Shown: positions 1-64,000 of the stretch, piece after piece
Position numbering within the stretch: the first letter of the stretch is position 1
Layout: each line of letters begins with the position of its first letter
Made by a program: the position numbers and the translations under genes
Notes under the pieces: model-generated
Database searches by the model: none
Told to the model about the DNA's origin: nothing
What the model saw: the letters and a program-made list of their open reading frames with translations, nothing else
Source: Aestuariimicrobium kwangyangense DSM 21549
GTDB lineage: Bacteria > Actinomycetota > Actinomycetes > Propionibacteriales > Propionibacteriaceae
Length of the DNA stretch: 64,000 nt
Assembly: GCF_000421525.1 (NCBI RefSeq)
Contig: NZ_ATXE01000001.1
Coordinates: forward strand, 434,001-498,000
Reading direction: 5' to 3'

Positions 1-560
1 GGGGTCGGGACTTCACCGTCGTCGATGTCGCCCGCAACCCCCGCACCGCCGTCTACACCGGCGACCTGACCCAGGAGCGCGGGGCGTCACTGATGGTTCA
101 CGCGATCGAACAGGCACCGGAGGCGACCCTGGTGCTCGCCGGACGACTGCTCGTCCCGGAGTCAGAGATCGAGCGTCCCCAGGTGGACTACCGGGGACTG
201 GTGCCCCCGTCCGAACTCCCCGGGATCATCGCCGGAGCCCGGGTGGGGCTGATCTTCCTGAAGAGGTTGCCCAACTACGAGAACTCGATCCCCACCAAGG
301 TCTTCGAGTACATGGCATCGGGGGTCCCCTTCCTGGCCACCGACTTCGCCTCGTGGAAGCAACTGTTCGGGGGCTGTGAGGGTGGTGTCTTCGTCGACTC
401 CGACGATCCCGAGGCGGTCGTCCGCGAACTGAAGTCGCTGCTGGACGATCCCGAGCGCTGCGCCGAACTCGGTCGTCGGGGTCGACGGGCCGTGGAGCAG
501 GAGTTCAGCTTCGAGGCCGAGGCCACCAAGCTGGTGGGACTGGTCGAGACACTGGGCTGA
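1..560 (+). CDS. Glycosyltransferase, GT4/GT-B type, C-terminal part (5' truncated)
   Basis: The reading frame is open to the left edge from base 3, so the gene begins outside the window. What remains is the C-terminal nucleotide-sugar-binding half of a GT-B glycosyltransferase: a segment moving from VLAGRL through YRGLVPPSELPGIIAGARV to the donor-site stretch TKVFEYMASGVPFLATD, followed by the usual C-terminal helix. Family knowledge: such enzymes transfer a sugar from an NDP- or GDP-sugar to a surface polysaccharide or glycolipid. It runs toward a minus-strand cluster of a second glycosyltransferase and a sugar-phosphate transferase, so a role in capsule or cell-wall polysaccharide synthesis is inferred. 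Donor and acceptor cannot be read from the sequence. Confidence 0.85.
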   Translation, partial: GRDFTVVDVARNPRTAVYTGDLTQERGASLMVHAIEQAPEATLVLAGRLLVPESEIERPQVDYRGLVPPSELPGIIAGARVGLIFLKRLPNYENSIPTKVFEYMASGVPFLATDFASWKQLFGGCEGGVFVDSDDPEAVVRELKSLLDDPERCAELGRRGRRAVEQEFSFEAEATKLVGLVETLG

Positions 561-583
561 TCCGGTTCGGCGTGGTCTCGACC
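542..583. terminator. Inverted repeat between convergent genes
   Basis: GGTCGAGAC (542-550) is mirrored by GTCTCGACC (575-583), a 9-bp stem with a 24-base loop. It spans the end of the left glycosyltransferase and faces the end of the sugar transferase, so it may act as a shared terminator. The long loop makes this a modest call. Confidence 0.35.
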
Positions 584-595
584 GTCACGGCGAGT

Positions 596-1987
596 TCAGT
601 GCAGCACCACGGTGCCCGCGGGCAGCGTGATGCCCTCGACCGCCTGCTCCTCGTCGGCACCGGCCGAGGACACCTTGTCGAACAGGATCTTGACGGTCTG
701 CAGCATGATCTTGAGGTCGAGCACCGGTGAGTAGCGCTTGATGTAGAGCAGGTCGAAGTTGAGCTTCGACTCGAAGTCGCTGGCGTACTTGCCGTACACC
801 TGCGCATAGCCCGTGACCCCGGCACGCACGTTGTGCCGCAACGGGTAGTGGCGGTTCAGTTCGGTGAACTGCTCGACGAAGAACGGACGCTCCGGCCGCG
901 GCCCCACCAGCGACATGTCACCCTTGAGCACGTTGATCAGCTGCGGGAGTTCGTCGATCCGCATCGAGCGCAGGTACTTGCCGATGCCGGTGACCCGAGC
1001 ATCGTTGCCGGTGGCCAGCACCGGTCCCGACTGCTTCTCGGCGTCCGCGGTCATCGACCTGAACTTGAGGATGTCGAATCGACGGTTGTTCTTGGTGATC
1101 CGCACCTGCCGGTAGAACACGGGACCGGGCGAGGTGGCCTTCACCAGCAGCGCCGTCACCACCAGGATCGGAGAGGTCAGCACGACCCCGACCAGGGCCA
1201 CCAGGAAGTCCCCGGCGCGCTTGAGCAGTTCGTACTCAGCGGGGATCTTGAAGGGGGTCACCAACACGATCGACTCGTCCTCGATCGACATGATGTTGGG
1301 GTTGATCATCAGCAGCCGGTTGAAGTCGGCGGTGAAGAAGACCTCCTTGCGCTGTCCCAACAGGTAGTCGACGATGGCCCCTCGGGTGCCGGCGTCGATC
1401 AGGTCCGAGACGTGCACGGAGTCGTACTCGTCGAGGTGGCGCTGGAGGTGCTCGACGTAGTTGCCGTCGACGACGTGGGTGAGGCGGTGTCGGCTGGCTC
1501 GGTTCGAGGTGAGGTTGCGGACGGCCCTCGACGCGTGGTCGGGGATGGTGAGCACCATCACCCGCTTGTTGCCGCGCACCTTGCGGTAGATCGCGTAGAC
1601 CAGCACCCGCCAGATCGAGAGCACCACGAAGCCCAGCACCAGGTTGATGACGATCACACCGCGCGGGAACGCGAAGAAGTTGCCGAAGAAGGTGGTGACG
1701 CCGATCAGGCCCGAGACGATGATCTGGTTGATCAGCGTGATGATCACCAGGTCGAGCGGGGTCTTGTTGTAGAGCACGTAGATGCCCGAGAACGCGCTCA
1801 CCACGACGAACGCCACCAGCGCAAAGCTGAACGTCGAGGTGATGGCATCGAGGTTGCGGGCGGGCACGGGGTTGCGCAGCCCGAACCGCAGCACGGCCGA
1901 GAAGAACAGCACCGCCGTGAAGATCGCCGCCTCTGCGACCACCATCAGCAGCTTCTGTGCCTTGGCGAAGTTGTCCTCGCGCGTCAA
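596..1987 (-). CDS. Undecaprenyl-phosphate sugar phosphotransferase (exopolysaccharide initiating enzyme)
   Basis: This 463-aa membrane protein has hydrophobic N-terminal segments (residues about 15-125), a soluble middle region, and a C-terminal bacterial sugar transferase domain starting near KRAGDFLVALVGVVL. Family motifs are visible: GPVFYRQVRITKNNRRFDI, LKFRSM and RIDELPQLINVLKGDMSLVG followed by PRPE. Members of the WbaP/CpsE group load a sugar-1-phosphate from a UDP-sugar onto undecaprenyl phosphate, the first membrane step of polysaccharide repeat assembly. A TTG start is chosen because GGAGGAACC precedes it directly. It is last in a minus-strand run femAB-like, alr-like, GT4, sugar transferase. 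The sugar used is not predictable. Confidence 0.9.
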   Translation of the reverse strand: MTREDNFAKAQKLLMVVAEAAIFTAVLFFSAVLRFGLRNPVPARNLDAITSTFSFALVAFVVVSAFSGIYVLYNKTPLDLVIITLINQIIVSGLIGVTTFFGNFFAFPRGVIVINLVLGFVVLSIWRVLVYAIYRKVRGNKRVMVLTIPDHASRAVRNLTSNRASRHRLTHVVDGNYVEHLQRHLDEYDSVHVSDLIDAGTRGAIVDYLLGQRKEVFFTADFNRLLMINPNIMSIEDESIVLVTPFKIPAEYELLKRAGDFLVALVGVVLTSPILVVTALLVKATSPGPVFYRQVRITKNNRRFDILKFRSMTADAEKQSGPVLATGNDARVTGIGKYLRSMRIDELPQLINVLKGDMSLVGPRPERPFFVEQFTELNRHYPLRHNVRAGVTGYAQVYGKYASDFESKLNFDLLYIKRYSPVLDLKIMLQTVKILFDKVSSAGADEEQAVEGITLPAGTVVLH

Positions 1988-2030
1988 GGTTCCTCCGCGG
2001 TGTTGGGGAAGTGTCGTCGGCTGAGTCTAC

Positions 2031-3242
2031 TCAGTGCCCGGCGAAGGCCTTGTCGAGCACCGCCTCGAGCTTGTCGGCGGCCGCCTGCAGGCTGAACCGC
2101 TCCACCATCAACTGCCGCGACCGCTCCCGCCAGCGCCGGTGGGTGGACTCGTCGGCGTCCCGAACCCGTTCGATGGCCGAGACGAGGTCGTTCGGCTCGA
2201 CGACGGCACCGACCTCGTCGTCCTGGATCACGTCACGCAGGGGGACCCGCGCATTCGACACCACGGTCAGACCGGCCGCCATGTAGTCGAACAACTTGTT
2301 GGGGCTCATGCCCTTGTCGAAGACCGACTGGGGGCTGACCGTGTGCAGCCCGGCGTCGCCCGCGCGCAGCACCCGCACCATGCGGTCCTTGGGCATCTGG
2401 TCGAGGAAGCGGACGTTGGTCAGCCCCTTCGCCTCGACGGAATCGATGGCTGCCTGCTTGCCCGACCCGGAACCGATCAGCACGAAGTCGACGTCGGGCA
2501 GGTGCTCGGCGGCGTCCACGATCAGGTCGAGCCCCACGTAGGGGGAGTGTGAACCCGAGAAGATGCACGTGAAGTGGGTGAACCCGAACTCCTCGCGCAG
2601 TTGGTCCTTGGTCTCGGAGCCCTCGAACTCGGCGAGGTCGGCCCCGTTCGAGATGACGTTGACCTTGTCGACGTCGATGCCGAGGGCCTCGAAGTGGTCC
2701 TCCCAGCCCTTGGTGACGACCACGATCTGGTCGGCGTGCCGGTAGAGGCGCCGCTCCACCTCGACCAGCACGCGGTGCATCGTCGAGCCGCGCTCGAGGG
2801 CACCGCCGGCGACCAGCGACTCGGGCCACAGGTCGCGCACCTCGAGCACGAAGGGCACCCGCGACAACCACGAGACCAGTGCCGCCGACACTGCGGCCAA
2901 CAACTGCGGGGACGAGCCGAACACCAACCTCGGACGCTTCGCGAGTCCCACCGCGAAGGCCTCCGCAGCGAACACCCCCCAGCCGACCAGCCGGGCGGCA
3001 CCGTTGCCGGAGTAGGCGGGCACGGGCATGAGGGTGAACCGGTCGTCCACGGCCGTCATGGTCTCGCCGGTGAGGTGGTGGCGGCTGGTCGCGACGATCG
3101 CAGGCGTCCACTTCTTCAGCCGGGTGAACATGTCGAAGTTGCGGGTGATGCCGCCGTACTCGCGGGGGAAGGCGTACTGGTTGATCACCAGCACGAGACG
3201 CTTCTCGTCAGTCGTCTGTGAGGCCTCACGTGGGTCGGTCAC
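2031..3242 (-). CDS. Glycosyltransferase family 4 protein
   Basis: A 403-aa GT-B glycosyltransferase. The N-terminal acceptor domain begins VLVINQYAFPREYGGITRN, the glycine-rich pattern typical of GT4 enzymes (WbuB/Fuc4NAc-transferase-like). The C-terminal donor domain carries FIFSGSHSPYVGLDLIVDA-type and SPNKLFDYMAAGLTVVS motifs. The GTG start overlaps the upstream racemase stop in GTGA and is preceded by GGAGGAG, so the pair is translationally coupled. With the downstream sugar-phosphate transferase it probably builds a surface polysaccharide. The exact sugar is unknown. Confidence 0.85.
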   Translation of the reverse strand: MTDPREASQTTDEKRLVLVINQYAFPREYGGITRNFDMFTRLKKWTPAIVATSRHHLTGETMTAVDDRFTLMPVPAYSGNGAARLVGWGVFAAEAFAVGLAKRPRLVFGSSPQLLAAVSAALVSWLSRVPFVLEVRDLWPESLVAGGALERGSTMHRVLVEVERRLYRHADQIVVVTKGWEDHFEALGIDVDKVNVISNGADLAEFEGSETKDQLREEFGFTHFTCIFSGSHSPYVGLDLIVDAAEHLPDVDFVLIGSGSGKQAAIDSVEAKGLTNVRFLDQMPKDRMVRVLRAGDAGLHTVSPQSVFDKGMSPNKLFDYMAAGLTVVSNARVPLRDVIQDDEVGAVVEPNDLVSAIERVRDADESTHRRWRERSRQLMVERFSLQAAADKLEAVLDKAFAGH

Positions 3243-4360
3243 CGGTTCTCCTCCGGGGTCTGCTGGTCGGGCCTGTTGGACGAGTCCGGTCTGTCGGACG
3301 AGTCCGGTCTGTCGGACGAGTCCGGTCTGTCGGACGAGTCGATGATCCGGTCGACCATCACGGTCGTGAGCCGCGTCTCGACCGGCACCTCGTCACCGAT
3401 GGCCACGGCTCCCGCCCCGGGCAGGAAGACGAGCGAGGACTGCATGTGCGGGGGTTCGACGAAGAACCGCTTGCGGCCCGCCAGGGTGTAGGGCGACAGG
3501 GCTCGTCCGGTCGCGTCGACCCCTCCGAGGATCACCGCCTGGGCGCGCTGTCTCAGGGTCGCGCCGGCGGACGGTGCCGTCATCGCCACCCCGTTGGCGG
3601 TTCCGCCGGAGACGACCACCACCCAGCCATCGGTCAACACCCGGTGCTGCCAGTACCCGACCTTGTCGCCGCGACTCACGGGGTGCAGGTCGAGCACGGT
3701 GGCCGTGACCCTGCGGGTCTGGGGTGCGCCCAGCCAGAGCTTCGTCCCCAACCGCAGTCGGGTCTCGACCCCCAACTCGCCGTTGAGGGTGTCGTAGTCG
3801 CGCGGGCTGAGGTGCGAGAGCCAGACCGGCCCGGTCGCCACGGCCAGGGCCGACGTGGCCAGCCGACGTGCCTCGTCGAGGGTGGGTCCGACCATCGGCA
3901 GGTGGATCGTCCAGCCCTCGAAGGTCAGCTCACGCAACAGGTCGGCGACCCGCGGGAGTTCTGCCGGCTCGAGGCCGAAGCGCTGCATCGAGGTGCGCAC
4001 CTCCACCACCACCCGGGCACCGGGGTGCTCGCGGACGATCGTGCGCAGGTCATCGAGGCGACCCACGGTGCTGATCACGCCCGGGTCGTCGAGCAGTTCG
4101 GTTGCGACCGGGTCGTGGGACGCCCACGGGGTGAGCACGACGATGTCACCCGACCAGTCGTCCCGAACGGTGGCGACCTCGTCGGCGACCCCGACGGCCA
4201 ACGTGGCGACCCCCAACCGGGTCGCCTCCCGAGCCAGTCGGGGAAGGCCGAACCCGTAGCCATTGCCCTTCGCCACCGGCACCAGGCCGGGGGTGCGGCT
4301 GGCGACGGACGACAGGTGGTCCCGCCACGCCGCCGTGTCGAGGTGCAGGGTGAGGCTCAT
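3239..4360 (-). CDS. Alanine racemase-like PLP protein with C-terminal repeat tail
   Basis: A 373-aa fold type III PLP protein. LVPVAKGNGYGFG holds the PLP lysine (Lys31) and resembles the alanine racemase motif KANAYGHG; the C-terminal beta domain has the DKVGYWQHRVL-type segment. ATG at 4360 is chosen because it overlaps the FemAB-like stop in ATGA; longer readings enter the neighbouring gene. Alanine racemases make D-alanine for peptidoglycan, and the neighbour is a peptidoglycan-bridge type enzyme. The Gly-rich PLP motif and divergence leave room for a different amino-acid racemase. The C terminus ends in a low-complexity tail of Asp-Ser-Ser-Asp-Arg-Pro units encoded by an 18-bp tandem repeat. 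Confidence 0.75.
   Translation of the reverse strand: MSLTLHLDTAAWRDHLSSVASRTPGLVPVAKGNGYGFGLPRLAREATRLGVATLAVGVADEVATVRDDWSGDIVVLTPWASHDPVATELLDDPGVISTVGRLDDLRTIVREHPGARVVVEVRTSMQRFGLEPAELPRVADLLRELTFEGWTIHLPMVGPTLDEARRLATSALAVATGPVWLSHLSPRDYDTLNGELGVETRLRLGTKLWLGAPQTRRVTATVLDLHPVSRGDKVGYWQHRVLTDGWVVVVSGGTANGVAMTAPSAGATLRQRAQAVILGGVDATGRALSPYTLAGRKRFFVEPPHMQSSLVFLPGAGAVAIGDEVPVETRLTTVMVDRIIDSSDRPDSSDRPDSSDRPDSSNRPDQQTPEENR
3278..3340 (+). repeat. 18-bp tandem repeat, 3.5 copies, in the racemase 3' end
   Basis: The unit GGACGAGTCCGGTCTGTC occurs at 3278, 3296 and 3314, with a half unit at 3332. It keeps the reading frame and encodes (Asp-Ser-Ser-Asp-Arg-Pro)n at the racemase C terminus. Identical copies suggest recent slippage and possible length variation between strains. 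Confidence 0.9.
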
Positions 4361-5559
4361 GCGGTCGGCTTCTTCCCGGCGCGTCGCTCCATGTAGAGGG
4401 TGAAGGCCCGGTGCACGGGCCAGATCAGCGGGAGGTCCCACTCGCCGACGTAGCTGACGGCCTGACCGCCGGTGCCCACCTTGAACTGGATCAGCCCGAT
4501 CTCGGGGTCGTCCTCGGCCACACCCTCGGTGATCCCGCGCAGGTCGTAGACCTCCCCGCCGGCGGCGAGGGAGTCCTGGATCATCTGCCACTGGATGGCG
4601 TTGGAGCCGCGCACCTCACGCTTGGCGTTGGTCGAGGCGCCGTAGGAGTACCAGCAGTGCCGTCCGACGCGGACCCACGTCGTGGCCGCCACCAGCTCGC
4701 CCTCGTGGCGGGCCAGGTAGACACGCATCCGGTCGGGGTCCTCGGCGGTGAGGGCATCCCACATGGTCTGGAAGTACGACAACGGACGACCCGTGAACCC
4801 GTCCCGCGCGGCGGTCTCGAGATAGGCGGTGTGGAACGCGGCCAGGTCGTCGCGGGTGCCGCGGGTGACCTCGACACCTGACTTGTCGGCCTTCTTGATG
4901 TTGCGGCGCCAGAGCTGGTTCATGCCCTTGAGCAGTTCGTCGGGGGTCTTCTGGCGCCGCTCGCCGCTCTCCTCGTCGACCACGGTGAGGGGCAGCTGGA
5001 AGTTGAACTTGGGCTGGCCGGCCTGGAACCCCTCGCCGTCCTTGGGCGCCTTCCACCCCAGTGAGCGCAACTGGTTGGCGAGCCGGGTCGCCGCGTGGTC
5101 GGTGTGGTCGGCGGTTGCCTGCGAGAGCATGGTGATCGCAGGGTCGGCGATCGCTGCCTTGATGGTCTCCGGCCCCCAGCTCTGGTGCGGCAGGGTGGGG
5201 CCGATCCGGAGCCCGAAGGCCCCCCGCTTGCGGGCGTGCTTCGCCAGTGCCGTCAGCAGTTCGGGCACATCGGGACGGGTCCAGTCGAGAACGGGACCCT
5301 CGGGCAGGTAGGCGAGCGAACTCCTCAGTCCCAACCGGCTGACGTGCGGCAACAGCCGGTACAGCACCAGCCCGACACCAATCAGCTCGGTCCCCTCGAA
5401 CCACCCCAGCGACTCCGACGTCCACTCAGGCTTGACCTTCGCCCAGGCCGGTGTCTGCAGGAAGCTCACTGTGGTCGGGAACGTCGACCCCGGTGCGGAC
5501 ACCTCACGGATGAAGCCGAGGTGCTCGTCGGGGGTGATCCGGCGCAGATGAATGCTCAC
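4357..5559 (-). CDS. FemAB-family peptidoglycan-bridge aminoacyltransferase
   Basis: A 400-aa protein with the double GNAT-like fold of FemA/FemB/FemX enzymes, which transfer amino acids from aminoacyl-tRNA to lipid II stem peptides. Recognisable parts are an N-terminal TPAWAKVKPEW-type segment, MNQLWRRNIKKADKSGVEV in the middle, and the C-terminal YDLRGITEG-FKVGTGG region. A GTG start at 5559 lies 6 bases after TAGATT (complement of 5566-5571), fitting a leaderless mRNA. It overlaps the racemase by ATGA. Which amino acid is transferred is not visible; glycine would fit an LL-DAP-Gly wall, but that is inference. Confidence 0.85.
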   Translation of the reverse strand: MSIHLRRITPDEHLGFIREVSAPGSTFPTTVSFLQTPAWAKVKPEWTSESLGWFEGTELIGVGLVLYRLLPHVSRLGLRSSLAYLPEGPVLDWTRPDVPELLTALAKHARKRGAFGLRIGPTLPHQSWGPETIKAAIADPAITMLSQATADHTDHAATRLANQLRSLGWKAPKDGEGFQAGQPKFNFQLPLTVVDEESGERRQKTPDELLKGMNQLWRRNIKKADKSGVEVTRGTRDDLAAFHTAYLETAARDGFTGRPLSYFQTMWDALTAEDPDRMRVYLARHEGELVAATTWVRVGRHCWYSYGASTNAKREVRGSNAIQWQMIQDSLAAGGEVYDLRGITEGVAEDDPEIGLIQFKVGTGGQAVSYVGEWDLPLIWPVHRAFTLYMERRAGKKPTA

Positions 5560-5565
5560 GCGCCC

Positions 5566-5571
5566 AATCTA
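5566..5571 (-). promoter_or_regulatory. -10 box TAGATT, leaderless start of the FemAB-like gene
   Basis: TAGATT on the minus strand sits 6 bases before the GTG start at 5559, leaving no room for a Shine-Dalgarno site. This is the spacing expected when the first transcribed base is the start codon. Confidence 0.6.
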
Positions 5572-5613
5572 TCGGGCGGGCACCGTGGCCCGGGGACCGG
5601 CGGCGCGAGGGCC

Positions 5614-5695
5614 CAGCTGCAGCAGGTGCACCCGAGCGGCCCATCGCAGCCCGATCGGGACGCGATGGGCTGTTCAGGTGCACACGCTGCAGCTG
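5614..5695. repeat. Large imperfect palindrome (33-base arms) between divergent genes
   Basis: Arm 5614-5646 pairs with 5663-5695 with 28 of 33 positions matching, including 10-bp, 7-bp and 8-bp perfect blocks. The 16-base centre holds a perfect palindrome CCCGATCGGG (5650-5659). It lies in the 206-bp spacer between divergent genes, so it is not an ordinary terminator. It could be a regulatory site, a dispersed REP-like element or a small mobile remnant. Confidence 0.8.
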
Positions 5696-5765
5696 CTGCC
5701 GCGCTGCGGTGCTCGGCTTCTCGGACGACGCCACCCCCGGTCCCGGCCTGCGCAAGGCTGGACCC

Positions 5766-6569
5766 ATGGCGACCACCCTCGACGTGATGACCTTCAACCT
5801 GCGCACTCCCGTCCGAACCGCGCAGCCGGGCGATCCGGACCATTGGCCCACCCGACTCGTGGCCACGACCGAGTTGTTGCGGCAGCGTCGTCCGGCGGTG
5901 GTCGGCACCCAGGAGGGCTGCGACCCGCAGTGGGAGCGGCTGTTGCCCGCGTTGCCGCACTACCAGCGGCTCGGCTCCGGACGGGAACTCGGTCAGCGGG
6001 GCGAGTACTCGGCGATCCTGGTCGACACCGCCCTGCTCGAGGTCGACGGCTGGCAACAGTTCACGCTGTCCGAGACGCCGGACGAGCTGGGCTCCCGCAG
6101 CTGGGACAGTGCGTGCACCCGGGTGGCCGTGGTCGCCGACCTCGTGGTGCGGGCGACCGGCGACAGGTTCACCGTGGCCAACACCCACCTCGACCACGCC
6201 AGCGAGCGTGCGCGGGTGGAGGGGGCGCGGCTGCTGAGGTCACGTGTTGGGCGGACGGCGACCGTCGTCACCGGGGACTTCAACAGCCGGGCCGGGGTGT
6301 CGCGGGCGTGGCACGAGTCGATCCAGGACGGCTTCGTCGACACCTGGCTGGCGAGCCACCCCGACGGGGCGTCCATCGACACCTTCAACGGCTATCGCGA
6401 ACCGGGGGTGGGTGGTGACGAGCCTGGTCGCATCGACTGGATCCTGGCCACCCCGGACATTGCGGTCGCCTCGTCCGAGATCATCACCGATCGTCCACGT
6501 TTGGGGGAACACCGGCGGGTGTGGCCCAGCGACCACTGGCCGGTGGTGGCGGCGCTGCGGGTGGGATGA
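5766..6569 (+). CDS. Endonuclease/exonuclease/phosphatase family protein
   Basis: A 267-aa protein with the EEP fold. Visible motifs in order: MTFNLRTP at the N terminus, VVGTQEGCDPQWERL (metal-binding Glu), TVANTHLDHASERAR (His/Asp), VTGDFNSRAG (catalytic Asp-Asn), and WPSDHWPVVAAL (catalytic Asp-His) at the end. The family includes phosphodiesterases, nucleases and sphingomyelinase-like enzymes, so the substrate is open. No signal peptide is seen, suggesting a cytoplasmic enzyme. ATG 5766 is chosen because the fold begins right after it; AAGGCT lies 6 bases upstream, resembling the leaderless -10 boxes elsewhere here. Confidence 0.85.
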   Translation: MATTLDVMTFNLRTPVRTAQPGDPDHWPTRLVATTELLRQRRPAVVGTQEGCDPQWERLLPALPHYQRLGSGRELGQRGEYSAILVDTALLEVDGWQQFTLSETPDELGSRSWDSACTRVAVVADLVVRATGDRFTVANTHLDHASERARVEGARLLRSRVGRTATVVTGDFNSRAGVSRAWHESIQDGFVDTWLASHPDGASIDTFNGYREPGVGGDEPGRIDWILATPDIAVASSEIITDRPRLGEHRRVWPSDHWPVVAALRVG

Positions 6570-6601
6570 CGGCGCAACGAGCGTGCGGAGGGGGTGCCTG
6601 C

Positions 6602-7132
6602 TCAACCGGCGTGTGGACGGGCCGGCTGGCCCGTCGGCGTGTCGAGGGAACCCTGGTAGCCCTCGATCGGGAAGGCCACGTCGCAGACCAGCTCGTCCAT
6701 GCGGGCGGTGGAGAAGTCGGCGAAGTAGACCTCCCGCGGTGAGTCCGAGACGACCACCCGGCGACGGTTCACCCATTCGTCCACCGCACCGTAGGCACCC
6801 ATGATCTCGGGGTAGTCGGTCTCGGCCTTGGTGATGGTGACGTAGGCCTCGACATGTTCGGGCTCGACCCGGGCCACCACCTCGTCCCTCACCGGCATGC
6901 CGACCAATGACCGAACCGGTTGGCAGACCTCGACGGGGTTGGCCGTCACCTCGGAGACCTCACCGTGGTACAGCACGAACACCGGCGCCACAGGCTCGGC
7001 GAGTTCGCCCAGGATCTGCGAGGCGCGTTCGATGTGCTCGTCGATCTGCCCCACCCGCACCGTACGGGTGAGGCTCACCACCTGCTGCTCAGGAACCTTT
7101 CGCACCCTGACCTGCACGACGTCCTCCGTCAC
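6602..7132 (-). CDS. GyrI-like / effector-binding domain protein
   Basis: A 176-aa protein resembling the GyrI-like small-molecule binding domain (SOUL/AraC effector-binding type): VRVRKVPEQQVVSLTRTV at the N terminus, PVFVLYHGEVSEV in the middle, and a closing WVNRRRVVVSD-type region. No DNA-binding domain is present. The GTG start at 7132 overlaps the AGPS-like stop in GTGA, so it is the fourth gene of the SDR-PlsC-AGPS operon. It could sense or carry a hydrophobic ligand of that pathway; this is inference from position only. Confidence 0.7.
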   Translation of the reverse strand: MTEDVVQVRVRKVPEQQVVSLTRTVRVGQIDEHIERASQILGELAEPVAPVFVLYHGEVSEVTANPVEVCQPVRSLVGMPVRDEVVARVEPEHVEAYVTITKAETDYPEIMGAYGAVDEWVNRRRVVVSDSPREVYFADFSTARMDELVCDVAFPIEGYQGSLDTPTGQPARPHAG

Positions 7133-8886
7133 TCGCCCTTCGCGCCCCGGCGGGCGGCCAGCTTGGCCTTGGACTCCTGCTCCGGCAGCGAGTTGGACGA
7201 CCATCCGGGCACCCCGTCATGCACGATCTTGCCGGGGTTGAGGTTGCCCTGGGGGTCGATGCCGTCGAACAGGGTGCGCTGGATGTGCACGCCGGCCTCC
7301 GAGATGTCCTCGGCCATCCACGGGCTGTGCTCCTCGCCGACACCGTGGTGGTGCGAGACGGTGCCGCCATGCTCCATGAAGGACGACTGCACCGCGCGCT
7401 TGACGAGGTCGTAGCTCTCGAGGTTGGTCTCGCTCCCGTCGGCCACCGCGAACGTGAAGTACTGGCAGGCACCGCCGTGGTAGCTGTGCGAGACGTGGCA
7501 CATGATGTAGCCGCGGTGACCCGAGGCGGCGAAGGCCTCCTCGGCCCGCTTCACGGTCTCGTCGTGCACCGTCTGTGCCTTCGACCACGGGGTGGCGGTC
7601 TCACTGACGTCGGCGGGGATGCCCGTCGACAGCAGGAAGTCACGGATCTGGGGCACGTCGTACTTCTTCTGGTCGTACATGGCGCCGGGACCCTTCCCGA
7701 CCCCCATGCCGTTGTGCGTCGCCACGATCTTGTTGACGATGGACTTGGTGTAGCGCACGTGCGTGGCCGAGCCCTCGAAACCGATGAAGCTCAGGCAGAT
7801 CTTGCCCAGGTCCCAGCCCTTGCGCACCATCAGCTTCTCGATCACCTGACTGCCCAGGTGCGAGATCTTGCCGGAGGGCTTCGCGGTCGACATCGAGAAC
7901 TGGGTCTCGTTGTTGTCGCTGACGCGCACCAGGAAGGGAGCGGCATCGGAGTGGCAGATCTCCTCGGCGGCGCGCAGGCCGTCGGCGTAGGTGGCGAAGA
8001 AGTACGCCTGGATCTCCCGCACCTCGGGCTTGCGGTGCACGTTCATCCACGCCTCGGTGATGATGCCGAGGCGTCCTTCCGACCCGATCACCATCTCGCG
8101 AACCGACGGGCCCGACGAGGTCGAGGGGAGCGGACGAAGCTGCAGCACCCGGCCCTCGGGCATCACCATGCGCAGTCCCCGGGTGATGTCGGCGATGTCG
8201 CCGTACTTGTCGGACTGCATGCCCGAGCTGCGGGTCGCGATCCACCCACCGACCGTCGACCAGATGAAGGAGTCGGGGAAGTGGCCCATCGTCCAGCCGC
8301 GGGCGTTCAGCTGGGCCTCCATGTCGGGGCCGAGGGCGCCGGCCTGGATGCGCGCGAGGCCCGACTGCTCGTCGATCTCGAGCACCTTGTTCATCCGGCC
8401 CATGTCGACGCTCAGCACCTGGCGGGTCTCGTCGGGCAGGGCCTCGAGGGCAGCCACGATGTTGGAGCCGCCGCCGTAGGGGATCACCACGGCATTCGCC
8501 TCGAGGGCGGCGGCCACCAGGGCGATCACCTGGGCCTCGTCGGAGGGGTAGAGCACGGCGTCGGGGACTCGTCCCAGTTCACCGCGACGAACCCTGACCA
8601 GGTCGCGAATTCCCTTGCCGTAGGCGTGGGCGACTCGGCACTCGTCGTCGAGCACCACGAACTTCTCGCCGCCGAGCGCCTCGACGAGGCGGGCCCGCAG
8701 GTCGTCCGACAACTGGCTCGCCGGCACGTCCAGGTCGCGGAAGTCGGGGGCCACGGGGTTCATCGTGGTGATGTCGACGCCGAGCTTGTCCATGACGAAG
8801 CCGGGGAACTTGGGCTTGTTGTCGTAGGTGAAACCCTTGCCCTCGTCGCCCCAGCCCCACCACTTCTGGTTCTTGACGCCCAGCAT
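7129..8886 (-). CDS. agpS: Alkyldihydroxyacetonephosphate synthase-like flavoenzyme
   Basis: A 585-aa FAD-binding type 4 oxidoreductase. Features matching the AGPS family are KWWGWG near the N terminus, the FAD loop PYGGGSNIV (136-144), SHSYHGGACQYFTFA and the triple-histidine motif SHHHGVG (His512-514), which in human AGPS is catalytic. AGPS exchanges the acyl chain of acyl-DHAP for a fatty alcohol, forming the ether bond of ether lipids. It lies 11 bases downstream of a PlsC-like acyltransferase in one operon with an SDR, the three enzyme classes of animal ether-lipid synthesis. A related actinobacterial FAD oxidase with another substrate remains possible. Confidence 0.8.
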   Translation of the reverse strand: MLGVKNQKWWGWGDEGKGFTYDNKPKFPGFVMDKLGVDITTMNPVAPDFRDLDVPASQLSDDLRARLVEALGGEKFVVLDDECRVAHAYGKGIRDLVRVRRGELGRVPDAVLYPSDEAQVIALVAAALEANAVVIPYGGGSNIVAALEALPDETRQVLSVDMGRMNKVLEIDEQSGLARIQAGALGPDMEAQLNARGWTMGHFPDSFIWSTVGGWIATRSSGMQSDKYGDIADITRGLRMVMPEGRVLQLRPLPSTSSGPSVREMVIGSEGRLGIITEAWMNVHRKPEVREIQAYFFATYADGLRAAEEICHSDAAPFLVRVSDNNETQFSMSTAKPSGKISHLGSQVIEKLMVRKGWDLGKICLSFIGFEGSATHVRYTKSIVNKIVATHNGMGVGKGPGAMYDQKKYDVPQIRDFLLSTGIPADVSETATPWSKAQTVHDETVKRAEEAFAASGHRGYIMCHVSHSYHGGACQYFTFAVADGSETNLESYDLVKRAVQSSFMEHGGTVSHHHGVGEEHSPWMAEDISEAGVHIQRTLFDGIDPQGNLNPGKIVHDGVPGWSSNSLPEQESKAKLAARRGAKGE

Positions 8887-8897
8887 GTGAACTCCGT

Positions 8898-9737
8898 TCA
8901 GTTCTTGGTTGTGTTGTCGTCGTGAGGCGCACGCGTGCGGTCGACCTCGACCCTCGCCTGCGACTTCTCGATGGCCACCGTACGCGCATACTCGGCCAGC
9001 GTCTTCATGCCGTAGGCGCGGGCGGTGGTGTCGTGCAGTTCGATCACCTTGCGGCGCACCCGCTCGTTGAAGGCGTGCGCAATCTCACCGGGCACGGGGA
9101 ACATCGGTTCGCCGAAGACGACGTGCACCGGCGGACGGCCCTTGGGCAGGTGGTTCTGGTGGTGGGGCCACGCGGCGTAGGCGCCCACCAGGGCAACCGG
9201 GACGATGGGGACGTTGCGGCTGATCGCCAGCGCTGCGGCACCGGGCTTGAACGCTCCCATGGCGCCGGTGCGCGACCTGGTGCCCTCGGCGAACAGCAGG
9301 ATCGGGACGCCGTCGGAGAGCAGGGCGGCCGCGAGGCCTCGCCTGGAACTCTTCTTCTGGTCGTCGGAGGTCGACTTCGACCCCCGCTCGATGGGGAAGG
9401 CGTTGAACAGCAGCGAGGTGTAGGCGGCGGTGTACCACTTGGTGAAGAAGTAGTCGGCGGCGGCGCCGGTGGACAGGTACTTCGACATCCGCCCGGGCAG
9501 TGCGCCGAAGATCAGGGGGGCGTCCAGGTGGGAGGAGTGGTTGCCGACGACCACGAACGTGTCGGGGGAGTTGGCGAGCCGATCGACACCGTGCACGCGG
9601 ACGTCGAGCAGGCGCCAGACGAAGGGCTTGAGCAGCAGCAGTCGTGTGGCCGACCTCGCGGCGCGCTGCATCGGCGAGGTGTAGCGGCTGCGTCCGTCCG
9701 ACTTGTCGGGCTTCGGCCTGGGAGACCTGGGCGTCAC
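8898..9737 (-). CDS. PlsC-family lysophospholipid/glycerolipid acyltransferase
   Basis: A 279-aa acyltransferase with the family signature NHSSHLDAP (HX4D catalytic pair) followed by FAEGTRSRTG (acceptor-phosphate binding) and a VPIVPVALVGAY segment. Such enzymes acylate lysophosphatidate or related glycerol phosphates at the inner membrane face. The GTG start at 9737 overlaps the SDR stop in GTGA; an internal ATG before QRAARSATRLLLLKPF is an alternative. In this operon it could supply acyl-DHAP or finish the sn-2 position after AGPS. Substrate choice cannot be read from the motifs. Confidence 0.85.
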   Translation of the reverse strand: MTPRSPRPKPDKSDGRSRYTSPMQRAARSATRLLLLKPFVWRLLDVRVHGVDRLANSPDTFVVVGNHSSHLDAPLIFGALPGRMSKYLSTGAAADYFFTKWYTAAYTSLLFNAFPIERGSKSTSDDQKKSSRRGLAAALLSDGVPILLFAEGTRSRTGAMGAFKPGAAALAISRNVPIVPVALVGAYAAWPHHQNHLPKGRPPVHVVFGEPMFPVPGEIAHAFNERVRRKVIELHDTTARAYGMKTLAEYARTVAIEKSQARVEVDRTRAPHDDNTTKN

Positions 9738-10513
9738 TTCTTCTTCTGTCTGCTCGAACTCAGAGCGCGCGAGACGAGGCGCATCGACCAGCGGGGGGCG
9801 TGCTGGGCGATCTGGATGGCGGCCTTCCACTTCAGCGTCGGGACCGAGATGACCTTGCCGGCCTCGGCATCGTCGAGAGCGGACTGCACGAGGGTGTCGA
9901 CGTCGACCCAGACGATGTCGGGCAGGGTGCCGGCGTTGATGCCGGCCCGGTCGTGGAACTCGGTGTGCACCCAACCGGGGCACAGTGCCGACACCTTCAC
10001 CCCCGTGCCGTGCAACTCGTTGGCGAGTCCCTGGGTGAAGCTGAGGCACCAGGCCTTGACCGCTGAGTAGTTGCCGCTCATGATCCAAGCGCTGGTCGAG
10101 GCAACGTTGATGATGGTGCCCCGGCCGCGGGCCTTCATGGCGCGTCCGGCGGCGGTGGAGAGTTCGAGCACCGCCCAGCACATGACGTCCATGGCCCGGC
10201 GCTGGAGCCCGAGTTCGTCCTTGTCGAGCAGCTTGGCGTGCAGCCCGAAGCCGGCGTTGTTCACGACCAGGTCGACCGGACGATCCGCATCCTCGACCCG
10301 CTCGGCCACCCGGGTGACGTCAGCGGCCACCGAGAGGTCGGCCGGCAACACCTCGACCTCGGCCCCGTAGGCCTGGTGGAGTTCTGTGGCGAGGGTGTTC
10401 ATGCGATCGACGTCACGGGCAACGATGACCAGGTCGTACCCACGGGCCGCGAGATGTCGGCAGAACGCGTTGCCGATCCCTGCGGTGCCGCCGGTCACCA
10501 GTGCTGTCGCCAT
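9734..10513 (-). CDS. Short-chain dehydrogenase/reductase
   Basis: A 259-aa classical SDR: cofactor loop TGGTAGIG (residues 7-14), NNAG, catalytic Ser in NVASTSAW, and YSAVK with catalytic Tyr and Lys; the C terminus is basic (SSRQKKK). It is the first gene of the SDR-PlsC-AGPS-GyrI operon. ATG 10513 is preceded by TAAGTT after a 7-base spacer, typical of a leaderless start and better than the TTG three codons upstream. In the proposed ether-lipid route it would be the acyl/alkyl-DHAP reductase, as DHRS7B is in animals. That substrate is inferred from operon context, not from active-site residues. Confidence 0.85.
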   Translation of the reverse strand: MATALVTGGTAGIGNAFCRHLAARGYDLVIVARDVDRMNTLATELHQAYGAEVEVLPADLSVAADVTRVAERVEDADRPVDLVVNNAGFGLHAKLLDKDELGLQRRAMDVMCWAVLELSTAAGRAMKARGRGTIINVASTSAWIMSGNYSAVKAWCLSFTQGLANELHGTGVKVSALCPGWVHTEFHDRAGINAGTLPDIVWVDVDTLVQSALDDAEAGKVISVPTLKWKAAIQIAQHAPRWSMRLVSRALSSSRQKKK

Positions 10514-10520
10514 GCCGCCC

Positions 10521-10526
10521 AACTTA
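10521..10526 (-). promoter_or_regulatory. -10 box TAAGTT for the SDR-PlsC-AGPS operon
   Basis: TAAGTT on the minus strand is 7 bases before ATG 10513, so transcription should begin at or next to the start codon. Confidence 0.55.
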
Positions 10527-10581
10527 CCGTGTATCAGCGGTGGTCATGGTGGCTCTTGGTCGGTGGGGGATTCGCGAGCTC

Positions 10582-10615
10582 CCGGGCCGCAGGGGTGACG
10601 ACCTGTGCGGCCCGG
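10582..10615. terminator. Hairpin terminator after the sigma factor gene
   Basis: CCGGGCCGCA (10582-10591) pairs perfectly with TGCGGCCCGG (10606-10615), loop 14 bases. It lies 22 bases beyond the sigma-factor stop at 10637 on the minus strand, with no U-tract, as is common in GC-rich actinobacteria. Confidence 0.6.
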
Positions 10616-10636
10616 TGAATCCACCGGGGCGACCGA

Positions 10637-11998
10637 TCAGTCGCGACCGAGCTCGCCCAGACGCCGTGACAGGTGCGCCCTCTCCGCGCTGTTGGTGGCG
10701 AGTTCGAGAGCCCTGGAGTAGGACGTGCGGGCTCCCCTGCCGTCGCCGATCCGCCTCAGCAGTTCGGCCCTGACGACGTGGAACGGGTGGTAGCCGGAGA
10801 GCGCCTCCTCGAGTGGGAGGATCTCAGCCAGGGCCACCCTGGGCCCGTCGAGTTCGGCCACCGCGACGGCCCGGTTGAGCGCCACGATCGGGGAGGGGTC
10901 CACCCGCCTCAACTGGTCGTACAGCGTCACGATCTGCTCCCAGTCGGTGTCGCGCGCCTCTGCTGCCGACGTGTGCACCGCGTTGATGGCGGCCAGCAGT
11001 TGGTAGCGACCTGGTGGCACACCGGTGGCGATCCGCTGCCTGACCAAGGCCTGGCCCTCGGTGATCGCGGCCCGGTCCCAGCAGCCGCGATCCTGTTCGT
11101 CCAGGGTGACCAACTCACCGGACGAACTGACCCGCGCCCGATGGCGGGACCCGATCAACAGCATCAGCGCGAGCAGTCCGGTCACCTCACCCTCGTCGGG
11201 CAGCAGCACGTGCAGCAGCCGTGCGAGCCGAGTGGCCTCTTGGCAGAGGTCGACGCGGACCGGTGAGGAGTCGGGTGAGGAGGCCAGGTATCCCTCGTTG
11301 AAGATCAGGAACAGGGCGGCCAGCACCCCCTCAAGGCGCACCGGCAGGTCTTCGGCCGTCGGCACGCGGTAGGGGATCCCCGCCTCGGCGATCTTGCGCT
11401 TCGCCCGGCTGATCCGCTGCCCCATCGTGGTGTCCCGGACGAGGAAGGCGCTGGCGATCTCGGGGACGGTCAGGCCACCGACCATCCGCAGGGTCAGCGC
11501 CACCCGAGCCTCCATCGACAAGGCGGGATGGGCGCAGGTGAAGATCAGGCGGAGCCGGTCGTCGGACAGGGCCGTTCCGGGATCGTCGTCCGCTGAGGCA
11601 AGCGGGTCGGCGAAGGGGTCGCCCGAGAGCGAAGGGTTGATGAGGGACTCGCCCATGGCGACCTCCTCGAGCTTGCGTCGACCGAGCTGGTCACGGCGGA
11701 TCCGATCGATCGCCTTACGGGTGGCGGTGGTGGTCAACCAACCGCCGGGCTGGGGTGGCAGACCCTCTCGTCGCCAGTGCTCCACGGCGGTGGCGAAGGC
11801 CTCGGCCGTGGCCTCCTCGGCGATGTCGAGGCTGCCGACGCGACGGGTGAGTGAGGCCACCACCCGCGCCCACTCGGCGCGGTGGATGCGGGTGATGGCC
11901 TCGTCGATGCCCGTGGTGATGGCTGTCTCCCTTCGGGTGGCGCGCCCGGGAGGGGCGCACTCACCAGAACCACGACCAGCCTCGTCCGGTTTCGACAC
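10637..11998 (-). CDS. ECF42-like RNA polymerase sigma factor with C-terminal extension
   Basis: A roughly 430-450-aa sigma factor: region 2 (RAEWARVVASLTRRVGSLDIAE, WLTTTATRKAIDRIRRDQ), region 4 (LTLRMVGGLTVPEIASAFLV), then a long TPR-like C-terminal extension (INAVHTSA, LYDQLRRVDPSPIVALNRAVA). This architecture is that of ECF42 sigma factors, regulated through the extension and usually beside a DGPF/YCII-domain gene, absent here. The start is uncertain. The nearest in-frame canonical codon is GTG 11998, but the best Shine-Dalgarno site, AAGGGAG, precedes an ATC at 11920 that would give a 427-aa protein of normal family start. Upstream is the ackA terminator hairpin. Confidence 0.85.
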   Translation of the reverse strand: MSKPDEAGRGSGECAPPGRATRRETAITTGIDEAITRIHRAEWARVVASLTRRVGSLDIAEEATAEAFATAVEHWRREGLPPQPGGWLTTTATRKAIDRIRRDQLGRRKLEEVAMGESLINPSLSGDPFADPLASADDDPGTALSDDRLRLIFTCAHPALSMEARVALTLRMVGGLTVPEIASAFLVRDTTMGQRISRAKRKIAEAGIPYRVPTAEDLPVRLEGVLAALFLIFNEGYLASSPDSSPVRVDLCQEATRLARLLHVLLPDEGEVTGLLALMLLIGSRHRARVSSSGELVTLDEQDRGCWDRAAITEGQALVRQRIATGVPPGRYQLLAAINAVHTSAAEARDTDWEQIVTLYDQLRRVDPSPIVALNRAVAVAELDGPRVALAEILPLEEALSGYHPFHVVRAELLRRIGDGRGARTSYSRALELATNSAERAHLSRRLGELGRD

Positions 11999-12019
11999 CG
12001 GCGGTGGCTGCTGGTGGGA

Positions 12020-12055
12020 ATTCCCGGGGCACGGGTGATCCGTGTTGCCGGGAAT
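12020..12055. terminator. Hairpin downstream of ackA
   Basis: ATTCCCGG (12020-12027) pairs with CCGGGAAT (12048-12055), and an inner CACGG/CCGTG stem extends it. It lies about 95 bases beyond the ackA stop on the minus strand and before the sigma-factor start, separating the two genes. Confidence 0.5.
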
Positions 12056-12098
12056 GGGCGCACGTAGCTGCTGTTCTTCCTCATGGCTGCTGCTGTGG

Positions 12099-12131
12099 AC
12101 GCCAGCCACGTGCAAGAACGCCAGCCACGTG
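12099..12131 (+). repeat. Direct repeat of 14 bp after ackA
   Basis: ACGCCAGCCACGTG occurs at 12099-12112 and again at 12118-12131, a 19-bp period, between the ackA stop and its downstream hairpin. Function unknown; it may simply be a slippage duplication. Confidence 0.7.
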
Positions 12132-12150
12132 TGTGGTGCGGTGCACGACC

Positions 12151-13338
12151 TCAGTCCAGCAGGGCCAACGTCTCCCGGGCCATCGCCAACTCCTCGTTGG
12201 TCGGCACCACGAGCACCGTCACCCTGGATTCCGGGCTGGAGATCACCCGCGGATTCTTCGAGCGGACCGCGTTGGCCTCCTCGTCCAGGACCACCCCGAA
12301 GGGTGCGAGACGCCCGACGACGGCGGCCCGCACCCAGGCGGCGTTCTCGCCGACGCCGGCGGTGAAGACGAGCACGTCCAACCCGCCGAGCAGGGCGGTG
12401 TAGGAGCCGATGTAGCTGACCAGCCGGTGCACGTACACGTCACGTCCGAGGATGGCATCGAAGTCACCCTGCTCGATCAGGGCCAGCACGTCGCGCATGT
12501 CCGTCTTGCCGGTGAGACCGAACATGCCCGACTGCTTGTTGAGGAAGTTGTCGGTCTCGGCCACGTCCCAGCCGTACTTGCGCTGCAGGTAGGCGAACAG
12601 CCCGGGGTCGACGTCGCCACAGCGGGTGCCCATCACCAGTCCCTGCAGCGGGGTGAGTCCCATGGAGGTCTCGATCGGTTCGCCCCCGTCGATCGCCGAG
12701 GCGGAGGCGCCGTTGCCCAGGTGCAGGACGATCTGCTTGAGCGATCCCAGGTCTCGTCCGAGGAATTCGGCGGTCTTCTTCGACACGTAGCTGTGGGAGG
12801 TGCCGTGGAAGCCGTACTTGCGGATGTTCAGCGCGTCGGCCACCTCGTGCTTGATGGCGTAGGTGGTGGCCTCGTCGGGCAGGTTCGCGAAGAAGGCAGT
12901 GTCGAAGACCGCGACATGGGGCACGTCCGGCAGGGCCGCGCGGGCCGCCTCGATGCCGGCCACGGCCGGCGGGTTGTGCAGCGGCGCGAGTCCGTAGAGC
13001 TCCTTGAGCTTGGTCACCATCGCGTCATTGATCATGGTCGTCTGCTGGAACATCCGGCCGCCGTGCACGGTTCGGTGGGCCACCGCGATCACCGGCTCGA
13101 GTGAGGGCCCGTGCTCGGCGAACGCGGCGACCACGGCCTCGAGGCCGGCGGTGTGGTCGGGGTAGACGTCATCGCTGTGGAACTCCTGCCCGTCCACCTC
13201 GTGGTCGAGGGTGCCGCCGGCGGTGTCGCCGACCTTCTGCAGCAGCCCCACCGCCAGCACCTGTTCGGTGTCGCCGTCGATCATCTGGTACTTGATCGAG
13301 GAGGAGCCGCAGTTCAGTACCAGGATCGGACGAGCCAT
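12151..13338 (-). CDS. ackA: Acetate kinase
   Basis: A 395-aa acetate kinase, normal family length. ASKHA motifs are clear: VLNCGSSSIKYQ at the N terminus, HRTVHGG, VAVFDTAFF, KYGFHGTSHSYVS, LGNGASASAIDGG, and FTAGVGENAAWVR. It interconverts acetyl phosphate plus ADP with acetate plus ATP, the last step of acetate production or the first of acetate uptake. ATG 13338 begins the conserved fold. It follows pta on the same strand with 56 bases between them, forming the usual Pta-AckA pathway. Confidence 0.97.
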   Translation of the reverse strand: MARPILVLNCGSSSIKYQMIDGDTEQVLAVGLLQKVGDTAGGTLDHEVDGQEFHSDDVYPDHTAGLEAVVAAFAEHGPSLEPVIAVAHRTVHGGRMFQQTTMINDAMVTKLKELYGLAPLHNPPAVAGIEAARAALPDVPHVAVFDTAFFANLPDEATTYAIKHEVADALNIRKYGFHGTSHSYVSKKTAEFLGRDLGSLKQIVLHLGNGASASAIDGGEPIETSMGLTPLQGLVMGTRCGDVDPGLFAYLQRKYGWDVAETDNFLNKQSGMFGLTGKTDMRDVLALIEQGDFDAILGRDVYVHRLVSYIGSYTALLGGLDVLVFTAGVGENAAWVRAAVVGRLAPFGVVLDEEANAVRSKNPRVISSPESRVTVLVVPTNEELAMARETLALLD

Positions 13339-13394
13339 GTCATTCCTTGTCGGGGGTTGTTTCGAGAGGTGGAGGGGTCGGGCGGGTGAGCGCC

Positions 13395-15482
13395 TCAATC
13401 GGACGGGGCCCGCTCGGCCTGTGCCTGGATGGCCGTGATGGCCACGGTGTTGACGATGTCGTCGACCAAGGCCCCGCGGGACAGGTCGTTGACGGGCTTG
13501 TTCAGCCCCTGCAGCACCGGCCCGACCGCGACGGCGCCGGAGGTGCGCTGCACCGCCTTGTAGGTGTTGTTGCCCGTGTTGAGGTCGGGGAAGATGAACA
13601 CGGTCGCCTGCCCGGCCACCTCGCTGCCCGGCATCTTCTTGCGGCCCACGGCGGGATCGACCGCCGCGTCGAACTGGATCGGTCCCTCGACCTTCAGATC
13701 GGGACGACGCTGCCGCACCAGGTCGGTGGCCTCGCGCACCTTGTCGACGTCGGCACCCGACCCGGAGGTACCCGTCGAGTACGACAACATCGCCACCCGC
13801 GGTTCGATGCCGAATGCCTCGGCCGTCTGCGCGGACGAGATCGCGATGTCGGCCAACTGTTCGGCGGTGGGGTCGGGGTTGACCGCGCAGTCGGCGTAGA
13901 CCAGCACCCGATCGGGCATGCACATCAGGAAACTCGACGACACGATCGTGACCCCGGGCTTGGTCTTGATGAACTCCAGGCTCGGACGAATGGTGTTGGC
14001 CGTGGTGTTGACCGCCCCCGAGACCATGCCGTCGGCCATGCCGAGGTGCACCATCATCGTGGCGAAGTACGAGAGGTCCTTGAAGGTCTCGCGGGCCCGT
14101 TGCAGCGTCATCCCCTTGTGGGCCCGCAGGCGGGTGTACTCCTCGGCGAACTGTTCGAGGAGTTCCGGGTCCTGCGGGTTGACGATGCGGGCGCGGTGCA
14201 CGTCGAAGCCCAGTTCGAAGGAGCGCTGCTTGATCTCGGTCTCGTCCCCGAGCAGCACGAGATGGGCCACTCCACGCGACAGCAGGATGCTGGCCGACTC
14301 GATGATCCGGTCATCGGCTGCCTCGGGCAGCACGATCGTCCGCTGGTCGGATCGCGCCTGCTGCATCAACTGGTACTCGAACATCAGCGGGGTGCGGATG
14401 TCGGGGCGCTGCAGGTCGAGGGCGGAGATCAGGGACTCGTGGTCGACGTGCTCGTTGAACAGGCGTCGGGCGACCTCGATCTTGCGTGGTGAGTTCGTCA
14501 TCGTCCCGCCCAGGCCGAACAACCTCTCGGCGGTGCGGAAGGTGCCGGACTCGACCAGGGCGATCGGGATCTCGACCTTGGTGCCCTCCAGCAGTCGCCG
14601 GATGGTGGGCGGTACCTCGTAGCCTCCCACGAGGAAGATCGCGGCGAGGTTGGGGAAGGTGCCCGAGTTGTGGGCCATCAACAGACCCGGCAGCAGGTCG
14701 AGTCGGTCGGACGGTGCAACCAGCGTGAACTCGTTCTCGAGCCGGTCGAGCAGGTTGGGCAGGGTCATCGACCCGACCAGCACGCCGAGGGACTCACGAT
14801 CCAACATCCGCTCGTTGCCCATCCACAGGGTGGCCTGGGTGGCCTCGAACTGTTGCTTGACGGTGGGCGCCCCCAAGACAGGGTGGTCGGGGATGACGGC
14901 GGTGACCAAGGGCTCGTCCGAGGTCGAGAACTCGGCCAGTTCGGCTCGCAACTGGTCTGCGATGTCGGGGTTGACGCGGTTGGCGATCAGTCCGATGACG
15001 TCGTTGTGCACGGCGGTGAACTCGGTCATCGCGAGCCGCATCGAGGCCTTGATCTCGTCGACGTCGTGGCGGGGTCCACCCGCGACGATCACCACGGGGG
15101 AGTTGAGGTGGGCCGCAACGAGCGCGTTGAACTTCATCTCGGTGGGGGCCTGCACGTCGGAGTAGTCGGAGCCGACGATGACGATCGCGTCGTAGTGGTC
15201 GCGGATCGCCCCGAACTTGTTGACGATGGTGGCCATCGCCTCCTCGGGGTCGCGGCCCACCTCGTCGTAGCTGACGCCGAACGCCTCGTCGTAGCTCTGC
15301 TCGATCGTGGGCAGGTTCACCAGGGTGTCGGTGACCTCGTCCTGGTGAGCCCCGCTGCGCACCACCGGACGGAAGACCCCAACCCGTTTCACCTCGCGCG
15401 TGAACGACTCGATCAGGCCCAGGGCGATCGCGGACTTGCCGACCCGGCCCTCAGGAGACGCGATGAAGATGCTCTTGGTCAC
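13395..15482 (-). CDS. pta: Phosphate acetyltransferase, long form
   Basis: A 695-aa long-type Pta. The N-terminal third is a P-loop, dethiobiotin-synthetase-like domain (ASPEGRVGKSAIALGL), the middle a DRTGG domain, and the last ~330 residues the catalytic PTA domain with VLPEAADDRIIESASILLS, DGMVSGAVNTTANTIRP, MLSYSTGTSGSG and FPDLNTGNNTYKAVQR. It converts acetyl-CoA and phosphate to acetyl phosphate, which AckA uses. The GTG start at 15482 lies 7 bases after TAGGCT (complement of 15490-15495), a leaderless promoter. The N-terminal domains are known in other long Ptas as metabolite-sensing regions. Confidence 0.97.
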   Translation of the reverse strand: MTKSIFIASPEGRVGKSAIALGLIESFTREVKRVGVFRPVVRSGAHQDEVTDTLVNLPTIEQSYDEAFGVSYDEVGRDPEEAMATIVNKFGAIRDHYDAIVIVGSDYSDVQAPTEMKFNALVAAHLNSPVVIVAGGPRHDVDEIKASMRLAMTEFTAVHNDVIGLIANRVNPDIADQLRAELAEFSTSDEPLVTAVIPDHPVLGAPTVKQQFEATQATLWMGNERMLDRESLGVLVGSMTLPNLLDRLENEFTLVAPSDRLDLLPGLLMAHNSGTFPNLAAIFLVGGYEVPPTIRRLLEGTKVEIPIALVESGTFRTAERLFGLGGTMTNSPRKIEVARRLFNEHVDHESLISALDLQRPDIRTPLMFEYQLMQQARSDQRTIVLPEAADDRIIESASILLSRGVAHLVLLGDETEIKQRSFELGFDVHRARIVNPQDPELLEQFAEEYTRLRAHKGMTLQRARETFKDLSYFATMMVHLGMADGMVSGAVNTTANTIRPSLEFIKTKPGVTIVSSSFLMCMPDRVLVYADCAVNPDPTAEQLADIAISSAQTAEAFGIEPRVAMLSYSTGTSGSGADVDKVREATDLVRQRRPDLKVEGPIQFDAAVDPAVGRKKMPGSEVAGQATVFIFPDLNTGNNTYKAVQRTSGAVAVGPVLQGLNKPVNDLSRGALVDDIVNTVAITAIQAQAERAPSD

Positions 15483-15489
15483 GTTCGGC

Positions 15490-15495
15490 AGCCTA
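15490..15495 (-). promoter_or_regulatory. -10 box TAGGCT, leaderless start of pta
   Basis: TAGGCT on the minus strand is separated by 7 bases from GTG 15482. This should drive pta-ackA as a leaderless transcript. The box overlaps the last codons of the nickel/cobalt transporter gene. Confidence 0.65.
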
Positions 15496-16581
15496 TCGGG
15501 GAGGCTGCGGGCCCGAGCCCGTGGGGTGTGACCGACCTCTCAGGCCGACCACCCACAGCCCACCAGCGAGGGCCACGGCCGCCAGCGCCCAGCCCCACCT
15601 GCTGGTGTCGGGGACCGGCAGAGGACGTCCCGCCAGGGATCCGATCAGTTCAACCGCTGTCACCGACGCCACCGCGACGGCAGACCCGATCGAGAGCACC
15701 AGCAGGGCGATGTTGACCCGCCGACGGCCTCGGGTGTCCGCGGCTGTGTAGACGCGCAGCATCAGGTGGGCGTTGACCGAGTCGCCCAGGGTCATGGCGG
15801 CGGCGAAGGCAATCGGGAACGCGAGCAGGGTCACGGCCGGGGCTCCCGCCAGCGACAGCCCTGCGGTCAGCATCAGCACCGCAATCGTGGAGGCCGTGTC
15901 GAATCCGAGCCCGAACAACAGCCCGAACAGGTAGACATGCCCCGCGTGGCGCACCCGCGACAGCGGCGCCGACAGCGCGCGCGACCACCATCCCGACAGA
16001 GCCGCCTGAGGGTGGCTGTGACCGGGGTGGTCGTCGCTGCCGGTGGCCGGGTGAGGCTCCCGGGCACTCAGGGCGCGGACGAGGAGCGGGACGTTGGCGG
16101 CCGCGACTGCGACCAGGTACAGGGACGAGACGCCCGCACCGATCGACCCGAGCACCATCGCCAGGATCGTCCGTTCGTCGACGGCCGAGCGCACCCAGTG
16201 TGAACCGAGCACCACGGCGACCCCGGCAACCATCACCACCGTGGAGTGACCGAGGCTGAACGCCAGGCCCACCCCGCGGGGGTTGCGGCCCTCGCCGAGC
16301 AGTTTGCGGGTCGAGCCGTCGATCATCGAGAGGTGGTCGGCGTCGATGGCGTGCAGCAGTCCCCGTGTCCAGGCGAAGACCACGCCGCCCAGGGCCAGTC
16401 CACCGGCCAGATGGCCTGCCACCACCAGCGCGAGGGCAAGCAGGTGCAGGCCGCCCACGATGCACACCGTCAGGCAGCGGACCCTTCCCGGGCCCGGCCC
16501 CACGAGGCGCGTCCTCCCGCGGGAGCGACCGGGACGGGCCCCGGAAGGGTCCGACCGCTGGGTCACCTGCTGACGTCTCAC
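15493..16581 (-). CDS. NiCoT-family nickel/cobalt transporter
   Basis: A 362-aa polytopic membrane protein with about eight hydrophobic segments. The NiCoT signature LHAIDADHL (HX4DH) lies in the second helix region, followed by NPRGVGLAFSLGHSTVVM and GLGFDTASTIAVLM. A cytoplasmic His-rich stretch (DDHPGHSHP) sits between the two halves. Family members import Ni2+ or Co2+ with high affinity, for urease, hydrogenase or cobalamin enzymes; no such enzyme lies nearby. GTG 16581 is chosen because TACCGT lies 6 bases upstream; GTG 16566 is an alternative. Confidence 0.88.
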   Translation of the reverse strand: MRRQQVTQRSDPSGARPGRSRGRTRLVGPGPGRVRCLTVCIVGGLHLLALALVVAGHLAGGLALGGVVFAWTRGLLHAIDADHLSMIDGSTRKLLGEGRNPRGVGLAFSLGHSTVVMVAGVAVVLGSHWVRSAVDERTILAMVLGSIGAGVSSLYLVAVAAANVPLLVRALSAREPHPATGSDDHPGHSHPQAALSGWWSRALSAPLSRVRHAGHVYLFGLLFGLGFDTASTIAVLMLTAGLSLAGAPAVTLLAFPIAFAAAMTLGDSVNAHLMLRVYTAADTRGRRRVNIALLVLSIGSAVAVASVTAVELIGSLAGRPLPVPDTSRWGWALAAVALAGGLWVVGLRGRSHPTGSGPQPPR

Positions 16582-16587
16582 CCGTCC

Positions 16588-16593
16588 ACGGTA
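16588..16593 (-). promoter_or_regulatory. -10 box TACCGT, leaderless start of the NiCoT gene
   Basis: TACCGT on the minus strand precedes GTG 16581 by 6 bases and lies back to back with the endonuclease IV promoter 52 bases away. Confidence 0.5.
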
Positions 16594-16644
16594 TGCCGGT
16601 CGACCCTCGCGCACACCGCCGTCCGTCGTGTCGGTGCGCTGTTC

Positions 16645-16650
16645 TAGGCT
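16645..16650 (+). promoter_or_regulatory. -10 box TAGGCT, leaderless start of nfo
   Basis: TAGGCT is followed by a 6-base spacer and the ATG at 16657; no ribosome-binding site can fit in between. Confidence 0.65.
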
Positions 16651-16656
16651 GGCGGC

Positions 16657-17457
16657 ATGCCCACACCCATCCGCATCGGAGCCCATGTCGACAACCTCGA
16701 TCCCGTGGCCGAGGCGCAGGCCCGCGGAGCGCAACTGTCCCAGTTCTTCCTGGGTGACCCGCAGAGTTGGCGTGCCCCGAAGCTCGCCTTCCCGGCCGGG
16801 GCGGTGGCGCTGAAGCAGTCGGCCCAGGAGGCCGGGGTCGAGTTGTTCGTGCACGCCCCCTACGTGATGAACGTGGCGTCGACGAACAACCGCATCCGCA
16901 TCCCCTCGCGCAAACTGCTGCAGCAGACGGTGACCGGGGCCGCCGAGGTGGGGGCCACCGGTGTCATCGTGCACGGCGGGCACGTCACCGCAGCCGAGGA
17001 GCCCGAGGTCGGCTTCGAGAACTGGCGCAAGTGCATCGACGGTCTCGACCTGCCGATCCCGATCTTCATCGAGAACACGGCCGGCGGCGGCAATGCGATG
17101 GCCCGCAAACTGGAACGCATCGACCAGCTCTGGTCTGCCATCGAAGGCTCGGCCAACGCCGATCGGGTCGGATTCTGCCTCGACACCTGCCACGCCCACG
17201 CCGGCGGCGAGCAGCTGGTGGGCCTGGTCGAGCGGGTGCTGGCCATCACGGGACGCATCGATCTCGTGCACTGCAACGACTCCCGCGACGCCTTCGACTC
17301 GGGAGCCGACCGCCACACCAACCTGGGCGCCGGCCACGCCGACGCCGAGGGGATCGCTGAGGTGGTACGGCTGGCGCAGGCGCCGGTGGTGCTCGAGACG
17401 CCCGGTGGGGCCGACCAGCACCTGCTCGACATCGCCTGGCTGCTCGAACGGCTCTGA
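16657..17457 (+). CDS. nfo: Endonuclease IV (AP endonuclease)
   Basis: A 266-aa TIM-barrel AP endonuclease. Metal-binding motifs are seen in order: IGAHVDN at the N terminus, VHAPYVMNVAS, GVIVHGGHVT, FIENTAGGGN, GFCLDTCHAHAGG, LVHCNDSRDAFDSGADRH and the final VVLETPGG. It cuts DNA 5' to abasic sites in base-excision repair using a three-zinc centre. Length is normal for the family. It is transcribed divergently from the nickel/cobalt transporter from a leaderless promoter. Confidence 0.95.
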   Translation: MPTPIRIGAHVDNLDPVAEAQARGAQLSQFFLGDPQSWRAPKLAFPAGAVALKQSAQEAGVELFVHAPYVMNVASTNNRIRIPSRKLLQQTVTGAAEVGATGVIVHGGHVTAAEEPEVGFENWRKCIDGLDLPIPIFIENTAGGGNAMARKLERIDQLWSAIEGSANADRVGFCLDTCHAHAGGEQLVGLVERVLAITGRIDLVHCNDSRDAFDSGADRHTNLGAGHADAEGIAEVVRLAQAPVVLETPGGADQHLLDIAWLLERL

Positions 17458-17553
17458 GGGGCGCTGCACCCCTGACGGACTGGTCTCGTCCCATCGGGTG
17501 AGAACGTCGACAACAATGCCCTGACTAGGCGACCCGCGCCGCCGTGGCCCCAG

Positions 17554-17559
17554 TAGGCT
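17554..17559 (+). promoter_or_regulatory. -10 box TAGGCT for the acyl-CoA synthetase gene
   Basis: TAGGCT lies 23 bases before the TTG start, and AGGAGG (17573-17578) lies between them, so this mRNA has a short leader with a Shine-Dalgarno site. Confidence 0.5.
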
Positions 17560-17582
17560 GGCTGCAGACCCAAGGAGGAGCC

Positions 17583-19421
17583 TTGACCAGCGCGCTCGAC
17601 CTGATCACCACCGATCACCTGTGGCAGTTGTTCGACACAGCGGCCGACCAGCATGCGGATCGTCTCGCGACCCGCGTGAAGCGGGGAGGGGTCTGGGACG
17701 ACCTCACCTACGGCCAGTTGCGCGACCTCGCCCGCTCGGTGGCACGGGCGCTCGTCAGGCAGGGCATCGGGGTGGGTGACCGGGTCGCCCTGTTCGCCCC
17801 CAACCTGCCGGAGTGGACGGCCATCGATCTCGCCGTGAACCTGGCCGGGGCAGTGCTGGTGCCGCTCTATGCGACCTCGACCCCTGAGCAGATCAGCCAC
17901 ATCGTGGGGGACTCAGGTGCCCGTCTGATGGTCATCGGCGGTGAGAAGGAGGCCGGCCGGGTGCTCGCCTCGCGCGACCAGATCAACGCCGAGTGGCCGG
18001 TGATCAGCATCGACGGCCAGGTGCGAGACGGCATCATCGGCCTGCGCGGGTGGCTCGACGCCGAGACCCCGGACGAACGAACCGAGGGCGACGCCGAACT
18101 CGACCGGCGGGTGGCCGAGGCCAGGGCCGATGACCTGACCGCCATCGTCTACACCTCGGGCACCACGGGCGACCCCAAGGGGGTCATGCTCACCCACGGG
18201 GGAATGGTGGCCCAGTGCCGGGCAGTGGGCGACCTGTTCGAGTTCAGCCCCGAGGACCACTCCTTGTCCTTCCTGCCCCTGAGCCATGCGTTGGAACGCG
18301 CGTGGCAGTTCATCGTGATCGCGTACGGCTGCCGCAACACCTACTGCCCGAACCCACGCGAGGTCGCCGGCATGCTGACCGAGGTTCGTCCGACCCTGCT
18401 GGTCAGCGTGCCCAAGTTGTACGAGACCGTCTACCGCGTGGCGCACGAGAAGGCCGACGTCTCGCCTGTGAAGCAGACCGTCTTCTCGTGGGCCGTGCGG
18501 GTGGGCGGACAGATGCAGCACTCCTACCGCAAGGGCCGCCGGCCCTCGATCGTGTGGCGGGCCCAGCTGGGGCTGGCCGACAAGCTGGTGCTCAAGAACA
18601 TCCGAGACGCGATGGGCGGCACCAAGACGGTGCTGGCCTGTGGGGGCGCTCCGTTGCGCCGTGAGGTCGAGGAGTTCTTCTCGGCCGCCGGCATGCCGAT
18701 CTTCACCGGGTACGGGCTGACCGAGGCGTCGCCGCTGGTCAGCTTCAACTCCCCGAGCGCCTTCAAGGTGTCGTCGGCCGGCCGCGTGATGGGCGGCGGG
18801 GAGTTGCGCATCGGCGCCGAGTCGGAGGTGCTCTACCGGGGACCCAACCTGATGGCCGGGTACTGGAACCAGCCCGAGGCCACCGCGCAGGTGATCGACG
18901 AAGCGGGCTGGCTGCACACCGGTGACGCCGGCTATGTCGACGGTGACGGATTCCTGTTCATCACCGACCGCATCAAGGACATCATCGTCACGCTGGGCGG
19001 CAAGAACGTCGCCCCCCAGCCGATCGAGGGTCTGGTGCTGGCCGACCCGCTGTTCGAGCACGCCGTGCTGATCGGTGAGGGACGACCCACCCTGACCATG
19101 CTGGTGCGGCCGTCACTGCCCCACCTGGAGGAACTGGCCGAGAAGTTGCAGCTGCCGAAAGGCAGCCCCGCCGACCTGGTCAACCACCCTGCGGTGGTCG
19201 AGGAGTTCAAGGCGAGGGTGGCGGCCCTGACCGCCAAGCTGCCCAGCCATGAGCAGATCCGCGACCTGCGCGCCTCCATCGAGGAGTTCACCATGGACAA
19301 CGGGCTGCTGACCCCCACCCTGAAGGTGCGCCGCCGCGAGGTCGAGAAGAAGTTCTCGAATCTGATCGACGAGATGTACGCCAGGATCGCCGAGTTCCGC
19401 AAGCACCGCTCCGTCGAGTGA
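17583..19421 (+). CDS. Long-chain acyl-CoA synthetase / AMP-dependent ligase
   Basis: A 612-aa ANL-superfamily ligase of the FadD15-like type. Adenylate motifs: TAIVYTSGTTGDPKGVML (P-loop A3), GYGLTEASPL (A5), WLHTGDAGYVDGDG (A7) and ITDRIKDIIVTLGGKNVAP (hinge plus A8). It activates fatty acids to acyl-CoA through an acyl-AMP. A TTG start is chosen because AAGGAGGAG lies immediately upstream; TAGGCT at 17554-17559 is the likely -10 box, giving a short leader rather than a leaderless mRNA. It could feed acyl-CoA to membrane and the nearby proposed ether-lipid synthesis, which is inference. Confidence 0.92.
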   Translation: MTSALDLITTDHLWQLFDTAADQHADRLATRVKRGGVWDDLTYGQLRDLARSVARALVRQGIGVGDRVALFAPNLPEWTAIDLAVNLAGAVLVPLYATSTPEQISHIVGDSGARLMVIGGEKEAGRVLASRDQINAEWPVISIDGQVRDGIIGLRGWLDAETPDERTEGDAELDRRVAEARADDLTAIVYTSGTTGDPKGVMLTHGGMVAQCRAVGDLFEFSPEDHSLSFLPLSHALERAWQFIVIAYGCRNTYCPNPREVAGMLTEVRPTLLVSVPKLYETVYRVAHEKADVSPVKQTVFSWAVRVGGQMQHSYRKGRRPSIVWRAQLGLADKLVLKNIRDAMGGTKTVLACGGAPLRREVEEFFSAAGMPIFTGYGLTEASPLVSFNSPSAFKVSSAGRVMGGGELRIGAESEVLYRGPNLMAGYWNQPEATAQVIDEAGWLHTGDAGYVDGDGFLFITDRIKDIIVTLGGKNVAPQPIEGLVLADPLFEHAVLIGEGRPTLTMLVRPSLPHLEELAEKLQLPKGSPADLVNHPAVVEEFKARVAALTAKLPSHEQIRDLRASIEEFTMDNGLLTPTLKVRRREVEKKFSNLIDEMYARIAEFRKHRSVE

Positions 19422-19427
19422 CCCCAC

Positions 19428-19452
19428 GGCTCGTCCCGACGGGGGACGAGCC
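19428..19452. terminator. Bidirectional terminator hairpin
   Basis: GGCTCGTCCC (19428-19437) and GGGACGAGCC (19443-19452) form a perfect 10-bp stem with a 5-base loop, between the convergent acyl-CoA synthetase and NagZ-like genes. Confidence 0.8.
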
Positions 19453-19475
19453 ACGGACGCCCCGGCACGCTCAGC

Positions 19476-21200
19476 TCAGAGCTTGGCCTGCCACTTCTCG
19501 GTCCACACGAGATCGTTCGGCGTGCCCTTGAACTGCGATCTGCCCTCGAGCTTGTCGAGCGTGGCCCGGACATTCGCCTCGTTGGGGTGGTAGGCGTTGA
19601 TGTAGGCCTTCACCATGGTCGCGTCGTGAAGGTGGGTGGTGAAGTTGTGACTCACCATGAACGTCGGCACCTCCCACACGTACCAGGGGCACTCGTTGCT
19701 CATCGCCGTCTTCCACTGGATGCGGTAGTTGTTCTGCGCCCCGTAACCGATCACCTCGGCCAGGATCAGGGCCGCGTCCACCTCGTCGCGATACTTCAGG
19801 GTCGGACCCTTCACCCGGGTGGTGCCGTCGTTGATGGTCACCTCGTACCCGCGCTCGGTCAGCAGGCGCACGTAGAGGTCGAGCATGTCGGCCTCGCCAC
19901 CCCCGGTGATGCCCCCGACCTCACCGGTCAGGTGGTAGATGCGCACCCGCCTGTGGTCGGTGGGGTTGAGCGGTAGCTGGTCGAGGGTGTTCTTGACCAG
20001 GGTGATGCCGAGGTCCGCCGCCTCTGCCTGCATCCGCAGGTGCTCCTCGCAGCCCACCACCTCGAGGTCAGCCGGGGTGCGCAGCAGGGTGCCGGAGGCC
20101 TTCTTCTCGTGCAGGCGCAGCTTGGCCTTCAGCCCCAGAATGCGCCGGTTGGCGTCATCCAGTCGCTCCTGGGTGATCACACCCTTCTCGACCCCCGCCT
20201 TCATGAAGGCGAAGTCCTCCTCGAGGTTGTTGAAGAACAGGAAGGCGTCACAGCCGGCCGCGATCGACAGCGGGACGTAGTCCTCGCGACGCATCGCCGA
20301 GGTCATGCCGAGCATGTGCGAGGCATCGGTGATGACGGCCCCGTTGAAACCCAGCTGGGTCTTGAGCAGCCCGGTGAGCAGTTCCGGCGCGAGCGTGGCC
20401 GGCATGATCTCGGCATCGCTCAACGCGGGGTTCAGCTTCTGCGAGTAGTACGGCAGCGCGATGTGGCCCGCCATGACCATCTCGACACCGTTGGCGATGT
20501 GGGCCTGGTAGACGCGACCGAAGGTCTCGTCCCAACGCTCGGGTGACAGTTCGTTGACACCGAGGACGAGGTGCTGGTCGCGCTCCTCGGTGCCGTCGCC
20601 GGGGAAGTGCTTGATCGCGGTGAGGATGCCCGACTCGCGCTGGCCCTCGACGAAGGGGATCGTGTACCGGATGACGTCGTCGGCGGTGGTGCCGTAGGCG
20701 CGGGTGTTCACGATCGTGTTGCGCCAGTTCTCGAGGATGTCGACGCACGGATCGAAGTTCAGGTTGGCGCCGATCGCGTGCATCTCCCGTCCGGACACGT
20801 AGCCGGCATTGCGGGCCACCTCGACCGAACCGGTGGCCTCGGTCTGCGCTCCGGAGGCGATGTAGGTGCCATCCTTCATCGCCCCGTTGCCGCCCGAGTC
20901 ACAGTTGGCGGCGATCAGCAGCGGCACCTTGGAGGCCTGCTGCAGGCGGTTCAGCAGCGCCTGCACCTGGTCGGAGGTACCGCCGTGATACCGGGCGATG
21001 CCCACGTGGAACTTCTCGATGATCTGTTCGGCGGTGTAGGGATTGCCCGAGAAGGCGTCCTCGCCGAAGAAGAACAGGTTGGTGAACAGTTGACCGACCT
21101 GCTCGTCCAGGCTGAGGCCGGCCAGGGTCTCCTCCACCCAGGCGACCTGGTCCTCGTCCAGGCTGTAGGGGGCGGCTTTGAGGTCGACGAGTTCGGCCAT
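19476..21200 (-). CDS. Glycoside hydrolase family 3, NagZ-like beta-N-acetylglucosaminidase
   Basis: A 574-aa GH3 enzyme without signal peptide. The NagZ-type motif AIKHFPGDG (Lys197-Gly203) with a following His, and AVITDASHMLGM with the probable nucleophile Asp292, identify the N-terminal barrel. About 230 further residues form a second domain beyond the usual 340-residue NagZ core. NagZ-type enzymes cut GlcNAc from muropeptides in cell-wall recycling, and some act as phosphorylases. ATG 21200 follows the HAD-hydrolase stop by 2 bases, so the two are one operon. Substrate is probable, not proven. Confidence 0.82.
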   Translation of the reverse strand: MAELVDLKAAPYSLDEDQVAWVEETLAGLSLDEQVGQLFTNLFFFGEDAFSGNPYTAEQIIEKFHVGIARYHGGTSDQVQALLNRLQQASKVPLLIAANCDSGGNGAMKDGTYIASGAQTEATGSVEVARNAGYVSGREMHAIGANLNFDPCVDILENWRNTIVNTRAYGTTADDVIRYTIPFVEGQRESGILTAIKHFPGDGTEERDQHLVLGVNELSPERWDETFGRVYQAHIANGVEMVMAGHIALPYYSQKLNPALSDAEIMPATLAPELLTGLLKTQLGFNGAVITDASHMLGMTSAMRREDYVPLSIAAGCDAFLFFNNLEEDFAFMKAGVEKGVITQERLDDANRRILGLKAKLRLHEKKASGTLLRTPADLEVVGCEEHLRMQAEAADLGITLVKNTLDQLPLNPTDHRRVRIYHLTGEVGGITGGGEADMLDLYVRLLTERGYEVTINDGTTRVKGPTLKYRDEVDAALILAEVIGYGAQNNYRIQWKTAMSNECPWYVWEVPTFMVSHNFTTHLHDATMVKAYINAYHPNEANVRATLDKLEGRSQFKGTPNDLVWTEKWQAKL

Positions 21201-21202
21201 GA

Positions 21203-22141
21203 TCACTTCACTTTCGGCATTGGTACGGTCCGGTTGCCGGAGATGGTCTCCCACGGCACGTGGTCGGGCAGCTTGCTGGTGAACTCCGCGATCAGCTGCC
21301 GCTGGTAGTCGCCGGCGTAGGTACCGGCGAGGAATCGGGGCAGGGCCTCGGCGGTGAACCGGGCCCAGGACTGCTTCTCGTCGCCGGGAAGGATGGGGTA
21401 GTAGAGACAGCCGACCTTGTCGGCGGCGTCGCGGTCACCGGGGGCGTCGCCGATGAGCAGGATCTTGTCGTCGTCGTACTTGCCCTTGGCCGCGTACTCC
21501 ACGTGGTCGGCCTTCGAACCCATCTCCTGGCCCGCGATGACCTTCACGTACTGGGCGATGCCGTGGGCGTTCCACTCGTACTCGAGGGCATGCAGGGGTG
21601 TCGCAGAGACGGTCATGCAGTCGACCTCGGCCTGCATGGCGAGCATGGCTTCACGCACCCCGGGAAAGGGGCCACACCCGTGCACCATGTCGGCGATGGC
21701 GGCGTTGACCGCGTTGCCCCAGGTGACGGCCCGGTCGATGGTCTCGGAGGGCTGGTCGGCCTGGTACCTGAGGATGCCGGTGTCGGAGAGGGGGTACCCC
21801 TCGGCCTCGATGAAGTCGGTGAGTTCTGGGTAGTGGGGGATCGTGACCCCACGCTCGGCCACCTCGACGCGGTCGCGCAGCAGGTCGAGCACCTGCTTGA
21901 GCGCCAGCCAGCGGTTCAGCCCGCGGGTGACCGAACCGAGGTTGACGAACAGGGCCGTCTCGCGCGCCAGCGTCGAGACGGGCTGCAGGTCCCAGTGCTT
22001 GATGTAGCAGGGGGTGAAACACTCCTGGTGCTTGATGTCCATGGCGTCCATGGCGCACCCGTCGGAGTCGATCCCCACGAAGAACCGGCGCGTGGGGACG
22101 AAGTCGACGAGCGGCTGGGCGGCCTCCGGATGCTGGCTCAC
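21203..22141 (-). CDS. HAD-superfamily hydrolase
   Basis: A 312-aa HAD protein. Motif I is GIDSDGCAMDAM near the N terminus (DxDG), and motif IV is ILLIGDAPGDRDAA near the C terminus; a large helical cap fills the region between. Such enzymes usually remove phosphate from small molecules. GTG 22141 is chosen since GGAGG lies 5 bases upstream; the ATG at 22177 lacks such a site. It immediately precedes the NagZ-like gene, so a phosphorylated amino sugar or muropeptide product is a reasonable guess but unproven. Confidence 0.8.
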   Translation of the reverse strand: MSQHPEAAQPLVDFVPTRRFFVGIDSDGCAMDAMDIKHQECFTPCYIKHWDLQPVSTLARETALFVNLGSVTRGLNRWLALKQVLDLLRDRVEVAERGVTIPHYPELTDFIEAEGYPLSDTGILRYQADQPSETIDRAVTWGNAVNAAIADMVHGCGPFPGVREAMLAMQAEVDCMTVSATPLHALEYEWNAHGIAQYVKVIAGQEMGSKADHVEYAAKGKYDDDKILLIGDAPGDRDAADKVGCLYYPILPGDEKQSWARFTAEALPRFLAGTYAGDYQRQLIAEFTSKLPDHVPWETISGNRTVPMPKVK

Positions 22142-22206
22142 GAGTCCTCCGTGTCGTCGGATGGTGGATGAGTCCATCGTCGTCCCGACACCCCGTGCGC
22201 GGGCAT

Positions 22207-22226
22207 GTTTGCCAAGGTTTGCCAGG
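22207..22226 (-). promoter_or_regulatory. Paired TGGCAAAC direct repeats upstream of the HAD-NagZ operon
   Basis: On the minus strand the two words CTGGCAAACC and TTGGCAAACA lie end to end, a period of exactly 10 bp, about 65 bases before the HAD start codon. One-turn spacing suggests a regulator binding one face of the helix. The protein is unknown. Confidence 0.5.
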
Positions 22227-22267
22227 GGCACCAGCCGTCCGCTCCCGGACCAACCGGCCGGGGACGA

Positions 22268-22302
22268 CACCGCGCCCCCCGCTCGGAGCGGGGGGCGCGG
22301 TG
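22268..22302. terminator. Strong hairpin after the TM2-domain gene
   Basis: A perfect 16-bp GC-rich stem (22268-22283 with 22287-22302) closes a 3-base loop, 52 bases beyond the TM2 gene stop on the minus strand. There is no U-tract. Confidence 0.85.
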
Positions 22303-22354
22303 GATGGGCCAGGGTGAGGGCCAGTCGACGTGTCAGGGAGCCTGACGGTCCGGG

Positions 22355-23530
22355 TCAGCGAAGGGGACGTCCCTGTGCGTCCTTGGGGTTGCCCGTCAAC
22401 ATCAGGATGCCGTCGACCAGACCCCAGATCGCCCCGATGCCGAAGGTGACGATGGTGACGGCCAACTGCGCGATGCCCAGGCCGGTGTGGCCGGTGTAGA
22501 AGCGGCCGACACCGAGCCAACCGAGCAGGATCTGCAGGATGCCGGCGGTGGTCTTCTGCTTGTCGGAGAACGGCAGACCCGAGACCGGATCGATGCCGTA
22601 GGGGGCGTTGGGGTTGGTGCCGTAGGGCACCATCCCGCCCTGCTGGTAGCCGTAGGCCGCGTACGGGTCGGCGGAGTAGCCGCCCTGGGCCGGGTTGGTG
22701 TCGCCGTACACGTAGTTCTGGGCGCTCTGCTGGGAGGTCGGGTCGGCGTACTGGTTCTGCGAGTACTGATCCTGCCCGTACTGGCCCTGCCCGTACTGGC
22801 CCTGCGAGTACTGGCCCTGCGAGTACTGGCCCTGCGAGTACTGGCCCTGCCGCCCGTACTGGCCCTGCCCGTACTGAGCCTGACTGGGGTACTGGGCTTG
22901 GCCGTACTGGTTCTGGCCGTACTGGTTCTGGCCGTACTGGTTCTGGGGATCGGCGCTGGACTGGGGGTAGGGGTTCGCGCTGGACTGGGGGTAGGGGTTC
23001 GCGCTGGCCTGCGGGTAAGGATCACCAGCGGGCTGCGCATACGTCTGCTGATAGCCCGACTGACCCCATCCGGACTCGCCCGTGGCGGAGGGCTGGCTGC
23101 TGGCAGACGGCTGCGTCCAGGGCTGGGAGGCTGATGGCTGGCTGCTGGCCGACGGCTGCGTCCAGGGTTGGGAGGCGGAGGGCTGGCTGCTTGCGGAAGG
23201 CTGCGTCCAGGGCTGCGAGGCGGAGGGCTGGCTGCTGGCGGACGGCTGAGTCCAGGGCTGGTCCGCCGGTGCCGCGGGGGCAGGAGTGGGCTGAGGGGCG
23301 GACGGCTGCCACGGCTGGTCGGTCTGCGGAGCGGAGGGAGCACTGTGTGCTGCGTCACTGGGGGCGGACTGCTGATCCGCGTCCGAGGTGGTGCTCTCGG
23401 CCGCGCTGTCGTCGGTCGCGGGCTCGTCCACCTGGTTCAGTGAGGACCCGTTCCAGAGGCTCTCGTCCGAGGTCTGGGGCGCCCAAGGATTGGGTTCCCC
23501 CTGCTGCTGGTTCTGCCAGTCGTTGCTCAT
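22355..23530 (-). CDS. TM2-domain membrane protein with long Pro/Gln/Ser repeat region
   Basis: A 391-aa protein. Residues ~1-310 are low complexity: repeats of PWTQPSASSQPSASQ (about four), then NPYPQSSA units, then many QYGQ/QYSQ units with no charged residues. The C-terminal ~70 residues form a TM2 domain, KTTAGILQILLGWLGVGRFY-TG followed by FGIGAIWGLVDGILML, two membrane helices joined by a tight turn. TM2 proteins have no settled function; in actinobacteria such Pro/Gln-rich tails often face the cytoplasm. ATG 23530 has AAAGGG upstream and a TAGGCT -10 box at 23561-23566 (minus strand). A hairpin terminator follows. Confidence 0.85.
   Translation of the reverse strand: MSNDWQNQQQGEPNPWAPQTSDESLWNGSSLNQVDEPATDDSAAESTTSDADQQSAPSDAAHSAPSAPQTDQPWQPSAPQPTPAPAAPADQPWTQPSASSQPSASQPWTQPSASSQPSASQPWTQPSASSQPSASQPWTQPSASSQPSATGESGWGQSGYQQTYAQPAGDPYPQASANPYPQSSANPYPQSSADPQNQYGQNQYGQNQYGQAQYPSQAQYGQGQYGRQGQYSQGQYSQGQYSQGQYGQGQYGQDQYSQNQYADPTSQQSAQNYVYGDTNPAQGGYSADPYAAYGYQQGGMVPYGTNPNAPYGIDPVSGLPFSDKQKTTAGILQILLGWLGVGRFYTGHTGLGIAQLAVTIVTFGIGAIWGLVDGILMLTGNPKDAQGRPLR
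22740..23270 (-). repeat. Coding tandem repeats in the TM2 gene
   Basis: Three nested in-frame repeat families: about 45-bp units encoding WTQPSASSQPSASQP (roughly 23080-23270), 24-bp units encoding NPYPQSSA (roughly 22940-23030), and 15-bp units encoding (N/G)QY(G/S)Q (roughly 22740-22940). Unit boundaries are approximate. Such arrays are prone to length change. Confidence 0.8.
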
Positions 23531-23560
23531 CGTCTGCCCTTTCACTGAGCTGTCGCGCCA

Positions 23561-23566
23561 AGCCTA
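23561..23566 (-). promoter_or_regulatory. -10 box TAGGCT for the TM2 gene
   Basis: TAGGCT on the minus strand lies 30 bases before ATG 23530, leaving room for the AAAGGG ribosome-binding site. Confidence 0.5.
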
Positions 23567-23646
23567 GGGCCGAGCGCGGTCCAGGGGCAGGGGCAATCCC
23601 TGCTGTCAAGGGTGCGCTCGGGACCTTCCCCTGCTGTGATGGGCAC

Positions 23647-24027
23647 ATGGGACTTCGGGACTTCCTGGCCAACAAGGTGATGCCACAGGGTGGCGTCACC
23701 GTTGACGAGGCATTGGCCCTGCTCAGCAAGGGCGGGGTGCTCGTCGACGTGCGCACCCTCGACGAGTACGTCGCCGGTCACGCTCCCGGAGCCAAGCTGG
23801 TCGACCCCAAGGAGTTGGCCGCCGACGCGTTCGGTGCCGTGCATGCAGGCAATCCACTGGCAGAGCCCGAGGGCACGTTCGTGCTCATCTGCGACTCGGG
23901 GCTGCGCTCGGGACACCTGGTGGCGAAGGTACGCGAGCAGGGGCTGAACGCGGAGTTCGTCGAGGGTGGCCTGAGGGCCTGGCGTGCTGCTGGGCAGTTC
24001 CTGCTCCCGGGACCTCCTCGCCGCTGA
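23647..24027 (+). CDS. Single-domain rhodanese-like protein
   Basis: A 126-aa rhodanese homology domain: VTVDEALALL, VLVDVRTLDEYVAGHAPGA, and the active-site loop LICDSGLRSGH with Cys82 in the catalytic position, then FVEGGLRAWRAAG. Family members carry sulfane sulfur on this cysteine, in thiosulfate:cyanide sulfur transfer or persulfide handling. No signal peptide. ATG 23647 starts the domain; TGTGAT 6 bases upstream is a weak leaderless-type -10 candidate. The next gene, thrC, has its own promoter. Confidence 0.88.
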   Translation: MGLRDFLANKVMPQGGVTVDEALALLSKGGVLVDVRTLDEYVAGHAPGAKLVDPKELAADAFGAVHAGNPLAEPEGTFVLICDSGLRSGHLVAKVREQGLNAEFVEGGLRAWRAAGQFLLPGPPRR

Positions 24028-24075
24028 GCGCTGACTGCCCCGTGGGAGCGGGCCGCCCCCTGCTCGGCGCGCAAC

Positions 24076-24081
24076 TAGGCT
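24076..24081 (+). promoter_or_regulatory. -10 box TAGGCT, leaderless start of thrC
   Basis: TAGGCT is followed by 6 bases and GTG 24088, with no room for a Shine-Dalgarno site. Confidence 0.65.
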
Positions 24082-24087
24082 TGTCGC

Positions 24088-25515
24088 GTGCGCTACCTCT
24101 CCACCCGTGACACCGACATCCGGGCCAGCTTCTGCGACATCCTGCTCGAGGGTCTCGCGGCCGGAGGTGGGCTGTACCTTCCGGAGAGCTACCCCCAGTT
24201 GACCCGTGAGGACCTCTCCGGTCTGCGTCGGCTGCTCGCCGAGGGTGGGTATGCCGCCGTCGGCCACCGGGTGCTCTCGCTGTTCATCGACGACATCCCC
24301 TGGGACGACCTGCTGGCCATCTGCCAGCGCGCCTGGAACGGACAGGTGTTCTCGTCCGACGAGGTGGTGCCGGTCACCGAACTGGGGGACGGGCTGTGGC
24401 TGGCGCACCTCTCGGAGGGCCCCACCGCCGCCTTCAAGGACCTGGCCATGCAGTTGCTGGGCCAGCTGTTCGAGTACGAACTCGACCGCCGGAACCAGAC
24501 CCTCACCATTCTCGGCGCCACCAGCGGCGACACCGGGTCGGCCGCGGAGTACGCAATGAGCGGCCGTCACGGCATCGAGACGTTCATGCTCACCCCGGCC
24601 GGTCGCATGACCCCGTTCCAGCAGGCGCAGATGTTCTCGCTGGACGACCCGTCGGTGCACAACCTCGCCGTCGAGGGGGTGTTCGACGACTGCCAGGACC
24701 TGGTCAAGGCCGTCATGGGTGATGCCACGTTCAAGCGCGAGCACCGCATCGGCGCCGTGAACTCGATCAACTGGGCCCGCCTCGTCGCTCAGGTCGTCTA
24801 CTACGTGGTGGCGTGGCTGCGCACGACAACCTCCGACGACCAACAGGTCTCGTTCACGGTCCCCACCGGCAACTTCGGCAACATCTGCGCCGGGCACGTG
24901 GCCAGGCAGATGGGGCTGCCGATCGCCCGTCTGGTGGTGGCGACCAACGAGAATGACGTGCTCGACGAGTTCTTCCGCACGGGGGTCTACCGCCCCCGCA
25001 CCCCGGCGGAGACGCCGGCCACCAGCTCCCCCTCCATGGACATCTCGAAGGCGTCCAACGTCGAGCGGTTCGTCTTCGACCTGGTCGGACGCGACGCCGC
25101 GCGGGTGCGTCAGTTGTTCGCCGCTGACCTGCCCGAGCAGGGCTTCTTCGACCTGTCGGAGGTGATCGGACGGGTGCACGAGCAGTTCGGGTTCTCGTCG
25201 GGTTCCTCCACCCACGCCGACCGGGTGGCGACCATTCGGCGGGTCCACGAGCAGTGGGGTGTCACTGTCGACCCGCACACGGCCGACGGCGTGAAGGTCG
25301 CCCTTGACCAGCGGGGGAGTGAGCCCATGGTGGTGCTCGAGACCGCCCTGCCGGTGAAGTTCGCCGAGACCATCCGGGAGGCACTGGGCGAGGAGCCAGA
25401 GCTTCCCGAACGGTTCGCCGGACTGCTCGACGCCCCCCGTCACGTCGATGAGCTGACCAATTCGCCGGAGGCGCTCAAGGACTACATCCGCGGGCATCGG
25501 AACCCGATTTCGTGA
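24088..25515 (+). CDS. thrC: Threonine synthase
   Basis: A 475-aa PLP enzyme of the long (E. coli/yeast-type) threonine synthase class. The N terminus RYLSTRD is typical; GPTAAFKDLAMQLLG carries the PLP lysine, ATSGDTGSAA the phosphate and PLP binding loop, and VPTGNFGNICAGHVA the cofactor phosphate pocket. It converts O-phospho-L-homoserine to threonine. No other threonine genes are adjacent. The GTG start lies 6 bases from a TAGGCT box. Length and motifs are normal. Confidence 0.96.
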   Translation: MRYLSTRDTDIRASFCDILLEGLAAGGGLYLPESYPQLTREDLSGLRRLLAEGGYAAVGHRVLSLFIDDIPWDDLLAICQRAWNGQVFSSDEVVPVTELGDGLWLAHLSEGPTAAFKDLAMQLLGQLFEYELDRRNQTLTILGATSGDTGSAAEYAMSGRHGIETFMLTPAGRMTPFQQAQMFSLDDPSVHNLAVEGVFDDCQDLVKAVMGDATFKREHRIGAVNSINWARLVAQVVYYVVAWLRTTTSDDQQVSFTVPTGNFGNICAGHVARQMGLPIARLVVATNENDVLDEFFRTGVYRPRTPAETPATSSPSMDISKASNVERFVFDLVGRDAARVRQLFAADLPEQGFFDLSEVIGRVHEQFGFSSGSSTHADRVATIRRVHEQWGVTVDPHTADGVKVALDQRGSEPMVVLETALPVKFAETIREALGEEPELPERFAGLLDAPRHVDELTNSPEALKDYIRGHRNPIS

Positions 25516-25532
25516 CCGGACGAACCCGCGCG

Positions 25533-25538
25533 TAGACT
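25533..25538 (+). promoter_or_regulatory. -10 box TAGACT for the rpsF operon
   Basis: TAGACT lies just before the leader hairpin; transcription should start about 25545, giving a leader of roughly 100 bases before rpsF. Confidence 0.5.
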
Positions 25539-25548
25539 TCTCGCCGGT

Positions 25549-25573
25549 GCACTCCGCCCCCTGTGGGGTGTGC
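25549..25573 (+). promoter_or_regulatory. Probable S6:S18-binding leader hairpin
   Basis: The RNA can fold as GCAC(UCCG)CCCC-CUGU-GGGG(U)GUGC: a 4-bp outer stem, an asymmetric bulge containing CCG, a 4-bp inner stem and a 4-base loop. Known rpsF leaders in many bacteria carry a hairpin with a bulged CCG that mimics the 16S rRNA site of the S6:S18 complex and represses the operon. Position before rpsF and the rpsR gene in the same operon support this. Not tested by covariation. Confidence 0.6.
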
Positions 25574-25641
25574 CAGGCATTCGCCCTCCTGCCACGGGAA
25601 CGACTCGTGGCCGCTGAGACCAGAGGAGGTGGAGTTCGCGC

Positions 25642-25929
25642 ATGCGTAAGTACGAAGTCATGGTCATCATCGACCCAGACGTCGACGACCGTCAGGTTTC
25701 TCCCCTTGTTGAGAAGCACACCGCCGTCATCACCAACGCCCAGGGCACGATCGACAACGTCGACGTGTGGGGCCGCCGTCGGTTCTCCTACGACATCAAC
25801 AAGAAGTCGGAAGGTTCCTACGTCGTCATCACCCTGACCGCCGAGCCCGCAGCTGTGAAGGAGATGGACCGTCTCATGTCCATCGACGAGCAGGTCATGC
25901 GAACCAAGGTTCAGCGGCTCGACGCCTGA
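25642..25929 (+). CDS. rpsF: 30S ribosomal protein S6
   Basis: A 95-aa S6 protein beginning MRKYEVMVIIDPDVDD, with the family segments VWGRRRFSYDINKKSEGSY and a closing VMRTKVQRLD. It binds with S18 to the 16S rRNA platform. A strong AGAGGAGGTGG site precedes ATG. It heads rpsF-ssb-rpsR-rplI, the common bacterial order, and is preceded by a probable S6:S18 autoregulatory hairpin. Confidence 0.98.
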   Translation: MRKYEVMVIIDPDVDDRQVSPLVEKHTAVITNAQGTIDNVDVWGRRRFSYDINKKSEGSYVVITLTAEPAAVKEMDRLMSIDEQVMRTKVQRLDA

Positions 25930-25933
25930 GTAG

Positions 25934-25942
25934 TTGTCCACA
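25934..25942 (+). promoter_or_regulatory. Single DnaA box TTGTCCACA upstream of ssb
   Basis: TTGTCCACA, the actinobacterial DnaA-box consensus, stands 5 bases after the rpsF stop and 87 bases before ssb. It may link ssb expression to DnaA, or be a chance site. Confidence 0.45.
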
Positions 25943-26028
25943 GCCTTGGGTCGGGGCCTTCACTCTGTCAGTGCTCACTGGCAGGCTGAGGTCGACAGCC
26001 CAAGCTCACGTCCGATTCGGAGACCCAC

Positions 26029-26571
26029 ATGGCAGGCGACACGCCCATCACCATCATCGGCAACCTCACCGCCGACCCAGAACTGCGCTTCACCCCGTCG
26101 GGTGCGGCCGTGGCCAGCTTCACCGTGGCCTCGACCCCGCGCACGTTCGACCGTCAGTCCGGTGAGTGGAAAGACGGTGACGCCATGTTCCTCAACTGTT
26201 CGGTGTGGCGTCAGGCGGCCGAGAACGTGACCGAGTCCCTCACCAAGGGCATGCGCGTCATCGTGAACGGTCGACTGAAGTCACGCAGCTACGAGACCCG
26301 CGAGGGTGAGCGGCGCACCGTGTTCGAGGTCGAGGTCGAAGAGGTCGGTCCCTCCCTGCGCTACGCCAACGCCAAGGTCAACCGGAACCCCAGCGGTGCC
26401 GGTGGTGGCCAGGGCGGTGGCGGCGGCTGGCAACAGCAGCAGTCGCAGGGCGGCGGTCAGGGTGGTTCAGGCCAGGGCGGCTGGAACAACTCGGGCAGCC
26501 AGGGTGGCGACAACCGCGGCGGCGGCACCGATCCCTGGGCCTCGGCCCAAGCCGAGGAGCCCCCGTTCTGA
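26029..26571 (+). CDS. ssb: Single-stranded DNA-binding protein
   Basis: A 180-aa SSB. Residues ~1-115 form the OB fold ([56 protein letters not shown]). A Gly/Gln-rich linker of ~55 residues follows, ending in the partner-binding tip AEEPPF, close to the standard DDDIPF type. It coats single-stranded DNA in replication and repair. Second gene of the rpsF operon; a DnaA box lies in the 99-base gap before it. Confidence 0.97.
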
Positions 26572-26703
26572 TGAAGCGCCCCTGATCGGGAGACCGATCG
26601 GATTCGGGTCGTCAACTGACCACCCACCCGTTCCCGGCGGCTCGTCCGCCATCCACGACAGGCCCTTCCGGCGAGAGCCGGGCCCACACGAAGGAGCACC
26701 ACA

Positions 26704-26943
26704 ATGGCCGGTCCACAGCGCAAGCCTGTGAACAAGAAGAAGATTGTCCCGGTGAAGGCGGTTCGCATCGCCAACGTCGACTACAAGGACACCGCAACCC
26801 TGCGCAAGTTCATCTCCGAGCGCGGGAAGATCCGCGCCCGCCGCGTCACGGGCCTCTCGGTCCAGGACCAGCGCAAGGTCGCCATCGCGATCAAGAACGC
26901 GCGTGAGATGGCTCTGCTGCCCTACGCCTCGACCGCTCGCTGA
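26704..26943 (+). CDS. rpsR: 30S ribosomal protein S18
   Basis: A 79-aa S18: [40 protein letters not shown] and a final RQVAIAIK-type region, here [19 protein letters not shown]. No N-terminal CXXC zinc motif is present, so it is the cysteine-free (C-) form, which in actinobacteria often replaces a zinc form under zinc limitation. Whether a second, zinc-type S18 exists lies outside the window. AAGGAG precedes the ATG. Confidence 0.97.
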
Positions 26944-26960
26944 GAAAGGGATTTGAATAG

Positions 26961-27410
26961 ATGAAGCTCATTCTCACCGCCCCGATCGCCAAGCTCGGCA
27001 TCGCCGGCGACATCGTCGAGGTCAAGGACGGCTACGGCCGCAACTACCTGCTCCCGCAGGGCAAGGCGATCGCCTGGACCCGCGGCGCAGACAAGCAGAT
27101 CGAGGGCCTCAAGCGCGCTCGGGACGCCCGCGAGGTGCGCGACCTCGGCCACGCCAACGAACTGCGCCAGCAGATCGAGGGTCTGACCATCGAACTGCCG
27201 GCTCGTTCCGGTGGCGAGGGCAGGCTGTTCGGTGCGGTCACCGCCGCCGACCTGGCCCTGGCCGTCAAGAAGGCCGGTGGCCCGGCCGTCGACAAGCGGT
27301 CCATCCAGATCGCCAAGCCGATCAAGACCGTGGGCAGCCACACCATCGGCATCAAGCTGCACGAGGGCGTCACCGCCCACGTCGCAGTGTCGGTCGTCGC
27401 CGCCAACTGA
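26961..27410 (+). CDS. rplI: 50S ribosomal protein L9
   Basis: A 149-aa L9 with both globular domains: N-terminal MKLILTAPIAKLGIAGDIVEVKDGYGRNYLLPQGKA, a long linking helix, and a C-terminal rRNA-binding domain ending VTAHVAVSVVAAN. It is the last gene of the operon, 17 bases after rpsR with AGAAAGGG in between, and is followed by a strong hairpin terminator. Confidence 0.98.
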   Translation: MKLILTAPIAKLGIAGDIVEVKDGYGRNYLLPQGKAIAWTRGADKQIEGLKRARDAREVRDLGHANELRQQIEGLTIELPARSGGEGRLFGAVTAADLALAVKKAGGPAVDKRSIQIAKPIKTVGSHTIGIKLHEGVTAHVAVSVVAAN

Positions 27411-27440
27411 TTCATCCACGGCGCGGTTGCGCGTCCGTGA

Positions 27441-27480
27441 CGACAGGGGCTCGGATCCTTCGGGATCCGGGCCCCTGTCG
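27441..27480 (+). terminator. Terminator of the rpsF-ssb-rpsR-rplI operon
   Basis: An 18-bp stem (27441-27458 with 27463-27480, one T:G wobble) closes a stable TTCG tetraloop. There is no U-tract, as usual in GC-rich actinobacteria. Confidence 0.92.
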
Positions 27481-27683
27481 CGTCTGGTCCCCTGATCCGA
27501 CCCAGGCCGATGAGCCGGACCTGGTCATCGCTCATCCCTGCGCACCTTCCCGCCCGTCGTCCCGCCCGCTCCTCGCGCCCCGCCGAGGGAAGGGATGCGC
27601 CGCCACCGGGCTGGTCCGAGCAAGGCAAGTCTTGGCAACCACGAGGAGGTGGTCGAGTGGACACGATTGGATCACGGCACTGG

Positions 27684-27695
27684 GCAAGCGCTTTC
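27684..27695. promoter_or_regulatory. LacI-family operator GCAAGCGCTTTC
   Basis: A palindromic AAGCGCTT core in GCAAGCGCTTTC fits the LacI/GalR/CcpA-type consensus. It ends 8 bases before the TAGAGT -10 box, so a bound repressor would block RNA polymerase. It precedes the sugar ABC operon. Confidence 0.7.
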
Positions 27696-27703
27696 CCTGC
27701 GCG

Positions 27704-27709
27704 TAGAGT
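27704..27709 (+). promoter_or_regulatory. -10 box TAGAGT for the sugar ABC operon
   Basis: TAGAGT follows the LacI-type operator and leads to a leader of about 80 bases that contains GGTGGACAGTCCACC. Confidence 0.5.
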
Positions 27710-27732
27710 GCCGGAAACGGACCTACCCCACC

Positions 27733-27747
27733 GGTGGACAGTCCACC
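27733..27747. repeat. Perfect palindrome GGTGGAC-A-GTCCACC in the ABC operon leader
   Basis: Seven-bp arms around one base, downstream of the -10 box and 48 bases before the start codon. It may be a second operator or a small RNA hairpin. Confidence 0.6.
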
Positions 27748-27794
27748 TTCGTCAACGTCGATGAAACCGGCCGTTCGCGGCCGAAGGAGGAAAC

Positions 27795-29102
27795 ATGCTC
27801 AACCGTCGTCAGCTGCTCGGCGCCGCCGGCGCCGCCGGTCTCGGACTGGCCGCATCCGCCTGTGGCACCACCTCGACCACAAGCGGCTCGAAAACCCCCG
27901 CGAAGGCCAACTCCAGCGCCGAGCTCAAGGGCACGATCAACCTGTTGACCCCGGAGTTCGCCGGTGCTGAGGGCAAGGCCGCGCTCGAGGGCAAGGTGCT
28001 CAAGGGCTTCACCGACAAGCACCCCGGCGTGAAGTTCCAGGTCGACTACACCCCCTGGGACAAGCTCAACGAGAAGCTCTCGACGCAGATCGCCGGCGGC
28101 AGCCCGTCCGACGTGATCATGTTCGGCATGGGGTGGACGCAGCCGTTCGCCCACAAGAAGATCGTGGCCGAGATCGACAAGTCGGCCATCGGCGCCGACG
28201 ACGTCGTGCCCAACCTGCTCGAGAACGCCTCGTACAACGGCAAGCTCTACTCGGTGCCGATGCACCTGGAGTCTCGTCCGTTCATCTACCGCAAGGACCT
28301 GCTGGGCAAGGCGGGCATCGGCGAGGACGCCATGAACGTCGAGACCGTCGACCAGTTCACCAGCCTGCTGAAGGAGATCAAGGCCAAGACCGGCAAGACC
28401 CCGCTCGACATGTTGGCGTCGAGCCTTCGTCAGGCCTGGGGACAGATGATCTTCGCCTTCGGTGGCACCCAGTTCGCTCCCGACGGCATGAGCATCACCT
28501 TCGACCAGGAGCCCGGGGTCAAGGCGCTGCAGTGGCTCGTCGACCTGCAGAAGGAAGGCCTGTCGGACTTCAACCAGCGTGTGGCCACCGGTCAGCCCGG
28601 GGCGTACCAGACCGGCAAGGCGATGATCGGCTGGCAGTCGTCGGGTGTCTGGCCCACCTTCGCCAAGCAGGCGCCCGACCTGCTCAAGGACGAGAACCTG
28701 GGCATCATGCTGTGCCCCGGCACCTCGGCCGACAAGAAGGTCATCTACCAGGGCGGCACCCTCGCGGCCCTCTCGACCCGCTCCAAGAACCCCGAAGCCG
28801 CCATCGCGGTCATCGAGTACATGATGAGCGACTACGGCCTCACCGAGCAGGTGCGTTTCACCGGCAAGGTGCCCGCCCGCAAGCTGCCCCCGGATCCCGA
28901 GCTGGACGCCAACAAGTTGGCCGCCTTCTCGTCGGAGAACCTCAAGTACTCGGTGACCGATGGTGGCACCCCGGCGTGGATGGAGATCCGAGGGAAGATG
29001 GACCCGGTCATGGAGGCCGCGATCCTCGGCAAGAAGTCGGTGAGTGACACGATCGCCGAACTCAAGAAGTTGGCCGAGGACGCGATCGGCCGCGTGAAGT
29101 GA
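27795..29102 (+). CDS. Sugar ABC transporter substrate-binding lipoprotein
   Basis: A 435-aa type 1 extracellular solute-binding protein. The N terminus MLNRRQLLGAAGAAGLGLAA-SAC combines a twin-Arg signal with a lipobox, so it is probably a membrane-anchored lipoprotein, maybe Tat-exported. FKGTINLLTPEF-like start of the mature domain and VPMHLESRPFIYRKDLLGKAG are typical of oligosaccharide-binding proteins. A perfect AAGGAGGAAAC site precedes ATG. The downstream permease overlaps its stop in GTGA. The sugar is not predictable. Confidence 0.9.
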   Translation: MLNRRQLLGAAGAAGLGLAASACGTTSTTSGSKTPAKANSSAELKGTINLLTPEFAGAEGKAALEGKVLKGFTDKHPGVKFQVDYTPWDKLNEKLSTQIAGGSPSDVIMFGMGWTQPFAHKKIVAEIDKSAIGADDVVPNLLENASYNGKLYSVPMHLESRPFIYRKDLLGKAGIGEDAMNVETVDQFTSLLKEIKAKTGKTPLDMLASSLRQAWGQMIFAFGGTQFAPDGMSITFDQEPGVKALQWLVDLQKEGLSDFNQRVATGQPGAYQTGKAMIGWQSSGVWPTFAKQAPDLLKDENLGIMLCPGTSADKKVIYQGGTLAALSTRSKNPEAAIAVIEYMMSDYGLTEQVRFTGKVPARKLPPDPELDANKLAAFSSENLKYSVTDGGTPAWMEIRGKMDPVMEAAILGKKSVSDTIAELKKLAEDAIGRVK

Positions 29103-30025
29103 CCGCTACGGTCACCGCGGCGCCTGCGGGGGCCACCAGCCCCCGCAGACGGTCGTCGCAGCGCTCCGAGAAGCTGTGGGGCTGGCTGCTCACGCTCCCG
29201 GCGTTCGTGCACACCCTGTTGTGGGTCGGCGGCCCGGTGATCGCCGCCATCGTGCTGAGCTTCACCGACTTCGACGTGGTCAACCCGCCGGTGTTCAACG
29301 GTGGCGTCAACTACTCCGAGATCATGGGCGACGACGTCTTCTGGCGGGCGCTGTGGCACAACCTGATCATGGTGGCCATCGGCGTGCCCATCTCGATGTT
29401 CATCGCGCTGGTGCTGGCCGTCGCCCTCAACCAGGGTCTGAAGGGGCAGTCATGGTTCCGCACCATGATCTTCATGCCCCACGTCACCGCGACGGTTGCC
29501 ATCGCCATGATCTGGTTGTGGATCTACGCCCCCAACGCCGGCGGTCTGGGGAACGTGATGCTGGGCTTCGTGGGCATCACCCCGCAGTCGTGGCTCACCA
29601 ACTCCAACCTGGCGTTGCCAGCCGTGATCATCGTCACCATCTGGCAGGGAATCGGCCTGAAGATGCTGATCTACCTGGCTGCCCTCCAAGGGGTGTCCCA
29701 GGAGCTCTACGAGGCCGCCGACGTCGACGGGGCCTCGACCATCAAGAAGTTCGTCCACATCACGGTGCCGATGCTTCGTCCGGCGACCTTCTTCGTGCTG
29801 GTCACCTCGATCATCGGCAACTTCCAGACCTTCGACCTGATCTTCAACCTGACCAACGGTGGCCCTGCCAATGCCACCACGGTGATCACCTACCAGATCT
29901 ATGTGGCTGCCTTCCAGCAGTTCCGCATGGGCTACGCGACCGCCCAGTCGGTGGTGCTGTTGCTGGTGCTGATCGTGATCACCCTGATCTCACGCAAGGT
30001 GGTGGGTGGTACCGATGGCGACTGA
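29099..30025 (+). CDS. Sugar ABC transporter permease, MalF-like
   Basis: A 308-aa integral membrane permease with six hydrophobic segments. The EAA loop is YEAADVDGASTIKKFVHITV-PML, where the ATPase docks. It starts with GTG overlapping the binding-protein stop. The partner permease follows with an 11-base overlap. No ATPase gene is in the operon, so a shared MsmK/MsiK-type ATPase elsewhere is expected, as in many actinobacterial sugar importers. Confidence 0.93.
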   Translation: MTATVTAAPAGATSPRRRSSQRSEKLWGWLLTLPAFVHTLLWVGGPVIAAIVLSFTDFDVVNPPVFNGGVNYSEIMGDDVFWRALWHNLIMVAIGVPISMFIALVLAVALNQGLKGQSWFRTMIFMPHVTATVAIAMIWLWIYAPNAGGLGNVMLGFVGITPQSWLTNSNLALPAVIIVTIWQGIGLKMLIYLAALQGVSQELYEAADVDGASTIKKFVHITVPMLRPATFFVLVTSIIGNFQTFDLIFNLTNGGPANATTVITYQIYVAAFQQFRMGYATAQSVVLLLVLIVITLISRKVVGGTDGD

Positions 30026-30977
30026 CCTGCACATCCCCGGTGACGTCACTGACGACACCATCGAGGAGATCAGACCGGCTGAGGTCTCCCACACCGTCAA
30101 GGGGGTCTCACAACGCAAGCGCCGACGGCTCAGGCGCACCATCCTGTGGATCGTCCTGCTGATCGTGTCGCTCGGCATGGTGCTGCCGTTCGTGTGGATG
30201 TTCTTCACCGCCGTCCGCTCACCCGCCGAGATCGGTATGGAGCGGCCACCCTTCATCCCACAGGAGTGGCACTTCGAGAACTTCGGACGAGCGCTTCGGG
30301 CCGCCCCGTTCGGGATCTATGCCCGCAACAGCTTCATCATCGGCGCCTTCAACGTGGTGTCGACGCTGGTGCTGGGCAGTGCCGCCGGGTACGCGCTGGC
30401 CAAACTGAGGTTCAAGGCGGCCCCGTTCATCTTCGCCTGGTTCCTGGCGACGATGATGATCCCGTTCTATGCGACCGTGATCCCCGCCTTCCTGATGGTG
30501 CGCTTCATGCCCCTGTTCGGCGGCAACAACATCCTGGGTCAGGGGGGTCAGGGCTGGATCGACTCCTGGTGGGGTCTGCTGGTGCCCGGCATGGTGTCGA
30601 CCTTCTCGATCTTCCTGCTGCGCCAGTTCTACGTGACCACGCCCTCGGAACTGATCGAGGCGGCCCGTCTCGACGGACTGTCGGAACCCCGCATCTGGCT
30701 GCAGATCATGACTCCGCTGATCAAGCCGGGGCTGCTCACCGTGGGCCTGCTGGCCTTCGAGGCCGGCTGGAACAACTTCCTGTGGCCCCTGCTGGTGACC
30801 TCGAGTGAGAACCTGCGGGTGATCCAGTTGGGTCTGTCGGTCTTCAGGCAGGAGTCGGTGACCGAGTGGGAACTGCTGATGGCGGCGACCACCATGGCTG
30901 CTGTGCCGATGATCGTGCTGTTCCTGATCTTCCAGCGCTACTTCGTGAACGGGTTCGTGAACTCGGGCATCAAGTGA
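30015..30977 (+). CDS. Sugar ABC transporter permease, MalG-like
   Basis: A 320-aa permease with six membrane segments and the EAA loop LIEAARLDGLSEPRIWLQIM. About 45 cytoplasmic residues precede the first helix, ending in a basic stretch (QRKRRRLRR). ATG 30015 is preferred over GTG 30006 as it has GGTGGG at good spacing and overlaps the previous gene. With the MalF-like subunit it forms the membrane channel. A terminator hairpin follows at 31001. Confidence 0.92.
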   Translation: MATDLHIPGDVTDDTIEEIRPAEVSHTVKGVSQRKRRRLRRTILWIVLLIVSLGMVLPFVWMFFTAVRSPAEIGMERPPFIPQEWHFENFGRALRAAPFGIYARNSFIIGAFNVVSTLVLGSAAGYALAKLRFKAAPFIFAWFLATMMIPFYATVIPAFLMVRFMPLFGGNNILGQGGQGWIDSWWGLLVPGMVSTFSIFLLRQFYVTTPSELIEAARLDGLSEPRIWLQIMTPLIKPGLLTVGLLAFEAGWNNFLWPLLVTSSENLRVIQLGLSVFRQESVTEWELLMAATTMAAVPMIVLFLIFQRYFVNGFVNSGIK

Positions 30978-31000
30978 CGCTGCCCCCCAGGAAGCCGACG

Positions 31001-31024
31001 GCCCGGGTGTCCGATCACCCGGGC
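31001..31024 (+). terminator. Terminator after the sugar ABC operon
   Basis: GCCCGGGTG (31001-31009) pairs perfectly with CACCCGGGC (31016-31024) around a 6-base loop, 24 bases beyond the permease stop. Confidence 0.8.
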
Positions 31025-31062
31025 GGTTCGGTCATCGGGCACTGATCGGCCACACTCGACCC

Positions 31063-31773
31063 ATGGCGAAACGTTCACCCACCCCCCGCACCGGCCCCGA
31101 CCGCACCCAGCGGTTCATGGGCTTCCTACGGAGGCCCACCGCGTTCCTGGCTTCCAACTGGGCGGGAATCATCGCCGTCGTGAGCGTGCTCCTGTCGGTG
31201 CCTGGTCTGGCCGGTGTCACCCGGGTCGTCACCTCGCTCAACCGGCACGCGGACGACGCCTGGACCACCGTGTGGAGGCAGGTGGCGAGCACGTGGCGGC
31301 GCGACCTCCCCGTCTCGCTGTTGCTGTGGATCGTGACCTGGGGCTCACTGGCCAATCTCTGGGCCGCGGCGCAGGTCGACTCGAGCACCCGCGTCCTGGT
31401 GATCGGTGTACTGGCACCGGTGGTCTGGGCACTGACCGTGCTCCTGGCCGCCTACACGCTGGCCGCCTCGGCGAGACCGGTGACGGCCACGCGCACCGAG
31501 GTGCTGCAACTGGCCGCGATGGTGATGAAGCAACGCCCCGTGCGTGCCTGGCTGACCCCGCTCGTGCTGGTGGTCTGCCTGCCGGTCGTGCTCTTCCCGC
31601 CCCTCACCGTGGCGGTGGGGTTGAGCGTCCCCGCCTGGTTGGTGGGTGACTGGTGGGGCATCAGGGCCTGGCGCGAGCAGCTCGACACGCACGTGGAGGA
31701 CGGTCCTGCCGTCGATCCCCCCGACCTCGAACGGCGATGGCGGGCGATGCTGCAGCAATCGGACGAGGGATGA
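31063..31773 (+). CDS. DUF624 (YesL-like) membrane protein
   Basis: A 236-aa protein with about five hydrophobic segments (NWAGIIAVVSVLLSVPGLAG, SLLLWIVTWGSLANLW, VIGVLAPVVWALTVLLAAY, TPLVLVVCLPVVLF). Overall layout resembles the YesL/DUF624 family, often encoded beside sugar ABC importers of this kind, as it is here. No catalytic residues are known. CACACT 6 bases before the ATG is a possible leaderless -10 box, so it may be transcribed apart from the permease genes. Confidence 0.6.
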   Translation: MAKRSPTPRTGPDRTQRFMGFLRRPTAFLASNWAGIIAVVSVLLSVPGLAGVTRVVTSLNRHADDAWTTVWRQVASTWRRDLPVSLLLWIVTWGSLANLWAAAQVDSSTRVLVIGVLAPVVWALTVLLAAYTLAASARPVTATRTEVLQLAAMVMKQRPVRAWLTPLVLVVCLPVVLFPPLTVAVGLSVPAWLVGDWWGIRAWREQLDTHVEDGPAVDPPDLERRWRAMLQQSDEG

Positions 31774-31782
31774 GTCCCGACC

Positions 31783-32331
31783 TCAGCTGATCGACTCCTG
31801 GTGCAGCGGGAACTCGCCGCGCTCCAGATCGTCCACCCAGTGGCGCAGGGTCAGCCGCACCGTGCGGAAGGCCAACTTCTCCCACGGTATGTCGGCGACG
31901 TCGAACAGCCTGTTCTCGATCGTCTCGATGCCGGGTGACAGGTCCAGGTCGGCAAGGCTCGCCCGGAAGAAGAGGTGCACCTGCCCGGCGCGGAGCACGT
32001 CGATGGCTGTGTACAGCCCGTGCATCGTGACCCGGGCACCAGCCTCCTCGCGGGTCTCGCGCTCGGCCCCCGCCGCGATCGTCTCGCCCAGTTCCAGGAA
32101 GCCACCGGGCAGCGTCCAGAAGTACTTGCGAGGCTCGATGTTGCGGCGACACAGCAGCACGCTTCGTCCGTCGTCCCAGGTCGGCACCGTGCCGACGACA
32201 TTGATCGGGTTGACGTAGTCGATGTATCCACACGCCGGGCAGACCGGTCGCGGCCGGTCCTCCATCGGCGGTACCTGCTGCTGCATGGGTGTTCCGCACA
32301 GACGGCAGAAGCGGATGTCGGGGGCGGTCAC
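31783..32331 (-). CDS. NUDIX hydrolase with N-terminal zinc ribbon
   Basis: A 182-aa protein. The first ~35 residues are a zinc ribbon (FCRLCGTPM ... VCPACGYIDY), as in NudC-type and related NUDIX enzymes. The NUDIX box GGFLELGETIAAGAERETRE followed by EAGARV matches GX5EX7REUXEEXGU. Such enzymes cleave nucleoside diphosphates linked to a moiety, for example NADH or ADP-ribose; the length is shorter than NudC, so substrate is open. GTG 32331 lies 6 bases after TAGGGT, a leaderless start. Confidence 0.9.
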   Translation of the reverse strand: MTAPDIRFCRLCGTPMQQQVPPMEDRPRPVCPACGYIDYVNPINVVGTVPTWDDGRSVLLCRRNIEPRKYFWTLPGGFLELGETIAAGAERETREEAGARVTMHGLYTAIDVLRAGQVHLFFRASLADLDLSPGIETIENRLFDVADIPWEKLAFRTVRLTLRHWVDDLERGEFPLHQESIS

Positions 32332-32337
32332 GGGTTC

Positions 32338-32343
32338 ACCCTA
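32338..32343 (-). promoter_or_regulatory. -10 box TAGGGT, leaderless start of the NUDIX gene
   Basis: TAGGGT on the minus strand is 6 bases before GTG 32331. Confidence 0.6.
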
Positions 32344-32417
32344 GCCGCGCGGGTGGTACGGCTGGTGGCACGTCGACCCAACCCCGGGACGACCACGGCG
32401 TAATTACACGCTTGTGG

Positions 32418-32449
32418 TTTTCCACACTGTGGACAACCCCTGTGGACAA
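32418..32449. promoter_or_regulatory. Cluster of three DnaA-type boxes
   Basis: TTTTCCACA (32418-32426) is followed by two perfect TGTGGACAA boxes (32428-32436 and 32441-32449), the reverse complement of the actinobacterial DnaA consensus TTGTCCACA. The flank 32400-32420 is unusually A/T rich for this window. It sits between the NUDIX and GNAT genes with no replication genes next to it, so a DnaA titration or regulatory site is more likely than the origin. Confidence 0.65.
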
Positions 32450-32477
32450 CTCTCACCGAGGGGTGCGCCCCAGCTGG

Positions 32478-32762
32478 TCAGGCGGCCAGCAGGTCGGCGT
32501 AGTCGTCGTGCTTGTCGATGTAGGAGGCGATGAACGGGCAGGTCGGAATGACCGTCTGCTCGGCTTGCCGGATCTGGTCGAGGGCACCGCGGACGAGCTT
32601 GGCCCCGACGCCCTGGCCACCGAACTGGGGGAACACCTCGGTGTGGGTGAGGTCGAGTACGTCTCCCGCGGCCTCGTAGTCGATGAACCCTGCGAGTTCA
32701 CCGTCGAGATGCGCCTCGAAGCGGGAGGAGTCGGGCTGCTGGGTCACGGTCAGGTCTGCCAT
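32478..32762 (-). CDS. Small GNAT-like acetyltransferase (NATD1/YjdJ type)
   Basis: A 94-aa protein of the minimal GNAT type: HLDGELAGFIDYEAAGDVLDL, THTEVFPQFGGQGVGAKLV (acetyl-CoA loop QGGQGVG-like) and VIPTCPFIASYI near the end. This short family has an acetyl-CoA site but no well-defined substrate. ATG 32762 has CACACT 6 bases upstream. It lies divergent to the phosphotransferase gene. Confidence 0.88.
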   Translation of the reverse strand: MADLTVTQQPDSSRFEAHLDGELAGFIDYEAAGDVLDLTHTEVFPQFGGQGVGAKLVRGALDQIRQAEQTVIPTCPFIASYIDKHDDYADLLAA

Positions 32763-32812
32763 GCGTCCAGTGTGCCTCGGCCGGCGTGCTCAGGGGGAAC
32801 TGTCGTGACCAC

Positions 32813-32818
32813 TACGCT
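32813..32818 (+). promoter_or_regulatory. -10 box TACGCT, leaderless start of the phosphotransferase gene
   Basis: TACGCT is followed by a 6-base spacer and ATG 32825. Confidence 0.6.
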
Positions 32819-32824
32819 GGCGCG

Positions 32825-33700
32825 ATGGACGACGTGATCCTCGAGGGCTGGCCCGATCATGGCTGGTTGACCCAGCACTGGCCCCAGTTGGCGCACATCA
32901 CCCTGACCGAGGTCAACGGCGGCGGGCTGCGGATGCTCACCGAGCACGGCGCTGTGCACGTCAAGAAGCGGCCGCGCCAGAGCGTGGGCGCGGAGGTGTG
33001 GATCCTCGATGAGCTCACGGCCCGCGGAGTGCCCGTCACCCAGCTGTTGCCCAGTGTCACGGGTGCCAAGCACCAGATGCACGGCAATGACGCGATCCTG
33101 GTCTACAGCGAGATCGACGGGCATGCGTGGCACGACTACACCCTGCCGGGCACCGATGATCGGGTCCGGTTGGTCGGTGGGGCCGCCGCCAGTCTCCACG
33201 CCGCGATGGCCGACATCGACATCACCGAGGCGATCGCCCGTGGTCTGCACGTGCGCCGCCGACGTCGTGGCACCGAGGGCCTGCCGCTGCAGATCATCCA
33301 TCGTGACTTCCACGCGGGCAACGTCCTGTTCGTTGGCGAGCAGGTCAGCGGCTACATCGACTTCGACCACCTCGAACTCGGACCCCGCTGGGTCGACCCG
33401 CTGTACGGGTCACTGTCGGTGATGGCCCGATTGTTCGAGGCGGGACGCGAGGACGAGTGGTTGCCGCTGCTCGAGTCGATGGTGCGCGGCTATCACGCCG
33501 TCAGCCCCATCACCGACCTGGAAGTCGCACGCACGGTCGAGCTGATGATCGGCATCGAGGAGGACTTCCTCGCGTGGTTCCTGCCTGAACAGGACGAGGC
33601 CAACGCGCTGCTGACGGTGTTGATGATCGAACGTGTCCACCGGCTGCGCCGACCCATCCTCGACCTCGTCGGTGACATCGCGAGATCTGCACCTCGCTGA
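32825..33700 (+). CDS. Aminoglycoside phosphotransferase/choline-kinase-like protein
   Basis: A 291-aa protein kinase-like fold enzyme. The catalytic loop is IIHRDFHAGNVLF (Asp base and Asn), the metal-binding motif is GYIDFDHLELGP, and VHVKKRP holds the ATP-binding lysine. Family members phosphorylate small alcohols or amines such as homoserine, choline, fructosamine or aminoglycosides. Nothing nearby indicates the substrate, and drug resistance should not be assumed. Start chosen by the TACGCT box. Confidence 0.8.
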   Translation: MDDVILEGWPDHGWLTQHWPQLAHITLTEVNGGGLRMLTEHGAVHVKKRPRQSVGAEVWILDELTARGVPVTQLLPSVTGAKHQMHGNDAILVYSEIDGHAWHDYTLPGTDDRVRLVGGAAASLHAAMADIDITEAIARGLHVRRRRRGTEGLPLQIIHRDFHAGNVLFVGEQVSGYIDFDHLELGPRWVDPLYGSLSVMARLFEAGREDEWLPLLESMVRGYHAVSPITDLEVARTVELMIGIEEDFLAWFLPEQDEANALLTVLMIERVHRLRRPILDLVGDIARSAPR

Positions 33701-33768
33701 GATCTGGGTCTGGGGTCAGATCTGGGCCTGGGTGAGATCTGGGCCTGGGATCAGATCTCGGCCTGGGA
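33698..33768. repeat. Four ~18-bp tandem repeats between convergent genes
   Basis: Units of T(G/C)AGATCTGGGCCTGGG type start at 33698, 33716, 33733 and 33751, period 17-18 bp. The first begins in the phosphotransferase stop codon and the last runs into the siderophore-interacting protein C terminus. Each holds an AGATCT palindrome. Confidence 0.85.
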
Positions 33769-34545
33769 CTGCCTGACGAAGTCCTTCTTCACCGAGCGCC
33801 ACTGCTCGTCGTCCAGGCCACGTCGCCAGTACGGGGAGCACGACAGCAGTTCGCGGTCGACCCGTCCTTGTCGAAGGACCACCCGCCGGGCCAGCCTGGT
33901 CTCCATGGCCTCACCGTGCACGAACGCGCTGACCCTGCCCTGCTGGTGAGGTAGGGACGCGATCGCGTTCGCCAGCAGTCTGTCGGGGTCGTCCACCCCT
34001 GCACGGTGCACCCAGACGATGGTCAGGTCGCCGGGTGAGCTGAGGTCGAGTTCGCCGTCGGCCGAGTCGACCTCGGCCACCACCGTGACCGGACGACCGG
34101 CCGGCACCCGCTCGCAGGCGACGGAGATCGCGGGCAGGGCGGACTCGTCACCGACGAAGAGGTAGGCATCCGCCTCGGGGTGGGGCGTGTACTCGCCCCC
34201 GGGGCCCTTCAACTGCAGCAGGTCACCCGCAGCGGCGGTCCTGGCCCAGACCCCGGCGTGACCGACGTCTCCGTGGGCGACGAAGTCGAGGGTGAGCTGA
34301 CGGGAGTCCTCGTCCCAGTGCCTGACCGTGATCCGCCTCGGGAAGGGGCGCTGCTCCCGCGGCAGGTCCTTCACCTGATCGGTCTCGAAGGGCACCCCGT
34401 ACGGTGCTCCCTCCGGGATGAAGGAACAGTTGACGTAGGAGTCCGCGAACTCGCTGGGCACGAACTCGGACAATCCCTCACCGCCGAGCACGACCCGCCA
34501 CAGGTCACCGCCGAGTCGCTGGGTCGAGATCACGCTGCCGTACAT
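33751..34545 (-). CDS. Siderophore-interacting FAD-binding protein (SIP family)
   Basis: A 264-aa flavoreductase. The FAD-binding domain has PFPRRITVRHWD (the RxYTxR-type FAD motif), LDFVAHGDVGHAGVWA and LKGPGGEY; the NAD(P)H-binding half has YLFVGDESALPAISVACE; the C terminus has YWRRGLDDEQW. SIPs reduce ferric siderophores in the cytoplasm to release iron. No siderophore genes are next to it. Its stop lies inside the fourth copy of the tandem repeat. Confidence 0.92.
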   Translation of the reverse strand: MYGSVISTQRLGGDLWRVVLGGEGLSEFVPSEFADSYVNCSFIPEGAPYGVPFETDQVKDLPREQRPFPRRITVRHWDEDSRQLTLDFVAHGDVGHAGVWARTAAAGDLLQLKGPGGEYTPHPEADAYLFVGDESALPAISVACERVPAGRPVTVVAEVDSADGELDLSSPGDLTIVWVHRAGVDDPDRLLANAIASLPHQQGRVSAFVHGEAMETRLARRVVLRQGRVDRELLSCSPYWRRGLDDEQWRSVKKDFVRQSQAEI

Positions 34546-34590
34546 GGCGCTCCTGTCGTGGGTGCGGAGTGGCTGGGTCTGGTGGGCATG

Positions 34591-36063
34591 TCACGGAGTG
34601 GGACGGCGGTAGGCCCGGTCGTCATTGAACTCCTGGGCCGCCGAGGGGGGCGACTCGTCCACCGATCGGGCCCCCGCCGGGTCGCCCTGCAGCGGGCCGG
34701 GCCGGGCCGGCATCGGCTCGTCCAGGGGTACCGGCTGGTCGAGTGCCGGGGCATCGTCCACGGGCCGGCGCTCCGGGACCTCCAACGGCGGCTGGTGCGG
34801 GGCATGGTCGTCGGTTGCCGGATCGGTGGCCGTGAATGGGGCCCGGTGTCGACCCAGCCCGATGGCGGCAACACCGACCGCAGTGGTGACGGGCACGGCC
34901 AGCACCAGCCCGATCGAGGCGATCGTGGTGCGCAACACCTCGGCCGCGAACACCTCCGAGGTGAGGGCCTCACCGACGGGCCTCTGCAGCACCGACAACA
35001 GCAGCAGCACCGGGAGCGCCGCCCCCGCCGCCGCGAAGGCGATGGTGTAGACCGTCGATGCGATGTGGTCCCGACCGATGCGCATGGCGCTGGAGAACAG
35101 CCTGCGCCGGTCGGTGACGGTGTCGGCCAACTCCCAGACGGCAGACGCCTGGGTGATGGTCACGTCGTTGAGCGCCCCCATGGCCGCCACGATCACCGCG
35201 CAGATCACCACCGAGGTCAGCTTCAGGTCGGGGGAGGCCGCCGAGAGACTGAAGTCGTCCTCGCCGCCGATGCCCGTCAGGTGGGCCCAGCGCACGCCCA
35301 CCGCGCCCAGGACGGCCGTCAACAGCAGCCCGAACAGCGTGCCGACCAGGGCCGTCGTGGTGCGAAGGGTGAAGCCGTGGGCGAAGTAGAGCACCACGAA
35401 CATGATCGCCGCGCTGCCCACCACGCCCACCAGCACCGGGTCCTTGCCCTCGATCAGGGCGGGCAGCATGAACCGGGCAATCATGAAGAAGGCGAACCCG
35501 AGTCCGACGATCGCGAGCAGTCCTCGAAGCCTCGCCACGGCCACCACGGCAACGGCGAACGCCACCGCGAACACCGTCAGGGGGATCGTGCGCTCGAAGT
35601 CACGGAAGGAGTAGATGACCTCGGTGGGGCTCGTCCCCGCCAGCGGGATGCGATAGACCGAGACCTTGTCGCCGACGCTGACCCCCGAGCGCAGATGCGC
35701 ATTCGTGAGGGTGAACGACTGGCTGGTGCCACGGTCGGGGCCGTCGTCGATGCGGACGTCGATGGCGACACACTCCGAGTCGGCGCCGGGCACGGCACCC
35801 GCCTGACCGTTGCAGCCGACGCTCTGGGTGGCGGTGATCGTGCCCACCTGGGTTGTCGCCCCGGGGACGACCTGCTCGATGCCGGTCGTGTCGATGTGCT
35901 TGGTGACGTCGTCGGGCCACAGCGCGACCAGGCCGATCAGGGTCGCCACCGCCAGTGGGATCAGGGCACCGACCAGCCAGGCCAAGGCCGAGCGGCGGTG
36001 CTCCCGCTGCGTCGGCGTGAGGTCGACCTCGGTCGAGCCGTGGTGGTGGTGTGACACCCGCAC
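34591..36063 (-). CDS. YibE/F-family membrane protein
   Basis: A 490-aa protein. A His-rich start (SHHHHGSTEVDL) and one helix are followed by an extracytoplasmic ~100-residue domain, then about seven hydrophobic segments with the family stretch GALNDVTITQASAVWELAD. The C terminus is Pro-rich and cytoplasmic. YibE/F proteins have no established function; transport has been suggested. GTG 36063 is used; GTG 36057 has the better-spaced AAGGGGG and is equally likely. Divergent from alkA. Confidence 0.85.
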   Translation of the reverse strand: MRVSHHHHGSTEVDLTPTQREHRRSALAWLVGALIPLAVATLIGLVALWPDDVTKHIDTTGIEQVVPGATTQVGTITATQSVGCNGQAGAVPGADSECVAIDVRIDDGPDRGTSQSFTLTNAHLRSGVSVGDKVSVYRIPLAGTSPTEVIYSFRDFERTIPLTVFAVAFAVAVVAVARLRGLLAIVGLGFAFFMIARFMLPALIEGKDPVLVGVVGSAAIMFVVLYFAHGFTLRTTTALVGTLFGLLLTAVLGAVGVRWAHLTGIGGEDDFSLSAASPDLKLTSVVICAVIVAAMGALNDVTITQASAVWELADTVTDRRRLFSSAMRIGRDHIASTVYTIAFAAAGAALPVLLLLSVLQRPVGEALTSEVFAAEVLRTTIASIGLVLAVPVTTAVGVAAIGLGRHRAPFTATDPATDDHAPHQPPLEVPERRPVDDAPALDQPVPLDEPMPARPGPLQGDPAGARSVDESPPSAAQEFNDDRAYRRPTP

Positions 36064-36136
36064 CCCCTTCGTCGCGGTCGATGCGGCCCTCGGTCGTCCG
36101 CGTGGTCGAGGGCGGTGCCCGTCGATGGCGCCACAC

Positions 36137-36142
36137 TACAGT
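36137..36142 (+). promoter_or_regulatory. -10 box TACAGT, leaderless start of alkA-like gene
   Basis: TACAGT lies 6 bases before ATG 36149, which favours this ATG over the one at 36125. Confidence 0.6.
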
Positions 36143-36148
36143 GACCCC

Positions 36149-37129
36149 ATGCAGCGCAAGGGCCCCGTCGGGCGGGTGGTTCCGGGGCTCGCGCCCTGCC
36201 TCGACTCGAACCTCGCGCGACACCAGCGAGGCCACGGGGACCCCACGCATCGGCACCGTCACGGAACCTGGTGGCGTGCCTCGACCACTCCCGAGGGGCC
36301 GGCTCTCACGGAGTTCACCGCGCGGGGTGAGGACGTCGACGTGCGGGCCTGGGGCCCCGGCGCCGGCTGGGCGCTGGCCTCGGCGCCACGGCTGCTGGGC
36401 TCCGACGACCGCCTGGACGTGATCGCGGAGGACCATCCCCTGCGCACCCACCCGGTCGTCGGCCCCCTCGCGCGGGCACACCTGCAGCCCATCGGCCGCA
36501 GCGAGTTGGTCGCCGAGTCACTCGCGCCCACGGTGATCGAGCAGAAGGTCACCGGCGCCGAGGCCTTTGCTGCCCTGCGCACCCTGATCCGCCAGTACGG
36601 GACGGCGGTCACGTGGGTGGACCAGGGCCATCCCGCGGCGGGCATGGTGTGCCCACCGTCGGCCGAACAGTGGGTCGCCATCCCGAGTTGGGCGTTCGTA
36701 CTGGCCGGGGTCGACCCCCGACGCGCGCGCACCCTGGTCGCAGCGCTGGCTCGGGTGCCCGCGCTGCAACGGATCCTCGACCGTCAGGGGTACGACGACG
36801 CCGTGGCTGCCGGCGAGGCGCTGGCGGTCGCGCTGCAGTCACTGCCAGGGATAGGTCCGTGGACGGCCGCCAGGGTTCGGCAGGCCGCCGTCGGTGATCC
36901 CGATGCCTGGAGTGTGGACGACTACCACGTGCCCGGGGCCATCAGTCACGCGCTGACCGGTACCCGGTCGTCCCTCGAACCGGGCGACTCGAGGCACGCG
37001 ACAGTCCTTCTGGTGCCGTTTCGTGGCCACCGCTACCGAGTTGAACTGTTGCTGGCGAGGGCACCTCGTGCCGAGCGCCGGGGTCCACGGCGCAGCCTGC
37101 CGACCCATCTTCCGACGCGCTCCTGGTGA
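36149..37129 (+). CDS. DNA-3-methyladenine glycosylase, AlkA-like (HhH-GPD)
   Basis: A 326-aa glycosylase. The helix-hairpin-helix LQSLPGIGPWTAARVRQAAV is followed by DAWSVDDYHV, where the second Asp is the catalytic residue, as in AlkA. EQKVTGAEAF is the conserved segment at the start of the HhH-GPD fold. It removes alkylated bases in base-excision repair. The N-terminal ~90 residues are divergent and no Ada-type methyltransferase domain is attached. The C-terminal basic tail is unusual. Confidence 0.9.
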   Translation: MQRKGPVGRVVPGLAPCLDSNLARHQRGHGDPTHRHRHGTWWRASTTPEGPALTEFTARGEDVDVRAWGPGAGWALASAPRLLGSDDRLDVIAEDHPLRTHPVVGPLARAHLQPIGRSELVAESLAPTVIEQKVTGAEAFAALRTLIRQYGTAVTWVDQGHPAAGMVCPPSAEQWVAIPSWAFVLAGVDPRRARTLVAALARVPALQRILDRQGYDDAVAAGEALAVALQSLPGIGPWTAARVRQAAVGDPDAWSVDDYHVPGAISHALTGTRSSLEPGDSRHATVLLVPFRGHRYRVELLLARAPRAERRGPRRSLPTHLPTRSW

Positions 37130-37148
37130 TCCGGCGGCCGGGACGCAC

Positions 37149-37183
37149 CTGAGCCGGGACCCTGGTGAGGGGTCCCGGCTCAG
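37149..37183. terminator. Bidirectional terminator between alkA and hppA
   Basis: A perfect 14-bp stem (37149-37162 with 37170-37183) and a 7-base loop lie between convergent genes. Confidence 0.92.
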
Positions 37184-37211
37184 CTGGGGGAGGTGGCGCT
37201 GTCTGCGCGGG

Positions 37212-39722
<2,511 letters not shown>

Positions 39723-39780
39723 CGGTGACAGCTTTCCTGCGCTGGGCTGGTGGGGCGGCGTCGAAAGCGCCGTCAACTAG

Positions 39781-39799
39781 ATACTACGACGCGTAGTAT
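39781..39799. promoter_or_regulatory. Operator-like palindrome ATACTACG-ACG-CGTAGTAT upstream of hppA
   Basis: Perfect 8-bp arms around 3 bases, about 60 bases before the hppA start. On the minus strand TAGTAT at its edge could serve as the -10 box, so a bound protein would block transcription. TACTAC/GTAGTA half-sites resemble BlaI/MecI/CopY-family operators; the binder is not known. Confidence 0.65.
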
Positions 39800-39839
39800 T
39801 GGACGATTCGGGGGGTGCGCTAAGCAGTGGGGGAAGGCC

Positions 39840-41255
39840 TCAGGGCTCGTCGAGAGGGCGCTGGCTACCGGGCAGGATCACGGTGAACTCGGCACCACCC
39901 TCGGCCGAGTGCCCCGCGCGGACCGTGCCGCCGTGGGCCTCGACGGTGTGTGCGACGATCGACAGGCCCAGCCCGGTGCCCGGGGTGTTGCGCGCGCGGT
40001 CGGAGCGGAAGAAGCGGTCGAAGACATGGGGGAGGTCTTCCTCGGCGATGCCCGGGCCCTGGTCGGAGATGCGCAACCGGTCGCCCTCGAGGTGGACCCG
40101 GATGGTGCCCCCCGGCGGGGAGAACTTCACCGCGTTGTCGAGCAGGTTGGTGACGGCTCGCTCCAGGTTGTCCGACTCCCCGAGCAGGTAGAGGGGGTTG
40201 AGTTCCACGTCGAAGACGAGCCCCGGCCCCCGACGTCGAGCCCGGACGATGGCCGAACGCACCACCTCGGCGAAGTCGATGGGCTCGCGCGAGATCGCCA
40301 CCCGGTCGTCACGGCTCAACTGCACCAGGTCGCCGACCAGCGAGGTGAACTCGCCCAGCGACCCGGCCACGTCGTGCAGGATCTCGGCCCTGGCCCCCGG
40401 TGGCAGCATGCCGGTCTTGTCGTCGGCGATGAGGAGTTCGACGTTGGTGCGCATCGAGGTGAGCGGGGTGCGCAGCTCGTGCCCGGCGTCGGCGATCAAC
40501 CTCTTCTGGCGCTCGCGGGAACTGGCGAGCGAGTTGAGCATGGTGTTGAACGATTCCGTCAGATTGCCCAGGTCGTCCGACTGCGCGATCTGCACCGGAC
40601 GAAGGTCGTCGGTCTCGGTGATCCTGGCCACGGCGTTGGCCAACTGGCGCAGGGGCTTCACCGCCGATCGTCCCAGCGCCCAGCCCAGCAGGCCGAGCCC
40701 TACCACGCCGGCGGCGCCCACGAGCACCAGCACCACGGTCAACCGGCTCAGGGTCTCGTCGGTGGGGGCCAGGGGTTGCGCGACCACCAGGGCATAGGAC
40801 TGACCGTCGATCACCAGCGGTGTGGCGAGCACCCGCAACCGTTGCCCCCGCAGGAGTTGGGTATGCGCGGGGCTGGCGTGTTGGGTGCGGGCCACGGTCA
40901 GCTCGTCCGGACCCGGGGTGAGCACCGTCTCGGCTCCCGGCAGTCCGGTCACCTGGCCGTCGGCGCGCACCAGCACGAGGCTGGTCTGGGTGGGGGCAAG
41001 AGCCTCCGCAGAGAGTCCACCCATGTTCTCGAGGTCACCCTGGATGGGCGCGGAGAACTGACCACTCATGGCCACCAGTTCGTTGTCGAGCTGGTGGTAC
41101 AGCGACCAGCGGGTACTGGCCCAAGCTGCGCCTCCCACGAGCAGCACGGCCACCACCAGCCCGACCACCAGCATCGACACCATCCGCCGGCCCAGCGGGG
41201 CCGGCTCCGGGGACGACCACGAAGGGGTCAGTCGTCGGGTCAACCAGTCGATCAC
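39840..41255 (-). CDS. Sensor histidine kinase, MprB-like
   Basis: A 471-aa sensor. Two membrane helices flank an extracytoplasmic domain (~residues 45-165); a HAMP linker follows, then HisKA with the phosphorylated His in [15 protein letters not shown], and the ATPase domain with [15 protein letters not shown] (N box), [15 protein letters not shown]-type (here [15 protein letters not shown]) G1, and [18 protein letters not shown] (G2). The GTG start overlaps the response-regulator stop. MprAB in mycobacteria senses envelope stress; that role is inferred by resemblance. Confidence 0.93.
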
Positions 41256-41938
41256 GGGGGGGTTTCGCGCAGCACGTAGCCGATCCCACGCACGGTGTGG
41301 ATCAGGCGCGACTCACCCTCACCCTCGGTCTTGCGGCGCAGGTAGCCGATGTAGACCTCCAGCGAGTTGGCCGTGGTGGGGAAGTCGAACCCCCACACCT
41401 CGTTCAACAGCCAGCCGCGCTCGAGCACGCGCCGCGGGTGCTCCATGAACACGTGGAGCAGGGCGAACTCGGTGCGGGTGAGGCTGATCCGGCGACCGTT
41501 GCGGGTCACCTCGCGGGTCTGGGGGTCGAGGTGCAGGTCCTCGAAGCTGAGCGTCTCGGAGTTCTGCTCCGGTTCGGGACGACTGCGCCGGGTGAGCGCG
41601 CGCAGCCGGGCGAGCAGTTCATCGAGGGCGAAGGGCTTGACCATGTAGTCGTCGGCGCCCGCGTCGAGCCCGTCCACCCGGTCGCCGACGGCGTCACGGG
41701 CGGTGAGGATCAGGATCGGCACGTCGTTGCCGCCGCCGCGCAGCATGCGGGTGGTCTCGAGTCCGTCGAGTCGAGGCATCATGACGTCCATCACGACCGC
41801 GTCGGGACGCACGGCCGACAGCTTGGCCATCGCCTCCAGACCGTCCTGGGCGGTGGCGACCTCGTAGCCGGAGTACTGCAGCGATCGCGCCAGCGAGTCG
41901 CGCACGGCTTGGTCGTCGTCCACCACCAGAATCTGCAT
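41252..41938 (-). CDS. Response regulator, OmpR family, MprA-like
   Basis: A 228-aa regulator. Receiver: [13 protein letters not shown] (acidic pocket), [14 protein letters not shown] with the phosphorylated Asp, ILTARDAV (Thr), and [14 protein letters not shown] (Lys). C-terminal winged helix: [20 protein letters not shown] and [15 protein letters not shown] 41938 begins the receiver; AAGG lies upstream. It is coupled to the kinase by GTGA and probably activates its targets on envelope stress, maybe including the hppA gene directly downstream. Confidence 0.94.
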
Positions 41939-41988
41939 GAGGCTACCTTGCCATGTCGAGGATCGATCGTGGCACCGGACCCGGGGCG

Positions 41989-42873
41989 TCAGCCCTCGTC
42001 GCTCGTTCGCACTGGTTCCTCGGTGTGGACGAGAACGCCGTGGCTCTCCTTCGAGAACCAGCGCAGGCGACCTCGTCCGAGTCGGGTGGTGCGTCCCGAC
42101 GCCGGCTCGACCACCAAGGCGGTGCCCTCGTCGATGGCAACCGCGTGGCCCGCGAGGTTTCGCTCGATCGCCGAGATGACGATGCCCTCGTTCGACCACT
42201 CATCGGTGTGCACCTGCACGAGCGCGCTCACCAGGGCGAGGCCGTCGACCACGGTCAACTCGCGCAGGTCCTCGGCCGCGAACTCCTGCTGAACCCGGAT
42301 GCCGTCGGCGAACTGTCCGCCCACCAGCGCGTGCCGAGCGGCGATCGAGGCCCCCGCGGAGAAGCCGAGATAGGGCAGGTCGCGACGCACAGCCCGGGCG
42401 ATCTGGTCGCGGTGCGGGAGCAGGCAGTGCAGATATCCCGGCGTCCAGCCGCCCCCCACCACCAGACCGGCGGCCTGCGAGAGATCGGGCAGGGTCGGGG
42501 CTGGGGGTTCGGTGACCGGTTCAGGGGTGGACGACGGTTCGGTGGCGTCCTGGGCGGGGGTGGCTTGGTCGGGGGTGGCGTCGTCGGGGCTGGGTGTGGA
42601 CGACCCGAACGTCGGGTCTGCCAGGAAGGCCTCGGTCGGGCGAAGGGTCACCAGTTCGATCGGCGCCTCTGGCCAGCGGGCCAGGATCGGGTCGGTGTAG
42701 CCAGCGGTCCACTCGGGCGACAGCCCACCGTCCTCGGGGAGTTCCAGCAGGCAGACCACGATCGGACGAGTCCCATCGCCGCCCGAGCGTCGCTTGGCCT
42801 CGGCGACGAAGGAGTCCCACACCCCGTCGAGCCCCTCGACCTGTGCACCACTGCCCACCAGATGGATCGTCAT
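41989..42873 (-). CDS. Peptidase S51 (cyanophycinase/dipeptidase E-like) protein
   Basis: A 294-aa protein. [19 protein letters not shown] holds the nucleophile Ser in the GxSAGA elbow of S51 peptidases, preceded by [16 protein letters not shown] Pro/Thr/Asp-rich segment of ~45 residues ([15 protein letters not shown]) is inserted before the domain centre and looks like a disordered linker. S51 enzymes include cyanophycinase and Asp dipeptidase; no cyanophycin synthetase is seen here. ATG 42873 lies 7 bases after TAGCAT, fitting a leaderless start. Confidence 0.75.
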
Positions 42874-42880
42874 GGTCCCG

Positions 42881-42886
42881 ATGCTA
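42881..42886 (-). promoter_or_regulatory. -10 box TAGCAT, leaderless start of the S51 gene
   Basis: TAGCAT on the minus strand lies 7 bases before ATG 42873. Confidence 0.6.
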
Positions 42887-43227
42887 GTGGGCCCGGTCGG
42901 GGCCGGGCTGGTCACTCTTCCGGGTTGGGGGACGGTGGAGGTCGGCGGGACCAGGACCGACACCTCCGGCCCGGTCGAGGTGAGGGGGGGTGCGGGCGGC
43001 GTTGTGGTCCATTCTGTGACCCGATCCTCGGGCGACGGCGGCGCCGGAGGAGCGCAGTTGGTGCGGCACCTCAGGTTGTGATGCAGCAGGTTGCATCAGG
43101 ATGGCCCGCACAGCCGCATTCGGGGCCGCGGTCGTGGTCGTGGCGCAACCTGCTGTCCCAGTCCACGCTGTTCGTCCCCTTCCCCGGGTCCCTCTCGCCG
43201 GAGCCTGCGCGTCTGACGCGCCCGTCA

Positions 43228-43289
43228 CTCTGCGCACTTGCCTGCTCTGCGCGCCTGCCTGCTCTGCGCACTTGCCTACTCTGGGCGCC
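43228..43289 (+). repeat. 17-bp tandem repeat, 3.6 copies
   Basis: CTCTGCGCACTTGCCTG and close variants begin at 43228, 43245, 43262 and 43279 (last one partial). Confidence 0.85.
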
Positions 43290-43400
43290 CGCCACTACTT
43301 CGGTTCCGCCCCCTTGGTGGTGCCCTCCGTCCCGGTTCGCCGCCAGGTGCCCTCATCCCGCCCAGTTTGCCCCCGTTGGGACCGCTTGCCCTGCCCTGGA

Positions 43401-43458
43401 ACGAGGGCAACTGCGCCGGACGAGGGCAGCTGGCTCGGAACGCGGGCATCTGGTTCGG
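43401..43458 (+). repeat. 19-20-bp tandem repeat, three diverged copies
   Basis: Units of the form ACGAGGGCARCTGGCTCGG start at 43401, 43420 and 43439. The pattern of conserved AC-G-GGGCA-CTG suggests old duplication. Confidence 0.7.
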
Positions 43459-43618
43459 GGCGCCCGGCACCCGCCGCGGACCCGAGCGAGGGACCCCCGC
43501 CACATGCGCCAGGCACGCACACAGTCCGCCGACGCTGGAAGTCGTCCTCGTTCCACCTAGTCGGTGGCAGCTCGTCCCACGATGCGGTCGCTCACTATTC
43601 GTCTTCCGTATGACATCA

Positions 43619-43633
43619 ATAACATGTGCTTAT
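43619..43633. promoter_or_regulatory. Putative CysB-like LysR operator at the sulfite reductase start
   Basis: ATAACATGTGCTTAT (ATAA...TTAT dyad) spans the sulfite-reductase start codon. It matches 13 of 15 bases with the site at 51687-51701 (minus strand) in the promoter of the LysR gene that ends the same sulfur cluster. Known LysR operators are T-N11-A dyads of this kind. Confidence 0.6.
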
Positions 43634-45362
43634 GACCCAAGCCCCCTCCGCGCCCCAGACGGCTCCAGCCGAGCACACGGGCGCCCGCACCCGTGGCCCG
43701 CGCGCCGGCACCAACAACGGCCAGTGGCTCGTCAGCGGTCGTGAGCCCCTGAATGCGAACGAGGTCTTCAAGGCGGAGTCCGATGTGCTCGAGGTGCGCG
43801 ACCGCATCATCTCGACTTACGCAAGGGACGGCTTCGACTCCATCGACGGGGACGACCTGCACGGCCGCTTCCGCTGGTGGGGCCTGTACACCCAGCGCAA
43901 GCCCGGTATCGACGGGGGCCGGACCGCCCAACTCGAGGCGCACGAGTTGGAGGACAAGTTCTTCATGATGCGGGTGCGCCTCGACGGCGGCGCCCTCACC
44001 CAGCAGCAGGTGCAGACCCTCGCCGACATCTCGCGCGACCACGCACGCGGCACCGGGGACATCAGCGACCGCCAGAACCTGCAGTACCACTGGATCTCCA
44101 TCGAGGACGTCCCCACCATCTGGGACAAGCTCGAGGCCGCGGGCATGCGCACCGTCGAGGCCTGCGGTGACTGCCCCCGCGTCATCCTCGGTTCCCCCGT
44201 GGCCGGCGTCGCGGTCGACGAACTGATCGACCCCACCCCGGTGATCGACGAGATCCTCCACCGCTACATCGGCGACCCGGAACTGGCGAACCTGCCTCGC
44301 AAGTTCAAGTCGGCCATCACGGGGCATCCGAGCCACGACGTCGTCCACGAGATCAACGACATCTCCCTGGTGGCGGTCGAGCACCCCGAACTGGGCATCG
44401 GCTACGACCTGTGGGTCGGCGGTGCACTGTCGACGGCGCCCAGGTTGGCCGAGCGGCTCGGTGCGTTCGTCCGACCCGAGGAGGCGGCCGAGGTCTGGTA
44501 CGGGGTCACCCGCATCTTCCGTGACTACGGCTACCGCCGGCTGCGCAACAAGGCCCGACTGAAGTTCCTGCTCAACGACTGGGGTACCGAGAAGTTCCGT
44601 CAGGTGCTGGAGCAGGAGTACCTGGGCCGGGCGCTGCCCGACGGCCCCGAGGCCCGCCCCGACGGGTCCGCCTCCGACCACATCGGTGTGCACGCCCAGA
44701 AGGACGGCAACCACTACATCGGGGCCGCCCCGGTGGTGGGTCGCATGGGTGCCGACACCCTGCAGGGTCTGGCCGACCTGATGACCAGCGTCGGCTCCGA
44801 CCGGGCGAGGTTCACCCCCCACCAGAAGGTGCTGCTGCTCGACGTCGCTCCCGACCACCTCGACGCGGCTGTCGCCGGGCTCGATGCCCTCGGGTTGCAG
44901 ACCCGACCCAGCGCTTTCCGCCGCGGCACCATGGCCTGCACGGGCATCGAGTTCTGCAAGCTCGCCATCGTCGACACCAAGGACACGGCGACCGCCGCGA
45001 TCCGCGAGTTGGACGATCGCCTGGCCGATCTCGAACTGACCGATCCGCTGACCCTGCACCTGAACGGCTGCCCCAACTCCTGCGCCCGCATCCAGACCGC
45101 CGACATCGGCCTCAAGGGGCAACTCGTCCTGGGCGACGACGGCGAACAGGTCCCCGGCTTCCAGGTGCACCTGGGCGGAGGCCTGGCCACCCACGGTCGT
45201 CCGGAGGCGGGACTGGGTCGCACCGTGCGCGGCCTCAAGGTGACCGCCGACAACCTCACCGACTACGTCGAGCGGGTCGTGCGGCGGTGGCACGGCGAGC
45301 GCACCGACGGCGAGACCTTCGCCGCCTGGGTCCATCGAGCCGAGGACGAGGCACTGGTATGA
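43632..45362 (+). CDS. Ferredoxin-dependent assimilatory sulfite reductase
   Basis: A 576-aa sulfite/nitrite reductase. It has both ferredoxin-like repeats (RFRWWGLYTQRKPGIDGG; RFTPHQKVLLLDV), and the cysteines ligating siroheme and [4Fe-4S] are ACTGIEFCK (CX5C) and NGCPNSCAR (CX3C). QNLQYHWI is the Arg/Gln-type substrate region. It reduces sulfite to sulfide with six electrons. ATG 43632 is used; GTG 43626 is possible. It heads a plus-strand operon for sulfate reduction and siroheme. Close nitrite reductases exist, but the neighbours argue for sulfite. Confidence 0.92.
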   Translation: MTQAPSAPQTAPAEHTGARTRGPRAGTNNGQWLVSGREPLNANEVFKAESDVLEVRDRIISTYARDGFDSIDGDDLHGRFRWWGLYTQRKPGIDGGRTAQLEAHELEDKFFMMRVRLDGGALTQQQVQTLADISRDHARGTGDISDRQNLQYHWISIEDVPTIWDKLEAAGMRTVEACGDCPRVILGSPVAGVAVDELIDPTPVIDEILHRYIGDPELANLPRKFKSAITGHPSHDVVHEINDISLVAVEHPELGIGYDLWVGGALSTAPRLAERLGAFVRPEEAAEVWYGVTRIFRDYGYRRLRNKARLKFLLNDWGTEKFRQVLEQEYLGRALPDGPEARPDGSASDHIGVHAQKDGNHYIGAAPVVGRMGADTLQGLADLMTSVGSDRARFTPHQKVLLLDVAPDHLDAAVAGLDALGLQTRPSAFRRGTMACTGIEFCKLAIVDTKDTATAAIRELDDRLADLELTDPLTLHLNGCPNSCARIQTADIGLKGQLVLGDDGEQVPGFQVHLGGGLATHGRPEAGLGRTVRGLKVTADNLTDYVERVVRRWHGERTDGETFAAWVHRAEDEALV

Positions 45363-46234
45363 CCCTCAGCCCATTCCGCACCGCCACCCATCCGGCGACC
45401 CCACGGGACCGCACCCTGCACCATGTTCCCGCCGACACCACCGCACCGTTGTGGGCGCAACCCCACGCGTTCGAGCACGAGGGCATGTTCGCGGCCCTGC
45501 GCACCGTTCCGCGTGAGCGCCAGCGCACCTCGGACGAACTGCGCACTCTCGCCGACGCCGGGAACCGACGCTTCGCCGCACCACCCGCCGATGCCCTGCA
45601 GGGTGCGACCGAGGTCATCGCCTGGGCCGCCGAGGCGTTCGGTCACCGCGTCGCGGTGGCCTGCTCGATGGCCGCCGACACGGTGCTCGCCCACCTGGTG
45701 AGCTCACGGATCCCCCAGGTCGACACGCTCTTCCTCGACACGGGCTACCACTTCCCCGAGACCCGGGGTCTGCGCGCTGAACTGCCGCTCGCGATGCCCG
45801 TGAACGTCGTCGATGTGCTGCCCTTGCAGACCGTCGCCGAACAGGACGCCGAGTACGGGGCCAAGCTGCACGATCGCGACCCGGGCCTGTGCTGCCAGCT
45901 GCGCAAGGTCGAACCGCTGGCCCGGGAGTTGAAGGGCTACGAGGCGTGGTTCACCGGGGTCCGCAGGGACGAGGCCCCCACTCGCGCCACCACCGAGTTG
46001 GTGACCTTCGACGAGCGGCACGGACTGGTGAAGATCAACCCGCTGGCCCACTGGAGCTTCGACGACGTCATCGACTACGCCGAGGCACACCAGGTGCCCG
46101 TCAACCCGCTGCTGGCCGAGGGCTACCCCTCCATCGGTTGCGCCCCCTGCACTCGTCGGGTCGCCCCCGGCGAGGACCCCCGCTCGGGCCGCTGGGCCGG
46201 ACTGTCCAAGACCGAATGTGGCATCCACCTCTGA
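45359..46234 (+). CDS. cysH: APS reductase (adenylylsulfate reductase, thioredoxin-dependent)
   Basis: A 291-aa CysH-type protein. VAVACSMAADTVLAHL is the PP-loop-like motif, LFLDTGYHFPET follows, and the cysteine pairs CC (LCCQLRKVEPL) and CAPC (GCAPCTRRV) ligate a [4Fe-4S] cluster, which marks APS rather than PAPS reductases. ECGIHL at the end carries the catalytic Cys. It makes sulfite from APS. About 65 residues at the N terminus are extra. ATG overlaps the sulfite-reductase stop in ATGA. Confidence 0.93.
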   Translation: MTLSPFRTATHPATPRDRTLHHVPADTTAPLWAQPHAFEHEGMFAALRTVPRERQRTSDELRTLADAGNRRFAAPPADALQGATEVIAWAAEAFGHRVAVACSMAADTVLAHLVSSRIPQVDTLFLDTGYHFPETRGLRAELPLAMPVNVVDVLPLQTVAEQDAEYGAKLHDRDPGLCCQLRKVEPLARELKGYEAWFTGVRRDEAPTRATTELVTFDERHGLVKINPLAHWSFDDVIDYAEAHQVPVNPLLAEGYPSIGCAPCTRRVAPGEDPRSGRWAGLSKTECGIHL

Positions 46235-46243
46235 GAGGGCACG

Positions 46244-47212
46244 ATGACTGTGACTGAGAAGACCCTGGCCGACGGCCCCGTCGACCCACTCGACGTGCTG
46301 CCCATCGCCGACGAACACCGCGTCGTCGACAACCTCGACCTGCTCGAGGCCGAGGCGATGCTGGTGATCCGCGAGGTCGTGGCCGAGCTCGAGCGTCCCG
46401 TGATCCTGTTCTCGGGCGGCAAGGACTCCGCCGTGCTGCTTCACGTGGCACTCAAGGCCTACTACCCGGCCAAGCCACCGCTCACCCTGCTGCACGTCGA
46501 CACCGGGCACAACTTCCCCGAGGTGCTCGAGTACCGCGACAGGCAGGTCGGCAGGTACGGTCTGCGGCTCGAGGTCGCCCGGGTGCAGGACTACCTCGAC
46601 GACGGACGGCTCAGCGAGCGCGCCGACGGCACCCGCAACCCGCTGCAGACCCTGCCGCTGCTCGACGCCATCGCCGAGCACCGCTTCGACGGTGTCTTCG
46701 GTGGCGCCCGCCGCGACGAGGAGAAGGCCCGCGCCAAGGAGCGCATCGTCAGCCTGCGCAACGAGTTCGGTCAGTGGGATCCCCGCGGTCAGCGCCCCGA
46801 ACTGTGGAGCCTGTTCAACCCCCGGCATCGTCCGGGTGAGCACGTACGCGTGTTCCCCCTGTCGAACTGGACCGAGCTCGACATCTGGCGCTACATCGAG
46901 CGCGAGCAGATCGACCTGCCCAGCCTCTACTTCGCCCACGAGCGCGAGGTCTTCCAGCGCGACGGCATGTGGCTGGCCGTCGGCGAGCACAACACGGTGC
47001 GCGCCAACGAGACCGTCGAGACCCGCACCGTCCGCTACCGCACCGTCGGCGACATGTCGTGCACGGGGGCCGTCGTGTCCGACGCCGCCGCCGTCGACGA
47101 CATCGTCCGAGAAACCGCCCTCAGCACCGTCTCCGAGCGGGGCGCCACGCGCGCCGACGACCGGATCACCGAGGCTGCCATGGAAGACCGCAAGAAGGAG
47201 GGGTACTTCTGA
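46244..47212 (+). CDS. cysD: Sulfate adenylyltransferase subunit 2
   Basis: A 322-aa CysD: PP-loop FSGGKDSAVLLHVALKAY, LLHVDTGHNFPEVLEYRD, FGGARRDEEKARAKERI and the C-terminal TLSTVSERGATRADDR segment. It adenylates sulfate with ATP to form APS, with CysN as GTPase partner. AGAGGGCACG precedes it, and its TGA overlaps the cysN ATG (TGATG). Confidence 0.97.
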   Translation: MTVTEKTLADGPVDPLDVLPIADEHRVVDNLDLLEAEAMLVIREVVAELERPVILFSGGKDSAVLLHVALKAYYPAKPPLTLLHVDTGHNFPEVLEYRDRQVGRYGLRLEVARVQDYLDDGRLSERADGTRNPLQTLPLLDAIAEHRFDGVFGGARRDEEKARAKERIVSLRNEFGQWDPRGQRPELWSLFNPRHRPGEHVRVFPLSNWTELDIWRYIEREQIDLPSLYFAHEREVFQRDGMWLAVGEHNTVRANETVETRTVRYRTVGDMSCTGAVVSDAAAVDDIVRETALSTVSERGATRADDRITEAAMEDRKKEGYF

Positions 47213-48558
47213 TGAGCACCTCAACCCTGCTCCGCCTGGCCACTGCAGGCAGTGTCGACGACGGCAAGTCCACGCTCGTTGGCCGGCTGCTGCACGACTC
47301 GAAGTCGGTGATGGCCGACCAGTTGGAGGCCGTGGAGCGGGCCAGCCGTGACCGTGGCCTGACCGCCGCCGACCTCGCCCTGCTCACCGACGGTCTGCGG
47401 GCCGAGCGTGAACAAGGCATCACCATCGACGTGGCCTACCGCTACTTCGCGACCGCCCAGCGCTCCTTCGTGCTGGCCGACTGCCCCGGGCACGTGCAGT
47501 ACACCCGCAACACCGTCACCGGTTCGTCGACGGCTGACGTGGTCGTACTGCTGGCCGACGTGCGCCACGGCGTGGTCGAGCAGACCCGCCGGCACCTCGC
47601 CGTCGCAGCCCTGCTGCGGGTGCCGCACGTGATCGTCGCCGTCAACAAGATCGACCTGGTCGACTACGACGCCGACAAGTACGCGGCGGTCGATGCCTCG
47701 GTGCGCCAGCTGGCCGACCAGTTGGGTGTCGTCGACGTGCACACCATCCCGGTGTCGGCACTGGCTGGTGACAATGTCGTGGACGAGTCGAACCGCACTC
47801 CCTGGTACGAGGGTCCCTCGCTGTTGCACCTGCTCGAGCAGTTGCCGATCGAGGCCGAGGAACTGGCCGCCGACCGGCAGGTGCGGTTGCCCGTGCAGAC
47901 GGTTCTTCGTCCCCAGCAGGCAGCCCGTGATCCCCGTTTCGTCGAGTACCGCGGCTACGCCGGCCCGGTCGTGCAGGGCACCATCACTGTCGGCGACCCC
48001 ATCACCGTGCTGCCCTCGGGGTTGCGCTCCACCGTCACCGGTATCACCATCGGCGACCGTGAGGTGAGCCGAGCCAGCGCGCCCCTGTCGGTGGCGGTCG
48101 AACTCGCCGATGACATCGACATCGCGCGCGGCGACGTCATCGTCGGCGGTGACCAGCAGCCCGTGAACGCCCGCGACCTCGACGCCACCGTGTGCTGGCT
48201 GTCGGAGCGTCCCCTGCGTCCCCGGGCCAGGCTGCTTCTCAAGCACCTGACCCGCACCACCCAGGTGATCGTCGACGACATCTCGGGGGTGCTCGACCTG
48301 CACAGCCTGGTCGCGCAGCCGGCCGAGACCCTCGGACTCAACGACCTCGGACGAGTCCGGCTGCGGTTGGCGAACCCGATCGTGGCCGAGCCCTACAGCA
48401 CGTCACGGCGCACCGGGGCCTTCCTGCTGATCGACCCCAGCGACGGTTCGACGCTGGCGGCCGGCATGATCCGTGAGGCCCGCGACCCCGACTCCGCCGA
48501 ATCGGCCGAGAGGGACCTCGAGGCCCGCAGCCAGGCCTCCCAGGACTGGATCATCTGA
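47212..48558 (+). CDS. cysN: Sulfate adenylyltransferase subunit 1 (GTPase)
   Basis: A 448-aa EF-Tu-like GTPase: G1 GSVDDGKSTLVGRLLHD, G2 region EREQGITIDVAYRYF, G3 DCPGHVQYTRN, G4 NKIDLVDY, G5 SALAGDN. Two beta-barrel domains follow. It powers the CysD reaction. No CysC kinase domain is fused, agreeing with an APS (not PAPS) reductase downstream in the pathway. ATG overlaps the cysD stop. Confidence 0.97.
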   Translation: MSTSTLLRLATAGSVDDGKSTLVGRLLHDSKSVMADQLEAVERASRDRGLTAADLALLTDGLRAEREQGITIDVAYRYFATAQRSFVLADCPGHVQYTRNTVTGSSTADVVVLLADVRHGVVEQTRRHLAVAALLRVPHVIVAVNKIDLVDYDADKYAAVDASVRQLADQLGVVDVHTIPVSALAGDNVVDESNRTPWYEGPSLLHLLEQLPIEAEELAADRQVRLPVQTVLRPQQAARDPRFVEYRGYAGPVVQGTITVGDPITVLPSGLRSTVTGITIGDREVSRASAPLSVAVELADDIDIARGDVIVGGDQQPVNARDLDATVCWLSERPLRPRARLLLKHLTRTTQVIVDDISGVLDLHSLVAQPAETLGLNDLGRVRLRLANPIVAEPYSTSRRTGAFLLIDPSDGSTLAAGMIREARDPDSAESAERDLEARSQASQDWII

Positions 48559-49091
48559 TGGGCACACCGGGGGACGAGGCGCTCGCACCGCTCTGGCTCG
48601 ACCTGTCGGGCCGTCGGGTGACCCTGGTCGGGGGCGGACCCGTGGCTGCCCGCCGCGCCCGCACCTTCCTGGCCGACGGTGCACGCGTGCTTGTGATCTC
48701 TCCCGAACTGGACGACGACCTGTCGGCCCTCGTCGGGCAGGGGCTCGTCCGGTGGGTCGAGCGCGAGTACCGCGGCCCCGGTGACCTCGACGGTGCCTGG
48801 CTGGTGCACGCGGCCACCGGCAACCTCGACGTCGACCTCGCGGTGGCCGACGACGCCGACGACCTGCAGAAGTTCTGCATCGTCGCCTCCCGAGCCGTGC
48901 TGGGGTCGGCCGCCGTGGCGGCCCGCACCTCGGCGGACACCCCGACGGGGAGGGTGCAGGTCGCCGTCCACGGTGGCGGGGACCCTCGACGGTCGGTGGC
49001 GGTACGCGACGCCGTCGCCCGCCTGCTCTGTACGGGGGGGGCTGACCTCAGCCCCAGGCGCGACGCGTCGCCCAGCCGGCACGTCGCCTGA
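48558..49091 (+). CDS. Precorrin-2 dehydrogenase (siroheme synthase N-terminal type)
   Basis: A 177-aa NAD-binding protein like the CysG/Met8 N-terminal domain: LWLDLSGRRVTLVGGGPVAA with the GGGxVA dinucleotide loop, followed by ARTFLADGARVLVISPEL and a VAARTSADTPTGRVQVAVHG-type segment. It oxidises precorrin-2 to sirohydrochlorin. It starts in the A of the cysN stop (TGATG), so it is coupled. The methyltransferase half of CysG is absent, and no separate cobA-type gene lies in the window. Confidence 0.88.
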   Translation: MGTPGDEALAPLWLDLSGRRVTLVGGGPVAARRARTFLADGARVLVISPELDDDLSALVGQGLVRWVEREYRGPGDLDGAWLVHAATGNLDVDLAVADDADDLQKFCIVASRAVLGSAAVAARTSADTPTGRVQVAVHGGGDPRRSVAVRDAVARLLCTGGADLSPRRDASPSRHVA

Positions 49092-49130
49092 CCCCGTCCA
49101 CCTCGATTCGCTCCCGGAAGGAGCCCACCC

Positions 49131-50075
49131 ATGCGCAAACTCATCGGTCTGGCCATCGTCGGACTCATCGCCCAACTCGTCGACGGTGCCCTCGGTATGG
49201 GCTACGGCGTCACCTCGACCTCACTGTTGCTGATCGCGGGCCTGACGCCCGCAGCAGCCTCCGCCTCGGTGCACCTGGCCGAACTCGGCACCACCCTCGT
49301 GTCGGGCATCTCCCACCACAAGTTCGGCAATGTGGACTGGGGGCTGACCATCCGGCTCGGCATCCCCGGGGCCGTCGGCGCCTTCCTGGGGGCGACCCTG
49401 CTGTCGCGGTTGTCGACCGAGAGCGCCACACCGGTGATGGCCGGACTGCTGTTCGTGCTGGGCGCCTTCCTGCTGACCCGGTTCGTCCGGGTGGCGGGCC
49501 ATGCCCAGGTGCTGAAGCCGGGCAAGCTGCCCACCGGCTTCCTCACCCCGTTGGGGCTCGTCGGTGGATTCGTCGACGCCACCGGGGGAGGTGGCTGGGG
49601 TCCGGTCTCCACGACCACCCTGCTGGTCGTGGGACGCACGAAGCCGCGCACCGTCGTGGGTTCGGTCGACACCTCTGAATTCCTGGTCACGATCTTCGCG
49701 TCGTTGGGCTTCCTGCTGGGTCTCGGCACCGCCGGCATCAACCTCGGCTTCGTCGCAGCCCTGTTGCTCGGAGGACTGGTCGCCGCTCCCATCGCTGCCT
49801 GGCTGGTGAGCCGACTGCCGTCCGCGGTGCTCGGAACCGGCGCTGGGGCGCTGATCGTCGTCACCAACCTGCGCACCCTGCTGAAGAACTTCGGCGTCTC
49901 CGCCGACGTGCGCGCCACGGTGCTGGCGACGGTCGGTGCCACCGGTGCCCTGCTGGTGGCCATCGCGGTGCAACGCCACCGGGCCCGGGTGCTGCGCGAA
50001 CGCCGCGACGAAGCGTTGCTGGCCGGTAGCCTCGACTCCCTCACTGCTCCCGAACAGGCAGGAACCCCCGCCTGA
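49131..50075 (+). CDS. TauE/SafE-family sulfur-anion permease
   Basis: A 314-aa membrane protein with about eight hydrophobic segments. The two family motifs are LVDGALGMGYGVTSTSLL and FVDATGGGGWGPVSTTTLL, arranged as a repeat. TauE/SafE members export sulfite or sulfonates or import sulfate/thiosulfate; position inside this operon suggests sulfate or sulfite handling. AAGGAG precedes ATG, and its TGA overlaps the next ATG. Confidence 0.9.
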   Translation: MRKLIGLAIVGLIAQLVDGALGMGYGVTSTSLLLIAGLTPAAASASVHLAELGTTLVSGISHHKFGNVDWGLTIRLGIPGAVGAFLGATLLSRLSTESATPVMAGLLFVLGAFLLTRFVRVAGHAQVLKPGKLPTGFLTPLGLVGGFVDATGGGGWGPVSTTTLLVVGRTKPRTVVGSVDTSEFLVTIFASLGFLLGLGTAGINLGFVAALLLGGLVAAPIAAWLVSRLPSAVLGTGAGALIVVTNLRTLLKNFGVSADVRATVLATVGATGALLVAIAVQRHRARVLRERRDEALLAGSLDSLTAPEQAGTPA

Positions 50076-50731
50076 TGTCGCGCCCGATCGTCGTCGCCGC
50101 CCACGGCACCCGTTCCCAGTTGGGTCAACGGACGATCACCCGCGCCGCCGAACTGTTGGCGTCGGCGACCGGGGCGGCGGTGACGGTCGGGTGGATCGAC
50201 GTGCTGGAACCGACGGTGGACGAGGTGGTGGCCGGTCTCGACTCACCGGTGGTCGTCCCGTGGCTGGTGGGCGGGGGTTTCCACCTGCTGGTCGACGTGA
50301 AGAGGGCCGCGGCGGCCAACCCCGGAGCGACGGTGCTGGCGCCCGTCGGCGACTCGCCGGGCCTGGTCGATGCGCTGGTGGAGCGGCTGGGCGACCAGGC
50401 TTCCGACGCCGCCACCCCCGTGGCCCTGCTGTGGGCCGGTTCCCGGATGCCCGTGGCCCAGGAGCGGGTCGCCGAGATCGCGCGCCGCCTGGGGGAGCGG
50501 GTCGGTCGTCCGGTCACCCCGGTTGCCCTGGCTGCGTCCGCGGTGCCTGCGGACGAGGCGGTGAGTGCCCTGCGCGAGGGTTCGGACGAGCCTGCTGCCG
50601 TCAGTCTCCTGCTGGCTCCCGGCTACTTCCATGACCTGGCCCGGGAGGTCGCCGCAGTCACCCACCCCATCGGCACCCATCCGGCCCTGATCGCGGCGGT
50701 GGCGCGCGACTACGCCCACCTGGACGACTGA
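50075..50731 (+). CDS. Sirohydrochlorin ferrochelatase (CbiX/SirB-like)
   Basis: A 218-aa two-repeat chelatase: VVAAHGTRSQLGQ with metal-binding His10, VVVPWLVGGGFHLLVDV (second His, equivalent to the HVLVDI motif), and the second half ALLWAGSRMPVAQE and LLLAPGYFHDLA. It inserts Fe2+ into sirohydrochlorin to give siroheme, the cofactor of the operon's sulfite reductase. It ends 4 bases before the convergent LysR gene. Confidence 0.88.
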   Translation: MSRPIVVAAHGTRSQLGQRTITRAAELLASATGAAVTVGWIDVLEPTVDEVVAGLDSPVVVPWLVGGGFHLLVDVKRAAAANPGATVLAPVGDSPGLVDALVERLGDQASDAATPVALLWAGSRMPVAQERVAEIARRLGERVGRPVTPVALAASAVPADEAVSALREGSDEPAAVSLLLAPGYFHDLAREVAAVTHPIGTHPALIAAVARDYAHLDD

Positions 50732-50735
50732 GGCC

Positions 50736-51665
50736 TCAGCCCACGGGTTGGTCGTCCGGTACGGCCTTGCAGGCGTTGGTGCGCAGGGCCTCGAGAGTGG
50801 CGGCCACGGCGGGCACCCGCTCGAGGTCCTCGGTGGTGACCACGTGGATCTCGCGAACCGTCCGCTGCGCCAGCCGCTTCACCACCACGTCATCGTTGTG
50901 CGTCGAGTGTCTGATCAGGTCGGGGATCATCGCCACCCCCAGTCCGGCTGCCACGAACCCCTGGACGGCGACATAGTCCTCGGTCTCGAACGACAACTTC
51001 GGCTGGAAGCCCGCGTCCGCGGCCACCTGCAGCAGGTGTCCCCGACACCGGGGGCAGCCCGCGATCCAGTCCTCGTCGGCCAGGTCGGCCATGTCGACGA
51101 CCTCGTCGCCGGCCAGGCGATGCGTGGTGGGCAGCGCCACCCTCACCTCCTCGGTGAGCAGGTGGTGGACGACGAAGTCCTCGAGGTCCTCGCCCCGTCC
51201 CACGGGCGAGCCGGGGTAGGAGAAGGCAACGGCCAGGTCGCACTCGCCCGCCCGTAGCGCCGCAATCGACTCGGGGGGCTCGGCCTCGGTGAAGGTCACC
51301 TGCACGCCGGGGTGCTGGCTGCGGACATGGGCGAGGGCCCTCGGCACCAGGGTCACCGAGCTCGACGGGAAGGCCATCAGGCGCACGCGCCCGCTACGCA
51401 GCCCGGTGATCGAGGCGATCTCCTCCTCGGCGGTCGCCAAGGCCGACATCACCGGGACGGCTGCCCGGCTCAGCACCTCGCCGGCCTCGGTGAGGCGCAC
51501 GTTGCGGCCGACCCGCTCGACCAGGACGGTGCCAAGTCGCTGTTCCAGTCGCTTCACCATCTGCGAGACGGCGGGTTGTGAGTAACCGAGGTGCAACGCG
51601 GCGGCCGTGAAGCTCCCGTGTTCATCGATGGCGCGGATCACGCGCAGTCCGGCAGCGTCAATCAT
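50736..51665 (-). CDS. LysR-family transcriptional regulator of the sulfur cluster
   Basis: A 309-aa LTTR. The N-terminal winged helix-turn-helix is GLRVIRAIDEHGSFTAAALH-LGYSQPAVSQMVKRLEQRLG; the effector domain follows. It ends next to the sulfate/siroheme operon, facing it. ATG 51665 lies 6 bases after TACACT, a leaderless start, and a palindrome nearly identical to one at the sulfite-reductase start overlaps its -35 region. It therefore probably represses itself and controls the operon, as CysB does elsewhere. Effector unknown. Confidence 0.9.
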   Translation of the reverse strand: MIDAAGLRVIRAIDEHGSFTAAALHLGYSQPAVSQMVKRLEQRLGTVLVERVGRNVRLTEAGEVLSRAAVPVMSALATAEEEIASITGLRSGRVRLMAFPSSSVTLVPRALAHVRSQHPGVQVTFTEAEPPESIAALRAGECDLAVAFSYPGSPVGRGEDLEDFVVHHLLTEEVRVALPTTHRLAGDEVVDMADLADEDWIAGCPRCRGHLLQVAADAGFQPKLSFETEDYVAVQGFVAAGLGVAMIPDLIRHSTHNDDVVVKRLAQRTVREIHVVTTEDLERVPAVAATLEALRTNACKAVPDDQPVG

Positions 51666-51671
51666 GAGCCC

Positions 51672-51677
51672 AGTGTA
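51672..51677 (-). promoter_or_regulatory. -10 box TACACT, leaderless start of the LysR gene
   Basis: TACACT on the minus strand lies 6 bases before ATG 51665. Confidence 0.65.
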
Positions 51678-51686
51678 CAAGCTCAC

Positions 51687-51701
51687 ATAAGCGCACGTTA
51701 T
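51687..51701 (-). promoter_or_regulatory. Putative LysR operator in its own promoter
   Basis: ATAACGTGCGCTTAT on the minus strand, 9 bases before the -10 box, overlaps the -35 region, where binding should repress. It shares 13 of 15 bases with the site at 43619-43633. Confidence 0.65.
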
Positions 51702-51750
51702 CGAAGTCGCCAGTTTGTATCGCTCAGCGTATGGATCTGAACTGCCTGGC

Positions 51751-53196
51751 TCAGACGGTCTGGGTCTCGGGCTGGGGCCTGCGGCGGCGGACGGTTGCCT
51801 CATCGGTCATGTCCTCCAGTTCGATGCCCTTCGTCTCGGGCACCCTCAGCCACACGAAGACGAACGACAGGGCGGCAAAGGCGGCGTAGAGGCCGTAGGC
51901 CAGGGTGAGGCCCACCGCCGAGAGGGCCGGGAAGGTGGTTGAGATCACGAAGTTGGCGACCCACTGGGCGGCGGCGGCCACGGCGAGGGCTCCGGCGCGG
52001 ATGCGGTTGGGGAACATCTCGCCGAGCAGCACCCACACCAGCGGACCCCAGGTGGCACCGAAGGCGACCACGAAGGCGTTGGCGGCGATCAGCGCGATGG
52101 TGGCCCACGGCTGGGGGAGGGACACCTGGTCTCCGGTGCCCTGGCTGAACGAGAAGGCGACGGCCATGGTGCCCAGTGCCACGGCCATGCCGACCGAGCC
52201 GACCAGCAGCATGATGCGCCGTCCGACCCGGTCGACCAGCAGGATGGCCACGATCGTCACCACGATGTTGGTGATCGAGGTGATGACGCTGGTGGTGAGG
52301 GCCTGCGACTCGTCGAAACCGACCGAACGCCACAGGGTGGTGGAGTAGTAGAAGATCACGTTGATGCCGACGAACTGCTGGAACACCGACAGCAGAATGC
52401 CCACCCACACGATCGGCTTCAGACCCAGCGCCGACCCGCGCAGGTCGGAGAACGACTCGCGCTTCTCGCTGGCGATCGACGAGCGGATCTGCTCGATGCG
52501 CAGGTTCACGTCGAGCTCGCCGGTGAAGTCGAGCAGCACGGCCGAGGCCTTGTCGACGTCCCCGCGGGCCACCAGGAAGCGGGGGGACTCGGGCAGGCGC
52601 AGCGACATCACGCCGTAGACGAGGGCGGGGATGGCGGCGACCATGAACATCCAACGCCAGGCGGGCAGTCCGAGCCACAGCACGTTGGCGGCGCCCCCCG
52701 CGACATTGGCCAACAGGGCATTCGACAGCAAGGCGACGAAGATGCCGCTGACGATGGCGAGCTGCTGCAGGGAGCCGAGGCGTCCGCGCACGTGGGCGGG
52801 GCTGACCTCGGCGATGTAGGCAGGGGCGATCACCGATGCGGCGCCGATGCCCAGGCCGCCGATGACGCGCCAGACGATCAGGTCGACCACGCTGAACGCG
52901 AGCCCCGAGCCGATGGCCGAGATCAGGAAGAGTAGGGCGGCGACCACCATCACGGGGATGCGTCCGCGGCGGTTGGCGATGGGTCCGGCGAACCAGGCGC
53001 CGATCGCGCAGCCCAGCAGGGCGGACGAGACCGCGAACCCGGTGAGGGCCGCCGACAGGGTGAACCGATCGCTCAGGGCATTGACGGCACCGTTGATGAC
53101 GGCGGTGTCGAAGCCGAACAGGAACCCCCCGAGTGCTGCGGCGAGCGCGATGACGATGACGCGTGGATTGACGCGGGCGTGTCCGGTGTCGGCCAT
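51751..53196 (-). CDS. Sugar:H+ symporter, MFS sugar porter family
   Basis: A 481-aa 12-helix transporter. Sugar-porter signatures: GGFLFGFDTAVINGAV, GRIPVMVVAALLF after NRRG, RVIGGLGIGAASVIAPAYIA-EVSP, LPESPRFLVARGD, QQFVGINVIFYYS and LVDRVGRR, with VPETKG at the end. XylE/GalP/GlcP relatives import glucose, xylose or galactose. AGGAGG lies 8 bases before ATG. No sugar catabolic genes adjoin it. Confidence 0.93.
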   Translation of the reverse strand: MADTGHARVNPRVIVIALAAALGGFLFGFDTAVINGAVNALSDRFTLSAALTGFAVSSALLGCAIGAWFAGPIANRRGRIPVMVVAALLFLISAIGSGLAFSVVDLIVWRVIGGLGIGAASVIAPAYIAEVSPAHVRGRLGSLQQLAIVSGIFVALLSNALLANVAGGAANVLWLGLPAWRWMFMVAAIPALVYGVMSLRLPESPRFLVARGDVDKASAVLLDFTGELDVNLRIEQIRSSIASEKRESFSDLRGSALGLKPIVWVGILLSVFQQFVGINVIFYYSTTLWRSVGFDESQALTTSVITSITNIVVTIVAILLVDRVGRRIMLLVGSVGMAVALGTMAVAFSFSQGTGDQVSLPQPWATIALIAANAFVVAFGATWGPLVWVLLGEMFPNRIRAGALAVAAAAQWVANFVISTTFPALSAVGLTLAYGLYAAFAALSFVFVWLRVPETKGIELEDMTDEATVRRRRPQPETQTV

Positions 53197-53273
53197 GGGG
53201 AGTGCCTCCTGGGTTGGGTCCGGCCGTTCACCCTACCCCTGCGCAGATTCTGGCCAGCTGCGAGCGACCCGGA

Positions 53274-55940
53274 TCAGCTCGGGCCGGCGGGACGGCGGTG
53301 GCTCACCGCCCGCGGCTGCCCGCGATCGACATGGCGGCAGGCCGGGAAGGTCGAACATCCCAGGAAGGGGCCGTGCTGGCTCGTCCGCGCCACCAACACT
53401 CCCTGTCCGCACGCAGGGCATGGGCGTGCTGCGGTTCCGTCGGGGCTCTCGACCCGCACACGCGGATCCGTGAGCAACTCCGCCACGAACGGCGACTCCG
53501 ACCCGATGACCGTGATCACGGTGACACTGTGCCTGGCTCGGGTGAGCGCCACATAGAAGAGACGCCGTTCCTCCGAATGCGGGAATCCGTCGGACGAAGC
53601 CATAGCCAACCCCAGCACCGGGTCGTCGTGGTGCAGGCTGGGGAAGCCTCGTCGTCCGGTGGTGACCCTGGGCAGGATCACATGGTCGGCCTCCAACCCC
53701 TTCGAGCGATGGATCGTCCGGTAGGTGACGTCGACCCCCTTGATCGTGGCGCGCGAGAGGTACTTCTGGTCGTCGCGGTAGCGTCCCAGCACCTGCACGG
53801 TGACCGGCTCGTCCTCGGGGGACCGTCCCTCACCCAGCTCTTTCAGCCGCTTCCCCACCACCTCGGGAATCGCCCCCTCGTGCGCGACGCGGATGATGGT
53901 CACCGGCTGGGCCACGCCGGGGTGCACCGACCGCACCAGTTTGTGGATCTGTGCGGGGTTCCGGCGGACGAAACCCGAGGCCACGTCGCTGATCGACTGG
54001 GAGCTGCGGAAGGTCGTCTGCAGGTGCACTGTGGTGGTGGGTCCGAACATGCGGGCGAAGTCGGTCATCACGGACAGGTCGGCGCCGGCGAACCGGTTGA
54101 TCGACTGCCAGTCGTCGCCGACGGCGAGCAGGGTTCGTCCCGGACCGTGCAGCAGCGCCCGGGTCAGCCGGGCGCGCGCCTGGCTGGCGTCCTGGAACTC
54201 GTCGACCATCACCAGTCGGTGGTCGGTCAGGTTGGGACGCTGCTCCAGCAGGTCGGCGGCCTTCACCAGCATGTCGTCGAAGTCGATGCTGTGGTGTTCG
54301 CGCAGGTCGGCCTCCCAGCGGTCGTGCACCTGCCAATAGAGCTCCAGGAACCTCAGCGTGCGTGGGGTCGGCTTCTCGGGCAGTCGGGAAGCCACCTGTT
54401 CGCGGGTCAGGGAGTTCGACTTCACGTGCGTCATGAAGGTGCGCATCAGTTGCACGATGCGCTTCTGGTCGACCGGGGGCGCTCCCGGAATCGGACGGTC
54501 GGCGTCCCACTGCAGCTCGAGCCCGTGGGAGCGCAGCTGGGTGGCGAGCGAGGTGAGCCCGTCCGGCTGCATCACCCCGTGCCAGGTGGTCTCGATCAGC
54601 GGGGTTCCGTGCCGCTGGTGGAGTGCCTTCTTCCATCGCATCGATTCGCGGTAGCCGGTGAACTCCCGGGGTGGGCGGCCCTCGGCGTCGAGGGCCCAGT
54701 GTTCGTGCCAGACGCCGACGTCGGGGTAGTGGAAGTCGGGACGGTACTGTCCGTGGCGCGAGTCGCTGACGTCGTGGTCATAGGGGTGTTCGTAGGCGTA
54801 GTTGACCCCGTGCATGAACAGGAAGTTGGCGATCATGCACTCGCCCTCACTGCGGACGATCTCACCGCGGAACGTGCGGAGCCCGGCGCGGCCACTGGCC
54901 TTGTCGTAGCTGTCGGCGGACTTCGATCCCTCGGGAGCGGGGGGAGACCCGAACAACATCCGGAAGACGTCCCACTGCTGGCGGAACCGCGGAGATTCCT
55001 GCCGAAGCCGCTCGATGATCCCTGCCAAGTGGGCGAGTTCCTCGCCGTTCTCCACCCATGGCGCGATGCGGGGCTTGCGGCCGGTGGCGAGGCCGATGAG
55101 TTCCAGCCCGAAGCCGTGGAACGTGGCGACCTTGACACCTTCGCTGGGGATGCCGAGTGCCGCGCACCGGCTGGTGACGCGTTCGGCGAGTTCGACCGCG
55201 GCGTCGTTGTTGAAGGCCATCAGCAGGATCTGCTCGGGCGGCACCAGTCCCCGAGCAAGGGTGTAGGCGGTGCGGGCGACCAGCACGGACGTCTTCCCCG
55301 ACCCGGCAGCGGCGATCACCCGGATGCGACTGTCCTCACACAACACGACATCGATCTGTTCCTCGGTCAGGGGGCTGCGTTCGACCTTGGCCAGGAAATC
55401 GGTCCACGACTGTCGCGTGTGGGCGGTGACCTGCGCATTGGCCCGGGCGACGGCCTGCCAGGGGTTCTGGTCGATGCGGGTGAGCACGGCAATGTCGTCC
55501 GACGTCAGCAGCGGCATCACCAACCGCACCTCATCGGGCTTCAGCCTGCCCAACACCGCACCCGACCCCACGTGCCCGGAAATGGCGCTTGCCGCCTCGT
55601 CGTGATTGATCCATCGGTGGGTCGCGGCGCGGTCGGACAGAAAGGCATCGAAGGTGCGCCCCCACTGGGCCGCCGACGCCAGCATCGGACGAATCATCGC
55701 CAGCGCTAGGTGACACTGAATGGCGCTTCGCACCTCGGCGGCAGCACGGTGGGGCAGTCCGGACAGTTGCAGGTCGGGTCGCCCCTCGACCACCAGGCAG
55801 TGCCCCAGCAGTCCGCGACGGACCGAGAGTTTGCGGACGTCGTAGCCGTGGAAGACCTCGGAGCCACGGGCGGTGGTGAGCACGAGACCGCGTTGGTCGT
55901 GGTGCAGCGTCCAGCCACGCCCAGCCCAGGATTCCCCCAT
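53274..55940 (-). CDS. UvrD/helicase IV-like DNA helicase with nuclease-like insertion and zinc ribbon
   Basis: An 888-aa superfamily 1 helicase. An N-terminal ~170-residue region precedes Walker A AAGSGKT (Lys216), later DDMLVKAADLL, MVDEFQDASQARA (DEFQD), LLAVGDDWQSINRFAGAD and VTYRTIHRSKGLEADHVI. Between the helicase halves lies a PD-(D/E)XK-like insertion (SEGE 364-367, YRPDF 399-403, WHEHW 411-415), as in helicase IV relatives. The C terminus is a topoisomerase-type zinc ribbon (Cys841, 844, 862, 868). A role in repair or defence is likely. It is divergent to a NERD protein. ATG 55940 has CACAAT 6 bases upstream. Confidence 0.85.
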   Translation of the reverse strand: MGESWAGRGWTLHHDQRGLVLTTARGSEVFHGYDVRKLSVRRGLLGHCLVVEGRPDLQLSGLPHRAAAEVRSAIQCHLALAMIRPMLASAAQWGRTFDAFLSDRAATHRWINHDEAASAISGHVGSGAVLGRLKPDEVRLVMPLLTSDDIAVLTRIDQNPWQAVARANAQVTAHTRQSWTDFLAKVERSPLTEEQIDVVLCEDSRIRVIAAAGSGKTSVLVARTAYTLARGLVPPEQILLMAFNNDAAVELAERVTSRCAALGIPSEGVKVATFHGFGLELIGLATGRKPRIAPWVENGEELAHLAGIIERLRQESPRFRQQWDVFRMLFGSPPAPEGSKSADSYDKASGRAGLRTFRGEIVRSEGECMIANFLFMHGVNYAYEHPYDHDVSDSRHGQYRPDFHYPDVGVWHEHWALDAEGRPPREFTGYRESMRWKKALHQRHGTPLIETTWHGVMQPDGLTSLATQLRSHGLELQWDADRPIPGAPPVDQKRIVQLMRTFMTHVKSNSLTREQVASRLPEKPTPRTLRFLELYWQVHDRWEADLREHHSIDFDDMLVKAADLLEQRPNLTDHRLVMVDEFQDASQARARLTRALLHGPGRTLLAVGDDWQSINRFAGADLSVMTDFARMFGPTTTVHLQTTFRSSQSISDVASGFVRRNPAQIHKLVRSVHPGVAQPVTIIRVAHEGAIPEVVGKRLKELGEGRSPEDEPVTVQVLGRYRDDQKYLSRATIKGVDVTYRTIHRSKGLEADHVILPRVTTGRRGFPSLHHDDPVLGLAMASSDGFPHSEERRLFYVALTRARHSVTVITVIGSESPFVAELLTDPRVRVESPDGTAARPCPACGQGVLVARTSQHGPFLGCSTFPACRHVDRGQPRAVSHRRPAGPS

Positions 55941-56063
55941 GAGGCAATTGTGGTGTGGTTTCGGAATGTGCGACAAGCTGTGTCCCAAATACTTCTCCCA
56001 CAGCGTCGATTGGGCTCGCCGCCCGATACGGTGGGCGCGACAATGCTGAGGGAGTGGGGGATC

Positions 56064-57032
56064 ATGTCGGCAGAACAGGCGGACGAAAATGTGGCGACGG
56101 TGCCACGCAGTGACCACGCACCCTTGGGTGAGAAGCGGATGAAGCTGCGATATGCAGGAAATTGCCGCTTGTGTGGCGTGGAATTGCCGGCGAAGGCCGA
56201 TGCCATCTACGAACGCGACAGCAAGACAGTCCGGTGTGTGGTGTGTTCGTCGGTAGCGGTCGAGGAACCCAGTCCAGAGCCTGTGGCTGAGGTGATCCCG
56301 GCGCCGGAGTCGGTGCCCGTGTCTGTGGACGTGGCTGTCGACGTCGCTGTGGCGACGCCCGCGCCCGAGCCGATGCCCGTGGTGGAGGTGGTCGACGACT
56401 CCGGGGTGGCCGGGTCGTCGGCACGCCGGGAGTACGAGCGACGCAAGGCCAAGGATGAAGCCCGCACCCGCGAGAAGTGGGGACGATTCGGCGGGTTGGC
56501 CGTCGCGCTGTCGGACGAGAAGCAGAGCACCAAGGCCTGGGCGATCGGCGCCGTGGGCGAGGAGAAGCTCGGGGCACGGCTCGATGGTCTGGCGGGCGAT
56601 CAGATCGCGGTGCTACACGACCGACGGATCCCCAAGTCGCGGGCGAACATCGACCACATCGTCATCACGCGCGGTGGGGTGTGGGTGATCGACGCCAAGC
56701 GGTACAAGGGACGACCGCGGCTGGTGATCGAAGGCGGATTCCTGCGGCCACGGGTTGAGAAGGTCTACGTCGGCTCACGCGACGGTACCCCGCTGGTCGA
56801 CGGGGTGATCAAGCAGGTGGGGTTGGTGCGTGGCGTCGTTCCTGAGGTTCGGGTGAACGGAGTGCTCTGTTTCGTGGAAGCGGATTGGCCGCTCATCGGT
56901 GGATCGTTCACCAGCAGGGGAGTGATGGCGCTGTGGCCGAAGAAGCTGATGGCGATGCTGCGAGAGGACGAGGGGACGATCGACGTGGCGTCGACAAGGC
57001 AGGTGCTGGCTGGGGTGTTCAAGGCGACATGA
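56064..57032 (+). CDS. NERD-domain nuclease-related protein with zinc motif
   Basis: A 322-aa protein. A small four-Cys zinc motif (Cys34, 37, 58, 61) is followed by a Val/Pro/Glu-rich linker (~65-115), a charged helix, and a NERD domain: AIGAVGEEKLGARLD, RANIDHIVITRGGVWVIDAK and RYKGRP, the Glu, Asp and Asp-x-Lys set of PD-(D/E)XK-like folds. NERD proteins are thought to process DNA, often next to or fused to helicases, which fits the divergent helicase. ATG 56064 has GGGGG upstream; ATG 56043 is possible. DNA cleavage is not proven. Confidence 0.8.
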   Translation: MSAEQADENVATVPRSDHAPLGEKRMKLRYAGNCRLCGVELPAKADAIYERDSKTVRCVVCSSVAVEEPSPEPVAEVIPAPESVPVSVDVAVDVAVATPAPEPMPVVEVVDDSGVAGSSARREYERRKAKDEARTREKWGRFGGLAVALSDEKQSTKAWAIGAVGEEKLGARLDGLAGDQIAVLHDRRIPKSRANIDHIVITRGGVWVIDAKRYKGRPRLVIEGGFLRPRVEKVYVGSRDGTPLVDGVIKQVGLVRGVVPEVRVNGVLCFVEADWPLIGGSFTSRGVMALWPKKLMAMLREDEGTIDVASTRQVLAGVFKAT

Positions 57033-57144
57033 CCGCAATGACCGGCAGCCGTCTTCCAAGCGACCATGGAGTGCACCTGTTCTCTGTGACAGTCGATAGG
57101 TTGACCGTTGTGATGACGAGTGACCAACGCAGGAGTGACCATCG

Positions 57145-59994
57145 ATGAGTCAGGTGGGTGACTCGCTGTTGGCGGCTGGCTCGGTGCTGTTGATTCGGGA
57201 CGAAGAGTGGCTGGTCACGCGTGCAGAGCGGGCCAGTGACGGTGAGTGGTTCGTCACGGTGCAAGGTCTCTCCGAGTTGGTGAGGGACACATCTGCAACG
57301 TTCTCAACAGCCCTCGATGAGATCCAGGTGCTCGACCCGGCCGAGGCTGTCGCCGTCGCTGATGACTCACCAGGGCACCGTCGGTCGCGTCTCTGGCTTG
57401 AGGCCATGGCCCGCAAGACTGCCGTGCCCATCACAGACCCTGCCCTGACCGTTGCGGCACAAGGTCTCGCAGACAGCCTCCCGTATCAGCTGGCCGCCGT
57501 GCGGAAGGCGCTGTCACCCGACAACCTGAGGCCCCGCATCCTTCTTGCCGACGCTGTCGGCCTCGGCAAGACGCTGGAGATGGGCATGATTCTGTCGGAG
57601 CTTGTGCGCCGTGGGCGCGGAGAGCGCATCCTCATCGTGACCCCGCGACATGTTCTTGAGCAGATGCAGTTTGAGATGTGGACCCGGTTCGCACTTCCAT
57701 TTGTGCGCCTCGATTCCGTTGGTATCCAGCGCATCCGACAGAAGCTGCCGGGTAATCGAAACCCATTCGCGTACTTCAAGCGCGTCATCATCTCCATCGA
57801 CACGCTCAAGAGCGATCGCTACATCAATCACCTCCGCAAGCAGCACTGGGATGCCGTCGTCATCGATGAGAGCCACAACGTCACCGGGGCATCGCAGAAC
57901 AACCGACTCGCGCGCCTGCTGTCCAGCCGCACTGACGCCCTGATCCTCGCCTCGGCGACGCCGCACAACGGTCGCAAGGAGTCCTTCGCGGAGCTGATCC
58001 GGATGTTGGAGCCGAGTGCTGTCACTCCTGACGGAGACCTTGTCGAGGAAGAGGTGACGCGCCTGGTCATCCGTCGGCATCGCCACAGCGAAGAGGTCGC
58101 GAGTTTCGTCGGCGCCGACTGGGCCGAGCGGCTTCCGCCCGACAACCAGATCATCAAGGCGTCCGCGATCGAGAACGAGATTGCTCGAGAGCTCGACGAA
58201 GTGTGGCTTCACCCCTCCAGCGGCAAGAGTCCCTACTCAGGGCCGAACTCCTCGCTGTTCCCGTGGACGCTGGTCAAGGCGTTCCTGTCGTCGCCTGCCG
58301 CACTGCTCGCCTCGGCCACCGAGCGGCGCAAGCGCCTCGGCCACGATCTGTCTCACGCCGCGCTGATCGAGAAGGCGGCTCTCGAGCGTCTTGAGGTGCT
58401 CGCCCAGCGCGGCCTGAAGGAGCCCACCGCGAAATACGACGCCCTCCGTGCACATCTCACGAACATCGGCATTGGCAAGGGCAAGCCGACGCGGGCCGTC
58501 GTCTTCGCAGAGCGCGTGCCAACACTGCACTTCCTGCGCGAGAAGCTCTGCAAGGACTTCGGCTTCACCAAGGACGAGGTTCAGGTGTTGCACGGTGGCC
58601 TGACCGATACCGATCAGCAGGCTGTGGTCGAGTCGTTCAAGCTTGAGTCCTCACCGATCCGAGTTCTCGTTACGGGTGATGTTGCTTCCGAAGGTGTCAA
58701 CCTCCACCTGCAGTGCCACAACCTGATTCACTTCGACATCCCCTGGTCGCTCATCCGCATCCAGCAACGCAACGGGCGCGTGGATCGGTACGGGCAGAAG
58801 CACTCGCCGCGCATCACGACCCTGTTGCTCGATCCGGACGTCGAGAGCTCCCTGGGTGATCTGCGGGTGCTGACCCGGTTGATGGAGCGAGAGCACGAGG
58901 CGCACAAGGCTCTCGGAGACTCCGCATCGCTGATGGGGAAACATGACGTCAAAACCGAAGAGGATGAGATTCGCAAGGTGCTGGCGGGTCAACAACGCTT
59001 CGAGGATGCCGTCAAAGAGGTCAACGAGGTGGGTGCAGGCGACAGTTTCGACGATCTGTTCGCTCGGCTCCTCGGTGCAGATGGGGGCGGGACTGTCGAG
59101 ACGATCAATGACGGCCCGACAGGGGTCTACGACGCGGATCTCGACTTCCTGATGGACACGCTCAATGAGGTGCTGGAGACTCCTGGCCTCCCGTGGCCCG
59201 ACGGTGTTTCGTGGAAACACGCTCCCAACCATCAGATCGCCGATCTGGCTCCATCGCCGGATCTCCGCAAGCGGTTGGAAGTCCTGCCGCAGTCCTACAT
59301 CAGGGATCGTCAGGTGACCGAGCAGCTCCGCCTCGCCACGACTCTCGAGCGTGGTCAGGCCTCCTTGGAGGCGGCTCGGGGGGCCGGAGAACACACCCTC
59401 TGGCCAGAGGCCCACTACCTTTCGCCGCTCCATCCTGTGCTGGATTGGGCTGCCGACCGCGCACTCGCACGGCTCGGTCGCAACCAGGTGTTCGCGGTCC
59501 ACGGTTCGGTAGACGAGGTGGCCGTTCTCCTGCATGGCACGTTGAGCAACCGCCGTGGTCAAGTCGTGGCCTCGTCCTTCCTCCTGACGAGGTTTGTGGG
59601 CGGCGCCCCCGACAAGTTCGCCCTGACCGAGCCACATCCGAGCCTTCGCAGCGCACTGGAGGCTCTGGGCATGGCCGGCAAGAGCGTCAACTCTGGGTCA
59701 CCTGAAGACTTGGAGAGTCTGACGACGTATGTCGCACCCGCCGTTCGACAGGCTCGGGAGACTCTTTCCACTGTCGTGGATGCAGCCGAGAACGACACAC
59801 GTGCTCGGGTGGAGGCATGGGCCAACCGGGTCAACAGGTGGGACGACGAGTCCCATGCTCTCGTGCAGCGGTCAGAGATTCGTGATCGCCGGTCGGGCGT
59901 GTTGGGGGAGAAGGAGATCGCTGAATCACTGCTCCCAGATCAACGGTTGGTCCGTCCGCTGCTGATTGTTGTTCCACAGGAGGGTGTGAAGTGA
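57145..59994 (+). CDS. drmD: SNF2/HepA-type helicase, probable DISARM DrmD
   Basis: A 949-aa helicase of the RapA/HepA-like SNF2 group. Motif I is LLADAVGLGKT (Lys142), motif II DESH (241-244), motif III LASATPHNG, then motifs V-VI VLVTGDVASEGVNLHLQCHN and QQRNGRVDRYGQ (Arg548). A ~350-residue C-terminal region has no domain I recognise. Its stop overlaps the large methyltransferase (GTGA). This pair in this order is the start of class 1 DISARM (drmD, drmMI). AGGAG precedes ATG 9 bases upstream. Codons ending in A/T are commoner than in neighbours. A BREX-type helicase is the main alternative. Confidence 0.75.
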   Translation: MSQVGDSLLAAGSVLLIRDEEWLVTRAERASDGEWFVTVQGLSELVRDTSATFSTALDEIQVLDPAEAVAVADDSPGHRRSRLWLEAMARKTAVPITDPALTVAAQGLADSLPYQLAAVRKALSPDNLRPRILLADAVGLGKTLEMGMILSELVRRGRGERILIVTPRHVLEQMQFEMWTRFALPFVRLDSVGIQRIRQKLPGNRNPFAYFKRVIISIDTLKSDRYINHLRKQHWDAVVIDESHNVTGASQNNRLARLLSSRTDALILASATPHNGRKESFAELIRMLEPSAVTPDGDLVEEEVTRLVIRRHRHSEEVASFVGADWAERLPPDNQIIKASAIENEIARELDEVWLHPSSGKSPYSGPNSSLFPWTLVKAFLSSPAALLASATERRKRLGHDLSHAALIEKAALERLEVLAQRGLKEPTAKYDALRAHLTNIGIGKGKPTRAVVFAERVPTLHFLREKLCKDFGFTKDEVQVLHGGLTDTDQQAVVESFKLESSPIRVLVTGDVASEGVNLHLQCHNLIHFDIPWSLIRIQQRNGRVDRYGQKHSPRITTLLLDPDVESSLGDLRVLTRLMEREHEAHKALGDSASLMGKHDVKTEEDEIRKVLAGQQRFEDAVKEVNEVGAGDSFDDLFARLLGADGGGTVETINDGPTGVYDADLDFLMDTLNEVLETPGLPWPDGVSWKHAPNHQIADLAPSPDLRKRLEVLPQSYIRDRQVTEQLRLATTLERGQASLEAARGAGEHTLWPEAHYLSPLHPVLDWAADRALARLGRNQVFAVHGSVDEVAVLLHGTLSNRRGQVVASSFLLTRFVGGAPDKFALTEPHPSLRSALEALGMAGKSVNSGSPEDLESLTTYVAPAVRQARETLSTVVDAAENDTRARVEAWANRVNRWDDESHALVQRSEIRDRRSGVLGEKEIAESLLPDQRLVRPLLIVVPQEGVK

Positions 59995-62900
59995 GCGCAA
60001 GCGACGCGATTCTGATCGGTGAGGACTGGATCAGCGAGCACTACTTCACGACCGACGCGACCAGCCAGTCCTTCAAGGCTCAGGTGCTTGCCCGGCGCAA
60101 GGGGTGGGATGAGCAGACTGAGGGTGAGTCGGTACGGTCCCGATTCACGGGGGCACGGGGTTCGCTGCTGGCCCGGTTGGCCTCCCTTTCGGACGCCCCC
60201 GACCTCGCTGGTGAGATCCGCAGTGACCTGATTCGCATCCTGGGCTACACCGCCCTCGGGCTGGTCAGCACAGTCACAGGCCCGGTGACCCTTGTGCGGC
60301 AGGTGAGCCTTCCCGACGGCCCGGCTGTCGCACTCATTTCCGCCACGCCCGTCGAAACGGCGGAAGACCTGCTGGAGAAGGATGTGGCGACGCTGATCGA
60401 GCCATACGTCGTGGACGACTCCACCCAGATCCTGTCCGTCTCTCGATTGCTCTCGGCCATGTTCGTCGAGGACGACGCGCCCGATTTCGCCCTCGTGTTT
60501 GCCGGCAGAATCGCATTGGTCGCCGAGCGCGAACGCTGGCCCGAGGGCCGTTACCTTGCCGTCGACCTGCAACTCGTCACCGAGCGAAGCGACGACAAGA
60601 AGGGCGGCGAGACTGACACAGCTCTGGCCTGCGTGGCAGCCGAGTCACTGGCGCCGGATGCCGAAGGCAACATCTGGTGGCACCGTGTGCTCGAGGAGTC
60701 GATCAACCACACCGTCGGGGTCTCCCAGGATCTTCGCGAAGGCGTCCGCCTGTCCATCGAGATCATCGCCAACGACGTGGTGACGAGACGCGCCGCACGC
60801 GGCTTTCCTCCGCTGCCGCAGAGTGAGGCCCAACCACTCGCGAAGCAGTCCTTGCGCTTCCTGTACCGGATCCTCTTCCTGTTGTATGCGGAGGCCTCAC
60901 CACAACTGGGGGTGCTCCCCACCGGTGCGCCCGAATACGAGCAGGGCTACAGCCTTGACCGATTGCGCGATCTCATCCAGACCCCCTTGACATCTCCGCG
61001 CGCCGAGGCCGGATCGCACCTCTACGAGTCGTTGTCGGTTCTCTTCAGGCTTGTCGACGAGGGCTACGTACCTGCGGAGGAGCAGCGGGATGAGGGGCTG
61101 GTGCAGGCCCTCACCTTCCGGTCGCTTCGGGCGGACCTCTTCCGTCCCGAAGCCACTGCCCTCATCGACGAGGTCAAGTTGAGCAACGTCGAGCTCCAGC
61201 GTGTGCTTCAGAACTTGCTGCTCAGCAAGGAGAAGCGAGGGAGCGACCGAGGCTTCATCTCCTATGCCGAACTGGGCATCAACCAGCTCGGTGCCGTGTA
61301 TGAGGGCCTGATGTCGTACACCGGGCGGTTCGCCGAGACCGACCTCTATGAGGTGGCCAAGGGCGGGGACGGTTCCAAGGGTTCGTGGTTGGTTCCCTTC
61401 GACCGGGCGGGCAGCGTCGATGACAAGGACTTCATTCGCTACGAAGACCCGATCACCGGCGAGCGCAAGCCAGTGCTCCACAAGAACGGTTCGTTCGTCT
61501 TCCGGCTTGCCGGACGTGAGCGCCAACAGTCGGCGTCGTACTACACCCCTGAGGTGCTGACCAGGTTCACCGTCGGCCAAGCGCTCGAGGAGCTGCTCGA
61601 CCAGGGCGGCGAAGCAACCCCGGCCAAGGACGTGCTCTCGATGACCGTCTGTGAGCCTGCCCTGGGATCAGGTGCGTTCGCCATTGAAGCTGTTCGTCAA
61701 TTGGCAGCCGAGTACCTCGCGCGTCGGCAGGACGAGTTGGGGGAGCGGATCGACCCAGAGGAGTATCCGAAGGAACTCCAGAAGGTCAAGGCGTACCTCG
61801 CCCTCCACAACGTCTACGGCGTTGACCTCAACTCCACGGCTGTCGAGCTGGCTGAGATCTCGCTCTGGCTCGACACCATGATGGAGGGGCTGCAAGCTCC
61901 GTGGTTCGGCCTGCACCTGCGTCGCGGCAATTCACTGATTGGCGCACGACGCGCCGTCTATGCACGCCATCAGGTGGAGAAGAAGCGGGCGTGGTTGAAA
62001 GATGTTCCCAGGGATGTTCCGCTCACCGGCATCCCCGACGCCGAAGGTCGTCTCGGTGCAGCGAGCGGCGGAGTTCACCACTTCCTGCTCCCGGCAGAGG
62101 GCTGGGGGTCAGCGATCAATGCCAAGGAGGCCAAGGAAATCGCTCCTGAGGCACTGGAGAGGCTGAAGCAGTGGCGCAAGCAGGTTCTTGTTCAGCCGAC
62201 GAAGGCACAGGTCGAGACACTCGTCGGTCTTGGACGTCGAGTGGAGACTCTCTGGCAACTCGCATGGCGTCGTCTCTCGATCGCTGAGAGCGAGATCCGC
62301 CGCTCGATCGACGTGTGGGGTGCTGACGACCTGCCAGTGGGTGGTGCCGTCACCCGCGACCAGATCGAAGAAAATCTCGCGAACCCGAATGGCGCCTACC
62401 GCCGCCTACGTCGGGTGATGGATGCCTGGTGCGCCCTGTGGTTCTGGCCATTGACAGAGGAGACCGCGCCGCCGTCCATTGATGAGTGGATAGAGACGCT
62501 CCAGAAACTCCTCGGTCGAGTCGGGAACGTGAAGAAGCAGCACGTGGGTCAGTTGTCATTGGCCTCTGCGGCGGCCTGGGACGACCTCGGTGTTGCCGAA
62601 GAGAGCGACCTTGGTTTCGCGATGGTCAGCGACGTCGCAAAGGTCCTCGACGAGCACCCATGGCTGGCTGCCGCAGAGCGCGTCGCCGCGCAACAGGGCT
62701 TCTTTCACTGGGAGCTTGACTTCGCCCCGGTCTTCTCGCGGGGCGGATTTGACCTCCAGATCGGAAACCCTCCGTGGGTCAGACCTGACTGGGATGAGGC
62801 GGCCATTCTTGCTGAGTTTGATCCAAGGTGGAGCCTTGAGGGCAAGGTCGAAGCGAAGCTCGCCCCGGTGCGTCGGGACGAGACCCTTGGTTCCACGACG

Positions 62901-64000
62901 GCTCAGAACTACTACCTCGATGCTTTGGTGGGTCAGGTGGCTGTGCGCGAAGCCGTGTCGCATGAAACGAGGTTCCCGCACCTGGTCGGCCTACGGCCAG
63001 ACCTCTATCGATGCTTCATGGAGCAAAGCTGGCGGCACGCCAAACCAACAGGTTCGGTGGGTCTCATCCATCCTGAGACGCACTTCACCGACGAACGTGC
63101 CGGGCTTCTTCGTGCGGCGACCTACCGGCGCCTTCGAAGGCACTGGCAGTTCATCAACGAACTGTCACTCTTCGAGGTGCATCACCTCGTGAGTTACGGC
63201 GTCCACGTCTACGGCGCGGCACGCGACGAGGTTTCCTTCCTCCAAGCGACGTCGCTCTATCACCCGGACACGGTCGAGCGGTCGCTCAAACATGATGGTT
63301 CAGGAACTGAGCCTGGCCTAAAGGACGACGACGGCCACTGGGACTTACGACCACACGCAGGCCGGATCACGAAGGTCGGCCTGGATGGACTCCGATCCTG
63401 GAACTCAATTCTTGGAGAGAGTGGGAGCCCAGCCCTGCACACCGCGATGGTCTACGAGGTGAACAGGACTGCCGCTTCTGTCCTTGCGAAGCTTGGGGCA
63501 TCGCCACGAGTTGCCAGCAGCGACCTACGATTCAGCCCCGGGCTGATCGAGACCGATGCTCGCAAGAAGCACTTGATCGAGTCCCGATGGGGTGAGCCGT
63601 CGACGGCCACCAACGTGGTCTTGCTGGGGCCGAATCTGCACGTCAACAACCCGTTCTACAAGAGCCCCAACCCGACGATGCGGAACAACCTTGACTGGTC
63701 GTTGGTGGACACCGAGCGCCTCCCAGTTCACGCCTTGCCGGTCACCTCGTACAAGCCACTTGCGACGGAAGGTCTCTTTGAGAATTCTCACCAGCAATGG
63801 GATGGCGTGCCGAGCGTACGCCTTCCTCGCGTCGCGTGGCGCGGCATGGCTGCGAATACTGGTGAGCGAACGCTGATCCCGACTCTTCTGCCGAGTGGCT
63901 TCACTCATGTGAACGCGGTCTTCTCGGCCGGCAGCCCAAGAGCGAGCGTCCGTGACCTAGCCTTGGTCCTCGCTTCGATGAGCAGCCTTCTGGGCGACTT
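59991..64000 (+). CDS. drmMI: Large Eco57I-type adenine DNA methyltransferase, probable DISARM DrmMI (3' truncated)
   Basis: An open frame of at least 1336 codons runs past the right edge. The N-terminal ~500 residues have no motif I know. A class I methyltransferase core follows: SAM motif CEPALGSGAF (554-563) and catalytic motif IV NPPW (926-929), which marks N6-adenine methylation. About 365 residues separate them, a very long insertion, as in Eco57I and PglX-like enzymes. GTG overlaps the helicase stop and AGGAGGG lies just upstream. DISARM DrmMI marks host DNA so that the other subunits spare it. PglX of BREX is the alternative; downstream genes would decide. Confidence 0.75.
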   Translation, partial: MSASDAILIGEDWISEHYFTTDATSQSFKAQVLARRKGWDEQTEGESVRSRFTGARGSLLARLASLSDAPDLAGEIRSDLIRILGYTALGLVSTVTGPVTLVRQVSLPDGPAVALISATPVETAEDLLEKDVATLIEPYVVDDSTQILSVSRLLSAMFVEDDAPDFALVFAGRIALVAERERWPEGRYLAVDLQLVTERSDDKKGGETDTALACVAAESLAPDAEGNIWWHRVLEESINHTVGVSQDLREGVRLSIEIIANDVVTRRAARGFPPLPQSEAQPLAKQSLRFLYRILFLLYAEASPQLGVLPTGAPEYEQGYSLDRLRDLIQTPLTSPRAEAGSHLYESLSVLFRLVDEGYVPAEEQRDEGLVQALTFRSLRADLFRPEATALIDEVKLSNVELQRVLQNLLLSKEKRGSDRGFISYAELGINQLGAVYEGLMSYTGRFAETDLYEVAKGGDGSKGSWLVPFDRAGSVDDKDFIRYEDPITGERKPVLHKNGSFVFRLAGRERQQSASYYTPEVLTRFTVGQALEELLDQGGEATPAKDVLSMTVCEPALGSGAFAIEAVRQLAAEYLARRQDELGERIDPEEYPKELQKVKAYLALHNVYGVDLNSTAVELAEISLWLDTMMEGLQAPWFGLHLRRGNSLIGARRAVYARHQVEKKRAWLKDVPRDVPLTGIPDAEGRLGAASGGVHHFLLPAEGWGSAINAKEAKEIAPEALERLKQWRKQVLVQPTKAQVETLVGLGRRVETLWQLAWRRLSIAESEIRRSIDVWGADDLPVGGAVTRDQIEENLANPNGAYRRLRRVMDAWCALWFWPLTEETAPPSIDEWIETLQKLLGRVGNVKKQHVGQLSLASAAAWDDLGVAEESDLGFAMVSDVAKVLDEHPWLAAAERVAAQQGFFHWELDFAPVFSRGGFDLQIGNPPWVRPDWDEAAILAEFDPRWSLEGKVEAKLAPVRRDETLGSTTAQNYYLDALVGQVAVREAVSHETRFPHLVGLRPDLYRCFMEQSWRHAKPTGSVGLIHPETHFTDERAGLLRAATYRRLRRHWQFINELSLFEVHHLVSYGVHVYGAARDEVSFLQATSLYHPDTVERSLKHDGSGTEPGLKDDDGHWDLRPHAGRITKVGLDGLRSWNSILGESGSPALHTAMVYEVNRTAASVLAKLGASPRVASSDLRFSPGLIETDARKKHLIESRWGEPSTATNVVLLGPNLHVNNPFYKSPNPTMRNNLDWSLVDTERLPVHALPVTSYKPLATEGLFENSHQQWDGVPSVRLPRVAWRGMAANTGERTLIPTLLPSGFTHVNAVFSAGSPRASVRDLALVLASMSSLLGD

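Follow-up and report, generated by a model that had tools for sequence, protein, structure and literature searches.

A gap of 146 bp between the start codon of a NUDIX hydrolase gene and the stop codon of a GNAT acetyltransferase gene, within the 64,000-nucleotide stretch of DNA that was analysed (hereafter, the window; G000:C1:434001-498000 of a genome of 2.99 Mb in 5 contigs), holds three DnaA boxes in 32 bp, at 32418-32449 as the earlier note had reported. These boxes constitute the right part of a conserved element of about 50 bp that starts with a palindrome, AATTACAC-N3-TGTRGTT, and continues with the boxes in the order > < <, so that the palindrome, a head-on box pair and a third box are joined in a single unit. 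The features are as follows:

31783-32331, minus strand: NUDIX hydrolase gene (PF00293 and Zn_ribbon_Nudix), with its start codon about 70-120 bp downstream of the element
32401-32454, plus strand: extent of the complete element in the match to model R1 (E 2e-15; R1 includes the window sequence)
32401-32452: extent of the complete element in the match to model R2 (E 7.8e-14; R2 includes the window sequence)
32402-32419, plus strand: palindromic module AATTACAC-GCT-TGTGGTT (consensus AATTACAC-NNN-TGTARTT), from the alignment of relatives and the conservation of the left arm
32418-32426, plus strand: DnaA box 1, TTTTCCACA, pointing right, read from the sequence
32428-32436, minus strand: DnaA box 2, TTGTCCACA on the minus strand (TGTGGACAA on the plus strand), head-on to box 1 and 1 bp away from it
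32441-32449, minus strand: DnaA box 3, TTGTCCACA on the minus strand (TGTGGACAA on the plus strand), its start 13 bp from that of box 2
32478-32762, minus strand: GNAT acetyltransferase gene (PF14542), the stop codon of which borders the gap

A BLAST search of the window gap alone against 57 relatives yields short strong matches, several of which start to the left of box 1, and in the aligned relatives AATTACAC-NNN-TGTARTT is followed by N-TCCMCA, then by TGTGGANAAC and then by a second TGTGGANAAC. Model R1 was built from 11 such sequences and R2 from 62, the window sequence included; the calibration was short, and the E-values of both models are rough. The A/T-rich patch to which the earlier note had drawn attention beside the boxes contains the left arm of the palindrome of the conserved element.

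The strict consensus TTWTNCACA is found once in the window, with 0.21 occurrences expected, and a single box therefore means little. The triple TCCACA-N0-5-TGTGGANAA-N2-5-TGTGGANAA likewise occurs once in the window and is absent from all 100 shuffles, and 60 Markov-random windows contain no triple even with one mismatch per box allowed. The outcome that the earlier note had named as telling against its reading, frequent clusters of this kind across the genome, is not seen: single boxes are indeed over-represented (TTNTCCACA words, 54 genome-wide vs 23 for the reversed pattern), but the window element is the sole match to R2 in the host genome at E<=1e-6. As a stand-alone motif, the palindrome is not enriched in the host genome (4 places with at most two mismatches vs 7 for the reversed control). 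Only two places come within one mismatch, one being the window site and the other lying upstream of dnaA; the latter copy, TTACACGCATGTAGTC at G000:C1:237130, lies about 200 bp to the left of paired boxes. A similar copy is present near dnaA in G012 (L071), and palindrome-like matches with at most two mismatches are found in 3 of 31 dnaA loci.

Word counts alone were rejected as proof of DnaA sites: 8 of the 12 close same-strand pairs (up to 60 bp apart) are direct repeats at 29-31 bp, several of them before competence-type genes. These repeats, TTGTCCACAG-N~20-TTGTCCACAG, account for eight same-strand pairs at 29-31 bp in the host genome (L013, L020-L022, L024, L025, L027 and L028), where 0.001 would be expected at 28-31 bp, and for 35 exact pairs in 14 of the 57 relatives (L293-L322), with none for the reversed control. 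A crude ORF caller puts a start codon 42-56 bp beyond the end of the repeat in 21 of 38 loci, three of the loci being duplicates. The genes behind the repeats include recA, comEA, a second ssb, DUF4244, AbiEi/REase and DUF222 genes, and a comF-like gene that falls just short of the Pfam cut-off; DUF4192 and ATP-grasp genes also found in this position are a poorer fit to competence. The direct repeat looks like the box of an actinobacterial competence regulon; the competence regulon of M. luteus has been called unknown (PMC12849477).

Occurrence of the element among Actinomycetota

At E<1e-8, R1 matches 25 of the 57 relatives, including 24 of the 33 that belong to the window's own family; of these 25 genomes, 9 are sources of the model sequences and 16 are not, and in at least one of the 25 (G004) the match is confined to the boxes. 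In a sample of the class, R2 matches 45 of 138 genomes at E<=1e-6, the other 93 being without a match at that threshold. With lax thresholds, all 57 relatives (R1, E<=1) and 32 of 32 genomes (R2, E<=0.01) are matched; many of these matches are box pairs or oriC, and they were left out of the element counts.

An exact-pattern search of assembled contigs, with the palindrome core and boxes 1 and 2 as the pattern, gives at least 120 loci, which do not equate to genomes (L217 and L219 are in one record). By title, 118 of the 120 loci listed are actinobacterial, ranging from Acidimicrobiia to Bifidobacterium, Corynebacterium, Microbacterium and Nocardia; the remaining two are titled Acidobacteria (L118) and only 'bacterium' (L209). 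The columns inside the exact pattern are conserved by construction, and the test is in the columns outside it. At two bases of the left arm that the pattern does not fix, A at -4 is conserved in 117 and T at -2 in 106 of the 120 listed loci. The third box, also outside the pattern, is present in 101 of the 120 (at least 8 of 9 positions, spacing 11-14 bp), compared with 144 of 2968 shifted places (4.9%) that served as a control. The spacing between boxes 2 and 3 is 12 bp in 70 and 13 bp in 23 of the 120 listed loci; the 13 bp of the window is also the spacing of the box pair upstream of dnaA in the host genome. The gap between boxes 1 and 2, 1 bp in the window, is 0-3 bp in all 120 listed loci, 3 bp being the maximum that the search pattern allowed.

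Some loci depart from the single composite unit. In family f6, which we take for Streptomyces, 6 genomes were searched and four loci examined; three of these (L278, L283 and L286) have boxes between genes for a rhomboid protein and CrgA, with a match that begins at model position 19 or 20 and leaves the palindrome part unmatched, and the fourth (L281) has neither rhomboid nor crgA. In G049, G052, G037, G043 and G274, model matches on the two strands overlap, which suggests a palindrome flanked by boxes on both sides. Two copies of the element are located about 1 kb apart in L035 (1503 and 2468) and 32 kb apart in G001:C34 (35727 and 67777).

Gene context and distance to dnaA

The genes that recur next to the element encode a rhomboid protein (PF01694) and CrgA (PF06781). 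Among the 120 listed loci, 70 contain both genes, 12 only crgA, 12 only the rhomboid gene and 26 neither. In 67 of the 70 loci with both, the element lies between the two genes, which are convergent in every one of these 67. The palindrome end faces crgA in 39 of them and the box end in 28, and both orientations occur among loci titled Microbacterium. This flipping between convergent genes points to a DNA site rather than an RNA or a promoter. A promoter or terminator is disfavoured on these grounds, and an RNA element was rejected for the same reason, along with the finding that no Rfam family reaches the gathering score within the window.

The window element is not adjacent to crgA or to a rhomboid gene, an association that is usual but not defining. 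The host crgA is located at C1:17598, 220 kb beyond dnaA on its other side, with no TTNTCCACA box in the surrounding 3.3 kb. Hence the element appears to have moved away from its usual neighbour, into surroundings that are partly common to some Propionibacteriaceae: homologues of the window gene at 34591-36063 are found near the element in G005 and G029, and 6 kb from it in Acidipropionibacterium timonense. A comparison with 269 other loci gave no homologue of the NUDIX or the GNAT protein at E<=1e-3, and the NUDIX gene is probably context rather than a functional partner.

The dnaA gene, which the earlier note had proposed to locate as a check on its suggestion that the region is origin-proximal, is found at C1:237917, on the same contig as the element and 228 kb from it, or about 15% of half the chromosome; the element is accordingly on the origin side. 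Given this distance and the boxes that dnaA has around it, oriC or a fragment of oriC was rejected as an identity for the element. A dnaA match is present in all 138 genomes of the class sample, and the R2 match and dnaA are on one contig in 36 of 45 genomes and on different contigs in 9. The distance is 5-105 kb in the 35 genomes other than the host, a range in which the values for G239, G272 and G210 run through the joined ends of one contig assumed to be circular, G225 is a partial match, and the one-contig requirement favours short distances where contigs are short. In 12 single-contig genomes without end-joining, the distance is 10-57 kb (combined p 6e-12 under random placement, for genomes that are related and in which conservation extends to the gene order around crgA). 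In seven single-contig genomes belonging to the window's family, the element is 29-444 kb from dnaA, in all seven within 20% of half the chromosome (combined p 0.004; in three of them, G004, G021 and G028, the R1 match is without all or part of the palindrome), which is moderate evidence for an origin-side position at the family level. Outside this family, closeness to dnaA is confounded with the conserved gene order around crgA. The position of the element is nonrandom, and this suggests selection on position as such.

Possible functions

The architecture, the conservation and the origin-side location of the element, together with the binding of DnaA to the gap that holds its mycobacterial counterpart, as demonstrated by others both in vitro and in vivo (see below), support the earlier reading of the boxes as a DnaA site, and the window element can be regarded as a relocated copy of a widespread element that very probably binds DnaA and may help to control the timing of chromosome copying. 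With a probability of roughly 0.6, we consider it to be a high-affinity DnaA element of an ancient and widespread actinobacterial type, separate from oriC, that acts as an origin-side DnaA sink. DnaA would occupy boxes 1 and 2, the head-on pair, as well as box 3, and the adjacent palindrome may take either two more weakly bound DnaA subunits, its arms being degenerate DnaA boxes, or a second protein. Copied early after initiation, the doubled element would take up DnaA from the free or active pool and in this way would help to set the time of the next initiation. We place the sink first among the mechanisms because titration in E. coli has been argued from the enrichment of DnaA boxes near oriC (PMC12371093) and because the locus is on the origin side. 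Several points speak against it, namely the location away from crgA in the host, the 93 of 138 class genomes without a match, and the 13 bp between boxes 2 and 3, which brings to mind E. coli purH, where one added base (a gap of 4 instead of 3) strongly lowered binding (PMC11317965); the last of these is offset by the same spacing in 23 of the 120 listed loci.

The main rival to the sink, which we find rather unlikely, is a DARS-like reactivation in which the head-on boxes 1 and 2 would hold ADP-DnaA, contact between the subunits would release ADP and the level of active DnaA would rise, with box 3 and the binder of the palindrome assisting. Both DARS1 (in the bioD-uvrB gap) and DARS2 (upstream of mutH) of E. 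coli K-12 have three boxes in the order and orientation found here, > < <, with boxes I and II opposed and 12 bp from the second to the third compared with 13 in the window. In its box order, the element is nearer to these sites than to a simple cluster. The boxes of DARS1 are TTATCCACT/TGTGGATAA/TGTGTATTA. Boxes I and II of DARS are reported to act head-to-head, and the presence of a further conserved module beside the boxes recalls the IHF and Fis sites of DARS2 (PMC8682772). However, the first gap is 5 bp in both DARS and 1 bp in the window (0-3 bp in all 120 listed loci, under a pattern that stops at 3), and the two DARS are among 52 similarly arranged box pairs in E. coli (PMC5835720), so that arrangement alone is no proof of function. 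For these two reasons, we do not file the element as a DARS.

If the palindrome protein were the main binder and DnaA a secondary one, the element might instead be an origin-side site of chromosome architecture or segregation, a reading that we judge improbable. The strong conservation of the palindrome and the five genomes with apparent boxes on both sides of it would fit such a role, whereas the three f6 genomes with no palindrome in the match still have boxes between rhomboid and crgA. M. tuberculosis HigA2 binds in vitro an ATCAC-N-GTGAT palindrome in the Rv0010c-Rv0011c gap of the mycobacterial counterpart, but the binding needed 8 uM protein (PMC11205783); this result indicates that the palindrome is readable by a protein and says little about which protein binds it naturally across the phylum.

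The DnaA-controlled promoter that the earlier note had considered does not emerge as a favoured reading, and control of the NUDIX gene by the element is highly improbable: the distance of about 70-120 bp to the start codon would suit it, but the gene context and the orientation vary between genomes while the element is kept, with locations between convergent gene ends (67 of 67 crgA-rhomboid loci) or beside other genes and without homologues of the NUDIX and GNAT proteins in the other loci compared. Even less probable is that another protein recognising TTGTCCACA, for instance the presumed competence regulator, has its site here, since although the eight direct-repeat pairs in the genome indicate that TTGTCCACA need not mean DnaA, the geometry differs (an inverted pair plus 13 bp vs 30-bp direct repeats), there is no fixed promoter linkage and the counterpart is in a gap with measured DnaA binding.

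Relationship to known DnaA-binding loci

Control of DnaA outside oriC, by datA and DARS, has been worked out for E. coli. The element resembles E. coli datA in being non-coding, on the origin side, with DnaA boxes away from oriC, and a datA-like titration role is possible by analogy; dependence on an IHF site and DnaA-ATP hydrolysis are features of datA itself. In Streptomyces coelicolor, H69, H24 and D78 are reportedly high-affinity DnaA-box clusters around oriC, and the removal of one is said to have raised initiation. In three of the four f6 loci examined, boxes are located between rhomboid and crgA, and the S. coelicolor clusters may overlap the element described here.

A close parallel is mycobacterial. 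Genus g36 is mycobacterium-like by gene order and CrgA sequence; only one of its 7 genomes in the class sample passed R2 at E<=1e-6, and a repeated search with laxer filters gave near full-length matches in 6 of 6 genomes (E 4e-7 to 1.4e-4), each of them beside crgA, with a cyclophilin gene beyond, and 13-36 kb from dnaA. Rv0011c of M. tuberculosis is crgA. In vitro, M. tuberculosis DnaA is reported to bind five regions, namely oriC, rpmH-dnaA, the region upstream of dnaB, Rv0010c-Rv0011c and Rv3843c-RVnc0040, binding to the Rv0010c-Rv0011c gap being documented by IDAP-seq and EMSA, and ChIP-seq places M. smegmatis DnaA in vivo at homologues of the same five regions (PMC7738170). A palindrome is described 65 bp upstream of Rv0010c in M. 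tuberculosis (PMC7738170); in L287, about 49 bp separate the end of the head-on pair from the start called for the next gene, a geometry that seems compatible with this position. The g36 genomes carry the palindrome, the head-on pair and a third box beside crgA, in contrast to the window element, which has no crgA next to it and lies 228 kb from dnaA. Like mycobacteria, the host genome has boxes upstream of dnaA (L014) and before dnaB (L013), the latter being four TTGTCCACA boxes upstream of the helicase gene (G000:C1:54303-54580; L013 1304-1581); for both M. tuberculosis and S. coelicolor, TTGTCCACA is listed as the high-affinity box (PMC4285127).

For the mycobacterial site, the authors of the binding study state that there is 'no obvious correspondence' in other species (PMC7738170), and our search of a largely open-access literature found no report that links these elements across species. 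Conservation across Actinomycetota would supply this correspondence, through a comparison made by way of g36 rather than with the M. tuberculosis sequence itself. On a tentative view, to which we give clearly less than even odds, Actinomycetota possess an ancestral replication-control locus outside oriC, in which a DARS-like three-box site is combined with a palindrome for a second protein, and which is kept on the origin side after leaving crgA. Should this be true, a switch of DnaA activity would extend across the phylum, and the DnaA site in which mutations recur among clinical tuberculosis isolates would be an example of it; the conservation of the element also offers a reason for selection on the mycobacterial site. 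With harmless laboratory species at hand, a compact, deletable element that extends from Acidimicrobiia to Corynebacterium makes the control of DnaA in this phylum directly testable.
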